From assembly GCA_937923465.1 (NCBI GenBank), contig CALDUB010000394.1, positions 1-48,379 on the forward strand: DNA of 48,379 bases. Reading direction: 5' to 3'. Below are positions 1 through 48,379 of the stretch, piece by piece (positions within the stretch are counted from its first letter, which is position 1; each line of letters begins with the position of its first letter). Origin of the DNA: an uncultured Saprospiraceae bacterium. Lineage in GTDB: Bacteria > Bacteroidota > Bacteroidia > Chitinophagales > Saprospiraceae. The notes under the pieces are model-generated. The model was not told where the DNA came from. It saw nothing but the letters and a program-made list of their open reading frames with translations, and did not search any database. The translations under genes were made by a program, and so were the position numbers.

Positions 1-3000
1 AATACCGAGTGCACCATTGGTGTCTAATTGATTTCTACTTATTCTATTTCCTGTTCCAGAATCAGATACAGCAATACCAGAGCCTCCATTATATTTAATA
101 TTATTCCCTACTACTAACTCATCTGAATTGGTCATTGTAGGTGAATATCCAACAGTATTGTATGAACTTGATGTGGCAATCAAAATACCTCTTTTACCAT
201 TACTCAATGGTGAACCATCATAGGCTACCCCAATATTATTTCCAGCAATGATGTTGTCATTTGTATTAGATAACCTTATTCCGTCTTCTGCATTTCCTGA
301 AATTACGTTCCTTTCGACTTCATCGTTTACTCCATCTCCATTCGTACCAACTACAACACCTCCGATTGGACCGTTGATGCTCATTCCATTGTTTTCATTT
401 GGTATAGCTCCATTTCCTGTAAAGTCTGTTCCTATAAAGTTTCCAGAAACTCTATTATTTGTACCTGTACTTCCAACAAGAAATCTCATTCCAGAACCGT
501 TTCCTGACATGACGTTTCTTTCTTTGATATCATCATCACCATCTGAGTCCGTTCCAATAATCAAATTATTTACATCACCTTGTACTTGGATACCATAATT
601 ACCATTTTTTATAGCAAATGTTCCTGTTGCATTAGTTCCTAAATAATTACCTGAAATTACTTGATTATCTCCACTAAGAACTCGAATACCATCGTTCCCA
701 TTTCCAGAACTTACGTTTCTAAAATCGGCTCCATTTGTATTAACAGCATTGTCATCAAACCCGATAATATTGGGTCCCGCAGGAGTTCTTAAATATATTC
801 CATTGTATCTATTCCCAAGATCTATAGACCCTGTTTTATCTATTCCAACATAGTTACCCGCCACTAATACGTCACTTGTAGCTCTAAGAGAAATACCGTC
901 ATAACTATTTGAGACAACATTCCCCTCATTGGCATCATTTACATTATCACCATTGGTTCCAATAAAAGAATTATTAACATTATAAATTGTTATTCCTGTT
1001 CCTGAAAATGCTGAAGCAATTGTCAAACCGTCAGCTTCTGTTCCTATGTAGTTACCCCAAATAAAAGTATTGATTGATGCATTTTTATAACTATAAATAC
1101 TTTTACTAAAAGTATGAAGTGATAATCCAGAAATTTGAACGTCGTCTGCATAGATTCTCAACCCATCATAACTTGTAGTATTTCCATCTATCTCAACATT
1201 TATTACTCTATTAGCATTTGTGCCTTGAGCAGAACCTTGTTGAGTATAACCAGTAACATGAGTCTGACTATCATTTATTCTTGTCAATTCTGACGAAAGG
1301 TCGATTTTGTGTAGACCTGAACCAGGAATCATAAAAATTGATGTTTCCCATTCTAAATCTTTAGGAAAATCAACACCATTGGTAGGCGTATCTTCTTGAT
1401 CTAAGTTATCGTTTATAAGTTCGTTACTATTTAAGATGAACTGATCAAGAGATCCTTGTCCGTCATTATTCGTATTCACTACAGTATCGAAATTATATCC
1501 AAAATCAACATCTGGTGAATTTGTACCATTAAGGTTTACTATAGTTACAGACTGAGCATCAGTAGAACTCGTCGATAAGGTAGATAAGTTTGCATTAGTT
1601 GTATTTGCACCAGCATCTATGAGATTAGGCGAGCTTCCTCCTACTTCATTCAATACATCAGATACACCATCCGTTCTAAAAGTTTGAACTGGAATAATTG
1701 TTTCTCCCGTTGAATTACTTCCTCTATTAGAGGCGACTGAACTGTTCACAACACGTATCTGATAAGTATCATCTGCAAGATTGGCAAATGTATACATTCC
1801 GCTCGCATCAGTAGTAGTACTGTTTACATAATTTCCTGCGCTATCATATAGTTCAACTCTTGCATTTTCTACAGCAATATCACCAGCAGTCCATCCAGAT
1901 GATTGAGCAGAAGCATCTGCTGCAGTATACGTTCTTCCATCTCCTCCACCATAGTTTATATCTTCGAATACTCTACCACTTACATTTAAAAGAGCATCAG
2001 CCTCCAGTCTTATACCTACTTTAATTGGCTCCGCAGGTAGCAAAGCTTCGTTAGTATTAGCATTAGAGCCTATATAAGCAAACGAATTCCATGCAATAGT
2101 ATCCGGCAAAATACCAATTGTACTAAGAGCGTCAAGAGGTGCTTGCATTGGCCATTCTAATAATAATTCTTGACCAGGGCTGAGGACTATTGATCCAAAG
2201 TCAAACTTAAGAGACTGTACTGTTGTAATATCTGTTGGTGGTGTGACATTCCAATTTGGGGTATCACAACCAGCAGGACCCGCAGGATTTATACCTTCAG
2301 CACTACGGCAAGGGTTTTCAGCAGTGCTATAATAAACAATTACTCCAGCAGGTGCTATAACTTCTGCAATCAAATTGGGTCTCCAACGTGAATTTCTTGC
2401 ACTTGGATCAATAACCCCTTCGTCACCAACAAATGGTAAGATGTCAATTACAACGATATCGTTTATAGGCGTACTCCCTACATTACGAACGGCTAATTGG
2501 TAATCTGCGGAACCACCAGCTAGGGTGTGACCGTAATTAGGGTATTTGGTCCAATCAGCGTCAAGTTCTCCACGAACTAACTTTTCAGACTCTAGAGCGG
2601 TACTTGCACGCACATCTATGTCTACAGATGCTGAACAAAATTCATCTGTAGTACTTCCGTCATTATCCAAATCATTAACATCGGCTGTTTGTCCATTACA
2701 AGAGCCTGACACCTCATTTAAAAAATAATATGTATTAGTGATTGAAGCCGTTCCTGCAGTAGCGGTATTAGCGACGACGCTGTTGAAATTTATCCAAAGG
2801 TCTTCATTTGGTTGAAAATCAAATGAGGACGCACCTGTCCACTCCCATTTTAAAAGAGTCCGACCTGTACCATTATAATCTGCTGTTTCTGTAAAAATTG
2901 GATTTGGGGCTCCTTCTCCATTGTCAGATATAGACCATGAACTTGGTACATAGATTAAATCTGCTGGCAGTAAATCTGCGATAACAGGATTTGACATTGC

Positions 3001-4665
3001 CCCTGAGGCAGAAGAGGAATTACGAACACGTATTCTCATACCTACAGTTTCTCCAATTGCATAATCACTTGCACTTGTAGTCACTTCCTTTGTAGGAGAA
3101 GGTCTAAATCCTGCAACTGATGCTAAGATATTTAAGTCCACACAATTATTGGCACCAGCGATATTTATCGGTCCTATATCATCATGAGCCGTCATACAAT
3201 TCGTAACTATTCCTGGAGTTGCATTATCAAAAATACCAAAATAGATATGCATATCGTAATACGAACCTCCTCCTGGAGGCATTGCATCTGGTCCAAATCT
3301 CCAACGAACTCTAGTTAGATATTCATTTGCAGCCAAACCATAAGTGGCAACATCCTCTCTCAATCCAGAACCTCCTTCCCATACTTCGTAAGGCGAGTTA
3401 GAACTGGTAGTCCAACTCGCGTTAAGATTTGTTTGGTATTCAATATAAACCTTAAACGTATTTTCATCGACAATCGGATCGGTATAAAATGCTCCTATTC
3501 CAATTTCTAATACCTCAATCCCTGGAGGAATAATATCTTCTAAGTAAAAATTATCGTGAGAAACAGTACTATTTCCTGCGTAGCTAAAGCTATAGTCTCC
3601 ATATGTTTGTCCTTGATAAAATTGACTATTATTTACATCTTTTCCAATATATATTTCTCTTCTTGGTCCAACTATCCAATCTGTAGTTGTTAGATTTTCT
3701 GTCTCTTGAGCCTCTCCCTCTGGCGTATAAGTAAGGGTAGCATTATTAGTAACTTGCTGTCCTACAGTGAAATTAGCAGAAGGAAAGATTACCGTAATTT
3801 TTGGATATATACAGTCTCCAGGAGAAATATCCGAAAATGACCATGTTACTGTATGATTAGATGAATTATAAACACCGCCATAGTCCGAACTAACATATGT
3901 TACTCCTGTGGGTAAATAATCAATTAAGCCTACATTAGTCGCAGTTAAGACTCCACTACCATCGAAATTACATATTTCTATACCATAAGCAGACTCTTCA
4001 TCTGGAGTTCCACCTGCACCAAGATATTTGATTGCATTTACTTGACTTGTAGCAATAGCCGTAACATTTACAACATTACTTTGAATAGCAGCTGCATTTG
4101 TAGCATCAATAGTTGCTTGATTACTAGCAACAGTATTATTAGGAGTTGAGCCATTTGGAAATCTTACGGTTACATTAACCTCTCCTGTAGAACCTGCAGG
4201 AAGTGGGTCTTGAAAAGTAAAAGTAACAGTATTTGTACCTGAGTTATAAGCTTCGTTTGTCGTATGAACAGATCCACTTAATCCAACAAATTCTACCTCT
4301 GGAGGTAAAGGGTCTGTAATAAAAGTACCTAGGCAGTCTTCGACAAGACTTGCACATCTATATTGTAAGCGATAGGTGAAAGTTTCGCCTGTAAGACGAG
4401 AGTTATAATTGGAAGAATTTGTTAATTCTAAGGAAGCGGCAAATAGTGGTGAAGAAAGATTGAGATTATTCTCTTTATTGGTTTTATATAATTCGTTTAC
4501 GACAGTCTTTTCTACTGCCTTTTCTAATTTATCAAAGAAACTCGTTTTGCTTAATAGGTTAATATTCTCTTTTGTACCAGGAGTACTAAAAGCAGTAATA
4601 GAAATAAAAATCCCTACAATCAAAATAAATTTTGCAATTGAATTTTTGAGTACAAATCCACCCAT
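1..4665 (-). CDS. Giant secreted protein, DUF11-like domains plus parallel beta-helix (3' end outside window)
   Basis: The frame is open from an ATG at 4665 to the left edge, giving 1555 codons without a stop; the C-terminus is missing. The protein starts with a hydrophobic signal segment (about residues 5-27). Blocks resembling DUF11/CARDB domains follow (about 85-170, 235-320, 520-650 and 680-870, with wording such as TDPLPPEVEFVG and ADLLPADLIYVPSSW). A Cna-B/SdrD-like domain sits at about 893-976 (SGRVFEDINYGGGDG). From about 1064 (NTNNDGQGSLDQFI) to the edge there is a right-handed parallel beta-helix with rungs such as ISGNYLGTNATG and VSGNFIGTDFTG. These families are typical of Bacteroidota surface or gliding-related adhesins. 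A T9SS sorting domain would be expected beyond the left edge but cannot be seen. It probably acts outside the cell; the ligand is unknown. The next gene upstream has its own terminator, so this one is probably transcribed separately. Confidence 0.9.
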   Translation of the reverse strand, partial: MGGFVLKNSIAKFILIVGIFISITAFSTPGTKENINLLSKTSFFDKLEKAVEKTVVNELYKTNKENNLNLSSPLFAASLELTNSSNYNSRLTGETFTYRLQYRCASLVEDCLGTFITDPLPPEVEFVGLSGSVHTTNEAYNSGTNTVTFTFQDPLPAGSTGEVNVTVRFPNGSTPNNTVASNQATIDATNAAAIQSNVVNVTAIATSQVNAIKYLGAGGTPDEESAYGIEICNFDGSGVLTATNVGLIDYLPTGVTYVSSDYGGVYNSSNHTVTWSFSDISPGDCIYPKITVIFPSANFTVGQQVTNNATLTYTPEGEAQETENLTTTDWIVGPRREIYIGKDVNNSQFYQGQTYGDYSFSYAGNSTVSHDNFYLEDIIPPGIEVLEIGIGAFYTDPIVDENTFKVYIEYQTNLNASWTTSSNSPYEVWEGGSGLREDVATYGLAANEYLTRVRWRFGPDAMPPGGGSYYDMHIYFGIFDNATPGIVTNCMTAHDDIGPINIAGANNCVDLNILASVAGFRPSPTKEVTTSASDYAIGETVGMRIRVRNSSSASGAMSNPVIADLLPADLIYVPSSWSISDNGEGAPNPIFTETADYNGTGRTLLKWEWTGASSFDFQPNEDLWINFNSVVANTATAGTASITNTYYFLNEVSGSCNGQTADVNDLDNDGSTTDEFCSASVDIDVRASTALESEKLVRGELDADWTKYPNYGHTLAGGSADYQLAVRNVGSTPINDIVVIDILPFVGDEGVIDPSARNSRWRPNLIAEVIAPAGVIVYYSTAENPCRSAEGINPAGPAGCDTPNWNVTPPTDITTVQSLKFDFGSIVLSPGQELLLEWPMQAPLDALSTIGILPDTIAWNSFAYIGSNANTNEALLPAEPIKVGIRLEADALLNVSGRVFEDINYGGGDGRTYTAADASAQSSGWTAGDIAVENARVELYDSAGNYVNSTTTDASGMYTFANLADDTYQIRVVNSSVASNRGSNSTGETIIPVQTFRTDGVSDVLNEVGGSSPNLIDAGANTTNANLSTLSTSSTDAQSVTIVNLNGTNSPDVDFGYNFDTVVNTNNDGQGSLDQFILNSNELINDNLDQEDTPTNGVDFPKDLEWETSIFMIPGSGLHKIDLSSELTRINDSQTHVTGYTQQGSAQGTNANRVINVEIDGNTTSYDGLRIYADDVQISGLSLHTFSKSIYSYKNASINTFIWGNYIGTEADGLTIASAFSGTGITIYNVNNSFIGTNGDNVNDANEGNVVSNSYDGISLRATSDVLVAGNYVGIDKTGSIDLGNRYNGIYLRTPAGPNIIGFDDNAVNTNGADFRNVSSGNGNDGIRVLSGDNQVISGNYLGTNATGTFAIKNGNYGIQVQGDVNNLIIGTDSDGDDDIKERNVMSGNGSGMRFLVGSTGTNNRVSGNFIGTDFTGNGAIPNENNGMSINGPIGGVVVGTNGDGVNDEVERNVISGNAEDGIRLSNTNDNIIAGNNIGVAYDGSPLSNGKRGILIATSSSYNTVGYSPTMTNSDELVVGNNIKYNGGSGIAVSDSGTGNRISRNQLDTNGALGI

Positions 4666-5104
4666 AAAAATTTCCGTTTATGCTGTTACATCTCTGTGAC
4701 CGCAAATAGTGTTTGGCTATAATTTTTAATAAAAAGCTTTAGTATAAGCATGTAATAAAAGGTGAAAATGACAGTTTGGATTGGGGAATAGTTGTAAAAA
4801 TCAGTCAAAAAAATCACATTATACACTTATTCAAAAGTTACAAAACACTGAAAATCAATATTTTAAACATTTGATTTTATTTATACGAAAGAAATAGTTG
4901 TGAGTTTCCCAAAAAAGAGATAGCGTGTAAAATCATTTTTAGATAGAGTAGCCGATGTATAAAATTCATCAATAATCACATCAAATATGATTAAAGCCAA
5001 TAATTATACCAACAATGTTAGTTTAGGGGGCTTGAAAAGAAAAAAATTACAAAAAAACATAATGTGTGACATGGAACAAAAACCTAACAGGACAGGAACA
5101 AAAA

Positions 5105-5133
5105 ATGGGAGAACGGTATGACCATTCTCCCAT
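5105..5133 (-). terminator. Rho-independent terminator of the 3230-residue protein gene
   Basis: The arms atgggagaa (5105-5113) and ttctcccat (5125-5133) form a 9-bp perfect stem, with three more possible pairs (ggt/acc) inside the loop. On the minus strand the stem is followed by six T. It lies about 70 nt past the stop at 5201, which supports that stop being the natural end of the gene. Confidence 0.8.
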
Positions 5134-5153
5134 TTAGTATCATTAAAAAGATG

Positions 5154-5200
5154 ATTCTCCGTCAAATCGTATAAAAGTGACAGGAAAACGAAAAGATAAA
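5154..5200. repeat. Single copy of the ttctccgtcaaatcgt repeat
   Basis: This stretch begins attctccgtcaaatcgt and continues with aaagtgacaggaaaa. The same words occur in both arms of the hairpin at 41725-41830, and a weaker relative is at 43437-43475. Here only one arm is present. It abuts the stop codon of the giant gene ending at 5201. Confidence 0.6.
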
Positions 5201-8200
5201 TTAGTTACAGCAAGTACAAACACCCGAGTAAATACAAGAAGAGATATTTACACTAATATTCTCTTGACAGTTAGGATTATCTTGGTCTAATACATCAAAT
5301 GTAATTCCAGCGGTATCTACTGTATATGGTCCAAATGTTACCGTTTGGCCATACGTTCCTGTTTGACCATTGGCAATCCAACCCGTCCCAGTCCCTGATA
5401 TTGTCACATCAAATGTGAAAGTATCATCTGATAAATTTGATGCTGTTCCATTGTCGTTGTAATTAGGTTGTTCGACAGATACATCCAAAGTCGTACTACA
5501 TGCGATATAGTCTCCCAAGCAAGTACAACTGTCTTGTTGTATTGCATCATTTATAGTAAACGCACTGCCATCATCACAACTTGTGCCGACAGCTGCAGGT
5601 ATATTCGGGTCAGCATCATCACAATCTTCTGATGCACAGACACCGTCATTATCATTATCCGCGGGGTCAATACATTCACTACAGAGTGCATTAGTGTAAG
5701 GTAGTATCGTAACGACAACATTATCCGTTGCGGTACAGCCAAAATTATCTGTTGCTGTCACACTGTAAGTCGTATTCGTTGTTGGATAAACTGTTTTCGA
5801 TTGACCGTTTCCTAGTCCATTGTCCCAAGTGTACATATATGGATATGTCCCCCCTGATGCCTGCGCAGTTATATCTATTCCCTCTCCCAGACATATATCT
5901 GTATCAGGAGAGGCTACGACTGAAATATCTGGTGAATTTATCAAGCTTACAGATTGAATAGAAGCAGGACAGTCGCCGTCGCCCCAACGCGCCCATAAAT
6001 CATACGTTCCAGCAGAGAGGTTTTCAATAACAAAAGAGCCAGCTGCATCTTGAACACTATAAGGATAGCTTGCCCCTCCATCTATACTAAATTCCAATTG
6101 AAATTGGTCCGCATTATCTGTAAATGTTACAATAATGTAGCCATCGCCTAGACCACAATGTTCATCTGAAGTATTAACAATAGTGGACGGTTGGCTTACT
6201 ACAGTTATACTAACATTTGCGAAAGCACTACATCCTGCACCATCTACAACTGTTACGGTGTAGACCGTAGTTAAATCTCTTGTCAAAGAAGCTGGAGGAA
6301 CAAATGTGTGACTTACTCCATTTCCTAGTCCATTGTCCCAAGTGTAAGTTAATCCGCCTGTTCCTCCACTTCCTGTTGCAGTTATTGTAACGGACTCGCC
6401 CGTGCATACTGTTTGGTCATTTCCAACAAGGACAGTTGGTCCTCCTAAATCATCTATAACTTCTGTACCAACACTAACCGGACATTGACTACCGTCCCAG
6501 CGAGAATAAATATTATAAAAACCTGCAACTAAGTCTGGTATCGTGATTGAACCTGTGTTGTCATTTGTACTATAAGGATAAGATGCTCCTCCGTCGATGC
6601 TAAACTCTATACCTGTACGATTATTGTTATCGATAAAATTTAGAGTAATACTTCCATTTGCTTGTCCACAATTAGAAGATGTAGAAGTAGAAGTTACATT
6701 AGGAATGCTGTATACTTGAACCCGAATGAAGTCCAAATCAATACAACCATTCCCGTCAGTTACTGTGACAGCATAATCTGTTATTTCATTTGCTGTAGTG
6801 GGTGCCGTAGCAATAAAAGAATGCGACGCTCCAGCACCTAATCCATTATCCCATGCATAAGTATAATTTCCATCACCTCCCGATGCGGTAGCCGATAAAT
6901 TAACGGTTTCACCAGCACAAACATTGATATCTGCTCCTGCATTTACAACTGGAAGTTCGTTTACTAACTTAGTAACAGTATTGGAAATTTGCCATTGAGT
7001 ACATGGTAATCTTCGCGAAAGTCGTTGATATTGAGTGGTGACAGAAATAGTCGTTGGATTATAAGTTAATCCTGTTTCACCACTAATGGTTGACCATGAA
7101 GTCCACGTTCCTGAGCCTGTACTCTCTCGGCTTTGCCAACTATATTCAAGCGTTCCATTAGTTCCTCCTGTAGGAGATACTATATTCGTGATATTTGCAG
7201 GATTAAAACTATCACAATTTGACTCATCTGTACCAATTGTTCCTCCGTCGTCAAAATTACTTGTGACATTAACTATAACTTGGTCGGTACTCGTACAGCC
7301 TTCGCTATCTGTCACTGTGACGGTATAAGTTGTTGTCGTCGTAGGTGTGACGTTAACACTGGTGCCGCTGCCAGCACTATTACTCCAAGCGTATGTCAAT
7401 GTTCCCGTGCCACTACTTCCCGCAGCGGTCAATGTAACAGTTTCACCCTCGCAGATGTCATTGTCGTTCACACTTGCAGTTACAACTGGAGGAGGTGCAT
7501 CAGAAAGAGTAATTGACCCCAAATCAACTGGACAGCTAGTATCGCCCCAACGCGTAAACAATTGATAAGTTCCCGCGGACAAGCCTGGAGTAGTAAATGT
7601 GCCCGTATTATCATTAGTTGAGTAAGGATAACTAGCACCATTATTAATACTAAATGCTATACCTGTACGGTTTGTATTATCTGTAAATGTGAACGTAATT
7701 GTCCCATTTCCTTGTCCACAATACTCACTTGCAGCCGTAGCAGAAACGACAGGATTACTTCTAACAGTAACACGAACGATGTCTGTTGCGACACAGCCAT
7801 TTCCATCGGTGACAGTCACGGTGTAATTTATTATTGAATTACTTGTGCTTGACGCTGTACCTTGAAACGATTTAGTACTTCCTGTACCTAATCCGTTGTC
7901 CCAAGTGTAAGTATAATTTCCATCACCTCCTGATGCTAAAGCCGATAAATTGACTGTCTCTCCTTCACAAACTGTGATATTGGCACCAGCAGATATAGTT
8001 GGGGTTTCACATAAAATATCGTCACAATCTGTTAAATTATTTCCATCATTATCAAGTCCGTCTCCACAAATTTCACAGCCATAAGGAGATAGATATTGTC
8101 CTGCAATAATAGTAGGTGTGGCATTTGAAGGAGTACTCCAAAAAACCTGTAAGTGGTCTCCTCCTGAACCTTCACTTTGTAAGCCTTCGATAAAGTAACG

Positions 8201-11200
8201 TTCTCCTGCTTGCAGACTAATTGTTACTGAGGTTTGCGAAGGATACTTTGTCAAATTATTAGCTGGTGCCCAGCCAGGAACGCTTGCTATGAGTTCCTTA
8301 TTTGACATTAGATTATCTGTACTTAGATACAGCTCACTATTATCATCACTACTAATGTAAAAAGTATAATTTCCAGTTTCGGTTGGATGTAAATAACCAA
8401 CCATACGGACACCATACTGGTCGCCGTAGTTAACAGCTGACTCAAAAGAGGTACGTGTCTCTGCCACGTCTGGATTATTTGGATAATCTGGGTCTGTTGT
8501 CAATTCTTCAATATCATTACCAGGTTGATTGTTCCAACGGTGATAAGTGATACTTCCTATTGGACAATCTTGACAGTCAGGGTCGTAAGGCGGTGTTAAT
8601 CCGTCGCCATCATCGTCATTATTATTGCTACAAATTTCATCACAAGCAATGATGTTTAATGTCGTAGAATTCTCTGCTTCAACTTCACATCCATTTGTTA
8701 AATTAGCTAGAGTCGTTCCTAATATTACAGTATACTGACGTCCGTCATAAGCGTTCGTTAATGGAGCAGGAAACGATAAAGTTGCCGTATATGTTCCTCC
8801 TATAAATGTGCCTATTTGTGGTGTACCTAGACTTGTCCATGTCGCACCATTATCTCTGGATTCTTCAAATTGATAATAGATAAATTGCTTATTATCATCA
8901 TTAATAACAAAATCAAGCGTCTCGTCTTTGGCATCAAAACATTTGTCAACGGTATTGGTATTAACGACCTCTGGTTGACATAGACCAACAAAAACGTCAT
9001 CTATAGCCCAGTCATTTCCAAATCCACCTGGCGCATTATTTCGAATACTAAATATCGAAGATGTTGTATTTCCAGTAAAGAAAGTAAAACCTACTTTTTG
9101 CCAGCCAGACGCAGTGATATTACCTGTTGTATGTTGTCCAACGCCGTTAATTAAAAATGTTAAATTAGGCTTGATTGGAGCCTGAGGTTGAACATTATTT
9201 ATCCATAGACTAAATTCATATTCTGTATCTTCACATAATCCTGTAACTGTTCTTTCGAGTGCAATATCAGGATTAAATGATGCATTAACCAACATCATAT
9301 ATCCATTAATATCGCCTGGCGTATGGTCATCAGTCACTATAAATGCGTTATAAATACCGTTACCATTGCCATCACAGTCTGAAGTATTTATAATAGAATA
9401 TTGCCCGTCGTTAGGAGAAGTACAAGTCATTGGAGTATAGCCATAAGAAGTTGCACCTATCTCTAAGGGAGAACCATTAACAAAGACTCCTGTTCCAAAG
9501 TCACCATTTGGGAATAGATTAACCCTTGTGTTTCCTTCACATAACTCATCATCACAGGGCGTTCCACCATTTGGAACTTCGACGATGCGTTCACTATAAC
9601 AATAGTTATTATTCCCTCTTACTACACGAACGTAATATGTACCTGGAGTTAATCCTGTAATTGTATTGGCTGGAGATAATGTCGAAATAAGTACATAGCT
9701 CGGACTAGTACTGGAAATCCAAGATACTCTGTCTGTACCGTCTACTCCTATTAATTGGATAGAGCCGTCTGTAGCAAAACAAGAACTGGCAGGGGTAACA
9801 TTTTCTCCAGTATAGATAGTTTCATCTTGAACAATTAAGTCAATATTTACTGTACGACAAGTAATACCCGTAACTTTATCACGTAAGAAAATAGTATAGT
9901 TTCCTACTACAAGACTTGAATAAGTATGCTCGGACTCAAACCAATTAACCCCGTCTATACTATTTTGATAAAATGAGGGGTTGGTGCCGTACTCTGTTAC
10001 GAAAATAGAACCATTATCTAAGAAACACTCTGTCGGATTAGTTGGAGTTACTTGGATAACTTGGTCACAAATACCACTACAATCTACTTGAATCACGACA
10101 ACAGTATTCGCCGATGAAGCACATCCATTATCATTTGTAGCTGTAAAAGTATAGGTTCCAGCCATTGATGCCGTCGCATTGACAAGAGTTGGATTCTGCT
10201 CTGTAGACGTAAAACCGTTTGGTCCTGTCCATGAGAAAGTTGTTGTTCCTGTATAGTCTGTTTCAGATAAACCTGAAAGCTGTACAACGGCTCCTGCACA
10301 GACAGGTCCATTATTTCCTACTGTAATATCTACACCACAATCGATATCATCACAGTCCGTATCTCCGTCAAAGTCGTCATCTACATTATTTCCACATATC
10401 TCTACTACCTTTAATCCAAAATTATTATCACAAGAAAACTCGTTTTTTCCGTTAAATTCAACTGTAGTTTCATTTGGAGTTGTCAGACTTGCACCTGCTG
10501 AATAAGCTAGTATAGAGCCATTGTCTATCTCAATTATATAGTTAGAAGGATATACAGAATATTGAACAACCAAACGAGGCGCTTTGTCAGAGTCTCCGTT
10601 GAAAGAATACGCAGAACGTCTTGCATCTCCGAAGAAAGAGAAGAACATATCATTTCCACTTGACCATCCGCCTCTGTCTACTATTTCTTGAACGACATTT
10701 GAGATATCAGGAGTCTCATAAACTTGCTCCGCAAACCAGCTTGGTACGTCTGACCATGTTCCTACAGCAGTCGTTGCTGTTCTGGACGAAATATTATTAT
10801 ATCCATTTCCTAATCCTGGTGCATCATCAATATCTTCTCCTAAAATAGTTAGATTACCTGCTCCACCAAATGAGGCATCGGCAGTAAATTCAATGTAAGC
10901 ATTTGTGATTGTTGCACCCTGTGGAATATCTAAATTTCTGAAACGTGTACCAACTAGTGTTGGTGAGAAAGTTTGAGAACCTGCATTACCTAATCTCAAG
11001 TTGCCATTGTTTCTATTCATTGCTCCTTGAAAGAAAAATCCACGATGTTCCTCACCGTCATCATTGTTAGCTGAAACTCTTGAACTTGCAACTCCACCAG
11101 ATACCTCTGCGGCATAATTACCATTTGCATCGGTAGTTGTTGTACTTATTATATTATCACCAGCGTCTATATCACCATCTCCATTTTCATCTAAGTATAT

Positions 11201-14200
11201 ATTTATCTGGATATTGCCTATGCCTGCTTCATCATTGTTAGCCATATTCTCATCTTCATCACTCCATACATTACCTGTTATCACATTTCCTTCAGACAAA
11301 CAATCACAATCGATTAATCCATCTAAATCATCATCTATACCATTATCACAGATTTCATCTACCACATCTACTTCGATGATTACTTCTGGCGTATAGGTTA
11401 TATTATCATTTGAGGTTGTGGCAACATTTATCAATAAATTACCAGCAGGAACGGAAGCAATGACACCGTCAAACTGCACTTGTGCCTCTTCTCCTGGATT
11501 TAAAGATAAAAAAGTAACAATTCCTCCTTCGTCTAATGGATACGGTGTAATACCTTGGTCGGCTATGCTTGCATTACCAGCAATAGAGACTATTCTGGTA
11601 GAATTTGCAATATATGCTACTTCACTTGGTAAAGCATCAGAAATTGAAAAATCTCCTGAAATAGGTACAAATCCAAGATTGGCCAAACCAATAGCATATT
11701 GAATCGTATCTCCAACATTATATTCATCGTTGTTATCAATATCTCCAATTAGTGTTACTGTTTTATAAGCAAAATATGGATTTAAACCTGGAATACCTGT
11801 ACCAACGTCTAATCCTGGTGCACCTACACTTGCAGTTGCGGCATCTTGTCCCCATATCGCAGAAAGCACAGCATCAGAAGTAGAATTACAGATATAGATT
11901 AACATACTCGTTTGGTCACCATCGGGGTCAAATGCTTGATATGCTTCTAATACATCTAATGTTTCGGTGACATCATATTGACGTCCAAAACTATCCGTAA
12001 ATGCGCCTTGTCCATTTCCATCATAGTCTATACAAATTGTGACAGGTCCAGTTGAACTACTAGACGCAGGATAGGCTGCGGTCACCCACACAGGGCTACC
12101 GTTCTCTGTTTCTGGTTTTGTGGGGTCTTGCCCTGGTGCCCAACCTGTAATAATCTGTTGACTGAGTTTATTTAAAGGTAAAAGAGCTGCCCCCCAATCC
12201 CATGTAGAATTTTCCGAACTACTAGCATTAGATGCATCGTGCAAGACGTATGCATAAAAATTAGCTCCTCCATTATTGTGTACCCGATAACCCGAAGACT
12301 CGGTTGCTATAAAGCTAGCAGTTCCTCCTGCGGGAACATTTAAAGTTGTGAAGTTACTATTTGTCGTCGTCTCAACATCTATCGTCATCGCTGACGTATT
12401 AGGATTGTAGATGTAATATTTTTGAGTACTCCCATAAACGGGACTGATGTAGTCGTTTGACCAGTTGGTAATAGGAGGAATGGTTAACCAACGACTTTCG
12501 TAACTATCACAAATATCACCTGTTATCATATTCACCTGAACAGGCTCAGAAGAATTTACTCTTCCTCCTCTCAAGATACCACCGTCTATCAGTTGACTTT
12601 GCCCTTTAGCTAAAGTTAATGTTTGTTCAAATGAACCGTTGTTATCTTTATCGATATTGATTACAGTACCGTCAGCTTGTGCCATTATTACAGCTCCTAC
12701 ATATTCGAAATATTGTAAAGAGGCATCTACGTTTTGTCCCGCAGGAAAACGATACTCCGTCCCCCAATCACTGGTAGGATAAACCTCTAATGCACCTGCA
12801 AAGAGTGTTTCAGAGCCTGCTGCCCACGCACTTCGCGTTACAGAAATAGGAAATGAAGTAGCAAAGCGGTCACCACCATCGTAGTCAAAAACGCTTTGTC
12901 GTGTACTCGGGACAATGGCATTATCTAAGACAATAACGGTACCTGCATAGAGTATATCAGAAGAAATACCTGGAGGTGCTCCATTAAATGGGTTTCCATC
13001 TCCCCATATTTGCGAGGTAGACTGAGTAGGATTAGAAACCTGAGTTTCAAAATCGTCTTCCCAATGGTCAAAATAGATTATTGAGTTATCTACAAAAATA
13101 GAAACAGATACGTAGCTATTAATGGGTTCTCCCGGAACTGGCGTACCCGAATTACAACTTGAGTTACTAGAGTTTCCTGGAAAAATTGTACTTAACGCCG
13201 TAAATACTTGGTCTTCAGGAAATGGTATGTGATATTCCTGTACAACGGGTTGGTAACAAGAATTACAATCACAATCGCTGTCCGCCTCATCAATATCTCC
13301 GTCGCCATCATCATCAATTGCATTATCACAAATTTCACTTTGACTACATTGGACTATGTTATCAAAGCTAATCGCATCTAGTACTAAATCATCTCCTCCT
13401 CCTGTTAAAGTCTTTATCTTAATATAACGCGCATCAACATTTGCGGACAAAGTGCTTTTTACGAAAGTATTGAACTCACCTGTACTTGGATTCACGGGAT
13501 TATCAACAAAACCTGTACTTGGATTTATTGACTCTGCTACCAACATATCTGCATTTGCTCCTGCACCATAAGATGTCTTTTTATGCCAATAGATAGAATA
13601 GGCCTGACCTGCCTTTAAAGTAAATCCTAAATCTAATATAATTTCATCTGCTGTATCGTATAATTCAGCAGCAACTCCGTCTGGACTTCCGTCGGCTTCA
13701 TTAGGGTTATTTACACCTATTTGCGATACTACAGAGACAGCAGAACCCGAGCCGATAGTATAGGTACTCCCTTCTCCACAATCACAATTAGGGTCGTACT
13801 CATCAACTAAGCCATCTCCGTCATCGTCTATTCCATTATTACAAATATTGAGACTACTGGTTATTGCTTCTAAGCTCCACGAGTTTAGTGAACCACCATC
13901 CTGCGCATAGTAATCATAAACCTGTAATGTCCAAGTTCCGCTAAGTTCTTCTCCATCAAATTCTGACATTAAGGTAAGAACAGAGTGGTTCTCTCCGTCA
14001 TTGGGTGGACAGCTAACCAAACTAGCTTCATCATCTACAATGAAAATAATGTCGTCATTATTTCCACAGTGATTATTATACAGTAGTACACTTGTTCCTG
14101 CAGGACTAATCAGCGTAACATCTAAATCCCCTACATAAGTATGCGAGATATTCAAATCAAGATTTAGGTCTTCGATAGTAAGCCCAGGCTCATTAATAAC

Positions 14201-14893
14201 TAAAGTTGAGGTAATTGTTGTTGCTCCAGTACTTATAATTGTTAAAGGAACATCCGTGCTTGTATATGTAGAAGTTTGTTGAATTTCAGTTAGACAGAAT
14301 TCGTCTATATACAAAAATCCATTCGCCTGTTTTTCTATAAAAATTAATAACTCAGTTGCACTAGAAGGAGATGTACTAGAAACTGTAAACTCTGTGTAAT
14401 TAGCCGTATTGGGAATATTGACAGTATTGATGCCAACATCTGCCCCCGAAGAGTCTAACCAGCGCAAGCTTACTTCAGCATTAGCCGATAAAGTATTTGC
14501 TTTAGCTTGAAAAGTTAAAGTGTAATCAGAGTTTGTATTGATATCTAAGACAGTAGAATAAATCGTTCCAGCAGCGGTTCCTATGCGTGCTGCATTTGTG
14601 CCTGCGGCAGCATCTGTTGTAATACTTGCATTTGCTCCAAATGACCAGTCAACGACGCCATTTTCAAAACTAGGATTTTCTGGTGGTTCACAGTTCGCGA
14701 CTACAGCAATGCTCGCTGACACTGGTAAACTTGCTGCTAATTTTAAGTTGATAACAGTTTCTATTTTTTCGAGTGCTTGCTCAAAAAAACTCTTTTCATA
14801 TATATATTTATCGTTTCCAAATACCGCACTTGGAAAAATTAAGAGGGTAGCTGTTACTGCTATTATGCAGAAAACTCTCAAACGATTTAACAT
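5201..14893 (-). CDS. Giant multidomain secreted protein (3230 aa) with P-domain, PA14 and PKD-like repeats
   Basis: A signal peptide (residues 1-26, ending PSAVFG) precedes a long mosaic. There is a subtilisin-type P/Homo B domain at about 204-347 (NISHTYVGDLDVTLISPAGT), and a large region at about 548-925 that resembles IgGFc-binding-protein N-terminal domains. These are followed by DUF11 (about 1044-1172), an SdrD B-like segment (about 1198-1290), a jelly-roll-like segment (about 1785-1970), PA14 (about 2115-2272; YTFYISSDDNSELYLS) and several PKD/Ig-like repeats (about 2290-3075; TYTWDNGLG). Acidic calcium-binding-like linkers of the form NGIDDDGDG separate many of the domains (about 348, 524, 1185, 1501, 2091, 2278 and 3081). 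The protein ends in a cysteine-rich tail, CTCCN, and I see no standard T9SS sorting domain, which is odd for such a protein. A role in adhesion or carbohydrate binding at the cell surface is inferred. The coding frame is intact throughout. Confidence 0.95.
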   Translation of the reverse strand: MLNRLRVFCIIAVTATLLIFPSAVFGNDKYIYEKSFFEQALEKIETVINLKLAASLPVSASIAVVANCEPPENPSFENGVVDWSFGANASITTDAAAGTNAARIGTAAGTIYSTVLDINTNSDYTLTFQAKANTLSANAEVSLRWLDSSGADVGINTVNIPNTANYTEFTVSSTSPSSATELLIFIEKQANGFLYIDEFCLTEIQQTSTYTSTDVPLTIISTGATTITSTLVINEPGLTIEDLNLDLNISHTYVGDLDVTLISPAGTSVLLYNNHCGNNDDIIFIVDDEASLVSCPPNDGENHSVLTLMSEFDGEELSGTWTLQVYDYYAQDGGSLNSWSLEAITSSLNICNNGIDDDGDGLVDEYDPNCDCGEGSTYTIGSGSAVSVVSQIGVNNPNEADGSPDGVAAELYDTADEIILDLGFTLKAGQAYSIYWHKKTSYGAGANADMLVAESINPSTGFVDNPVNPSTGEFNTFVKSTLSANVDARYIKIKTLTGGGDDLVLDAISFDNIVQCSQSEICDNAIDDDGDGDIDEADSDCDCNSCYQPVVQEYHIPFPEDQVFTALSTIFPGNSSNSSCNSGTPVPGEPINSYVSVSIFVDNSIIYFDHWEDDFETQVSNPTQSTSQIWGDGNPFNGAPPGISSDILYAGTVIVLDNAIVPSTRQSVFDYDGGDRFATSFPISVTRSAWAAGSETLFAGALEVYPTSDWGTEYRFPAGQNVDASLQYFEYVGAVIMAQADGTVINIDKDNNGSFEQTLTLAKGQSQLIDGGILRGGRVNSSEPVQVNMITGDICDSYESRWLTIPPITNWSNDYISPVYGSTQKYYIYNPNTSAMTIDVETTTNSNFTTLNVPAGGTASFIATESSGYRVHNNGGANFYAYVLHDASNASSSENSTWDWGAALLPLNKLSQQIITGWAPGQDPTKPETENGSPVWVTAAYPASSSSTGPVTICIDYDGNGQGAFTDSFGRQYDVTETLDVLEAYQAFDPDGDQTSMLIYICNSTSDAVLSAIWGQDAATASVGAPGLDVGTGIPGLNPYFAYKTVTLIGDIDNNDEYNVGDTIQYAIGLANLGFVPISGDFSISDALPSEVAYIANSTRIVSIAGNASIADQGITPYPLDEGGIVTFLSLNPGEEAQVQFDGVIASVPAGNLLINVATTSNDNITYTPEVIIEVDVVDEICDNGIDDDLDGLIDCDCLSEGNVITGNVWSDEDENMANNDEAGIGNIQINIYLDENGDGDIDAGDNIISTTTTDANGNYAAEVSGGVASSRVSANNDDGEEHRGFFFQGAMNRNNGNLRLGNAGSQTFSPTLVGTRFRNLDIPQGATITNAYIEFTADASFGGAGNLTILGEDIDDAPGLGNGYNNISSRTATTAVGTWSDVPSWFAEQVYETPDISNVVQEIVDRGGWSSGNDMFFSFFGDARRSAYSFNGDSDKAPRLVVQYSVYPSNYIIEIDNGSILAYSAGASLTTPNETTVEFNGKNEFSCDNNFGLKVVEICGNNVDDDFDGDTDCDDIDCGVDITVGNNGPVCAGAVVQLSGLSETDYTGTTTFSWTGPNGFTSTEQNPTLVNATASMAGTYTFTATNDNGCASSANTVVVIQVDCSGICDQVIQVTPTNPTECFLDNGSIFVTEYGTNPSFYQNSIDGVNWFESEHTYSSLVVGNYTIFLRDKVTGITCRTVNIDLIVQDETIYTGENVTPASSCFATDGSIQLIGVDGTDRVSWISSTSPSYVLISTLSPANTITGLTPGTYYVRVVRGNNNYCYSERIVEVPNGGTPCDDELCEGNTRVNLFPNGDFGTGVFVNGSPLEIGATSYGYTPMTCTSPNDGQYSIINTSDCDGNGNGIYNAFIVTDDHTPGDINGYMMLVNASFNPDIALERTVTGLCEDTEYEFSLWINNVQPQAPIKPNLTFLINGVGQHTTGNITASGWQKVGFTFFTGNTTSSIFSIRNNAPGGFGNDWAIDDVFVGLCQPEVVNTNTVDKCFDAKDETLDFVINDDNKQFIYYQFEESRDNGATWTSLGTPQIGTFIGGTYTATLSFPAPLTNAYDGRQYTVILGTTLANLTNGCEVEAENSTTLNIIACDEICSNNNDDDGDGLTPPYDPDCQDCPIGSITYHRWNNQPGNDIEELTTDPDYPNNPDVAETRTSFESAVNYGDQYGVRMVGYLHPTETGNYTFYISSDDNSELYLSTDNLMSNKELIASVPGWAPANNLTKYPSQTSVTISLQAGERYFIEGLQSEGSGGDHLQVFWSTPSNATPTIIAGQYLSPYGCEICGDGLDNDGNNLTDCDDILCETPTISAGANITVCEGETVNLSALASGGDGNYTYTWDNGLGTGSTKSFQGTASSTSNSIINYTVTVTDGNGCVATDIVRVTVRSNPVVSATAASEYCGQGNGTITFTFTDNTNRTGIAFSINNGASYPYSTNDNTGTFTTPGLSAGTYQLFTRWGDTSCPVDLGSITLSDAPPPVVTASVNDNDICEGETVTLTAAGSSGTGTLTYAWSNSAGSGTSVNVTPTTTTTYTVTVTDSEGCTSTDQVIVNVTSNFDDGGTIGTDESNCDSFNPANITNIVSPTGGTNGTLEYSWQSRESTGSGTWTSWSTISGETGLTYNPTTISVTTQYQRLSRRLPCTQWQISNTVTKLVNELPVVNAGADINVCAGETVNLSATASGGDGNYTYAWDNGLGAGASHSFIATAPTTANEITDYAVTVTDGNGCIDLDFIRVQVYSIPNVTSTSTSSNCGQANGSITLNFIDNNNRTGIEFSIDGGASYPYSTNDNTGSITIPDLVAGFYNIYSRWDGSQCPVSVGTEVIDDLGGPTVLVGNDQTVCTGESVTITATGSGGTGGLTYTWDNGLGNGVSHTFVPPASLTRDLTTVYTVTVVDGAGCSAFANVSITVVSQPSTIVNTSDEHCGLGDGYIIVTFTDNADQFQLEFSIDGGASYPYSVQDAAGSFVIENLSAGTYDLWARWGDGDCPASIQSVSLINSPDISVVASPDTDICLGEGIDITAQASGGTYPYMYTWDNGLGNGQSKTVYPTTNTTYSVTATDNFGCTATDNVVVTILPYTNALCSECIDPADNDNDGVCASEDCDDADPNIPAAVGTSCDDGSAFTINDAIQQDSCTCLGDYIACSTTLDVSVEQPNYNDNGTASNLSDDTFTFDVTISGTGTGWIANGQTGTYGQTVTFGPYTVDTAGITFDVLDQDNPNCQENISVNISSCIYSGVCTCCN

Positions 14894-15697
14894 GTGTTAT
14901 TTTTATTCTGTGAAATGCTGAAATAGTCCTTGCTTAATTAAATAAGAATTACTACTTAACATTTCTAAAGTATTTGTTTATCACACGAGGGAGTACTCTC
15001 CTCTTTGAAAAAATTAAGAAAGGAAAGGAAAGATTAGTATATAAAAAGGTTATCTACAGTGTACTTAGCTTCTCTCTTATAGCCTATATCAAAATATTTT
15101 AACCCTTCGCAGCATGTACATGTCTACATGTGAACAAATTAAAAATGCAAGAACTATACCACGTATAAGTGATTTTCATTACAAGTATAGAGAGAGGTAA
15201 CACTAACAACTTGTATACACAGGGAAAAACTAAAAAATTATCTTTTTTTTGACGAAAGTATCTTTATTTGTTCTAAAATTTTATGTTACAAGAACCAGTC
15301 ACAACACTAATTTACAGATATATAACTATTTGAAAAACAAAAACTTAGGTGAAATTAAAATTATTTATTTCAGTAATTAAATGTCACATATTTTTCCTAA
15401 ATATCGAGTTTTGGTCTGATTTTCTCTATTATATTGCACATAACATTATTTCTCCCTTTTTTATTAATTACTATTTCTATTCCCCTGTTCTACATCAATC
15501 ACCGATTTCATCCCCTAAAGCTTAGCTTCTTTACCTAATCAATAAAACAATGTAATAATGACTCCTTCATCTGAAATAAATCAAATATTGGACTTATCAT
15601 TTCACTATCGTTACAAGAAGTCAATAAAACTTCACTTTTAGAGATGATAGACATCCTAACAAGTGATTAATCCGAGAAAAAATTTAAACACTGACTT
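14894..15697. other. AT-rich intergenic region between divergent genes
   Basis: These 804 bases separate the divergent starts of the giant gene (14893, minus) and the small secreted protein (15698, plus). No open frame here resembles a gene. A short dyad of acatgt words lies at about 15113-15132 (catgtacatgtctacatgtg) and could be an operator, but this is weak. I did not find a convincing TAnnTTTG promoter for either gene. Confidence 0.5.
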
Positions 15698-16369
15698 ATG
15701 ACAAAGCATTATATTTTTACAATAACCCTTCTTTGCGCACTATTCATTAATACTTATTCAGCTAAAGCTGAGTGTCAGTATGATGAAGTAGTACAGGCTG
15801 CTCAATTCCAAATCGGTATTATGCTGACGTGGAGTACTCATGCTGAAATTGACCACGAGCGTTTCATAATTGAAAAATCAGACAATGGTATTGATTTTTC
15901 AGAAATAGGAACAGTCACAGGAGGAGGCACTACTGAAAATTTAAAGGAGTACAACTTCTTACACATCTACCCTAGTGAAAATAGACTGTATTATCGTCTT
16001 AGAGAAATAGACTTTAACGGTGTCATTAGTTATTCCGATATTGTTATTTTTGAGAATAAAGAACCATCTTTAGTACATGTAGTTCGTCTTTCAGATGCTT
16101 TTGCTAGCGAAGAATTTAGTATTAAGTTAGATAGCTACACCGAAGGTAACTTGCAATACAATTTAAAAAACTGGCAAGGAGATTTACTGAATAGCCAAGA
16201 GTTGGCATTAACTAATGGATTGAATGACATCAATATTGATGTTAAAGATTTAAAAGTTGGTATATACAAACTTGATTTAGTCTTAAATGACAAGTTACTA
16301 GATGTGCTAACCTTTAAAAGGGCAGAGAGAGAAGGAGAGGAAAAAATTCCTATGGTTCGTAAGAATTAA
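15698..16369 (+). CDS. Small secreted protein with fibronectin-like and degenerate T9SS-type C-terminal region
   Basis: This 223-residue protein starts with a signal peptide (about 1-24, ending SAKA). Residues about 42-118 match the beta-sandwich module that usually precedes T9SS sorting domains in Bacteroidota (MLTWSTHAEIDHERFIIEKS, then LYYRLREIDFNGVISYS). The same module occurs in the 311-residue protein at 42482-43417. The last 90 residues have the rhythm of a sorting domain (GLNDINIDVKDLKVGIYKL), but the PNP signature is missing and a charged tail of about 16 residues (RAEREGEEKIPMVRKN) follows the final strand. It is probably exported by Sec. Whether T9SS uses it is uncertain, and the function is unknown. 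It is a single-gene unit that converges on map across a shared terminator. Confidence 0.9.
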   Translation: MTKHYIFTITLLCALFINTYSAKAECQYDEVVQAAQFQIGIMLTWSTHAEIDHERFIIEKSDNGIDFSEIGTVTGGGTTENLKEYNFLHIYPSENRLYYRLREIDFNGVISYSDIVIFENKEPSLVHVVRLSDAFASEEFSIKLDSYTEGNLQYNLKNWQGDLLNSQELALTNGLNDINIDVKDLKVGIYKLDLVLNDKLLDVLTFKRAEREGEEKIPMVRKN

Positions 16370-16386
16370 TGATGTTACAAAAACAG

Positions 16387-16425
16387 AAAAGCCTCATTTC
16401 GAAATATTCGAAATGAGGCTTTTTT
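16387..16425. terminator. Bidirectional terminator between the secreted protein gene and map
   Basis: A perfect 12-bp stem, gcctcatttcga (16391-16402) with tcgaaatgaggc (16408-16419), has a 5-nt loop. Six T follow on the plus strand and four T on the minus strand. It ends both the plus-strand gene stopping at 16369 and the S10-spc cluster after map. Confidence 0.9.
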
Positions 16426-16445
16426 CATAAAATAAAGAAGAAAGA

Positions 16446-17285
16446 TCAGGCGTAAATTCCAATTAAATTCACTTCCCTTAATTCTGGATTGGCGCTGATA
16501 GCCGCTTCAACCACAGAATGGTCTGATAATATATCAGCTCCACTTTCTCTCACTGCTATCATATATTCAAAGTGAGCCGAAGGCTTATTATCTTTAGTTA
16601 GAATAGTCCAACCGTCTTCTGCTTGATAAACTTCTTTTCTCCCAAGGTTCACCATTGGTTCAATTGCGACAACTAAACCCTCTTGTATTTTAGGTCCTTT
16701 TCCCTTTTTACCAAAATTGGGGACTTCAGGTGCTTCATGTAAACTACGCCCTAAGCCATGTCCGACTAATTCACGGACACAACTCATCCGATGTTGACGT
16801 TCTACATAGCTTTGAATTAAATGGCTAACATCTCCTATCCTGCGTCCTACTTTAAAAGCATCTACCCCCATTTGTAAAGAAGTCTTAGTCACTTCTAGTA
16901 ATTTCATACCTGCCTTAGATACATTTCCTAAAGCGAAAGTATGTGCACTGTCACCGTAATAACCATGCTTTAACGTACCACAATCTACTGAAATAATATC
17001 ACCGTCTTCAAATGGCTTATCGGTAGGCATTCCGTGTACTACTGCTGAGTTTAAGGAAACCTGAATAGTGTATGGGTAGTCATACATTCCTAAAAAACCA
17101 GGAACGGCTCCATTATCACGGATTAATTCTTCTGCTTCTTTATTAAGCTCCAAACCTGTCATCCCTGGACGTAGGCGACTAGCGCAATGTGCCAAGACTT
17201 TGCTTACCAATGCCCCATTTTCACGTAGCAATTCAATTTCTTCGTCTGTTTTGTAGTAAATGACTTTACTCTTATCTGTCTTCAT
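16446..17285 (-). CDS. map: Methionine aminopeptidase, type I
   Basis: The enzyme removes the initiator methionine from new proteins in the cytoplasm. The 279-residue sequence aligns over its whole length with MetAP type I. The metal ligands are all visible: D101 (SVDCG), D112 (GDSAHTF), H176 (VGHGLGRSLHEAP), E209 (VAIEPM) and E240 (HFEYMIAV), and the substrate-contact histidine is H84 (VVHGMP). The segment HFEYMIAV differs from the more usual HFEHTVAV. It is the last gene of the cluster, 151 nt after secY, and has its own promoter-like site at 17366-17394. In many bacteria infA and rpmJ follow map; here a strong terminator and a converging gene follow instead. Confidence 0.97.
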   Translation of the reverse strand: MKTDKSKVIYYKTDEEIELLRENGALVSKVLAHCASRLRPGMTGLELNKEAEELIRDNGAVPGFLGMYDYPYTIQVSLNSAVVHGMPTDKPFEDGDIISVDCGTLKHGYYGDSAHTFALGNVSKAGMKLLEVTKTSLQMGVDAFKVGRRIGDVSHLIQSYVERQHRMSCVRELVGHGLGRSLHEAPEVPNFGKKGKGPKIQEGLVVAIEPMVNLGRKEVYQAEDGWTILTKDNKPSAHFEYMIAVRESGADILSDHSVVEAAISANPELREVNLIGIYA

Positions 17286-17334
17286 TAAATCTCTTTCTTA
17301 GATTGTAACGGCTGAGCCGTTGATATAAAACAAC

Positions 17335-17364
17335 AGCGGAGAATGAAACAATTCATTCTCCGCT
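17335..17364 (-). repeat. 13-bp hairpin between secY and map
   Basis: The arms agcggagaatgaa (17335-17347) and ttcattctccgct (17352-17364) pair perfectly around a 4-nt loop. On the minus strand a weak T-rich stretch (GTTGTTTTAT) follows. The hairpin begins 1 nt after the -7 box of the map promoter, so it could form the very 5' end of the map transcript. It could instead be a terminator for secY. The sequence does not decide between the two. Confidence 0.7.
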
Positions 17365-17365
17365 G

Positions 17366-17394
17366 CAAAGATACGATTTTAATAATCGCATCAA
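17366..17394 (-). promoter_or_regulatory. Bacteroidota-type promoter for map
   Basis: On the minus strand a -33 TTG (17392-17394) and a -7 box TATCTTTG (17366-17373) are 18 nt apart. They match the TTG / TAnnTTTG consensus of the Bacteroidota housekeeping sigma factor. This would let map be made independently of the long ribosomal transcript. Confidence 0.7.
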
Positions 17395-17436
17395 GAAGGT
17401 TTTGATAGCAATAATCAGAACCAGTATTTTTTAATC

Positions 17437-18804
17437 CTACATAGGAGCGCCAATACCTTGCATACGGCTACGACCTTGGATACGTCCGTCTTTTACTAAT
17501 CCGTCATAACGACGCATCAATAAGTGACTTTCTACTTGGTCTAAAGTATCTAGGATTACTGCTACGATGATAAGTAATGAAGTACCACCGAAGAATAATG
17601 CGAAAGATTGATTAATTCCAGCCATGCTTGCGAAAGCAGGAAGGATAGCAATCAGACCTAAGAAGATAGAACCTGGCAAGGTAATACGCGTTGTTACTGA
17701 ATCAATGAAATCAGCAGTTGGTTTACCTGGCTTGATACCTGGAATAAATGCATTCTGACGTTTCAAGTAATCTGCATACTGTGTTGGATTTACCAATAAT
17801 GCCGTGTAGACATAAGTAAAGATAACAACCAATAGGAATGCTAGGATTGACGAAGGCAAAGAGAAAGGGTTGCTTAATGCTAAAACCCAGTCTGGAGGCG
17901 TACCACCATTTCCTGAAGCCAAAGTACCACCAATTGTCGCTGGCAAAAACATCAATGCTTGAGCAAAGATGATAGGCATTACACCCGCAGCGTTAACTTT
18001 TAATGGAATGTAATCACGTGCACCTGCCATTGGCAATGCCGCTGCTCCACGTCCAACGCTTCGCTTAGCAAACTGGATTGGTATCTTACGTACTGCTTGT
18101 ACGATAGCAACTGTCACCATTACGATGAAGAAGAAAACGACCAACTCAAGAATGAAAGTGAATAAAGCACCAGCTTTCAAACCTAACTCAGCAGCTAATG
18201 CTTGAGGTAAAGAAGCTACGATACCTACTGTGATTAATAGAGAAATACCGTTTCCGATACCTCTATCTGTAATTTTTTCACCTAACCACATAGCAAAGAT
18301 AGTACCTGCAGATAGGATAACAATGTTAGAAATCCAAAATACAGCTTCAGGCATTCCTTCAGCAATATATCCTTGTGATTTTACATAAGTCAAATATCCA
18401 CCACCTTGTACTAAGGTAATCGCCAATGTTAAAAGGCGTGTGATTTGACCAATTTTTTTACGTCCTGACTCCCCTTCCTTCTGTTGAAGACGTTGGAAAT
18501 AAGGTACTGCGAAACCTAACAACTGCACGATAATCGATGCCGTAATGTAAGGCATAATACCTAAAGCCATAACAGAAGCCAAACTAAATGCACCACCTGT
18601 AAACAAGTTAATGAAATCAAATAAGTTTTGTGCGTCTCCTGCGCTTGCTGCACTGGCAGCGGCAACAGCATCAGGGTCAACTCCAGGAAGAGTGACGTAA
18701 GAAGCTAAGCGATATACAGCAAGAATACCAATCGTAAAAAGGATGCGCTCACGCAATTCCTTTATCTTCCAGATATTTTGGATAGTGGTAATAAATCTTT
18801 TCAT
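17437..18804 (-). CDS. secY: Protein translocase subunit SecY
   Basis: SecY is the channel of the Sec translocon in the inner membrane. It would carry the many signal-peptide proteins of this window to the periplasm. The 455 residues contain about ten hydrophobic helices, the N-terminal motif RILFTIGILAVYRLASYVTLPG, here read across residues 20-41, and the cytoplasmic-loop region around KRSVGRGAAALP and the PGIKPGKPTADFID segment. Length and motif order fit the family, with no extension or break. It lies 402 nt downstream of rplO and 151 nt upstream of map. The long spacer after rplO is unusual and may hold its own control signals. Confidence 0.98.
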   Translation of the reverse strand: MKRFITTIQNIWKIKELRERILFTIGILAVYRLASYVTLPGVDPDAVAAASAASAGDAQNLFDFINLFTGGAFSLASVMALGIMPYITASIIVQLLGFAVPYFQRLQQKEGESGRKKIGQITRLLTLAITLVQGGGYLTYVKSQGYIAEGMPEAVFWISNIVILSAGTIFAMWLGEKITDRGIGNGISLLITVGIVASLPQALAAELGLKAGALFTFILELVVFFFIVMVTVAIVQAVRKIPIQFAKRSVGRGAAALPMAGARDYIPLKVNAAGVMPIIFAQALMFLPATIGGTLASGNGGTPPDWVLALSNPFSLPSSILAFLLVVIFTYVYTALLVNPTQYADYLKRQNAFIPGIKPGKPTADFIDSVTTRITLPGSIFLGLIAILPAFASMAGINQSFALFFGGTSLLIIVAVILDTLDQVESHLLMRRYDGLVKDGRIQGRSRMQGIGAPM

Positions 18805-19206
18805 CTCTATTTATTAAAAATGTTCGGTTTTCGAGCAAAATCAGTAACCTCTGTGGTAACTTAGCAAGTCCGTATTAATCGTATTGCCTTTCTTCTCTTT
18901 AACCTTTAAAATGGGAGCGTTTTAAAAGTGTATGATATTCTCTCTATAGTTGCTTTCCTAAAAAAGCAGAAATTGGAGAGTGTATTAAAAAATACACTTT
19001 CGCTAACGTACTCAATTGGAGAACAAACATATTAAATATTATTAGCATAGTACGCTAAAACTTTGCCAATAGTTTAATTTTCTCCAACATTTCTCGGTTA
19101 TATGCAAAAGACTTTAACAACCCAAAAGCCTTTAACTATAATTAGATAAAGGCTTTCAGGGCGAATCATTCCTAAAAATAATTCTCAGTCTTTTTTTGCC
19201 GAAAGA
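18805..19206. other. Long spacer between rplO and secY
   Basis: These 402 bases hold no gene. Near rplO there is a 10-bp inverted repeat, aaagccttta (19125-19134) with taaaggcttt (19147-19156). On the minus strand it is followed by TTTTGGG, so it could be a weak terminator or attenuator after rplO. A TATGTTTG word on the minus strand (19024-19031) resembles a -7 box but has no properly spaced TTG. Confidence 0.55.
19125..19156 (-). terminator. Possible attenuator hairpin after rplO
   Basis: A 10-bp perfect stem with a 12-nt loop lies about 50 nt past the rplO stop. Only four T follow, so full termination is doubtful. It may reduce read-through into secY. Confidence 0.4.
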
Positions 19207-19653
19207 CTAAACAATTGTTAAACTACCACCGCTTGATTCGATAGCAGCCTTTGCAGATGCAGAAGCAGCGTTCGCGCTGACAGTCAATTTTTTAGTCAAT
19301 TCACCACCACCCAAGATTTTAACTTTATCAGTCTTCTTAGTGATGCCGTTTTTGTACAACATATCTGCGTCGATAGTATCTACGCCGTATTTAGTTGCAA
19401 TTTCTTCCAAACGAACCAAGTTGATACCTTTGTATTCAACACGATTCGGGCTATTAAAACCACGTTTCGGTAAACGCATCTGTAAAGGCATTTGACCACC
19501 TTCAAAGTTACGCTTTCTACTCCAACCACTACGAGATTTCGCTCCTTTGTGACCACGTGTAGAAGTACCACCGTGCCCAGAACCTTGTCCACGAGCTATA
19601 CGCTTGCTTCTGCCAGTTGCTCCTGACGCTGGTTTAAGATTATGTAATTCCAT
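19207..19653 (-). CDS. rplO: 50S ribosomal protein L15
   Basis: L15 is a large-subunit protein that binds 23S rRNA late in assembly. The 148-residue sequence has the basic, glycine-rich N-terminal extension of the family (MELHNLKPASGATGRSKR, RGQGSGHGGTSTRGHKG) and a C-terminal globular part with GITKKTDKVKILGGGEL. Length is normal for the family. It lies 156 nt downstream of rpmD, with the order rpsE-rpmD-rplO as in other bacterial spc operons. Confidence 0.98.
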   Translation of the reverse strand: MELHNLKPASGATGRSKRIARGQGSGHGGTSTRGHKGAKSRSGWSRKRNFEGGQMPLQMRLPKRGFNSPNRVEYKGINLVRLEEIATKYGVDTIDADMLYKNGITKKTDKVKILGGGELTKKLTVSANAASASAKAAIESSGGSLTIV

Positions 19654-19809
19654 TGTCTTATTATTTAGTCAAATCTCAATTTTAAATTTTAGATGATAAA
19701 AAAATTATCATTACATCTAAAAATCGAAAACTAAGAACTGATATCTTTATCTAAACTTAATGAAAATGATAATAGTTTTACCATTTTCTAAATTATAGTA
19801 CCTTTTAGT

Positions 19810-19983
19810 CTATAATTCTACAACCAAGTGAGAGACCTTAGCAATCATGCCGAGGATTTGAGGTGTTCCCTCTACTTCTACTACTTGGTTCATTTTACGC
19901 AAGCCTAAAGCCTTGATAGTCCGCTTTTGTCTTTCCGGACGACCAATTACGCTTCTTACTTGTTTGATGCGAATCTTTGCCAT
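19810..19983 (-). CDS. rpmD: 50S ribosomal protein L30
   Basis: This short gene encodes 57 residues, read from ATG at 19983 to TAG at 19810. The sequence starts [20 protein letters not shown], continues with [20 protein letters not shown] and ends SHLVVEL, which is the full ferredoxin-like L30 fold. It binds 23S rRNA in the large subunit. It sits exactly where L30 belongs, between rpsE and rplO. A heptad-repeat hairpin element fills the spacer just upstream of its start. Confidence 0.97.
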
Positions 19984-19989
19984 GATATA

Positions 19990-20100
19990 TGGTTTTGGAC
20001 TTTAGATACTAGATGTTAGATATTAGATATCGAGTCTTAAAACTTAGTAATTCTAAGACTCAATTGTCTAAAATCTAACGTCTAAAATCTAACGTCTATT
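19990..20100. repeat. Heptad TCTAANN inverted-repeat element between rpsE and rpmD
   Basis: The spacer is built from 7-nt words of the form TCTAANN on the right (tctaaaatctaacg twice over, 20067-20096) and their complement NNTTAGA on the left (gttagatattagatat). In the middle, gagtctta (20032-20039) pairs with taagactc (20054-20061). The element ends within 7 nt of the L30 start codon. Related elements are at 23770-23817, 24249-24281, 35181-35460 and 42410-42465. Confidence 0.8.
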
Positions 20101-20102
20101 TT

Positions 20103-20624
20103 TTATCCGTTAAATACTTGGTCCATTTTGATACCACGAGTACGTGCAATATCCATTGGGCTACGCAATTTAGCTAATGCATCGATTGTAGCCTTCACCA
20201 CGTTGTGTGGGTTAGAAGAACCGATTGATTTTGCTAATACATTGTGTACACCTGCGATTTCTAAAACAGAACGCATTGCACCACCTGCGATTACTCCTGT
20301 ACCCTCAGATGCTGGCTTGATGAATATTCTACCTGCACCGTAACGTCCACGCTGAGCGTGAGGAATAGTACCTTTGTGAATTGGCACTTTGATGAGGTTT
20401 TTCTTAGCATCATCTACTGCCTTAGCAATACTTTGCTGTACATCACGTGCTTTACCCAAACCGTAACCAACTGTACCTTTACCATCACCAACAACTACAA
20501 TTGCAGCGAAAGAGAATGTACGACCACCTTTGGTAACCTTTGCAACGCGGTTTAAGGCAACCAACTTATCTTGCAAATCCGTTTCAGTCGGCTTAACTTT
20601 TTTGTTATTATCTTGCTTTGCCAT
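20103..20624 (-). CDS. rpsE: 30S ribosomal protein S5
   Basis: S5 helps decoding accuracy and the mRNA entry helicase of the small subunit. I place the start at 20624 (MAKQDNNKK), giving 173 residues. An ATG 48 nt further upstream would add 16 residues ([16 protein letters not shown]) that are not typical of S5. The double-stranded RNA-binding-like N-terminal domain ([37 protein letters not shown]) and the C-terminal domain ([27 protein letters not shown]) are both complete. It lies 74 nt after rplR. Confidence 0.96.
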
Positions 20625-20698
20625 ATCGAATTTCGATTGACGGTTCTTTTTGATAAGCTTTATAAAAAGCAAAACTCAAAAAGAAACGCGAATTTTTA

Positions 20699-21058
20699 TT
20701 AAAATTGAAGTCCTCCCTCACGTGCGCCTTCAGCTAATGCTTTTACACGACCGTGGTACAAATAACCTGCACGGTCAAATGTTACTTTGCTGATACCTGC
20801 TGCACTTGCTTTCTCTGCAATCAATTTACCAACAGCTTTTGCTTGGGCAACCTTAGGTCCGCTTGTATCACAAGCTTCTTCGCGAGAAGATGCAGCTGCG
20901 ACAGTGTGACCTGCGTTGTCATCAATCAATTGAGCGTAAATTTCTTTATTAGTACGATAAACGCAAAGACGTGGCTGCGTTGAAGTTCCGCTGATTTTTC
21001 TACGGATACGGTAACGAATCCGTCTTCTGCGTCCTTCTTTATCAAAAGGCTTAATCAT
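20699..21058 (-). CDS. rplR: 50S ribosomal protein L18
   Basis: L18 binds 5S rRNA and helps place it in the central protuberance with L5. The 119-residue protein begins with a basic stretch ([16 protein letters not shown]) and has the family core [19 protein letters not shown] and the C-terminal [23 protein letters not shown], here read as residues 95-117. Length and motifs are standard. It lies 105 nt after rplF; that spacer contains a short perfect hairpin. Confidence 0.98.
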
Positions 21059-21126
21059 TGTTCTTGATTATTTAAAGTTCCAGTGAATGAAGAAAATACT
21101 CTCCAACCCAGAACAGCTATTTTAAT

Positions 21127-21149
21127 TGAATTTTCCTTTAGAAAATTCA
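21127..21149. repeat. Short hairpin in the rplF-rplR spacer
   Basis: The arms tgaattttc and gaaaattca form a 9-bp perfect stem with a 5-nt loop (cttta). It lies between the L6 stop and the L18 start. No T-run follows, so termination is unlikely; an mRNA-stability or processing role is possible. Confidence 0.6.
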
Positions 21150-21163
21150 GGAACAAATTCCTA

Positions 21164-21718
21164 TTACTTACCAGCAGTTTTACCTGCTTTACGGCGAACT
21201 TCCTCTCCGAGGAAACGTACACCTTTACCTTTGTAAGGCTCTGGTTTACGAAGTGCGCGAATTCTCGCTGCAACTTGACCGATAAGTTGTTTGTCGTGTG
21301 ACGACAATATTACCATTGGGTTTTTACCCTTTTCTGATTTAGTCTCTAACTTCACTTCATCAGGAATAGAGAACATAATCGGGTGAGAGTAACCTAAAGT
21401 TAACTCTAATAGTTGCCCAGTGTTTGATGCACGATAACCGACACCTACTAACTCCAAAGTCTTTGTGTAGCCAGTGTTAACACCTTCTACCATATTGAAG
21501 ATAAGTGAGCGGTACAAACCGTGCATTGCGCGGTGACGCTTTTGGTCAGTAGGACGCGTAACTGTAAGAACTCCGTCTTCCATCTCAACACCTAAATCGG
21601 CATCAATTTGTTGTGTCAATTGTCCTTTGGGACCTTTAACTGTGACTAAGTTTCCTTTGCTAACGTCGATACTCACGCCTTGTGGAATACCAATCGGTGC
21701 TTTACCAATTCTTGACAT
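21164..21718 (-). CDS. rplF: 50S ribosomal protein L6
   Basis: L6 sits at the base of the L7/L12 stalk near the factor-binding site. The 184 residues contain both duplicated L6 domains, with the N-terminal MSRIGKAPIGIPQGVSID and the C-terminal signature IRALRKPEPYKGKGVRF (here about residues 152-168). The end is the usual basic RRKAGKTAGK. It follows rpsH by 83 nt. Confidence 0.98.
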   Translation of the reverse strand: MSRIGKAPIGIPQGVSIDVSKGNLVTVKGPKGQLTQQIDADLGVEMEDGVLTVTRPTDQKRHRAMHGLYRSLIFNMVEGVNTGYTKTLELVGVGYRASNTGQLLELTLGYSHPIMFSIPDEVKLETKSEKGKNPMVILSSHDKQLIGQVAARIRALRKPEPYKGKGVRFLGEEVRRKAGKTAGK

Positions 21719-21801
21719 GACGTTGTCTTTTTAAAAATGAAAAAATTAAGAGTCTGAAAAACTGTGGGAAAGACTGAACTTTCCGTTAAGAAATTCAGTA
21801 T

Positions 21802-22206
21802 CTACGAAATGTAGCAAAGGACTTCGCCGCCGACATTGTTCTTGCGAGCGTGTTTGTCCGTCATAACTCCTTTGGAAGTAGAAATAATCGCAATACCCAA
21901 ACCATTCAATACACGTGGTAAATCCGCTTTGCTGCGGTACTCACGTAAACCTGGAGATGAAACGCGCTTTAGTGTGCGAATCACAGGTTTCTTAGTTTGC
22001 TGGTCGTATTTGAGAGCGATTTTGATTGTGCCTTGAATTCCTTGGTCATCTTCAAATTTGTACTTCAAGATATAACCTTGTTCATACAAAATTGCCGTTA
22101 ACGCTTTCTTCATTTTAGAAGAAGGAATTTCAACTATACGGTGACCCGCGAGTTGTGCGTTTCTGATGCGGGTAAGAAAGTCCGCTATTGGATCAGTTAC
22201 GTTCAT
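21802..22206 (-). CDS. rpsH: 30S ribosomal protein S8
   Basis: S8 binds the central domain of 16S rRNA and, in Escherichia coli, represses the spc operon by binding its mRNA near rplE. The 134-residue protein has [18 protein letters not shown] at the N-terminus and the C-terminal core [20 protein letters not shown]. Length is normal. Whether the S8 feedback known from E. coli acts here cannot be told, but the spacer between rpsN and rpsH holds two hairpins that could be examined for it. Confidence 0.98.
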
Positions 22207-22237
22207 TTTAAAAATTTAAGGTTCAGACATTTGTTTT

Positions 22238-22284
22238 AATGATGTATAAACTTAGAAGTCTGAAAATTCATTCTATACATCATT
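22238..22284. repeat. Inverted repeat 1 in the rpsN-rpsH spacer
   Basis: The arms aatgatgtata (22238-22248) and tatacatcatt (22274-22284) are perfectly complementary over 11 bp and enclose 25 nt. It lies about 30 nt upstream of the S8 start codon on the transcript, a position suited to post-transcriptional control. Confidence 0.65.
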
Positions 22285-22300
22285 TGAAACCGATAACCCA

Positions 22301-22327
22301 GGGAATATTTTGCAGAAAAATACTCCC
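22301..22327. repeat. Inverted repeat 2 in the rpsN-rpsH spacer
   Basis: The arms gggaatatttt (22301-22311) and aaaatactccc (22317-22327) pair at 10 of 11 positions around a 5-nt loop. It is 5' of inverted repeat 1 on the transcript. It has no T-run suited to termination. Confidence 0.6.
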
Positions 22328-22384
22328 ACTAAAAAGTAATTTACAAGTTAATAACTGTAAATCCACTTCTGTAGTGTCTTTTGG

Positions 22385-22654
22385 TTACCAACTTGCTTTA
22401 GTTACACCCGGGATTTTCCCGTTTAACGCCATTTCGCGAAACTTAACGCGACAAAGACCAAAACGACGCATATAACCTTTAGGACGTCCTGTTAATTTAC
22501 AACGATTGTGTAAACGAACTGGACTTGCGTTACGAGGCAATTTATCTAATGCATCGTAATCACCTTTTTCCTTAAGCTCTTTGCGCAATTCTGCGTACTT
22601 AGCCACCATTCTCTCGCGTTTGCGTTCTCTTGCAACAACTGATTTCCTTGCCAT
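22385..22654 (-). CDS. rpsN: 30S ribosomal protein S14, zinc-independent long form
   Basis: S14 binds the head of the small subunit. The 89-residue protein begins [17 protein letters not shown] and ends with the family signature [20 protein letters not shown] and [11 protein letters not shown]. It has only two cysteines (in NRCKLTG and GLCRV) and lacks the four-cysteine zinc knuckle of the short S14 form, so it is the zinc-independent type. It lies 116 nt after rplE. Confidence 0.97.
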
Positions 22655-22685
22655 GGTAGTGATATTTAGTTGTTAGTCGGAATTT

Positions 22686-22759
22686 GTTAGCTGGAAATAC
22701 CTGCTAACTAATTTCAACTATTTATATAAAGCAACCGTTAACTGGCAACAGTTAACGGT
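22686..22759. repeat. Two hairpins in the rplE-rpsN spacer
   Basis: The first hairpin, at 22734-22759, has a perfect 11-bp stem (accgttaactg with cagttaacggt) and a GCAA loop, a stable GNRA-type tetraloop on the plus strand (TTGC on the transcript). The second, at 22686-22708, pairs gttagctgg with cctgctaac at 8 of 9 positions. Neither has a T-run. Confidence 0.65.
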
Positions 22760-22770
22760 CAACTATTTTT

Positions 22771-23325
22771 TTATCGTTGATTTTTGAAAGGCATACCTAG
22801 TGCTTTCAACAATGCCAATGATTCCGCATCAGTTCTTGCTGAAGTAACAAAAGTAATATCCATTCCCGTAATCTTGCTCACCTTTTCAATGTTAATCTCA
22901 GGGAACATGATTTGCTCAGTAACCCCCATAGAGTAGTTACCACGCCCGTCAAAGCTTTTATCATTTACACCGCGGAAATCACGTACACGTGGAAGTGCAA
23001 CAGATACCAAACGGTCCATGAATTCCCACATACGCTCGCGACGTAATGTAACGCGTGCACCAATAGTCATATCTTCACGTAACTTAAAGTTCGAGATAGA
23101 TGTCTTTGCTTTGGTAGGAACTGCTTTTTGTCCAGTAATTAACGACATTTCACTCAATGCGTTTTCTACTAGTTTCTTATCCTGCGTTGCCATACCTACA
23201 CCTTGATTGATGCAAATTTTTAACAAACGAGGAACTTCCATAGAAGACGAGTAGTTGAATTGCTCTTGCAATGCAGGAACTACTGTTTCCATATACTTTG
23301 TCTCAAGACGTGCTTTATAGCCCAT
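22771..23325 (-). CDS. rplE: 50S ribosomal protein L5
   Basis: L5 binds 5S rRNA and the P-site tRNA in the central protuberance. The 184-residue protein starts [20 protein letters not shown] and has the conserved segments [33 protein letters not shown] and the C-terminal [20 protein letters not shown], here about residues 154-173. Length is standard. It follows rplX by 81 nt. Confidence 0.98.
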
Positions 23326-23406
23326 TTTTGATTACTTTTTCGGTTGGAAAAATTGGTTTGTCCAATTTCTCTGCGAATTATTTAATTTCAGGAAATAAAC
23401 TTCCTT

Positions 23407-23754
23407 TTAGCGAATAGTATCGCCACTAGACTTAGCGTAACGAACGATTTTTCCGTCTTCTGTACGGCGTCCGACGCGAGTTGCTTCACCTGTCTTTGGG
23501 TCAACCAATTTCAAGTTACTGATGTGAATAGGAGCAGGAATCTCATTGATACCCCCTGGATTGTCACCAGTTGGTTTTGAGTGCTTTTTCACAATATTTA
23601 CAGCTTCAACAATTGCACGGTTTTTTGCTGGAAATACTTCCAACACCTCACCTTCTGAGCCTTTGTCTGCACCTGCAATAACAACTACTTTGTCGCCTTT
23701 TTTGATTTTCAACTTTGGCGCAAAACGCTTTTGTTGCTGAACTTTCTTAGACAT
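23407..23754 (-). CDS. rplX: 50S ribosomal protein L24
   Basis: L24 starts assembly of the large subunit by binding the 5' end of 23S rRNA. The 115-residue protein has the KOW motif near its N-terminus ([20 protein letters not shown], residues 16-35) and the continuing [17 protein letters not shown]. The N-terminal basic extension [15 protein letters not shown] is slightly longer than in E. coli. A heptad-repeat element ends 16 nt upstream of its start codon. Confidence 0.98.
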
Positions 23755-23769
23755 AATCTAATTTTTATA

Positions 23770-23817
23770 AGACTTTAGATTTTAGATTTATAAAATAATA
23801 TCTAATGTCTAAGGTCT
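23770..23817. repeat. Heptad TCTAANN inverted-repeat element between rplN and rplX
   Basis: The arms agactttagattttagat (23770-23787) and atctaatgtctaaggtct (23800-23817) are complementary at 15 of 18 positions. The words repeat every seven bases, as in the other members of the family. It sits 16 nt before the L24 start codon on the transcript. Confidence 0.75.
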
Positions 23818-23832
23818 ACTCTAAAATCTTTC

Positions 23833-24201
23833 TTATAATACCTCTGGTGCTAAAGAAACAATACGCATGTAGTCTTTCTCACGCAACTCACGAGCCACAG
23901 GGCCGAAGATACGAGTACCACGTGGTTCTTCCGCTGCATTCAACAAGACTACTGCATTGTCGTCAAAACGGATATAAGAACCATCTTTACGACGGATTTC
24001 TTTACGAGTACGTACTACGACAGCGCGGCTGACAGTACCTTTTTTCACTTGACCACCAGGAGAGGCATCTTTTACCGTCACCACGATTTGGTCACCAACA
24101 CCTGCATAGCGGCGCTTTGAACCACCGAGGACACGAATACAAAGAACTTCCTTTGCACCACTGTTGTCAGCTACTTTTAATCTTGATTCTTGTTGTATCA
24201 T
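23833..24201 (-). CDS. rplN: 50S ribosomal protein L14
   Basis: L14 lies at the subunit interface and forms a bridge to 16S rRNA. The 122 residues begin [20 protein letters not shown] and contain [20 protein letters not shown] and the C-terminal [20 protein letters not shown], all standard for the family. Length is exactly typical. It lies 177 nt after rpsQ; that spacer is filled largely by a heptad-repeat hairpin. Confidence 0.99.
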
Positions 24202-24225
24202 CGCTGTTGAATATTAGAATTCTTT

Positions 24226-24300
24226 TTAAGATACTTAGAGTCTAGACTTTAGACGTTAGATTAAAATAATCTAACGTCTAATATCTAACATCTAATAATC
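24226..24300. repeat. Heptad TCTAANN inverted-repeat element between rpsQ and rplN
   Basis: This is the cleanest member of the family. The arms ttagacgttagatta (24249-24263) and taatctaacgtctaa (24267-24281) pair over 15 bp without a mismatch around an AAA loop. Further heptads (tatctaacatctaataatc) follow on the right, and gtctagactt on the left. It has no T-run on the minus strand that would make it a normal terminator. Confidence 0.85.
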
Positions 24301-24378
24301 TCATTTAGAATATCGCGAAATATATTTTTTTTGATAATCGAAAAATAAATTTCGATTCGAGTCGAAGATTTTGACGGC

Positions 24379-24639
24379 TTACTTAGCGCGCTCTAAAATC
24401 TCAACAACACGCCAGCGTTTGCGCTTGCTAAGCGGACGTGTTTCTGTGATACGTACTGTATCACCTTCATTGCAGTCATTTGTTTCATCGTGAGCAACAA
24501 ATTTCTTGTTTTTCTTGATGAACTTACTGTAAAATGGGTGGCGTAACTTACGCTCAACATCGACAGTAATGGTTTTATCCATTTTGTTGCTGACCACAAC
24601 ACCAACTCTTGTTTTCCGAAGATTTCTTTCCTCTGTCAT
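24379..24639 (-). CDS. rpsQ: 30S ribosomal protein S17
   Basis: S17 binds the 5' domain of 16S rRNA early in assembly. The 86 residues have the OB-fold core of the family: [40 protein letters not shown] and [12 protein letters not shown]. Length is normal. It starts 21 nt after rpmC, one of the tightest spacings in this cluster, so the two are surely co-transcribed. Confidence 0.98.
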
Positions 24640-24660
24640 TGTACTGATTTTGAAAGCTTA

Positions 24661-24921
24661 TTAATTACGACGGCGACGTTCGCGCAATTTGCTGCGTCCC
24701 GCTAATTGTTCTGCTGACATTGCAGCCAATTCACGACGGCGAACTTCCGTCTTGATACGCGCGATGTCGCGGCGTACTTCACGTAATTCTAAAGGCTTTT
24801 CCAAGCCGCGTGTCGCGTGCTCAAAGTTCATCTTTGTGTATTGCTCTTGGATGTTAGAAACTTCCTTTTGCAAATCAGCGTCAGAAAAACTTTGTAGCTC
24901 TGTAAACTTATTAGATGCCAT
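24661..24921 (-). CDS. rpmC: 50S ribosomal protein L29
   Basis: L29 lies near the polypeptide exit tunnel. The 86-residue protein starts MASNKFTELQSFSDADLQKE and has the two-helix core ending in LREVRRDIARIKTEVRRREL. The usual length is 63-75 residues; here about 20 additional residues (AMSAEQLAGRSKLRERRRRN) form a basic C-terminal tail. Because L29 contacts SRP and trigger factor at the tunnel exit, the tail might extend toward those sites, but that is only inference. Confidence 0.96.
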   Translation of the reverse strand: MASNKFTELQSFSDADLQKEVSNIQEQYTKMNFEHATRGLEKPLELREVRRDIARIKTEVRRRELAAMSAEQLAGRSKLRERRRRN

Positions 24922-24968
24922 TGCTTATTTATTTACTTGATGAGCTATGAAACCCACCATGTTTTATT

Positions 24969-25385
24969 TTATGCCATATCTGGGCGAACAGATACTTTAG
25001 TAAGTAAAGGCAACTTTTGAGCTGCCAAACGGAGTGCTTCTCTCGCCGTCTCTTCTGTCACACCGTCAATCTCGAACATAATGCGTCCGGGCTTAACTTG
25101 TGCCACATAGTGGTCCAAAGCTCCCTTACCCTTACCCATACGTACCTCTGCTGGCTTAGACGTAATCGGCTTGTCTGGAAAAATTCTAATCCATACTTTA
25201 CCCTCACGTTTCATTCGACGAGTCATCGCGATACGCGCTGACTCAATTTGACGGTTAGTAACACGTCCTCTTGTCAACGCTTTCAAACCGAATGTACCGA
25301 AGTCAACTGTACTACCTCTATGGGCTAGACCTTTATTACGGCCTTTCTGTTGCTTACGATATTTTGTTCTTTTTGGCTGTAACAT
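24969..25385 (-). CDS. rplP: 50S ribosomal protein L16
   Basis: L16 helps form the A-site side of the peptidyl transferase region. The 138 residues begin [19 protein letters not shown] and contain [20 protein letters not shown] and [15 protein letters not shown]; the arginine in VRMGKGKG corresponds to the one that is hydroxylated in E. coli. Length is standard. It begins after a 455-nt spacer following rpsC, the longest gap in the cluster, and may have its own promoter. Confidence 0.98.
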
Positions 25386-25840
25386 TTTCCAAAAATTTAA
25401 TAGTAGAGTACAGAGATTTCGTCAGTCGAAACTTTTAAATATGTACTTCAACTCATTTGTCATTTTATGCAATGTGTAATCAACACACATCTTATCACAT
25501 TCCCGACGCTAACGGGGCGCAAAGGTAAGGGTTTTTACCCAAATATTACACTCCTAGCAAGAGAAAGTTTTGCAGCAAACCGGGTCAATAGCCGGCTGCG
25601 GAACTTTATTTGCTGCAGACGGCAAATACTTACAATTTCAGGGCATAATTTATAAATAAAATATGTTTGATTCTCTTTCTTTTCAAGAATGATTTGACTA
25701 AAATCAAATACTTGCTGCGTCATGCCACTAAAAGTGACCGATGCTGTCTTAAAAAGAAGACTGAAACTGTAATTTGCCTATCCATTTCTTCACCTCGGGA
25801 TGAAAAAAATGGGAAACGGTTTAGAGTAAGTAAAAGAAAA
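25386..25840. other. 455-nt structured spacer between rpsC and rplP
   Basis: No gene is present. The spacer holds two overlapping inverted repeats. Stem A pairs tgcagcaaa (25571-25579) with tttgctgca (25609-25617), 9 of 9. Stem B pairs gccggctgc (25591-25599) with gcagacggc (25615-25623), 8 of 9. They share bases 25615-25617 and cross each other, so they compete or form a pseudoknot. Nearer to rplP lies a minus-strand -7 box (25520-25527). The layout suits an attenuator or internal promoter, but no known riboswitch was recognised. Confidence 0.55.
25520..25527 (-). promoter_or_regulatory. Candidate internal promoter (-7 box) upstream of rplP
   Basis: The minus strand reads TACCTTTGCG, identical over the core to the -7 boxes found before rpsJ and rpsL. 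A TTG at the expected 18-20 nt spacing is missing; the nearest are 12 and 30 nt away. The site lies about 135 nt before rplP, so transcription of the second half of the cluster could start here. Confidence 0.4.
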
Positions 25841-26602
25841 TTACTTTCTTCCACCACCACCGCGACGGTCGCCTCCGCGTCCACCGCGACGATCACCTCC
25901 GCGTCCACCACCTCTACGGTCACGTCCACCTTTACCACCTCCTTTGCCTTCATCGACTGGAGCGAATAAGTCACGCTTTCCTAATACTTCACCTTTACAA
26001 ATCCATACTTTGACACCAATGATACCGTAAACGGTCAAAGCTTCTGCCAATGCATAGTCAATATCTGCGCGGAATGTGTGTAATGGAATACGTCCATCCT
26101 TGTGTTCTTCAGAACGTGCCATCTCTGCACCATTCAAACGACCTGAGATACGTACTTTGATACCTTCGGCACCTGCACGCATAGTTGATTGAATAGCCAT
26201 TTTAGTAGCACGACGGTAGTTAATACGCGCCTCCATTTGTTTTGCGATACTCTCAGCTACGATATTCGCATCCATTTCTGGCTTACGGATTTCGATGATG
26301 TTAATTTGAACATCTTTGCTTGTAAGTTTACGCAACTCTTCACGAACGCGGTCAACTTCTGAACCTCCTTTCCCGATAATAATACCAGGACGAGAAGTAT
26401 GAATTGTTACCGTTACACGTTTCAAAGTACGCTCAATTGCCACGCGAGAGATACCTCCTTTGTGGATACGTGCCTTGATGTATTTACGGATTTTCTCGTC
26501 TTCAACAACTTTGTCTCCAAAGTTATTTCCACCGAACCAGTTGGATTCCCAACCACGTACGTAGCCGAGACGATTACCGATTGGATTTGTCTTTTGACCC
26601 AT
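25841..26602 (-). CDS. rpsC: 30S ribosomal protein S3 with an RGG-type C-terminal tail
   Basis: S3 forms part of the mRNA entry tunnel and its helicase. The 253 residues contain the N-terminal domain ([18 protein letters not shown]), the KH domain with [17 protein letters not shown], and the C-terminal domain with [14 protein letters not shown] and [20 protein letters not shown]. From about residue 219 the normal protein ends and a tail of about 35 residues rich in Gly, Arg and Asp begins (RGGDRRGG repeats). Such RGG tracts bind RNA in other proteins; in bacterial S3 some lineages carry charged tails, but this composition is notable. It follows rplV by 89 nt. Confidence 0.97.
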
Positions 26603-26691
26603 ATTAAATTCTGTTTGGAAAACTTTAGTTTATTTTCTAGCAAACGTTGCTATCAACTAAATTAAGTTCCCACGTTAGATTAATCTTTTAG

Positions 26692-27084
26692 TTAGGCTTC
26701 AGCTTCTTGAGCTTCTTCCGAATACTCTGCTGGTAACTCTGCGCGGTTTTCCACTACGATAGTTACGTGGCAAGAGTGCTTGCGAATACGGTGCGCACGA
26801 CCATGCGGCGCAGGACGAAAACGCTTCATTTGAGCGCCTTGACCAGAGAAGATGGTTTTGATATATAAATCATAATCATCTGCACTTTCGCGACCTTCTA
26901 ATTTGTGTTCCCAATTTGCTACTGCAGACAAGAGACCTTTCTCTATCCACAATGAAGCTTCCTTATTGGTGAAACGCAAAATATCTAATGCATCCTCAAC
27001 TTCTTTGCCGCGAATTAAATCCACTACCAACTTCATCTTGCGAGTTGACATTGGGACACTTTTCAGTTTTGCTACTGCTTCCAT
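26692..27084 (-). CDS. rplV: 50S ribosomal protein L22
   Basis: L22 lines the peptide exit tunnel through a long beta-hairpin. The 130 residues begin MEAVAKLKSVPMSTRKMKLV and contain the hairpin sequence KRFRPAPHGRAHRIRKHSCH (about residues 88-107). The acidic end (EYSEEAQEAEA) is an extension beyond the E. coli protein. No macrolide-resistance deletion is evident in the hairpin. It follows rpsS by 59 nt. Confidence 0.98.
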   Translation of the reverse strand: MEAVAKLKSVPMSTRKMKLVVDLIRGKEVEDALDILRFTNKEASLWIEKGLLSAVANWEHKLEGRESADDYDLYIKTIFSGQGAQMKRFRPAPHGRAHRIRKHSCHVTIVVENRAELPAEYSEEAQEAEA

Positions 27085-27143
27085 TATTATTGATTTGAAA
27101 GTAGCCTACTTCCCGTGGGAAGTGTTTGGCAACTGTTTCTCAA

Positions 27144-27413
27144 TTATTTCTTACGATTACCCGCGTGACCTTTGTAGGTGCGAGTAGGAGAAAATTCTCC
27201 CAATTTGTGACCTACCATGTTTTCTGTTACGAATACAGGGATAAAAGTCTTGCCGTTGTGTACAGCAATTGTTAATCCTACCATACCCGGGAAAATCATA
27301 GAAGCACGCGACCAAGTCTTAATAACTGACTTTTTCTTGCTTGCTTGTGCCTTTTCCACTTTGTCGAACAACTTGTGGAAAATGTATGGTCCTTTTTTAA
27401 CTGAACGAGCCAT
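27144..27413 (-). CDS. rpsS: 30S ribosomal protein S19
   Basis: S19 is in the small-subunit head and contacts S13 and the A-site finger. The 89-residue protein begins [20 protein letters not shown] and has the conserved [20 protein letters not shown] and [20 protein letters not shown]. Length is standard. It follows rplB by 74 nt. Confidence 0.98.
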
Positions 27414-27443
27414 AATATATTGATTTACCTTTTGAAGAAAAGA

Positions 27444-27470
27444 TATTCCATATTAAGAAAACATGGAATA
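27444..27470. repeat. Short hairpin in the rplB-rpsS spacer
   Basis: The arms tattccat (27444-27451) and atggaata (27463-27470) pair perfectly over 8 bp with an 11-nt loop. It lies between L2 and S19 and has no T-run. Confidence 0.5.
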
Positions 27471-27487
27471 CCTTCCTGTCAAAAAGA

Positions 27488-28324
27488 TTATTTACGAGAT
27501 TTCGTTTTACGCTTCGTAATGATAAGCTGCGTAGAGTGCTTCTTGACGTTACGAGTCTTTTGACCTTTCGCCATGATACCCGTGCGTGAACGCGGGTGAC
27601 CACCAGACGCTCTACCTTCACCACCACCCATTGGGTGATCGACAGGGTTCATGGCTACACCACGAACGCGAGGACGCTTACCTAACCAACGACTACGACC
27701 AGCTTTACCAACTACTTGTAATCCATGATCAGGATTAGATGTAGTTCCCATTACTGCACGACAAGTCAACAATACACGACGAACTTCACCAGAAGGCAAC
27801 TTTACAGCTGCATATCTTCCTTCACGTCCCATTAAAGTACCATAAGTACCTGCACTACGCGCTAATTGTGCACCACGTCCTGGTGTCAATTCGATTGCGT
27901 GAATTTGAGAACCTAAAGGAACTTCTGATAAATAAAGACAGTTACCAGATACTGGTTCTGCTCCTTTACCACTGACGATTTTTTGACCGACAGTAATTCC
28001 GTTTGGTGCAATGATATAACGCTTCTCACCATCGGCATACGCTAATAAAGCGATGTATGCTGTACGGTTTGGGTCATACTCAATGGTTTTCACCGTTGCA
28101 GGAATTCCCTCTTTGTCGCGTTTAAAATCAATTACACGGTAGCGACGCTTGTGTCCGCCACCAATGTTACGACGTGTCATCTTACCGTCGTGGTTACGCC
28201 CACCTGAGCTGCTGATTTTTCTCAACAAGCTCTTTTCAGGCTTATCCGTAGTTACTTCTGCAAACGTATTCGCAACGCGCGTACGTGTACCAGGAGTAAC
28301 TGGATTAAATTTTCTTACCGGCAT
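27488..28324 (-). CDS. rplB: 50S ribosomal protein L2
   Basis: L2 is essential for joining of subunits and for peptidyl transferase activity. The 278 residues start [20 protein letters not shown] and contain [20 protein letters not shown] and the C-terminal loop [20 protein letters not shown] (about residues 225-244). The loop has HPMGGG where E. coli has HPHGGG; the rest matches the family. Length is normal. It follows rplW by 138 nt. Confidence 0.98.
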
Positions 28325-28462
28325 CTTTAGAAGATTTTGGCCCAGAGACTATACTTTATGGAACTAAGTTCCGCAGTCTTCGGTTAAATTATTGTTGGAC
28401 AGTTCCAAAAGGATTAATCCCTTTTTTCCTGTCTTAACTTTTTTGTAGGAAACGAAAGTTTC

Positions 28463-28759
28463 TTACTGCTCGCCGAAGAAATCAATTTCTTCGCCGTCTG
28501 CTAAGGTAATGATAGCTTTTTTGTAACCGCTAACTGAACCTTTGAGAATACCACTACGCGTAGAGCGAGATTTCGCTTTCGCTGGCATAATCATCGTGTT
28601 CACACGACTTACTTTAACTCCATACATCTTACTGATAGCCTTACCAATTTCGATTTTGTTGGCTTTCTTGTTCACTACGAATACGTACTGAGACAATTTT
28701 TCCGTAAGGATGTCGGTTTTTTCAGTTACCAACGGCTTAACTAAAATTTGCTTTGCCAT
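28463..28759 (-). CDS. rplW: 50S ribosomal protein L23
   Basis: L23 lies at the tunnel exit and is the docking site for trigger factor and SRP. The 98 residues begin MAKQILVKPLVTEKTDILTE and contain VFVVNKKANKIEIGKAISKM, then a basic loop with KAKSRSTRSG. The usual acidic docking patch near the loop is only partly visible. Length is standard. It follows rplD by 43 nt. Confidence 0.97.
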   Translation of the reverse strand: MAKQILVKPLVTEKTDILTEKLSQYVFVVNKKANKIEIGKAISKMYGVKVSRVNTMIMPAKAKSRSTRSGILKGSVSGYKKAIITLADGEEIDFFGEQ

Positions 28760-28802
28760 TTTTATTTATTTTTCATGTTAAGTGCCTATAATAGACAATC
28801 AA

Positions 28803-29429
28803 CTATGCAAAAGTTTCTTTGATTTGCTCGATGCTGCTTTCAGAAAGGATAAGCGTACCTGAATTCATCACTGCGTAAGTGTGTAAGTCAGATGCGTAAG
28901 TTACTTTCGATGTCGCTAAATTGCGACCAGACAACATGATTTCCTTATCATAACCGCCAGTTACTAGTACTGATTTCTTAGTACCTGTATTTAATGCGCT
29001 AATGATACCACCCAATTGCTTAGTCTTTGGTGCATCGAAAGAAAAATCTTCCACGACTACCACCTGACCTGCTGCTAACTTAGATGAGAAAGCTGATTTA
29101 CGAGCTAAACGCGCTACTTTCTTGTTCAACTTTTGGTTGTAACTACGAGGACGAGGACCGAATACACGACCACCACCACGGAAAATAGGAGATTTAATAC
29201 TACCCGCACGAGCTGTACCCGTACCCTTTTGGCGTTTAATCTTACGCGTAGAACCAGCGATTTCGCCACGTTCTTTAGCTTTGTGCGTTCCTTGACGTTT
29301 GTTCGCCAAGTGCGCTTTTACTGCCAACCACACTGCGTGCTCGTTTGGCTCAATGCCGAAAATATCATCCGGCAAATCTACTGATTTGCCTGTCTTTTCG
29401 CCCTGAATATTGAATACTTCAAGTTTCAT
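28803..29429 (-). CDS. rplD: 50S ribosomal protein L4
   Basis: L4 extends a loop into the exit tunnel and, in E. coli, represses its own S10 operon. The 208 residues contain the tunnel loop KRQKGTGTARAGSIKSPIFR (about residues 64-83) followed by GGGRVFGPRPRSYNQKLNKK, and a normal C-terminal globular part ending with SESSIEQIKETFA. It follows rplC by 49 nt. Whether L4 represses this operon is not shown by the sequence. Confidence 0.98.
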   Translation of the reverse strand: MKLEVFNIQGEKTGKSVDLPDDIFGIEPNEHAVWLAVKAHLANKRQGTHKAKERGEIAGSTRKIKRQKGTGTARAGSIKSPIFRGGGRVFGPRPRSYNQKLNKKVARLARKSAFSSKLAAGQVVVVEDFSFDAPKTKQLGGIISALNTGTKKSVLVTGGYDKEIMLSGRNLATSKVTYASDLHTYAVMNSGTLILSESSIEQIKETFA

Positions 29430-29478
29430 ATTATCAGAGATTTAATGTGTAGAAAAAAACGAATTTTTCCGACACTGA

Positions 29479-30102
29479 TTACTTTTCAAGAATTACGAAT
29501 GCTCCTTTATGACCAGGAATTGCACCTTTGACCAAGATTAGGTTCTTTTCAGGATATACCTTCAATACTTCTAAACCTTTGACCTTGACGCGCGTTCCGC
29601 CCATACGTCCTGCCATGCGCATTCCTTTGAATACTTTGGCTGGATAAGAAGCGGCACCGATAGAACCCGGTGCACGTTGACGGTTGTGCTGACCGTGAGT
29701 AGCATCATTTACACCACGAAAATTGTGGCGTTTTACTACCCCTTGAAAGCCTTTACCTTTCGTAACTCCGACTGCAGCACACATATCTCCTTCTGCGAAT
29801 ATCTCATCAACCGTGATGATGTCTCCTAGAGATTTGTCAAGTGCGTCAAAATCACGGAACTCAACTACCTTACGTTTAGGTGTCGTCTTCGCTACTGCGA
29901 AGTGACCTAACATTTGGTTAGATGTGTTCTTTTCTTTGGCTTCACTAAAACCGACTTGGATAGCTGAATAGCCATCTGTATCATCAGTCTTTACTTGCGT
30001 GACAACGCAGGGACCTGCTTCAACGACTGTACAAGCAACATTACGTCCTTGCGCGTCGAAAATGGAGGTCATTCCGATTTTCTTTCCGATTATACCGTTC
30101 AC
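29479..30102 (-). CDS. rplC: 50S ribosomal protein L3
   Basis: L3 is one of the first proteins to bind 23S rRNA, and its long loop reaches the peptidyl transferase centre. The 207 residues begin [20 protein letters not shown] and contain the conserved [34 protein letters not shown] and [18 protein letters not shown]. The glutamine in [14 protein letters not shown] corresponds to the site that is methylated in E. coli. It lies 395 nt after rpsJ, a long gap for this gene pair. Confidence 0.98.
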
Positions 30103-30497
30103 GATAAAATCTTTTTAAGAAAAATGTTTCGACAATGTTTTTAAATATGAAATATAAAGTATGAAATATAAATATTTCTGCTTCTGCAAATCCTATTTGA
30201 AAAACGAGGTGCAACCCTTTTTTGTCAAAATAACCCGTTCTTATAATAAATGTGAGATACACGCTTCGTGTGGAAAAGAATATGATGAGCGTGCTTAAGG
30301 AATATGCAATACGTAACGGTCTTGCATGAAACGATAAAGGATTATCGTTTACCCTAAACAACGAACAGCGGAATCTTTCCTGAGAAGGCAACCCACAAAC
30401 GGGCATTCATTCTTCGTTATTCAATATAAATGAGATGTCAATTTTAATTTCTGATTTTAAGAACTCTATCTTAGCTTCAGAAAACTGCCACCTTTTA
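30103..30497. other. 395-nt spacer between rpsJ and rplC
   Basis: No gene is supported. One clear hairpin lies at 30329-30350 (aaacgata with tatcgttt, 8 bp, 6-nt loop). No TAnnTTTG box was found. rpsJ and rplC are normally close, so a 395-nt untranslated stretch inside the operon suggests a leader-like regulatory function, which cannot be identified from sequence alone. Confidence 0.5.
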
Positions 30498-30806
30498 TTA
30501 TGTCAACTTCACTTGGATATCTACACCTGAAGGCAATTCTAACTTAGAAAGCGCATCAACCGTCTTTTGAGTCGGTGTGTAAATTTCAATCAAGCGTTTG
30601 TGCGTACGCAATTGAAATTGCTCGCGAGACTTTTTATTGACGTGCGGTGAACGCAAGACTGTAAAAATCTCCTTTTTCGTCGGCAGAGGAATCGGACCAG
30701 TTACTACTGCCCCGCTGTTCCGTACTGTCTTCACAATCTTCTCCGTAGACTTATCGACCAAGTTGTGGTCGTAGCTGCGAAGCTTGATGCGGATTTTTTG
30801 ATTCAT
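30498..30806 (-). CDS. rpsJ: 30S ribosomal protein S10
   Basis: S10 is part of the small-subunit head and also joins transcription antitermination complexes as NusE. The 102 residues begin [20 protein letters not shown] and contain [20 protein letters not shown], where the exposed loop (about residues 48-60) carries the conserved [17 protein letters not shown]. Length is standard. It is the first gene of the S10-spc cluster and has a good promoter at 30854-30884. Confidence 0.99.
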
Positions 30807-30853
30807 ACCTATAATTGTTATGAAATTAAAACTTAGTTTTTTCTTTCGGAGCG

Positions 30854-30884
30854 CAAAGGTATACTATACGTTTGGAATATCAAA
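30854..30884 (-). promoter_or_regulatory. Promoter of the S10-spc cluster
   Basis: On the minus strand TTTG (30881-30884) and the -7 box TACCTTTG (30854-30861) are separated by 19 nt counted from TTG, an excellent match to the Bacteroidota consensus. Transcription would start about 40 nt before the rpsJ start codon. Confidence 0.85.
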
Positions 30885-30979
30885 GCGTTATTTGATTTTA
30901 TTTTAAATTTGTTTTAAGATTTGAAGCAAAAGATTTTTCTTTTCAAGAAAGATATCAATACTCTTCACAAACAAACCAA

Positions 30980-31016
30980 AAAAAGTGCTTCCACTAAACA
31001 AGAGGAAGCACTTTTT
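30980..31016 (-). terminator. Terminator of the T9SS thioredoxin-like gene
   Basis: A perfect 13-bp stem (aaaaagtgcttcc, 30980-30992, with ggaagcacttttt, 31004-31016) has an 11-nt loop, and the minus strand continues with a seven-T run. It lies 27 nt past the stop at 31044 and separates this gene from the S10 promoter. Confidence 0.9.
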
Positions 31017-31043
31017 CACAAGAATAATAAGTAAGAAAAATAC

Positions 31044-32507
31044 TTACTTTTCAACTACAAACTTAACTGTCTCTACGCCTTCAGTACTACTAAGGTTTAC
31101 AAAATAAACGCCATTAGTATAATTAGAAACATCAAGACTAAATTGATTAAGTCCAGCAGAAAAATCTTGGTTAAGAATTTCCATTTTTTGTCCTATAACA
31201 TTATAAACGGTAACGTCCATAGAAATAGCTGTTGCTAAAGATAAAGAAACGTTTACTATGTCAGATGCAGGATTCGGAGATATAGAAATGTTTGAAACAT
31301 TATCTAAGTCACTAACAGCAGTCGATTGAGATGTTATAAACAAAGATTTTAGTTGACTGTATTCAGTAGAACCATCATAGCTAAAAGCGACGTTACCCAA
31401 ATCATCTGTAATAACGAAAGTCCCGTCAACATCACAATCTTCGTATTGAGAGCCATTCATTCCGTCACCATTAAAGTCTCTCAAAACGACTTCGTAGCAA
31501 GTGTTTTCAGCTAAGCTTATTGTCTCGACATATTCTGTTTCGGACGCATAACCACCTCCTTGTACCTGAATACTTCCGTCAAGGTCTTTGATTTGATAAA
31601 TAACTTGTTCTCCCCAACAGTCTGTGTTTAAGGTAACTGTCAAGTTATTTGTCGCACTAGGTGTTTGACGTACAACTGTCGTACTATTATCACTTAACTC
31701 ATCATCTGCCATACCATTCGGCATAGAGATAGAAACTTCGACGGTATTCGTTTCCCCAGCCATAAAGGTAATTGGGTCAAGAGTAACTGTAGATTTTGCA
31801 AAAGTTGCTAAATCACCTGAAAAAGTATAAGTTTGAGGTGCAGAATCATTAATACTGTAAGTAACTTCCGCAGAACTTAAGTTATCATAACCGCCATTAG
31901 CAATTTTCACTATTGGAGCAAGTGTTGTTTCACCAGGGCAAAAACCAGAAGGAAGGTTAACTAATTCAATACCTACATTATTCAATCCTGTAGGTTGTAA
32001 GCAACTGTTAGCTGCTGCCATGTGTCCTCCAACAGAAGCTTGTCCAATTTCAACAACTGTTCTATCGGGGCAAATTGAATAAAGAGTTGGAAAGTAGTTT
32101 ATTTGGTAAGAAGATGCAATCTGAGAACTATTAATAATTGGATAAGGTGTTTCTGCTACCCAGTTTCCTAATGTGTTCCCTCCTGTACCGTATAGGTCAT
32201 CTATAGATGTTGATGCATCACCTTCTATAAAGAAGATAAATACTTCATTAGTTCCTTCTGGTCCATACTGTTCCCAGATATCTTCGAGAACTCCATTATT
32301 ATGATAAGACCAACATGGTGGACACCAAGTTGCCGAAATATCAAGAATAACAGTCTTCTCTTCATTTAATAAATCATAAAGATTGTACTCGATACCATTA
32401 ATGTCTGTAGCAGTAAAGTCTGGAGCAATACTACCGTCTGTCATTTGAGCTTGTGCGTTAAATGATAGAACAAGAAATAATACTAAAAATGTAAATATTT
32501 TTTTCAT
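31044..32507 (-). CDS. Secreted thioredoxin-fold protein with T9SS sorting domain
   Basis: I place the start at 32507, which gives 487 residues beginning with a clear signal peptide (MKKIFTFLVLF, ending NAQAQ at about residue 21). An ATG 60 nt upstream would add 20 residues before the signal peptide. A thioredoxin/AhpC-TSA-like domain carries the redox motif WCPPC at residues 61-65 (ISATWCPPCWSYHN). The middle part has beta-sandwich segments like those of Omp28-type proteins. The last 77 residues form a type A T9SS sorting domain (ISPNPASDIVNVSL, then YNVIGQKM and NGVYFVNLSS). It would be exported to the surface or medium and may handle disulfides there. It sits alone between fusA and rpsJ, with its own terminator. 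Confidence 0.94.
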   Translation of the reverse strand: MKKIFTFLVLFLVLSFNAQAQMTDGSIAPDFTATDINGIEYNLYDLLNEEKTVILDISATWCPPCWSYHNNGVLEDIWEQYGPEGTNEVFIFFIEGDASTSIDDLYGTGGNTLGNWVAETPYPIINSSQIASSYQINYFPTLYSICPDRTVVEIGQASVGGHMAAANSCLQPTGLNNVGIELVNLPSGFCPGETTLAPIVKIANGGYDNLSSAEVTYSINDSAPQTYTFSGDLATFAKSTVTLDPITFMAGETNTVEVSISMPNGMADDELSDNSTTVVRQTPSATNNLTVTLNTDCWGEQVIYQIKDLDGSIQVQGGGYASETEYVETISLAENTCYEVVLRDFNGDGMNGSQYEDCDVDGTFVITDDLGNVAFSYDGSTEYSQLKSLFITSQSTAVSDLDNVSNISISPNPASDIVNVSLSLATAISMDVTVYNVIGQKMEILNQDFSAGLNQFSLDVSNYTNGVYFVNLSSTEGVETVKFVVEK

Positions 32508-32813
32508 GTTGATAATTTTGAAGTGATTTAAAATCAAAAATAAAGAAAAAAATAGGTTATTTTTCATTTTACAGAATATATAAGTGCAATTAGCTTTGTT
32601 CTGTTGTTCTTAAGACAAAGTAAATACCTCCTACTTTCAATAAGTAACATGAGATAAATAGATTCGGAATCTGAGTGGAGAGATTTTGTTCTCAGTTTGG
32701 GCTCCCGAGCAAAGCGTCGGGACAAGTTTTGAAAACCGCGTATACCGCGTTCCGAGCATCGGAAGCCTAGCTAAATAAAGATTTTCAAAGTATGAACGAA
32801 GTGGTGCGTAGCA

Positions 32814-32836
32814 AAAATGATTTAGCAAATCATTTT
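32814..32836. repeat. 10-bp hairpin in the fusA downstream spacer
   Basis: aaaatgattt and aaatcatttt pair perfectly around a 3-nt loop (agc). It lies next to a GC-rich stretch of unknown origin. It does not look like a terminator on either strand. Confidence 0.55.
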
Positions 32837-32942
32837 AACATAGTGAACCGCTTGAGGACGGATAAGTGAAAACAAAAAATCCTGTTCAGATTCTAAATCT
32901 ATTTTTTTCGCGTTACTAAGAAGCTATAGAAATCTAAACAAA

Positions 32943-32981
32943 AAAATCCCGACAAACACATAAAGTATTTGCCGGGATTTT
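32943..32981 (-). terminator. Terminator of fusA
   Basis: The stem aaaatcccg (32943-32951) with cgggatttt (32973-32981) is extended by caaa/tttg after one mismatch. The minus strand continues with a run of seven T. It lies 30 nt past the fusA stop and ends the str operon. Confidence 0.9.
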
Positions 32982-33010
32982 ATTTTATCCTAAAGCGGAA
33001 AGACTAAGTC

Positions 33011-35140
33011 TTATGATCCACTACTTGCTGCCTCAATTACTGCTTTCGCAACACCGTTTGGTGCAGGTGCATAGTGACTGAACTCCATAGAAGAGTTAGC
33101 ACGACCTGAAGTAATAGTACGCAAGTCAGTTACATAACCGAACATTTCTGCTAATGGTACATCAGCAGAGATTTGAACAGCTCCACCTGAACGTGGCTCT
33201 TGTCCTTTCGGCAATCCACGACGACGGTTTAAGTCACCGATTACAGAACCTGTATATTCTTCTGGAGTAACAATCTCCAATTTCATGATAGGCTCCATTA
33301 ATTGTGGCTTACAACGTGGTGCAGCGGCTCTAAAGCCCTCTTTTGCACACAATTCGAAGGCGATTGGCTTACTATCCACCGCGTGCATACCCCCGTCAAA
33401 AACGCGGACTTTCATGCTCTCGATGTTGTAACCTGCTAAAATACCGTTCTTCATCATTGATGTGAAACCGTCACGGATTGGTTTTTGATAGTTTTTATCA
33501 ATAGAACCACCTACGATACTCCACTCAAATTGTAACGATTCTTTACCATTCTTAAAGTCTTCGCTGTCTAAGAATTCTTGGTCGGCAGGACCTAATTCGA
33601 ATGACATATCTGCGAATAAACCAGAACCACCTGATTGCTTTTTCAAACGCTCACGGTGAGATACCATTTCATTCAATGCTTCTTTGTAAGATACTTGAGG
33701 TGCACCTTGAGTACATTCTACACCGAACTCACGCTTGAGACGGTCTAAGATGATTTCCAAGTGTAACTCACCCATACCACTAATTACGGTTTGGTTTGTA
33801 TCTTCATCGTATTTAACAGTGAAAGTTGGGTCCTCCTCAGCTAATTTAGCTAAAGCCATACCTAACTTGTCCATGTCTTTTTGAGAGTTTGGCTCTACTG
33901 CAACACCGATTACCGGGTCAGGGAATACCATAGACTCTAATACGATTGGGTGACCTTGTTCGTAAATAGTATCACCTGTACGTAAATCTTTGAAACCTAC
34001 ACCTGCTGCGATATCTCCTGCTTCAACACCTGGAATAGCGTTTTGCTTGTTAGAGTGCATTTGGTATAGACGAGAGATACGCTCTTTTTTACCTGTACGT
34101 GCGTTGACGATGTAAGAACCTGCATCCAACTTACCTGAGTAAGTACGGAAGAATGCCAAACGACCTACGAATGGGTCAGTAGCAATCTTAAATACCAATG
34201 CTGTAAATGGTTCAGTTACATCTGCTTTACGGAAAACTTCTTCCTCTGTATCAGGGTTAGTACCGCTTACACCACCAATATCAACTGGTGAAGGTAAGTA
34301 AGCACATACTGCATCCAAAACGGCTTGTACACCTTTGTTTTTGAAGGCAGAACCACACATCATTGGAACGAATTTCGCGTCCATTACTGCTTGACGAACT
34401 GCTGCACGCATTTCTGCCTCAGTGATGCTGTCTGGGTCTTCGAAGAATTTCTCCATCAAAGTATCATCGTATTCAGCGACAACTTCCAACAACTTCTCTC
34501 TCCATTCAGCTACTGTGTCTACTAAATCTTCTGGAATTGGAATTTCTTTGTAAGTCATTCCCATATCGTCTTCATTCCATACGATAGCTTTGTTCAAGAT
34601 AAGATCAACTACACCTTTGAACGTTTCTTCTGCACCGATTGGCACTTGAAGAGGAATTGCAAGAGTTCCTAATTTCTCGTAAACGTCATTTACAACGTTG
34701 AAGAAATCAGCACCTGAACGGTCCATTTTGTTTACGAAACCGATACGTGGTACTTTATAGTTGTCTGCCAAGCGCCAGTTTGTCTCAGATTGAGGCTCAA
34801 CACCTGATACTGCACAAAACAAGAATACCAAACCATCTAATACACGTAAAGAACGGTTTACCTCTACTGTGAAATCAACGTGACCTGGAGTATCGATGAT
34901 GTTCATCGGATAGTTTTGGTCTTTCCACTTCCAGTTAGTTTTTGTTGCAGCAGATGTGATAGTGATACCACGCTCTTGCTCTTGTTCCATCCAGTCCATC
35001 GTGGCAGCGCCATCGTGAACTTCACCGATTTTGTGGCTCATACCTGTATAGTAGAGTACACGTTCAGTGGTAGTGGTTTTCCCTGCATCAATGTGTGCAG
35101 CGATACCGATATTACGAGTAAATTTTAAATCTGTTGCCAT
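33011..35140 (-). CDS. fusA: Elongation factor G
   Basis: EF-G is the GTPase that drives translocation on the ribosome. The 709 residues have all G motifs: the P-loop AHIDAGKT (15-22), the switch I region [11 protein letters not shown] (from 57), DTPGH (83-87, with the catalytic histidine 87) and NKMD (137-140). The tRNA-mimic domain IV and domain V follow, with [20 protein letters not shown] near the end. Length and order fit the fusA-type EF-G. It lies 322 nt after rpsG with heptad-repeat elements between, and ends at its own terminator, so it is the last gene of the str operon. Confidence 0.99.
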
Positions 35141-35462
35141 AATAACTTCTCGGTAGAGATTTTAATCGTTATTGGAAATAGATTTTAGATGTTAGATTTT
35201 AGACGATAGACTTTAATAATGGAAAAAATCAAGTGAATCTTAATTCATTGATTTTGAAGAAATGAATGTGATTACACTTTCAGTTTCCATGATTTACTTA
35301 AAATCTGTTGTCTGACATTCTCTTAGCTAAAATCCAAATCGGGAAATATATATGAACATGGTTTGGCAGTTCGTTTCGTTGGTTATGTTAAGATGTTGAT
35401 GTTAGACTATAGAATTTAAACTGTATCAGTCTAATGTCTAAAGTCTAACATCTAATATCTTA
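35141..35462. other. 322-nt spacer between rpsG and fusA
   Basis: There is no gene. Heptad TTAGANN-type words lie near fusA (about 35181-35212) and their complements near the rpsG stop (about 35429-35460). These could pair over a distance on the transcript. No TAnnTTTG promoter was found, so fusA is probably read through from rpsL and rpsG. Confidence 0.6.
35181..35460. repeat. Split heptad TCTAANN element flanking the rpsG-fusA spacer
   Basis: The left part reads gattttagatgttagatttt (35181-35200) and continues tagac. The right part (35429-35460) reads agtctaatgtctaaagtc and continues taacatctaatatct. Both have a 7-base rhythm and are complementary in register, but about 220 nt lie between them. 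It is the fourth member of the family in translation operons. Confidence 0.65.
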
Positions 35463-35930
35463 CTAAACGCGGAAGTGAGCGAATGCACGGTTAGATTCAG
35501 CCATTTTGTGCGTATCTTCTTTACGCTTCACAGCTGCACCTTCACCTTTTGAAGCTGCTATCAATTCTGCTGCCATCTTTTCAGCCATACCTTTACCGCT
35601 GCGTTGACGTGCAAATTTGATAATCCACTTCATTCCGATAGAAATCTTACGCTTAGCGCGGATTTCAGTTGGAATTTGGAAAGTAGCACCACCTACACGG
35701 CGAGAACGTACTTCCACTTGAGGCATTGCGTTATTTAAAGCTTTTTTCCACACTTGGTGTGGGTCTAGCTTTGTACGCTCTTGAATTTTGTCGCACGCAT
35801 CGTAAAAGATAGTGAAAGCAGCAGATTTTTTACCACTGTACATCATCATGTTTACGAAAGTCGTGACCAAAGTGTCGCCGAAGCGAGGGTCCGGGGCAAT
35901 AATCCGCGGTTTTGGTTTTCTTTTCCTCAT
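35463..35930 (-). CDS. rpsG: 30S ribosomal protein S7
   Basis: S7 starts assembly of the small-subunit head and lies at the E site. The 155 residues begin [20 protein letters not shown] and contain [20 protein letters not shown] and the beta-hairpin [20 protein letters not shown]. Length is standard. It follows rpsL by 168 nt. Confidence 0.98.
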
Positions 35931-36098
35931 CTTGGTTGATTTGTACGGAATAAATCCCGTAAAGTTCTTTGTTTCAGAAAGCGGTCAGCAGAATTCTACT
36001 GACTTAACTGTTTTCTTACTGGTCACACCTTTGTATCTTCAATGTCAAACTACAACCGTAATCCTACTTAGACATTTACTAAAGGCTGTGAATAAAAA

Positions 36099-36473
36099 TT
36101 ACTTCTTAGGACGCTTAGTACCATACTTGGAACGAGATTGGCGACGGTCACTAACTCCTGCGGTATCTAATGCACCACGAACGATAGTATAACGAACACC
36201 AGGTAAGTCTTTTACACGACCTCCACGTACCAATACGATTGAGTGCTCCTGCAAGTTGTGTCCCTCACCCGGGATGTAGCAGATAACCTCTAGACCGTTG
36301 GTCAAGCGTACTTTAGCAACTTTACGTAAGGCAGAGTTAGGCTTCTTCGGCGTAGTTGTATATACACGAGTACATACTCCACGGCGCTGAGGACAAGCTT
36401 CCAATGCACGAGATTTTGACTTCTCGACAATCTTCTTTCTTCCCTTACGTACCAGCTGATTAATAGTAGGCAT
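36099..36473 (-). CDS. rpsL: 30S ribosomal protein S12
   Basis: S12 controls decoding accuracy and is the target of streptomycin resistance mutations. The 124 residues begin [20 protein letters not shown] and contain [20 protein letters not shown] and the loop [19 protein letters not shown]. Lysines 43 and 88, where classic resistance substitutions occur, are both the wild-type lysine. It is the first gene of the str operon rpsL-rpsG-fusA and has a promoter at 36590-36620. Confidence 0.99.
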
Positions 36474-37247
36474 AAATGAAAATTTCTTGATTAATTTCTA
36501 ATTGAGGATTTAACTCCCCTTTTCTATAATTGCTTCTGATTTTTGCTATATATTTCAGGTGAAAGATATGGCTATTTCATAAGCGGCTGCAAAGGTACGC
36601 TTTTTTATTGAATTGGCAAAGATAATTATGGGGATTCTTAGATGTGTTGATAAGAGTAAAAAATATGCTCTTTTAGCAGCGAATATTTTGTTGATTCAAA
36701 TGCCTATTTTCAAACAAACCAGGTATTCATTATAAAAACACCCTCTTTTGTATGGTTTGATATATTATTTATGCGTTGATTAGGAATATTATTTGGCAGA
36801 ATTATTACAAATGTGTGTAACAAAATACTTATCCGACAGAACGATTGCCTCTTTTATTCTAACAAAAGATATAATAACTAACTCTTCCGAACTCGGTAAT
36901 ATAAATAATTGAGAATTATTAATAACTTAGGTGGGTCTTCTCAAGAGATGATTGTCTTTATATGGGATACCCCTCTTACTAATTCTCTACAATCTTAGGG
37001 GCAGTTTGAGTTTAAGTATTTTGGTTCTTTGACAAATCCCCCCGTTGCACGGGACAAGTTAAGAGAGAATATTTTTCGTTTATTTTGGCTTTTAAAACCG
37101 CCAATACCCTGCGGTCTTTACCCAGATGATTATCGGGGTAAAAAGTGAAAATAGGCGAAAAATTGTCCTCATATAGGGATTTAGTCAAACTCAAACAGCC
37201 TCTTAAGCTACTAAATTTATTCTCATAATTTTCAAACATTCAATAAA
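36474..37247. other. 774-nt region between the divergent rpsL and YHYH genes
   Basis: The left part holds the rpsL promoter and leader. From about 36630 to 37010 the sequence is AT-rich with no recognisable feature. Between about 37020 and 37160 there are inverted and GC-richer words (for example acgggacaagtt and accgccaataccctgcggtc) that vaguely resemble the stretch at 32700-32760. No gene or clear plus-strand promoter was recognised. Confidence 0.5.
36590..36620 (-). promoter_or_regulatory. Promoter of the str operon
   Basis: On the minus strand TTTG (36617-36620) and the -7 box TACCTTTG (36590-36597) lie 19 nt apart counted from TTG. The arrangement is the same as in the rpsJ promoter. 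The start of transcription would be about 110 nt before the rpsL start codon. Confidence 0.85.
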
Positions 37248-38147
37248 ATGAATTACTTAAAATTCTTACTATTAGTTCTTCTTGGAACTACATTTTTAAT
37301 TACATCTTGTAAAGATGATGAAGTTGTTTGTACAGAAACAACTTGGTATGAAGATGCAGACGGTGATAATCTAGGAAACCCTGACGTAAGCCAAACCGCT
37401 TGTGACCAACCAGAAGGCTATGTAGCTGATAACACAGATACAGATGATACAGGAACTTCAACTGCCACGGGTGCTACTCCAGTGTCTGCATTTGATGAAT
37501 TTAACTCGGATGCTGTGACTATTTCGTTTGACGGCGATGAAATCACAATCGAATCGAATGCATTACTAAATCATACTTCTCCGTATTGGGACGAGGATAA
37601 TGTTTTATACATAGACCCAGTTGTAGCAAATGAACAACAGATGTCTCCTGGTAAAATTAACGAAGGAAGTTATACCGTTACTGTACCAACAATCCCAGAG
37701 ATAGCTGCTGCTAGCTCTGCGACAGGATTAGGCGCTATTGGTATTGCAATTTCTGGAGCTCCTATCTTTAATGATGAAGAAGGCCCAAATGTCCAATTAT
37801 CTGAAAATGTAGCATCAGGATTTGATTATGCTGGTGGTCACATGGGACCAACAGGTTATCACTATCACCTTGAGGCGGCTGATGTAGAAGAAAATACTCT
37901 TTTATCTCAGGATGATGAAAAATTAGTAGGTATCCTTCAAGACGGATTTTTACTTTACGGAAGAAAATGTAACTCAACTGGCGCGTATCCAACAGATTTG
38001 GATGAGTCAGGAGGACACAACTCTTCTACTCAACACAGCGACGGTGACGAATTTTATCACTACCATATTATCAATGAATTTTATACAGGTTCATACATTG
38101 TTTTGTTTGGCGTCGATTTAAAAGGTACTCCAAGTCCAATAATGTAA
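37248..38147 (+). CDS. YHYH-domain lipoprotein
   Basis: The 299-residue protein has a lipoprotein signal (LLGTTFLITSC, with the lipidated cysteine at 21). A short acidic module of the MopE-like or calcium-binding type follows (about residues 33-66, WYEDADGDNLGNP and QPEGYVADNTD). The YHYH family domain covers about 95-295. It has the name-giving histidine motifs in GPTGYHYHLEA (about 200-210) and FYHYHIINEFY (about 268-278), and the conserved GILQDGFLLYGRKC. The histidines suggest metal binding, but the biochemical function of the family is not known to me. It is probably attached to a membrane facing the periplasm or the outside. It is followed by its own terminator. Confidence 0.93.
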   Translation: MNYLKFLLLVLLGTTFLITSCKDDEVVCTETTWYEDADGDNLGNPDVSQTACDQPEGYVADNTDTDDTGTSTATGATPVSAFDEFNSDAVTISFDGDEITIESNALLNHTSPYWDEDNVLYIDPVVANEQQMSPGKINEGSYTVTVPTIPEIAAASSATGLGAIGIAISGAPIFNDEEGPNVQLSENVASGFDYAGGHMGPTGYHYHLEAADVEENTLLSQDDEKLVGILQDGFLLYGRKCNSTGAYPTDLDESGGHNSSTQHSDGDEFYHYHIINEFYTGSYIVLFGVDLKGTPSPIM

Positions 38148-38167
38148 TAGAAAATTACTATATTTAT

Positions 38168-38213
38168 AATGCGAAAAAGAGATATACTCGTCTCTTTTTC
38201 GCATTCTTTTTTT
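38168..38213 (+). terminator. Terminator of the YHYH lipoprotein gene
   Basis: A perfect 15-bp stem (aatgcgaaaaagaga, 38168-38182, with tctctttttcgcatt, 38191-38205) has an 8-nt loop. A cytosine and then eight T follow on the plus strand. It is 20 nt past the stop codon. Confidence 0.92.
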
Positions 38214-38263
38214 TGTGATTAATCCAGATATCAAAATTAAAGAGTTCGTAATAATTAGACATT

Positions 38264-38887
38264 ATGAAAGAAAATTTAATATTAATACTATTGAGTCTAC
38301 TCTTTGTAAGTTGCTCTAAAGACGCAAAAAAAGAGACGGAAAAACCATTAATTGAACCTATTAGTTCATTAGAGGTACCAATAAATTTGATAGACAAAGA
38401 AGCCCTTTATTACGATACAAAGACATCACTTTGGACTCTTAATGGAGAGTTATTCTCTGGTTATGCCGTGAGTTATTTTCCAGATAGTACGCTCCTGCAA
38501 AAATTTGGTGTTTTAGAGGGAAGAAAGCAAAACGACCATACTAATTGGTTTCCTGACGGTCATATCAAACATTCAGCAAATTATCATAAAGGAAAGTTAC
38601 ACGGAGAAAAAAAATCGTTTTCTGTGGACTCGAGTCATATTTTAATTTCTCAGCTCAACTTCCATTTAGGCAAGGCACATGGCTATCAAAAAAAATGGTA
38701 CCCTACAGGCGAAATCTTCAAAATCATTCATTTTAATATGGGATTAGAGGAAGGTATCCAACAGGCTTTTAGAAAAAACGGTGATTTGTTTGCCAATTAT
38801 GAAGCGCGAGAAGGAAGAATTTTTGGTTTAAAGAGAGCTGCACTCTGTTTTGGACTGGAAGACGAAGAAATAAAGTATGCAGAGTAA
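38264..38887 (+). CDS. MORN-repeat (YwqK-like) lipoprotein
   Basis: The 207-residue protein has a lipoprotein signal peptide (LILLSLLFVSC, cysteine at 17). It then carries repeats of the MORN variant found in YwqK-type proteins, such as NGELFSGYAVSYFPDSTLL, FPDGHIKHSANYHKGKLHGE and YPTGEIFKIIHFNMGLEEGI. The C-terminal GRIFGLKRAALCFGL matches the usual end of these proteins in Bacteroidota. The name antitoxin is often attached to this family in databases, but there is no toxin partner here and no reason to assume that role. The function is unknown; membrane anchoring is likely. It lies downstream of the YHYH gene, which has its own terminator, and upstream of a large palindromic element. Confidence 0.9.
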   Translation: MKENLILILLSLLFVSCSKDAKKETEKPLIEPISSLEVPINLIDKEALYYDTKTSLWTLNGELFSGYAVSYFPDSTLLQKFGVLEGRKQNDHTNWFPDGHIKHSANYHKGKLHGEKKSFSVDSSHILISQLNFHLGKAHGYQKKWYPTGEIFKIIHFNMGLEEGIQQAFRKNGDLFANYEAREGRIFGLKRAALCFGLEDEEIKYAE

Positions 38888-39388
38888 GTAATGCCGCTTA
38901 GGTTTTCATTAAGGTAATGGGTCAAAACGGTGGATACTCACGTGGTGACTCAAAGTCGAATGTCGTCAACTTACGTGTCCGTATGGTATGGAGTGGCAGC
39001 ATACTGTTTTGTAGTTGCCAAGAATGTATGATAGAAAAGCGGATTTGGCGGATGATGCGGATTAGGGCGGATTTTTGGGTTAACACTTGTTCAAAATCCG
39101 CTTTAATCCGCCAAATCCGCATCATCCGCGTTTCAATCATGTATTCTTTGGATATTAATTATCGTTAGAAAGTTCTAACAAATCGATTCCTCCATGCGGA
39201 CACGTAAATTGACGACATTCGACTCAGGTGTCCGTAAGGAAAGTCACCTTGTGAGCAAAAGAGATGCATCGGTCGTTTTCACCCATTACCTTCATTAAAA
39301 TATGTTAAACCGTCCTTCCTAGACCATAGTAACTCAAAAATTCATATTACTTTCGTGTTTGAATAAGTTTTCAAACTAAACCACTAAG
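38888..39388. other. Spacer between two lipoprotein genes, dominated by a palindromic element
   Basis: About 400 of these 501 bases belong to the nested inverted repeat at 38903-39300. The remaining 88 bases on the right are AT-rich and should contain the leader of the TlpA-like gene. Confidence 0.7.
38903..39300. repeat. 398-bp nested palindrome with GCGGAT 9-mers
   Basis: Three nested pairs of arms are visible. The outer pair is 38903-38922 with 39281-39300 (ggtaatgggt with acccattacc at its core). The middle pair is 38955-38986 with 39192-39223, complementary at 30 of 32 positions (core gtcgaatgtcgtcaa). The inner pair is 39017-39044 with 39124-39151. Inside it, four GCGGAT words spaced nine bases apart on the left (39039-39071) face the complementary ATCCGC words on the right (39096-39129). 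No transposase or credible ORF is inside. It could be a non-autonomous mobile element of the MITE type, a structured RNA or a REP-like sequence. Confidence 0.85.
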
Positions 39389-40762
39389 ATGAAAAAACTA
39401 ATCATTGCTTTCTTCGCTTTTACGCTTTTCGCTTGTAATCAAGAGCCAAAAATAGAATATACCGTATTCTCTGGAAAGATAGAAAATGCAACTGCTGACA
39501 AGGTTCTTCTGGAAGGACAAGGCATGAAAAAAGAAATTGCAATCCGTCCTGACGGGACATTTGTAGACTCTATGGAAACTGCTACAAGTGGCTTTTACAC
39601 ATTTTCTTTGGGTAGAAATAAAGCAGATATGTATCTTAAGAAAGGTACAGATTTGTCGGTAGTTCTCGATGCTAAAGATTTTAGTGCCTCGATGAAATAT
39701 GCAGGCGCGGGCACAGTTGAAAACAACTATTTGACTGCCAAAAGAATCAATATTAGTAAGATGCAGGGAAATTACCGTAATTTATTCACCTTGGATGAGG
39801 CTGCATTTAAAGCAAAACTAGAGGAGATTAAATTGAGTAATGAAGCGGCTTTAGGTGCTCTAGAAAATCCAGATGCTACTTTTGTCAAAACTGAAATGGA
39901 AAATTTAAAATATGATTATTTTGCTCCGATGACAGACTATGAAGGAATGCGTGCACGGGTGACAAAAGATGAAAACTTTAAAGCTTCCGAAGACTTTTTG
40001 CCCGCTGAGCTAAAGAATATTCAATATGATAATATTGAAATCTATAATGCTTCTGACTCTTATCGCAATATGGCATTTGGTAGCATTTTGACACCAATCT
40101 TTGAGGGCTTAGATGACTTTAGTTCGATGACACCAGCAGAATTGAGTTCTATTGAAGCGATTAAAATCCCTGAATTGAAAGAGCAAGTAGTTAGTTATTT
40201 GGCAAAAATGGCATTGTCGCCTTCTAATCCTAACTTAACGGAGTTGTTTAATTTTTTCAAGTCAAATACAACTGACGAAACTTTAATTGCCGATATTACT
40301 GCTAATTACGACCAACTAAAGGATTTAATGAAAGGCAAGCCCTCCCCTACTTTCACAGATTACGAAAACCATGCGGGCGGGACGACTTCTTTGGCAGATT
40401 TAAAAGGTAAGTATGTTTATATTGATGTTTGGGCAACTTGGTGTGGACCTTGTAAAAGAGAAATTCCAGCTCTCAAAAAAGTAGAAAAGGAATTTCATAA
40501 TAAGAATATAGCTTTTGTGAGTACTTCCATTGATGTCGCTACGGCGCATGATAAATGGGCAGATATGGTGAAGAAAGAAGACTTGAGTGGTATTCAATTG
40601 ATTGCGGATAAAGATTGGAAATCGCAGTTTGTGGAAGATTATGGCATTAAGGGTATTCCAAGGTTTATTTTGGTTGACCCTGAAGGCAATATCGTAACTG
40701 CTGATGCGCCGCGTCCTTCCAATCCTAAGTTGGTGGAATTATTCAAATCTTTAAAAATCTAA
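39389..40762 (+). CDS. TlpA/ResA-like thiol-disulfide lipoprotein
   Basis: The 457-residue protein begins with a lipoprotein signal (AFFAFTLFAC, cysteine at 16). The N-terminal part (about 25-110) resembles the DUF4369 beta-sandwich that precedes many Bacteroidota thioredoxin-like proteins. A helical middle follows, and then a C-terminal thioredoxin domain starting at about 315. The redox motif WCGPC is at 351-355 (DVWATWCGPCKREIPALKK), and the cis-proline is in GIPRF at 424. Such proteins reduce or isomerise disulfides in the periplasm, for example during cytochrome maturation; the specific partner here is not known. It is a single-gene unit ending at a bidirectional terminator. Confidence 0.95.
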   Translation: MKKLIIAFFAFTLFACNQEPKIEYTVFSGKIENATADKVLLEGQGMKKEIAIRPDGTFVDSMETATSGFYTFSLGRNKADMYLKKGTDLSVVLDAKDFSASMKYAGAGTVENNYLTAKRINISKMQGNYRNLFTLDEAAFKAKLEEIKLSNEAALGALENPDATFVKTEMENLKYDYFAPMTDYEGMRARVTKDENFKASEDFLPAELKNIQYDNIEIYNASDSYRNMAFGSILTPIFEGLDDFSSMTPAELSSIEAIKIPELKEQVVSYLAKMALSPSNPNLTELFNFFKSNTTDETLIADITANYDQLKDLMKGKPSPTFTDYENHAGGTTSLADLKGKYVYIDVWATWCGPCKREIPALKKVEKEFHNKNIAFVSTSIDVATAHDKWADMVKKEDLSGIQLIADKDWKSQFVEDYGIKGIPRFILVDPEGNIVTADAPRPSNPKLVELFKSLKI

Positions 40763-40804
40763 AAGCCAGAAAAGAGGTGTTTGATTGTTTCAAATATTGA
40801 AAAA

Positions 40805-40845
40805 GAAAACCCGCATCTTCCAGCGAAGATTCGGGTTTTCTTTTT
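40805..40845. terminator. Bidirectional terminator between convergent genes
   Basis: The stem gaaaacccgcatctt (40805-40819) with aagattcgggttttc (40826-40840) has one mismatch and a 6-nt loop. T-rich tails follow on both strands. It serves the thiol-disulfide gene ending at 40762 and the minus-strand gene ending at 40846. Confidence 0.88.
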
Positions 40846-41688
40846 CTAATGCCGACGCATCATAGTACGCGTAATTTTATTTCTTTTCTTATCATCGCCT
40901 GTCAATTCGACAAAGACCGCAAAGCCAGAATCTCTACCAGCTAAAGGTAAACTCAGCAGATTAAATTCTTGCCCCTCTGGTGTATTTTTTAGATAAAGCG
41001 CAAAATTATTAATAACAGTACTCTTATACGCCGTAGTATAGCCTCTTGTTTTTGGAAAAAGCTCTTTTAACTCTAATACATTACGGTCTATTTGAGTCAA
41101 AACGTCTTTCATTAAAAGAAAATTTGGACTATTGGCTTTTTTTATTCCTTTGACTATAGTCTCCTTATCCTTTTGATTGAAATGCTCATTTTGAAGCGTA
41201 TAGGAGTCACAAAAATTCTGCAACAGTCGCTGATGCATTCTTGCGATATTCCCTTCGCCAGATGATTTCTTATCTTCTTCGGTCTCCTCTCCTATCACTT
41301 TTGGAACGTCTTTTAACGCATTAGCAAGACGCAAAGGGCTATAAGTATAATCCCCCTCCTTTGCCAAAATCGGTCGCTTGGCGGTTACTGTTGGTATTGC
41401 CTCATTTGCTTTAATTAGAGAGGAAGATTCTTCTATTGCTTGTGCTCTTGTGGCATTTGCAGCATAAGCTTCATCAGCATAACGCGTATAGGTCGAAGAT
41501 AAAGCCGCGTCGTCTAGAGGGTAATACAATCGACTACCTGTTCGACCAATATCATCAAATTTGGAAGCGGCACTACCACATCTCATCACATCATCTCCCA
41601 TACGCGCACAGGTTAGAAATAACATTCCTATACCTCCGAAGATGTGAAGTATACCGCCTGCACAGCCAGTTGTGTTGTTGTTTGACAT
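40846..41688 (-). CDS. Uncharacterised protein with one N-terminal hydrophobic segment
   Basis: I do not recognise the family of this 280-residue protein. It starts MSNNNTTGCAGGILHIFGGI and has one hydrophobic stretch (about residues 11-28), which could be a membrane anchor or part of an unusual signal. Three cysteines lie in the first 37 residues (9, 27 and 37). The middle is charged and probably helical (ETEEDKKSSGEG). The C-terminal 100 residues contain an alpha/beta-like sequence with NFLLMKDVLTQIDRNVLELK and end in a basic RTMMRRH. There is no clear sorting domain. A long hairpin of the ttctccgtcaaatcgt family lies 37 nt upstream of the start codon. Confidence 0.8.
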   Translation of the reverse strand: MSNNNTTGCAGGILHIFGGIGMLFLTCARMGDDVMRCGSAASKFDDIGRTGSRLYYPLDDAALSSTYTRYADEAYAANATRAQAIEESSSLIKANEAIPTVTAKRPILAKEGDYTYSPLRLANALKDVPKVIGEETEEDKKSSGEGNIARMHQRLLQNFCDSYTLQNEHFNQKDKETIVKGIKKANSPNFLLMKDVLTQIDRNVLELKELFPKTRGYTTAYKSTVINNFALYLKNTPEGQEFNLLSLPLAGRDSGFAVFVELTGDDKKRNKITRTMMRRH

Positions 41689-41724
41689 ATCTATTGGATT
41701 TCATTAAACCTAAAACTGTTTTTC

Positions 41725-41830
41725 GTTCTCCGTCAAATCGTGTGACAGGAAAAAAATGAAAAGCTAAAATCAAATAAATACTTAGTTTTTTATTTTTTTC
41801 ATGTCACTTTCACACGACTTGACGGAGAAC
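41725..41830. repeat. Long hairpin of the ttctccgtcaaatcgt family
   Basis: gttctccgtcaaatcgtgtg (41725-41744) pairs with cacacgacttgacggagaac (41811-41830) at 19 of 20 positions, and the A-rich inside continues the pairing less well. A T-run follows on the plus strand (ctgttttttaaa). The same core appears at 5154-5200 and a shorter relative at 43437-43475. It lies 37 nt upstream of the start of the 280-residue protein. Confidence 0.8.
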
Positions 41831-41922
41831 CCTGTTTTTTAAACACTTTTAGGTTTTAAAAAATTCCCACCACACATATTTTTCTCGTTAAATAATAGGG
41901 ATTTCACTTCAAAAATAGCAAA

Positions 41923-41948
41923 GGCGATACACGTTGCCGTGTATCGCC
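41923..41948 (-). terminator. Terminator of the 137-residue secreted protein gene
   Basis: ggcgatacac (41923-41932) and gtgtatcgcc (41939-41948) form a perfect 10-bp stem with a 6-nt loop. On the minus strand TTTGCTATTTTTG follows. It is 28 nt past the stop codon at 41976. Confidence 0.75.
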
Positions 41949-41975
41949 CTAAAAATTCACAATTTATCAAGACTT

Positions 41976-42389
41976 TTACAAGTGTTTTGAAATTTTGTTT
42001 GGTACTGGTTCAAATGTTGAATTTTCAGCGGTCCACTCTCCTTTTATTTCTGAAAAAGGAAAGGGCTCTACTTTAATGTTTCCATCAAAATAAACAAGCT
42101 CGTCACTAGTCGTACGAACCTCCCAACGATAAACTGTGAAATCGGCACCTTTCGGTGTTTCTGCTCTTAATTTTATTTCGTAGCTCTTCTTTTTATTTGG
42201 TCCAAGATAGACGGGATAGCCGTTTTCTGCGCGTTTCGTTTCTTGATAAATGCCGCTGACAGTACCAAATTCAGCATCACATCCACATACATCATTCTCA
42301 CATTCTATCTCGATAGAAGACGGTACAGGAATAGTGAAAGCGCTTAAAAATAGCAATGCTACAATTGAAAATAATTGTATTGTTTTCAT
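41976..42389 (-). CDS. Small secreted protein with an uncharacterised DVCG/GIYQ domain
   Basis: This 137-residue protein has a signal peptide (about 1-22) and then one domain of about 100 residues. The domain matches the N-terminal domain of the next gene upstream (42482-43417): both have an acidic Cys-containing start (CENDVCGCDAEFG), then GIYQ, then YPVYLGP, SYEIKL, TVYRWEVRT and PFSEIKG. I do not recognise this domain. The four cysteines (residues 30, 35 and 37, plus any in the signal) are clustered in the first strand. There is no sorting domain, so it probably stays in the periplasm or outer membrane unless anchored otherwise. A heptad-repeat hairpin lies 20 nt upstream of its start. Confidence 0.85.
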   Translation of the reverse strand: MKTIQLFSIVALLFLSAFTIPVPSSIEIECENDVCGCDAEFGTVSGIYQETKRAENGYPVYLGPNKKKSYEIKLRAETPKGADFTVYRWEVRTTSDELVYFDGNIKVEPFPFSEIKGEWTAENSTFEPVPNKISKHL

Positions 42390-42409
42390 GTCTTAGTTTG
42401 ATTTAGTTT

Positions 42410-42465
42410 TAGACTTTAGATAGAAGACGCAGTTAGAAATTTCGAGGGCTACTATCTAAAGTCTA
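42410..42465. repeat. Heptad TCTAANN inverted-repeat element upstream of the 137-residue protein gene
   Basis: tagactttagatag (42410-42423) and ctatctaaagtcta (42452-42465) are perfectly complementary over 14 bp with a 28-nt loop. The words match the elements inside the ribosomal cluster, so the family is not restricted to translation genes. It lies about 20 nt before the start codon. Confidence 0.8.
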
Positions 42466-42481
42466 TTTGGCGTTAAACAGG

Positions 42482-43417
42482 TTACTTTTTGATTAGTCGC
42501 TCTTGAAATATTTGTCCACCAACTTTTACAGAAACGATGTAGAAACCTGGTAGCAAATCAGAGATATTAATCTGGCTTTCTCCATAAACTAATACAGATT
42601 GTATAACTTTTCTTCCCAAATTGTCATAAATTTCAAGTTCTGCATCTTCATAATTTGAAGAAGGAAATTGTAAATTTACAGTATGTCCATTTACTGGATT
42701 AGGATATATTTCTAGACTACCAATAGACATTTCTTCCATCAAAATCGACGAGTAAACAAAACGCCCGTCATAATCCACCTGCTTGAGACGGTAGTAATTT
42801 TTGCCGCTTGCTGGATTCTTATCTACAAATTCATAATTCTGAATTTCATAACTCGTTCCTTGCCCTTCTATAAAGTCTAAAGATTCCCAAGTGCGATTAT
42901 CATTACTACGTTCAACTTCAAATCCTTCGTTATTAAGTTCTGTTACTGTTGCCCAATTTAACTGTACTGTTGTCTTAGATTTTGTAGCATTAAAGTAACT
43001 CAACTCGACAGGTAAAACAGCAGCCGTTGGGGCTGGAGCATGACTCGGATCTGTTGGCGTAAAACTACCTGCTTCCGAAAAAGGTCTTGAAACCTGTGTT
43101 GGTTGACTCTCAAAATAAACCTCAACTCCAGCTATAGTCTTAATTTTCCAATTGTAAAAAGTAAGTGCCGGACCAAATGACTGAACAAAAAGTTCAAGTT
43201 CGTACGATACATTACCAACGGGGCCTTCATAAATGGGCTGACCACCTGACATTGCGCCCGTAGCTTGATAAATACCGTCTACAGCTCCATATTGAGTATC
43301 GCCACCACAAACATCAGAAGGGCAAAAGACTTCTACATCTTGAGCAAATAGCGCATTGATGTTAAAAAGAAAAGTTAAGAAAAGTAATGTCTTGAAAATT
43401 GTGATTGTGTAATTCAT
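42482..43417 (-). CDS. Secreted protein: DVCG/GIYQ domain, fibronectin-like module and T9SS sorting domain
   Basis: The 311-residue protein has a signal peptide (about 1-26, ending LFAQ). It then has the same uncharacterised domain as the neighbouring 137-residue protein (about 28-130, CPSDVCGGDTQYG, GIYQATG, PIYEGP, SYELEL). A fibronectin-like module follows (about 136-230, LPVELSYFNATKSKTTVQLN and KNYYRLKQVDYDGRFVYSS). The last 75 residues are a type A T9SS sorting domain (IYPNPVNGHTVNLQ, YDNLGRKVIQS, LLPGFYIVSV). It would be exported by T9SS. The shared domain and adjacent position show a gene duplication in which one copy gained or lost the sorting part. Confidence 0.93.
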   Translation of the reverse strand: MNYTITIFKTLLFLTFLFNINALFAQDVEVFCPSDVCGGDTQYGAVDGIYQATGAMSGGQPIYEGPVGNVSYELELFVQSFGPALTFYNWKIKTIAGVEVYFESQPTQVSRPFSEAGSFTPTDPSHAPAPTAAVLPVELSYFNATKSKTTVQLNWATVTELNNEGFEVERSNDNRTWESLDFIEGQGTSYEIQNYEFVDKNPASGKNYYRLKQVDYDGRFVYSSILMEEMSIGSLEIYPNPVNGHTVNLQFPSSNYEDAELEIYDNLGRKVIQSVLVYGESQINISDLLPGFYIVSVKVGGQIFQERLIKK

Positions 43418-43436
43418 GATAACTTAAGTTTTTTCA

Positions 43437-43475
43437 TTCTCGGACAAATCCCGTGAAATGTGATTTGTCAGAGAA
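43437..43475. repeat. Short hairpin related to the ttctccgtcaaatcgt family
   Basis: ttctcggacaaat (43437-43449) pairs with atttgtcagagaa (43463-43475) at 12 of 13 positions. As at 41725-41830, the plus strand continues with gagaacc and then a long T-run, and the left flank is also alike (ttttttcattctc). It lies 20 nt upstream of the start of the 311-residue protein. Confidence 0.65.
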
Positions 43476-43523
43476 CCAGTTTTTTTTGAAAATTGTGAAT
43501 TGAAACTAGCTTATTAAAAAAGA

Positions 43524-43553
43524 GCTTAGTGTCCGCATATGCGGACACTAAGC
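43524..43553 (-). terminator. Palindromic terminator of the giant HYR protein gene
   Basis: The 30-nt sequence from gcttagtgtccgca to tgcggacactaagc is a perfect palindrome. On the minus strand CTCTTTTTTAA follows. It lies 13 nt past the stop codon at 43566. Confidence 0.85.
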
Positions 43554-43565
43554 CTTTAACTACGC

Positions 43566-46500
43566 TTATTGAGCGTAGTTTACTTTAACGAATTTAGGTT
43601 CGTTGCCCTCTGTTTCGAGTAAAATGAAGTATAAACCGCTGGTCACATTTCCTCTTGGTCTCCAATATGTATTGTGTGTACCACTTGATTTCACTGAGTC
43701 CGTTAAGACTGTTACTAATTGTCCACGTCCGTCTAGTACCGAAATACGTACTTCCGTAGGAACATTCAATTCGTAACTAACCTTAGTTTGGTAACCAAAT
43801 GGATTTGGTGCAGTACTAATGCCTGTTAAGCGTACTTCTCCATTATTTTCATCAAGAGTATTATCACTTAGTTCTGTACGTTCTGATGCTGTTACGGCAT
43901 CACCGCTAGAAGTCGGTGCAACTGGGTCTACACATGCTCCAAGTGGGTCTTCTATATCTATTGTTACTATACAACTTACAAAATTGACTTGTGTTCCGTC
44001 TACAATAATTACTGAAATATTTGTATTGTTATCCAAGTCACTACAAGTAAATGTACGACTACCTCCTATGAGGTAAATTACAGTTGGATTGAAACAGTTA
44101 TCTGTAACTGTGCCAAATGTAGATGCATCAACAGTCACAGAACCAGTGTTATCCAAGTCGACTATTATTGTACTTTCACAAAAATCTGGTGTAGGAACGT
44201 TATCATCAACAATAGTGACCATTGCGGTACAAGTCGAACTAGCATTTCCTGCTGCATCAGTAGCCGTTAAAGTAACTGTATGGTCGCCAATATCTGCACA
44301 ACTAAAATTTGTAATATCAAGACTCATCACTAAACCACTACAGTTATCCGAAGAACCATTATCGATATCTTCGGGTGTAATAGTTAAGTTACCGTCATCA
44401 CCTAAGCTCAAGGTCACATCTTGACAAGTTGCAGTAGCTGGTGTTGTGTCTATAACGTCTACAGATACAACGCAGAATGAGATATTATTTGAATCATCGA
44501 CAACTAATACATTCATATTAGTAGTCATTACAGTTTGCGTACAATTGAAAGATGTATTTCCAAAGAAGTAAATATCTAATGAACCACAATTATCTGATAC
44601 ATTTCCGAGAGCTACTGCTTCTAACTCAACATTACCTGTTTCGTCCAATTCTAATGTAACTGTCGTTCCACAAAAGTCTGGCGTAGGTATAGAGTCATCA
44701 ACAATATCAACTGAAGCAGTACAAGTTTCAATATTACCCGCAGCATCTGTCGCTGTCAGTGTTACTGTTTGTGCTCCAATATTAGCACATGTAAAGTCTG
44801 TCTGACTTAATGATAAAGTAAGTCCGCTGCAATTATCCGTAGAACCGCTACCAATATCATTTGCCGTGATACTCGCATTTCCATCGTCATCCAAAGAAAC
44901 TGTTAAGTCTTGACACAAGACAACTGGAGCAAGTATGTCTACAACACTGATATTCACATCACATGAACCAACACCATTACCATTGATATAAGTAACTTCC
45001 GAAGTTATGATATTGCCAATGTCGCTACAGTCAAGAGCTTCACCATTGACAAAGACTAACACATCTCCACAGTTATCTGTTACCGTACCTATAATCGACG
45101 ATGTAAAAAAAGCATTACCGCTTTCAGTCAAAGGTATTGTGTAAGTCGTTCCACAGAATTCGGGCGTACCCGCTAATGGGTTTTCTACCGTGACAGTAGC
45201 ACTACAATTAGCTTGATTTCCAGAGCCGTCAGTAACAATCAATGTTACTGCATTAACCCCTAAATCATCGCAATCAAAAGTAGTTTGTGAAGCGGAGTAA
45301 GTTGCAATACCACAATCATCAGAAGAGCTGTTGTCTAAATCAGTACCTTCAATTGTTATTGAACCGTTTTCGTCTAAAGAAACCGTGATATTCTGACAAT
45401 CTGCAATTGGATTAGTCGTATCCGTTCCTGTTACGTCAATCGTTTGAGTAATTGAACATCCATTAGCATCTGTTACATCAACCGTGTAAGTACCAGCCGT
45501 TAAATCTGTAATTGTTGCTGTCGTTTCAGTAGAACCTATCCAGCTGTAGCTGTATGGTTCGGTACCACCTGTTACCGTTACACTAACTTCTCCGTCTGGA
45601 GAGTCAGGACAAGTAGTAAATACCGCTGCGATAGAAGCTGCAAAAACATCTGGAACAATGACGTCAACCTTACAGGAACTTGCATTTCCTGCATCATCAG
45701 TTGCGACATAAGTTATAAGTGTCGCTTCCGTAACTACATCTCCAATATTTGGTGATTGAGTAATAACTGAACTTGTAGTACAATTATCCGTTGCCGTTAC
45801 TATTGCTGACAAGTCAGGAATAGTATAACCACAGCTACCGTCTCCTGCCGCTGCTATCTCCACTACAGGACAAGTCAATTCTGGCTTCTCTGTATCTAAA
45901 ACTGTAATTGAGAAGTTACATGTAGCTACATTACCAGCTGCATCTGTTACAGTGTAACCAACTGCGGTTGTTCCTGTAGGGAATACATCACCTGGTGTAT
46001 GAGATGCTACTATTTCAGTATCAGGACAATTATCAGAAACAATTGGTACAGTCCAAAATGCGTGTGCTTCACAAGAACCTGCATCTGTATTCAAGACCAT
46101 ATCCATTGGACATTCAGAAAGAGTTGGAACAATGTCGTCTTCAACTGTTACATTGAAAGTACAGATTATCTCGTTTCCGATATCGTCTGTAGCCGTGTAA
46201 GTAATCGCGGTTGTTCCGCCGGGGAATGTACCGAATGCTGTCGTCTCTACTATGATAATAGAAACTCCTTCAGAGTCAGCAACTGTACTTACAGAACAAT
46301 TGTCTGTAGCTGTTGGGATAGTCCAAGTTGCAGAACCAGAACATCCTGTTGATAAAGCAACTGCATTAATGTCAGACGGACAAGCATCAAAAACTGGTGC
46401 TTCGTTGTCTTCAATTGTTACATTGAATGTACAGCTAACTGCATTTCCAGATGCATCCGTTACAGAGTAAGTCACGTCTGTAGAACCAATTGGGAAAGTA

Positions 46501-48379
46501 GAACCACTTGCCAATCCATTTATCAATTCGGTAACTGGATTTGGACAGTTATCTGTTCCGAGTGGTGTTGCGTAATTTACAACTGCGTCACAAGAACCTA
46601 CATCTGTATCTTGTACGATGTCTGCAGGACAAGTTATTACTGGTGCCTGTGCATCTGATACTGTTACATCAAAACTACAAGCTGCACTATTACCTGCTTC
46701 ATCTATAGAGGAATAAGTCACAGTTGTTGTTCCTATTGCAAAAAATTCACCTGAGTTATGTGTACTTGTAAAAGTCTGACTACAATTATCTGTAGCTGTT
46801 GGTGCTGTCCAATTAACGACTGCGCCACATACATCTGCATCATTATCTTGTGCGATATTCGCAGGGCAATTTGCGATAACTGGTAATTCTGTATCACTGA
46901 TAACTACATTGAATGCGCATGTTGCAACATTACCTGCTGCATCTGTTATTGTGTATCCAACTTCGGTAGTACCCACTGGGAATACATCACCTGAATTATG
47001 TGTACTTGTCACAACACTTTCTGGGCAATTGTCAGAAGAGACAATATCAGCCCAAGTAACTGCTGCGCCACACACACCTGTAGTGTTGTTTGCTGCAATA
47101 TCCGAAGGACACGCGATAACTGGCAATTCTGTATCTTCAACAGTTACATCAAAAGCACATTCTGAACTGTTTCCTGCTGCATCGACTGCTGTATACGTTA
47201 CAGTTGTTGTTCCAACTGCGAATATATCACCTGAGTCATGTGTATTTGTCATTGTTACAGAGCAATTATCGGTAGCACTTGGTGCCGTCCATGTAATCGC
47301 TGCTTCACAAACACCTACGGTGTTCGCTTGTGTAATATCATCTGGACATCCTGCAAAAACTGGTACTTCATTGTCTTCAATTGTTACACTGAATGTACAA
47401 CTAATTGCATTTCCTGCGGCATCTGTTACAGAGTAAGTTACATCTGTAGAACCAATTGGAAAAGTCTCCCCACTTGCCAATCCTGCTACTAATTCTGTAA
47501 CTAGATTTGGACAGTTGTCTGCTCCTAATGGTGCTGTGTAATTTACGACTGCATCACATGAACCTGCATCTGTATCTTGTACGATATCATCAATACAAGT
47601 GATTGTTGGCGCTTGTACGTCTGATACAGTTACATCAAAACTACAAGTTGCACTATTACCTGCGTCATCTGTAGATGTATAAGTTACCGTTGTTGTTCCG
47701 ACTACGAAAGTATCACCCGAATTGTGTGTACTTGTCAAAGTCTGTGTACAATTATCAGTAGCTATTGGTGCTGTCCACGTTACTGCGGCATCACAAGCAT
47801 CTACATCGTTGTCCTGTGCAATATTTGCTGGACATCCTGCGATAACGGGCAATTCTGTATCACTGATAACTATATTAAATGTACATGAAGCAGCATTTCC
47901 TGCGGCATCAGTAATTGTATAACCAACTTCCGTAGTACCCACTGGGAATACATCACCTGAATTATGTGTACTTGTCACAACACTTTCTGGACAATTGTCA
48001 GAAAAGACAATATCAGTCCAAGTAACTGCTGCACCACACATACCTGTAGTGTTGTTTGCGGCAATATCCGAAGGACATGCGATAACTGGTGCTTCTATAT
48101 CTTCAATGATTACATTGAATGCACATGTTGCCATGTTTCCTGCTGCATCAGTAACAGTGTATGTTACCTCTGTAGAACCTACAGGGAATACATCACCTGG
48201 ATTATGAGAACTACCCATTGAAGTTGTACAATTATCAGAAACTATTGGTGGTGTCCAAGTAGCTACTGCTTCACAAGCACCTTCATCATTTTCATGAGTA
48301 ATGTCTGAAGGACAAGTGTCAAAAACAGGAACCATATTGTCTTCTACAGTAATCGAAGAAGTACAAGTACTAGAGTTGC
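43566..48379 (-). CDS. Giant HYR-repeat secreted protein with SprB-like repeat and T9SS sorting domain (5' end outside window)
   Basis: The frame stays open to the right edge: upstream of the ATG at 48335 it reads NSSTCTSSITVEDN, which is the end of a preceding HYR repeat. That ATG is therefore not the real start and the N-terminus is missing. About 1603 residues are visible. Eleven HYR domains are clear (each with a start like PVIACPSDIAANN and an end like VTYTVTDAAGN). An SprB-type repeat follows (GGTEPYSYSW), then alternating blocks of two related types (CQDLTVSLDDDGN and DFCGTTVTLELDETGN). The last 85 residues are a T9SS sorting domain (STAPNPFGYQTKVSYEL, then SGLYFILLETEGN). HYR domains are thought to mediate adhesion. 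Two near-identical blocks of four HYR domains show a recent internal duplication of 966 bp. Confidence 0.95.
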   Translation of the reverse strand, partial: NSSTCTSSITVEDNMVPVFDTCPSDITHENDEGACEAVATWTPPIVSDNCTTSMGSSHNPGDVFPVGSTEVTYTVTDAAGNMATCAFNVIIEDIEAPVIACPSDIAANNTTGMCGAAVTWTDIVFSDNCPESVVTSTHNSGDVFPVGTTEVGYTITDAAGNAASCTFNIVISDTELPVIAGCPANIAQDNDVDACDAAVTWTAPIATDNCTQTLTSTHNSGDTFVVGTTTVTYTSTDDAGNSATCSFDVTVSDVQAPTITCIDDIVQDTDAGSCDAVVNYTAPLGADNCPNLVTELVAGLASGETFPIGSTDVTYSVTDAAGNAISCTFSVTIEDNEVPVFAGCPDDITQANTVGVCEAAITWTAPSATDNCSVTMTNTHDSGDIFAVGTTTVTYTAVDAAGNSSECAFDVTVEDTELPVIACPSDIAANNTTGVCGAAVTWADIVSSDNCPESVVTSTHNSGDVFPVGTTEVGYTITDAAGNVATCAFNVVISDTELPVIANCPANIAQDNDADVCGAVVNWTAPTATDNCSQTFTSTHNSGEFFAIGTTTVTYSSIDEAGNSAACSFDVTVSDAQAPVITCPADIVQDTDVGSCDAVVNYATPLGTDNCPNPVTELINGLASGSTFPIGSTDVTYSVTDASGNAVSCTFNVTIEDNEAPVFDACPSDINAVALSTGCSGSATWTIPTATDNCSVSTVADSEGVSIIIVETTAFGTFPGGTTAITYTATDDIGNEIICTFNVTVEDDIVPTLSECPMDMVLNTDAGSCEAHAFWTVPIVSDNCPDTEIVASHTPGDVFPTGTTAVGYTVTDAAGNVATCNFSITVLDTEKPELTCPVVEIAAAGDGSCGYTIPDLSAIVTATDNCTTSSVITQSPNIGDVVTEATLITYVATDDAGNASSCKVDVIVPDVFAASIAAVFTTCPDSPDGEVSVTVTGGTEPYSYSWIGSTETTATITDLTAGTYTVDVTDANGCSITQTIDVTGTDTTNPIADCQNITVSLDENGSITIEGTDLDNSSSDDCGIATYSASQTTFDCDDLGVNAVTLIVTDGSGNQANCSATVTVENPLAGTPEFCGTTYTIPLTESGNAFFTSSIIGTVTDNCGDVLVFVNGEALDCSDIGNIITSEVTYINGNGVGSCDVNISVVDILAPVVLCQDLTVSLDDDGNASITANDIGSGSTDNCSGLTLSLSQTDFTCANIGAQTVTLTATDAAGNIETCTASVDIVDDSIPTPDFCGTTVTLELDETGNVELEAVALGNVSDNCGSLDIYFFGNTSFNCTQTVMTTNMNVLVVDDSNNISFCVVSVDVIDTTPATATCQDVTLSLGDDGNLTITPEDIDNGSSDNCSGLVMSLDITNFSCADIGDHTVTLTATDAAGNASSTCTAMVTIVDDNVPTPDFCESTIIVDLDNTGSVTVDASTFGTVTDNCFNPTVIYLIGGSRTFTCSDLDNNTNISVIIVDGTQVNFVSCIVTIDIEDPLGACVDPVAPTSSGDAVTASERTELSDNTLDENNGEVRLTGISTAPNPFGYQTKVSYELNVPTEVRISVLDGRGQLVTVLTDSVKSSGTHNTYWRPRGNVTSGLYFILLETEGNEPKFVKVNYAQ

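Follow-up and report, generated by a model that had tools for sequence, protein, structure and literature searches.

A palindromic element in a Saprospiraceae genome, probably a composite MITE carrying a gene-less hairpin of the GxxExxY type

Palindromic MITEs are known in bacteria, and Y1 (RAYT) transposases are known to act on hairpins. Short repeats phased at regular intervals have been described in other settings. In Coxiella, the S23p gene of the 23S rRNA intervening sequence (IVS) is reported to be preceded by three heptamers in tandem (PMC4990558). The TAACTGA heptamers described by MacGregor occur in Beggiatoaceae, Cyanobacteria, and Bacteroidetes, scattered between genes and, in the sections cited here, without a known carrier (PMC4679880). 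In the open-licence literature in PubMed Central, no description was found of hairpins around GxxExxY genes, or of ISL3 MITEs of the kind considered below.

The element considered here is in an uncultured Saprospiraceae bacterium, within a stretch of 48,379 nt (positions 1 to 48,379 of contig CALDUB010000394.1; "the window" below). From its letters alone, it had been proposed to be either a mobile element without its own transposase or a highly structured RNA. This interpretation is partly supported: the first half is borne out, the second is not. It can probably be read as a composite MITE, possibly of ISL3 type, carrying a gene-less hairpin of the type found around GxxExxY genes.

The palindrome, its borders, and its copies

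The palindrome is real, and three nested pairs of complementary arms are present, as originally predicted. The predicted length of 398 bp (38903-39300) needs correcting: the element proper is 378 bp, and the perfect 8-bp direct duplication on either side of it is not part of the palindrome. The features are, in order (word positions and the extent of the shell tip were read by eye):

38903-38929 and 39274-39300: outer arms, 27 nt, 89% identity
38905-38912: left copy of the target-site duplication (TTCATTAA), 8 bp, identical to 39291-39298
38913-39290: the element, 378 bp, probably a composite non-autonomous transposon (MITE)
38913-38929, + strand: left terminal inverted repeat of the shell (GGTAATGGGTCAAAACG)
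38947-38957: GACTCAAAGTC, tip of the minimal shell hairpin, 11 bases, intact in the window on the left only
38954-38986: left middle arm, the outer part of the core, starting AGTCGAATGTCGTCAACTTACGTGTCCG and common to copies with either type of shell end; 33 nt, 94% identity (31/33) to the right middle arm
39020-39075: left inner arm, a phased hairpin arm of GxxExxY type, with GCGGAT at 39039, 39048, 39057, and 39067; 56 nt, 79% identity to the right inner arm
39076-39092: loop between the inner arms, 17 bp; site of the GxxExxY gene in gene-bearing relatives (L108, L040/L109), empty here
39093-39148: right inner arm, with ATCCGC (GCGGAT on the opposite strand) at 39096, 39106, 39115, and 39124
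39192-39224: right middle arm
39274-39290, - strand: right terminal inverted repeat of the shell (GGTAATGGGTGAAAACG)
39291-39298: right copy of the target-site duplication (TTCATTAA), 8 bp

The high identity claimed for the middle arms stands, with a slightly different count (30 of 32 had been given). Each inner arm does have four GCGGAT words; their spacing is 9, 9, and 10, so that the 9-base period ascribed to them is valid for two of the three steps. The predicted fold energy of 38850-39350 is -210.4 kcal/mol, compared with -121.1 +/- 6.4 for 100 dinucleotide shuffles (z -13.97). There is no sign of protein-coding content, again as predicted: among listed ORFs with 80 aa or more, the only one that lies across the element (38917-39168, 83 aa) has no match to a Pfam family. 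The neighboring + strand ORFs (38264-38887 and 39389-40762) have lipoprotein-like N-termini by eye, in keeping with the placement between two lipoprotein genes that had been noted; the element begins 25 bp past the stop of the upstream one.

A BLASTN search, suggested with the original prediction, does find a dispersed family. There are 80 matches in the bacterium's own genome (5.75 Mb in 502 contigs); since a palindrome matches itself on both strands, each place may be counted twice, and the matches were merged by hand into 40 places, the window included. The family is built of modules. Minimal shells, 89-92 bp long, have just the two outer ends with a short hairpin, which is closed by GGTGACTCAAAGTCACC in L025 and L029-L031 and by a variant tip in L020 and L021. 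In full copies, the core sits between the two halves of this hairpin tip. By eye, GACTCAAAGTC flanks the core on both sides in L004 and L023 but occurs only once in the minimal L025, a pattern that resembles insertion of the core into a hairpin tip. The same core is found in two types of shell: type A, with ends GGTARTGGGT (the window, L002, L023), and type B, with ends GGTTCTTTATGA (L004, L006, L008, L026, L027, and others). The middle arms (AATGTCGTCAACTTA...) were seen only inside shells, and none were seen around gene-bearing hairpins.

Several smaller features recur among the copies. The core arms look swapped between L005 and L006 on the one hand and L024 and L026 on the other, with CTTTCCTTACGGACACGTGAG at the left in some and its complement at the right in others, as though arm-to-arm recombination had inverted them. 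Very short palindromic inserts, of CAGCCTGCCCCG...CGGGG and CCGA...TCGGGACAAGCTGT types, break the arms in L022, L032, L027, and L028, and in L358 such an insert lies beside an element; they look like a further family of micro-elements, and a short search found none in the window. A 13-base motif, CGTGTCCGYAWGG, occurs in the window at 38974-38986, 39192-39204, and 39227-39239, and could form a mini-hairpin (CTTACG-TGTC-CGTAAG). It has 19 exact matches in the genome, and 48 with at most one mismatch (18 for the reversed control). It was considered as an independent element, but 18 of the 19 exact matches are on contigs known to bear the family (the exception is C303), and it is therefore treated as part of the family.

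Inspection of the borders for target-site duplications, also suggested at the outset, gives 8 of 8 matching bases at the window copy, and 8-bp duplications are found at sister copies too. Within the window, identical 8-mers at the same distance occur at 5 of 47,971 positions. Among type A candidates with both ends, 6 of 10 have 7-8 of 8 flank bases matching, compared with 0 of 90 mismatched flank pairs; for type B the figures are 11 of 32 and 2 of 992. In these counts ends were paired by script and every candidate pair was kept, evident chance pairs included. The remaining four type A candidates are L020 and L030, which have the repeat shifted by one base; L031, which has none; and L076, probably a chance pair rather than an element. 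The downstream gene was used to look for an unoccupied counterpart of the window site in five genomes (G001, G002, G003, G004, G006), and none turned up; the best match to this gene (G004, 38% identity) and a partial one in G001 (also 38%) are too distant.

The duplications bear on one alternative: a REP/BIME-like palindrome, moved by a Y1 (RAYT) transposase, whose nesting arose by repeated hairpin-directed insertion. The layering of hairpin within hairpin would suit such an enzyme, as would the GACTCAAAGTC copies that bracket the core in L004 and L023. Against this, the shell combines terminal inverted repeats with 8-bp duplications, which is what a DDE element would be expected to show, and Y1 transposases are not known to make such a target duplication. 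We consider this origin highly improbable.

A second alternative is a functional structured RNA, or an element in transcript processing, kept by selection on its structure. Its very stable fold (z about -14) speaks for this, and there are a few base pairs in which both sides have changed and pairing is kept. When the window fold was compared with eight other copies, 716 pairs were unchanged; one-sided changes kept pairing in 42 cases and broke it in 69, two-sided changes kept it in 10 and broke it in 10, and 321 pairs were gapped. Breaks thus outnumber compensated pairs, which does not look like selection on pairing, and the check for compensatory changes proposed with the original prediction goes against an RNA. 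RNAalifold, applied to the inner hairpins alone, gave 11 pairs, 2 of them with two-sided kept changes, but the MAFFT alignment of these repeats is poor and this result is given little weight. The window has no Rfam match at the gathering threshold; below it, two miRNA families match the inner hairpin (best 29.2 bits, with 80 required), as any long hairpin might. A scan limited to the sigma-70 consensus found no promoter or terminator pattern near the element. There is very little probability left for the RNA, and the palindrome presumably matters as DNA instead.

Shell ends and candidate transposases

Dispersed copies, 8-bp duplications, and the lack of any recognizable gene inside agree with the predicted mobile element without its own transposase. 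Movement by some protein, of whatever kind, is presumed. The ISL3 transposase family was searched for in the bacterium's own genome and in one of the same genus (G001). Four domain matches in the former correspond to two ISL3 transposase genes, on contigs C310 and C260; G001 has no ISL3 match. The C310 protein matches Pfam DDE_Tnp_ISL3 (5.9e-37), and scores above the cut-off of the NCBIfam ISL3 model. In this insertion sequence (IS), the transposase lies between 23-bp inverted ends starting GGYTCTTTATGATTTT; the C260 copy has ATTTGTTA on both flanks, by eye.

The comparison of shell ends took in 9 of the 10 type A candidates (omitting L076) together with those 11 of type B whose duplications match at 7-8 of 8 bases. 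The 22 type B ends match the IS ends at a median of 16-16.5 of 23 positions (range 14-20), and on this likeness an ISL3 MITE is a good explanation for the type B shells. Between the 18 type A ends and type B ends, the median is 10 of 19 matching positions (range 3-14), compared with 5 for shuffled type B ends (95th percentile 8, maximum 11). Compared directly with the IS ends, type A ends match at a median of 6-7 and a maximum of 8 of 19 positions, about the shuffled level. The window's own two ends match any type B end at no more than 12 of 19. The window shell would then be a relative of type B with an equal duplication length; because its ends resemble type B and not the IS ends directly, ISL3 is only a lead by way of type B, and not proof.

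Another transposase may be involved, since G001, of the same genus, has a degenerate A-like shell (L145) but no ISL3 match. No autonomous copy with type A ends was found by an end-pattern search and a transposase search limited to the ISL3 family. Allowing at most two mismatches, the type A end pattern has 63 matches, compared with 53 for the reversed control, so the weaker matches are mostly chance. A repeated end match at the starts of contigs C72, C74, and C476 was considered as a possible IS and rejected: in C72 and C74 it falls, by eye, within an ABC-transporter-like ORF.

Type B ends also enclose unrelated palindromic inserts, for example CATCCACACATTGGG...TGTGGATGAT (L115, L116, L120, L122, L129), although both ends are in view only in L129 and the other four have just one. 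The shell may therefore pick up hairpins repeatedly.

The core hairpin and GxxExxY genes

A pattern of three phased CGGAT words has 67 matches in the bacterium's genome, and none for the reversed control. Merging these by hand gave 35 places, 32 of them with sequence examined. The shell motif, with at most three mismatches, is on both sides of the array at 15 of the 32, on one side at 3 (two of them at a contig edge), and on neither side at 14. Two of these 14 shell-free hairpins enclose a GxxExxY gene (C199:1209-1721, and one on C384). The third GxxExxY gene found in the genome (C349) lies in arms built of a different word, ATGATT, and each of its flanks has a best lag of 9. Like these loci, the window hairpin has complementary arms with words phased at 8-10 bp, and since the C199 gene is surrounded by the same CGGAT word in the same layout, the inner hairpin of the window appears to be a form of the GxxExxY-holding hairpin that lacks the gene. 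The 17-bp loop holds none, which makes the core a gene-less derivative at most. The palindrome had been described as a single long cruciform; its arms are indeed nested, but it is not a single thing, being rather a MITE shell with a core hairpin of GxxExxY type.

Are such hairpins usual around GxxExxY genes? Among sampled genomes of the host's order, 81 of 119 have a GxxExxY match. A 5-base phased word is found on both flanks at 12 of 33 order loci, compared with 0 of 57 off-gene windows; the other 21 fail this test. Mismatched flank pairs reach its score of 4 in 115 of 1056 cases, because several loci share words. In a lag test, 33 of 64 flanks of order loci are above threshold, compared with 4 of 59 controls, and the best lags include 8, 9, and 10 in 5, 9, and 7 flanks respectively.

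A second set, from named genomes, was made up of the best 80 of 558 relatives of one query set, and is to that extent a biased sample. By their titles these are mostly Bacteroidetes, with Planctomycetes, Acidobacteria, Cyanobacteria, Chloroflexi, Proteobacteria, and one Methanothrix MAG. Two loci with flanks too short were dropped, leaving 78 to be tested. Of these best-matching loci, 38 have phased word pairs on both flanks and 40 fail; control windows have them in 2 of 142 cases. The inverted-repeat score exceeds the maximum of the same 142 controls at 47 of the 78. The lag test is weaker in this selected set (67 of 157 flanks, 23 of 143 controls), with best lags of 8-10 in 30 flanks and 8 controls. 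Arm words vary by locus: in the best 80, they include CACAG, CAGAG, CAAAG, and CGCAA. CGCAACG and TAGGAGT-like words were also found at GxxExxY loci by a looser first flank test, which was replaced by the word and lag tests because several of its high scores came from other repeats. At most loci, gene ends were set to 1501-1821 or 1501-1848 (1501-1851 in the named set), a few bases off the listed ends.

The phased word CACAGAG was found in 8 of 10 genomes searched, and not in the reversed control. One genome, G124, has 39 matches, one pair of which encloses a GxxExxY gene (C1:2910689-2911039). Judging from coordinates, seven other close opposite-strand pairs there are about 30-130 bp apart, with no room for a gene. 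Pairs with and without a gene in the same genome present the same picture as in the window's genome.

These loci allow a further alternative to be weighed, namely that the window holds an ordinary MITE of some other DDE transposon, whose hairpins are its own degenerate sequence and whose GCGGAT words have nothing to do with GxxExxY. There is precedent in the palindromic MITEs of other bacteria (PMC2229807), and type A ends, for which no autonomous partner was found, compare with the ISL3 IS only at the shuffled level. But the CGGAT hairpin is free of any shell at 14 of 32 places and encloses a GxxExxY gene at two of them, and GxxExxY genes of other phyla have analogous arms. An unrelated MITE is on balance unlikely, if less far-fetched than the RNA or Y1 readings.

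A composite element fits these observations better, and could have arisen as follows. The outer shell (GGTAATGGGT...ACCCATTACC) would be moved in trans by a DDE-type transposase, inserting with an 8-bp duplication; the best lead for this enzyme is the ISL3 family, with its two copies in the genome assembly, and an ISL3 transposase may move shells of the window's type. The core, a hairpin of phased repeats like those found elsewhere around a GxxExxY gene, would derive from a GxxExxY element but lack the gene. It may have been captured at the tip of the shell's small hairpin, after which shell and core would have spread as a single unit.

A second family of small genes shows a parallel pattern. 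Of 60 genomes from the order, 51 have genes for four-helix-bundle proteins (23S-IVP; TIGR02436), and the window's own genome gives 8 matches; the L215 protein also matches Pfam 23S_rRNA_IVP. Phased word pairs are found at 17 of 28 loci (of 30; two had flanks too short), whereas the controls gave 1 of 53 for off-gene windows and 84 of 756 for mismatched pairs. The periodicity threshold is reached by 55 of 69 flanks, with the best lag at 7 in 34 and at 14 in 7, and by 9 of 54 controls, one of them at lag 7. The inverted-repeat score is above the maximum of 53 controls at 23 of 33 loci. Examples of these 7-bp phased arms are GTATCAG, CAGGAGT, and GTAGTGG (seen among L187, L191, L202, L207, L212, L215, L219, and L220). 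The Coxiella heptamers are an independent instance of this 7-bp pattern.

As for the GxxExxY protein itself, the two scanned both match Pfam PDDEXK_3, and D63, E73, K75, and Q87 are invariant across 39 sequences, which we take to be the pattern expected of a PD-(D/E)XK active site. An AlphaFold model is confident (pLDDT 96.5). A Foldseek search with it returned nothing at E 0.001 or below; the best matches were SSO0001 chains (E 2.8e-3), presumably a Cas4, followed by a Cas4 protein (7.4e-3). In VIA-align, SSO0001 scored Z 10.0, the Holliday-junction resolvase Hjc 7.8, and restriction enzymes slightly less; the program itself cautions that a score below 8 may reflect no more than a common arrangement. 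A role for GxxExxY proteins on cruciform DNA is an idea that would fit this modeled fold rather than a result.

It is conceivable, and put forward here tentatively, that there are two parallel kinds of mobile hairpin with arms of short phased repeats, one with a period of about 9 that carries GxxExxY genes and the other with a period of 7 that carries 23S-IVP genes. In each, the encoded protein would move or copy the hairpin or cruciform by acting on it once extruded; copies that lack a gene, such as the window core, would be moved in trans, and could be captured by ordinary transposons. GxxExxY and four-helix-bundle genes are common in the host's order and often lie between phased-repeat arms, each with its own period, a pattern of which the open-licence literature searched gave no description. 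If the proposal is true, these genes and the scattered short-repeat hairpins share an explanation as mobile hairpins, and the small GxxExxY nuclease family acquires a testable role.

Comparison with described systems

The window element shares with ISL3 IS and MITEs its terminal inverted repeats starting GG, its 8-bp target duplications, and its dispersed copies without a transposase gene, and its type B sisters have ends like those of the genome's ISL3 IS. It differs in that it has no transposase gene, in that its own ends match those of the IS only at the shuffled level, and in having a core that is not known to be related to the IS. REP/BIME palindromes, and MITEs of bacteria in general (PMC3733652, PMC2229807), are likewise dispersed, palindromic, and non-coding, but the window element is longer (378 bp), is layered, and has 8-bp duplications.

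With GxxExxY loci (TIGR04256 / PF13366 PDDEXK_3), the inner hairpin has in common complementary arms phased at 8-10 bp and, with the C199 locus in particular, the CGGAT word; its loop, however, holds no gene, and it is embedded in a transposon shell. The 23S rRNA IVS (S23p/IVP) is also a stem-loop with short phased repeats, with a small gene in its loop. The window element has a period of 9 rather than 7 and is outside rRNA, lying between protein ORFs; it has no S23p/IVP gene, its inner ORF has no Pfam match, and the two protein families are unrelated. The TAACTGA heptamers, as far as the cited sections describe them (PMC4679880), are similar in being short direct repeats between genes and different in having a period of 7; they might be kin to the IVP-type arms. 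As a MITE, the window element is of an ordinary and known kind; the interesting part is its core and the two-period pattern, and the center of the palindrome hints at a little-described kind of mobile hairpin.
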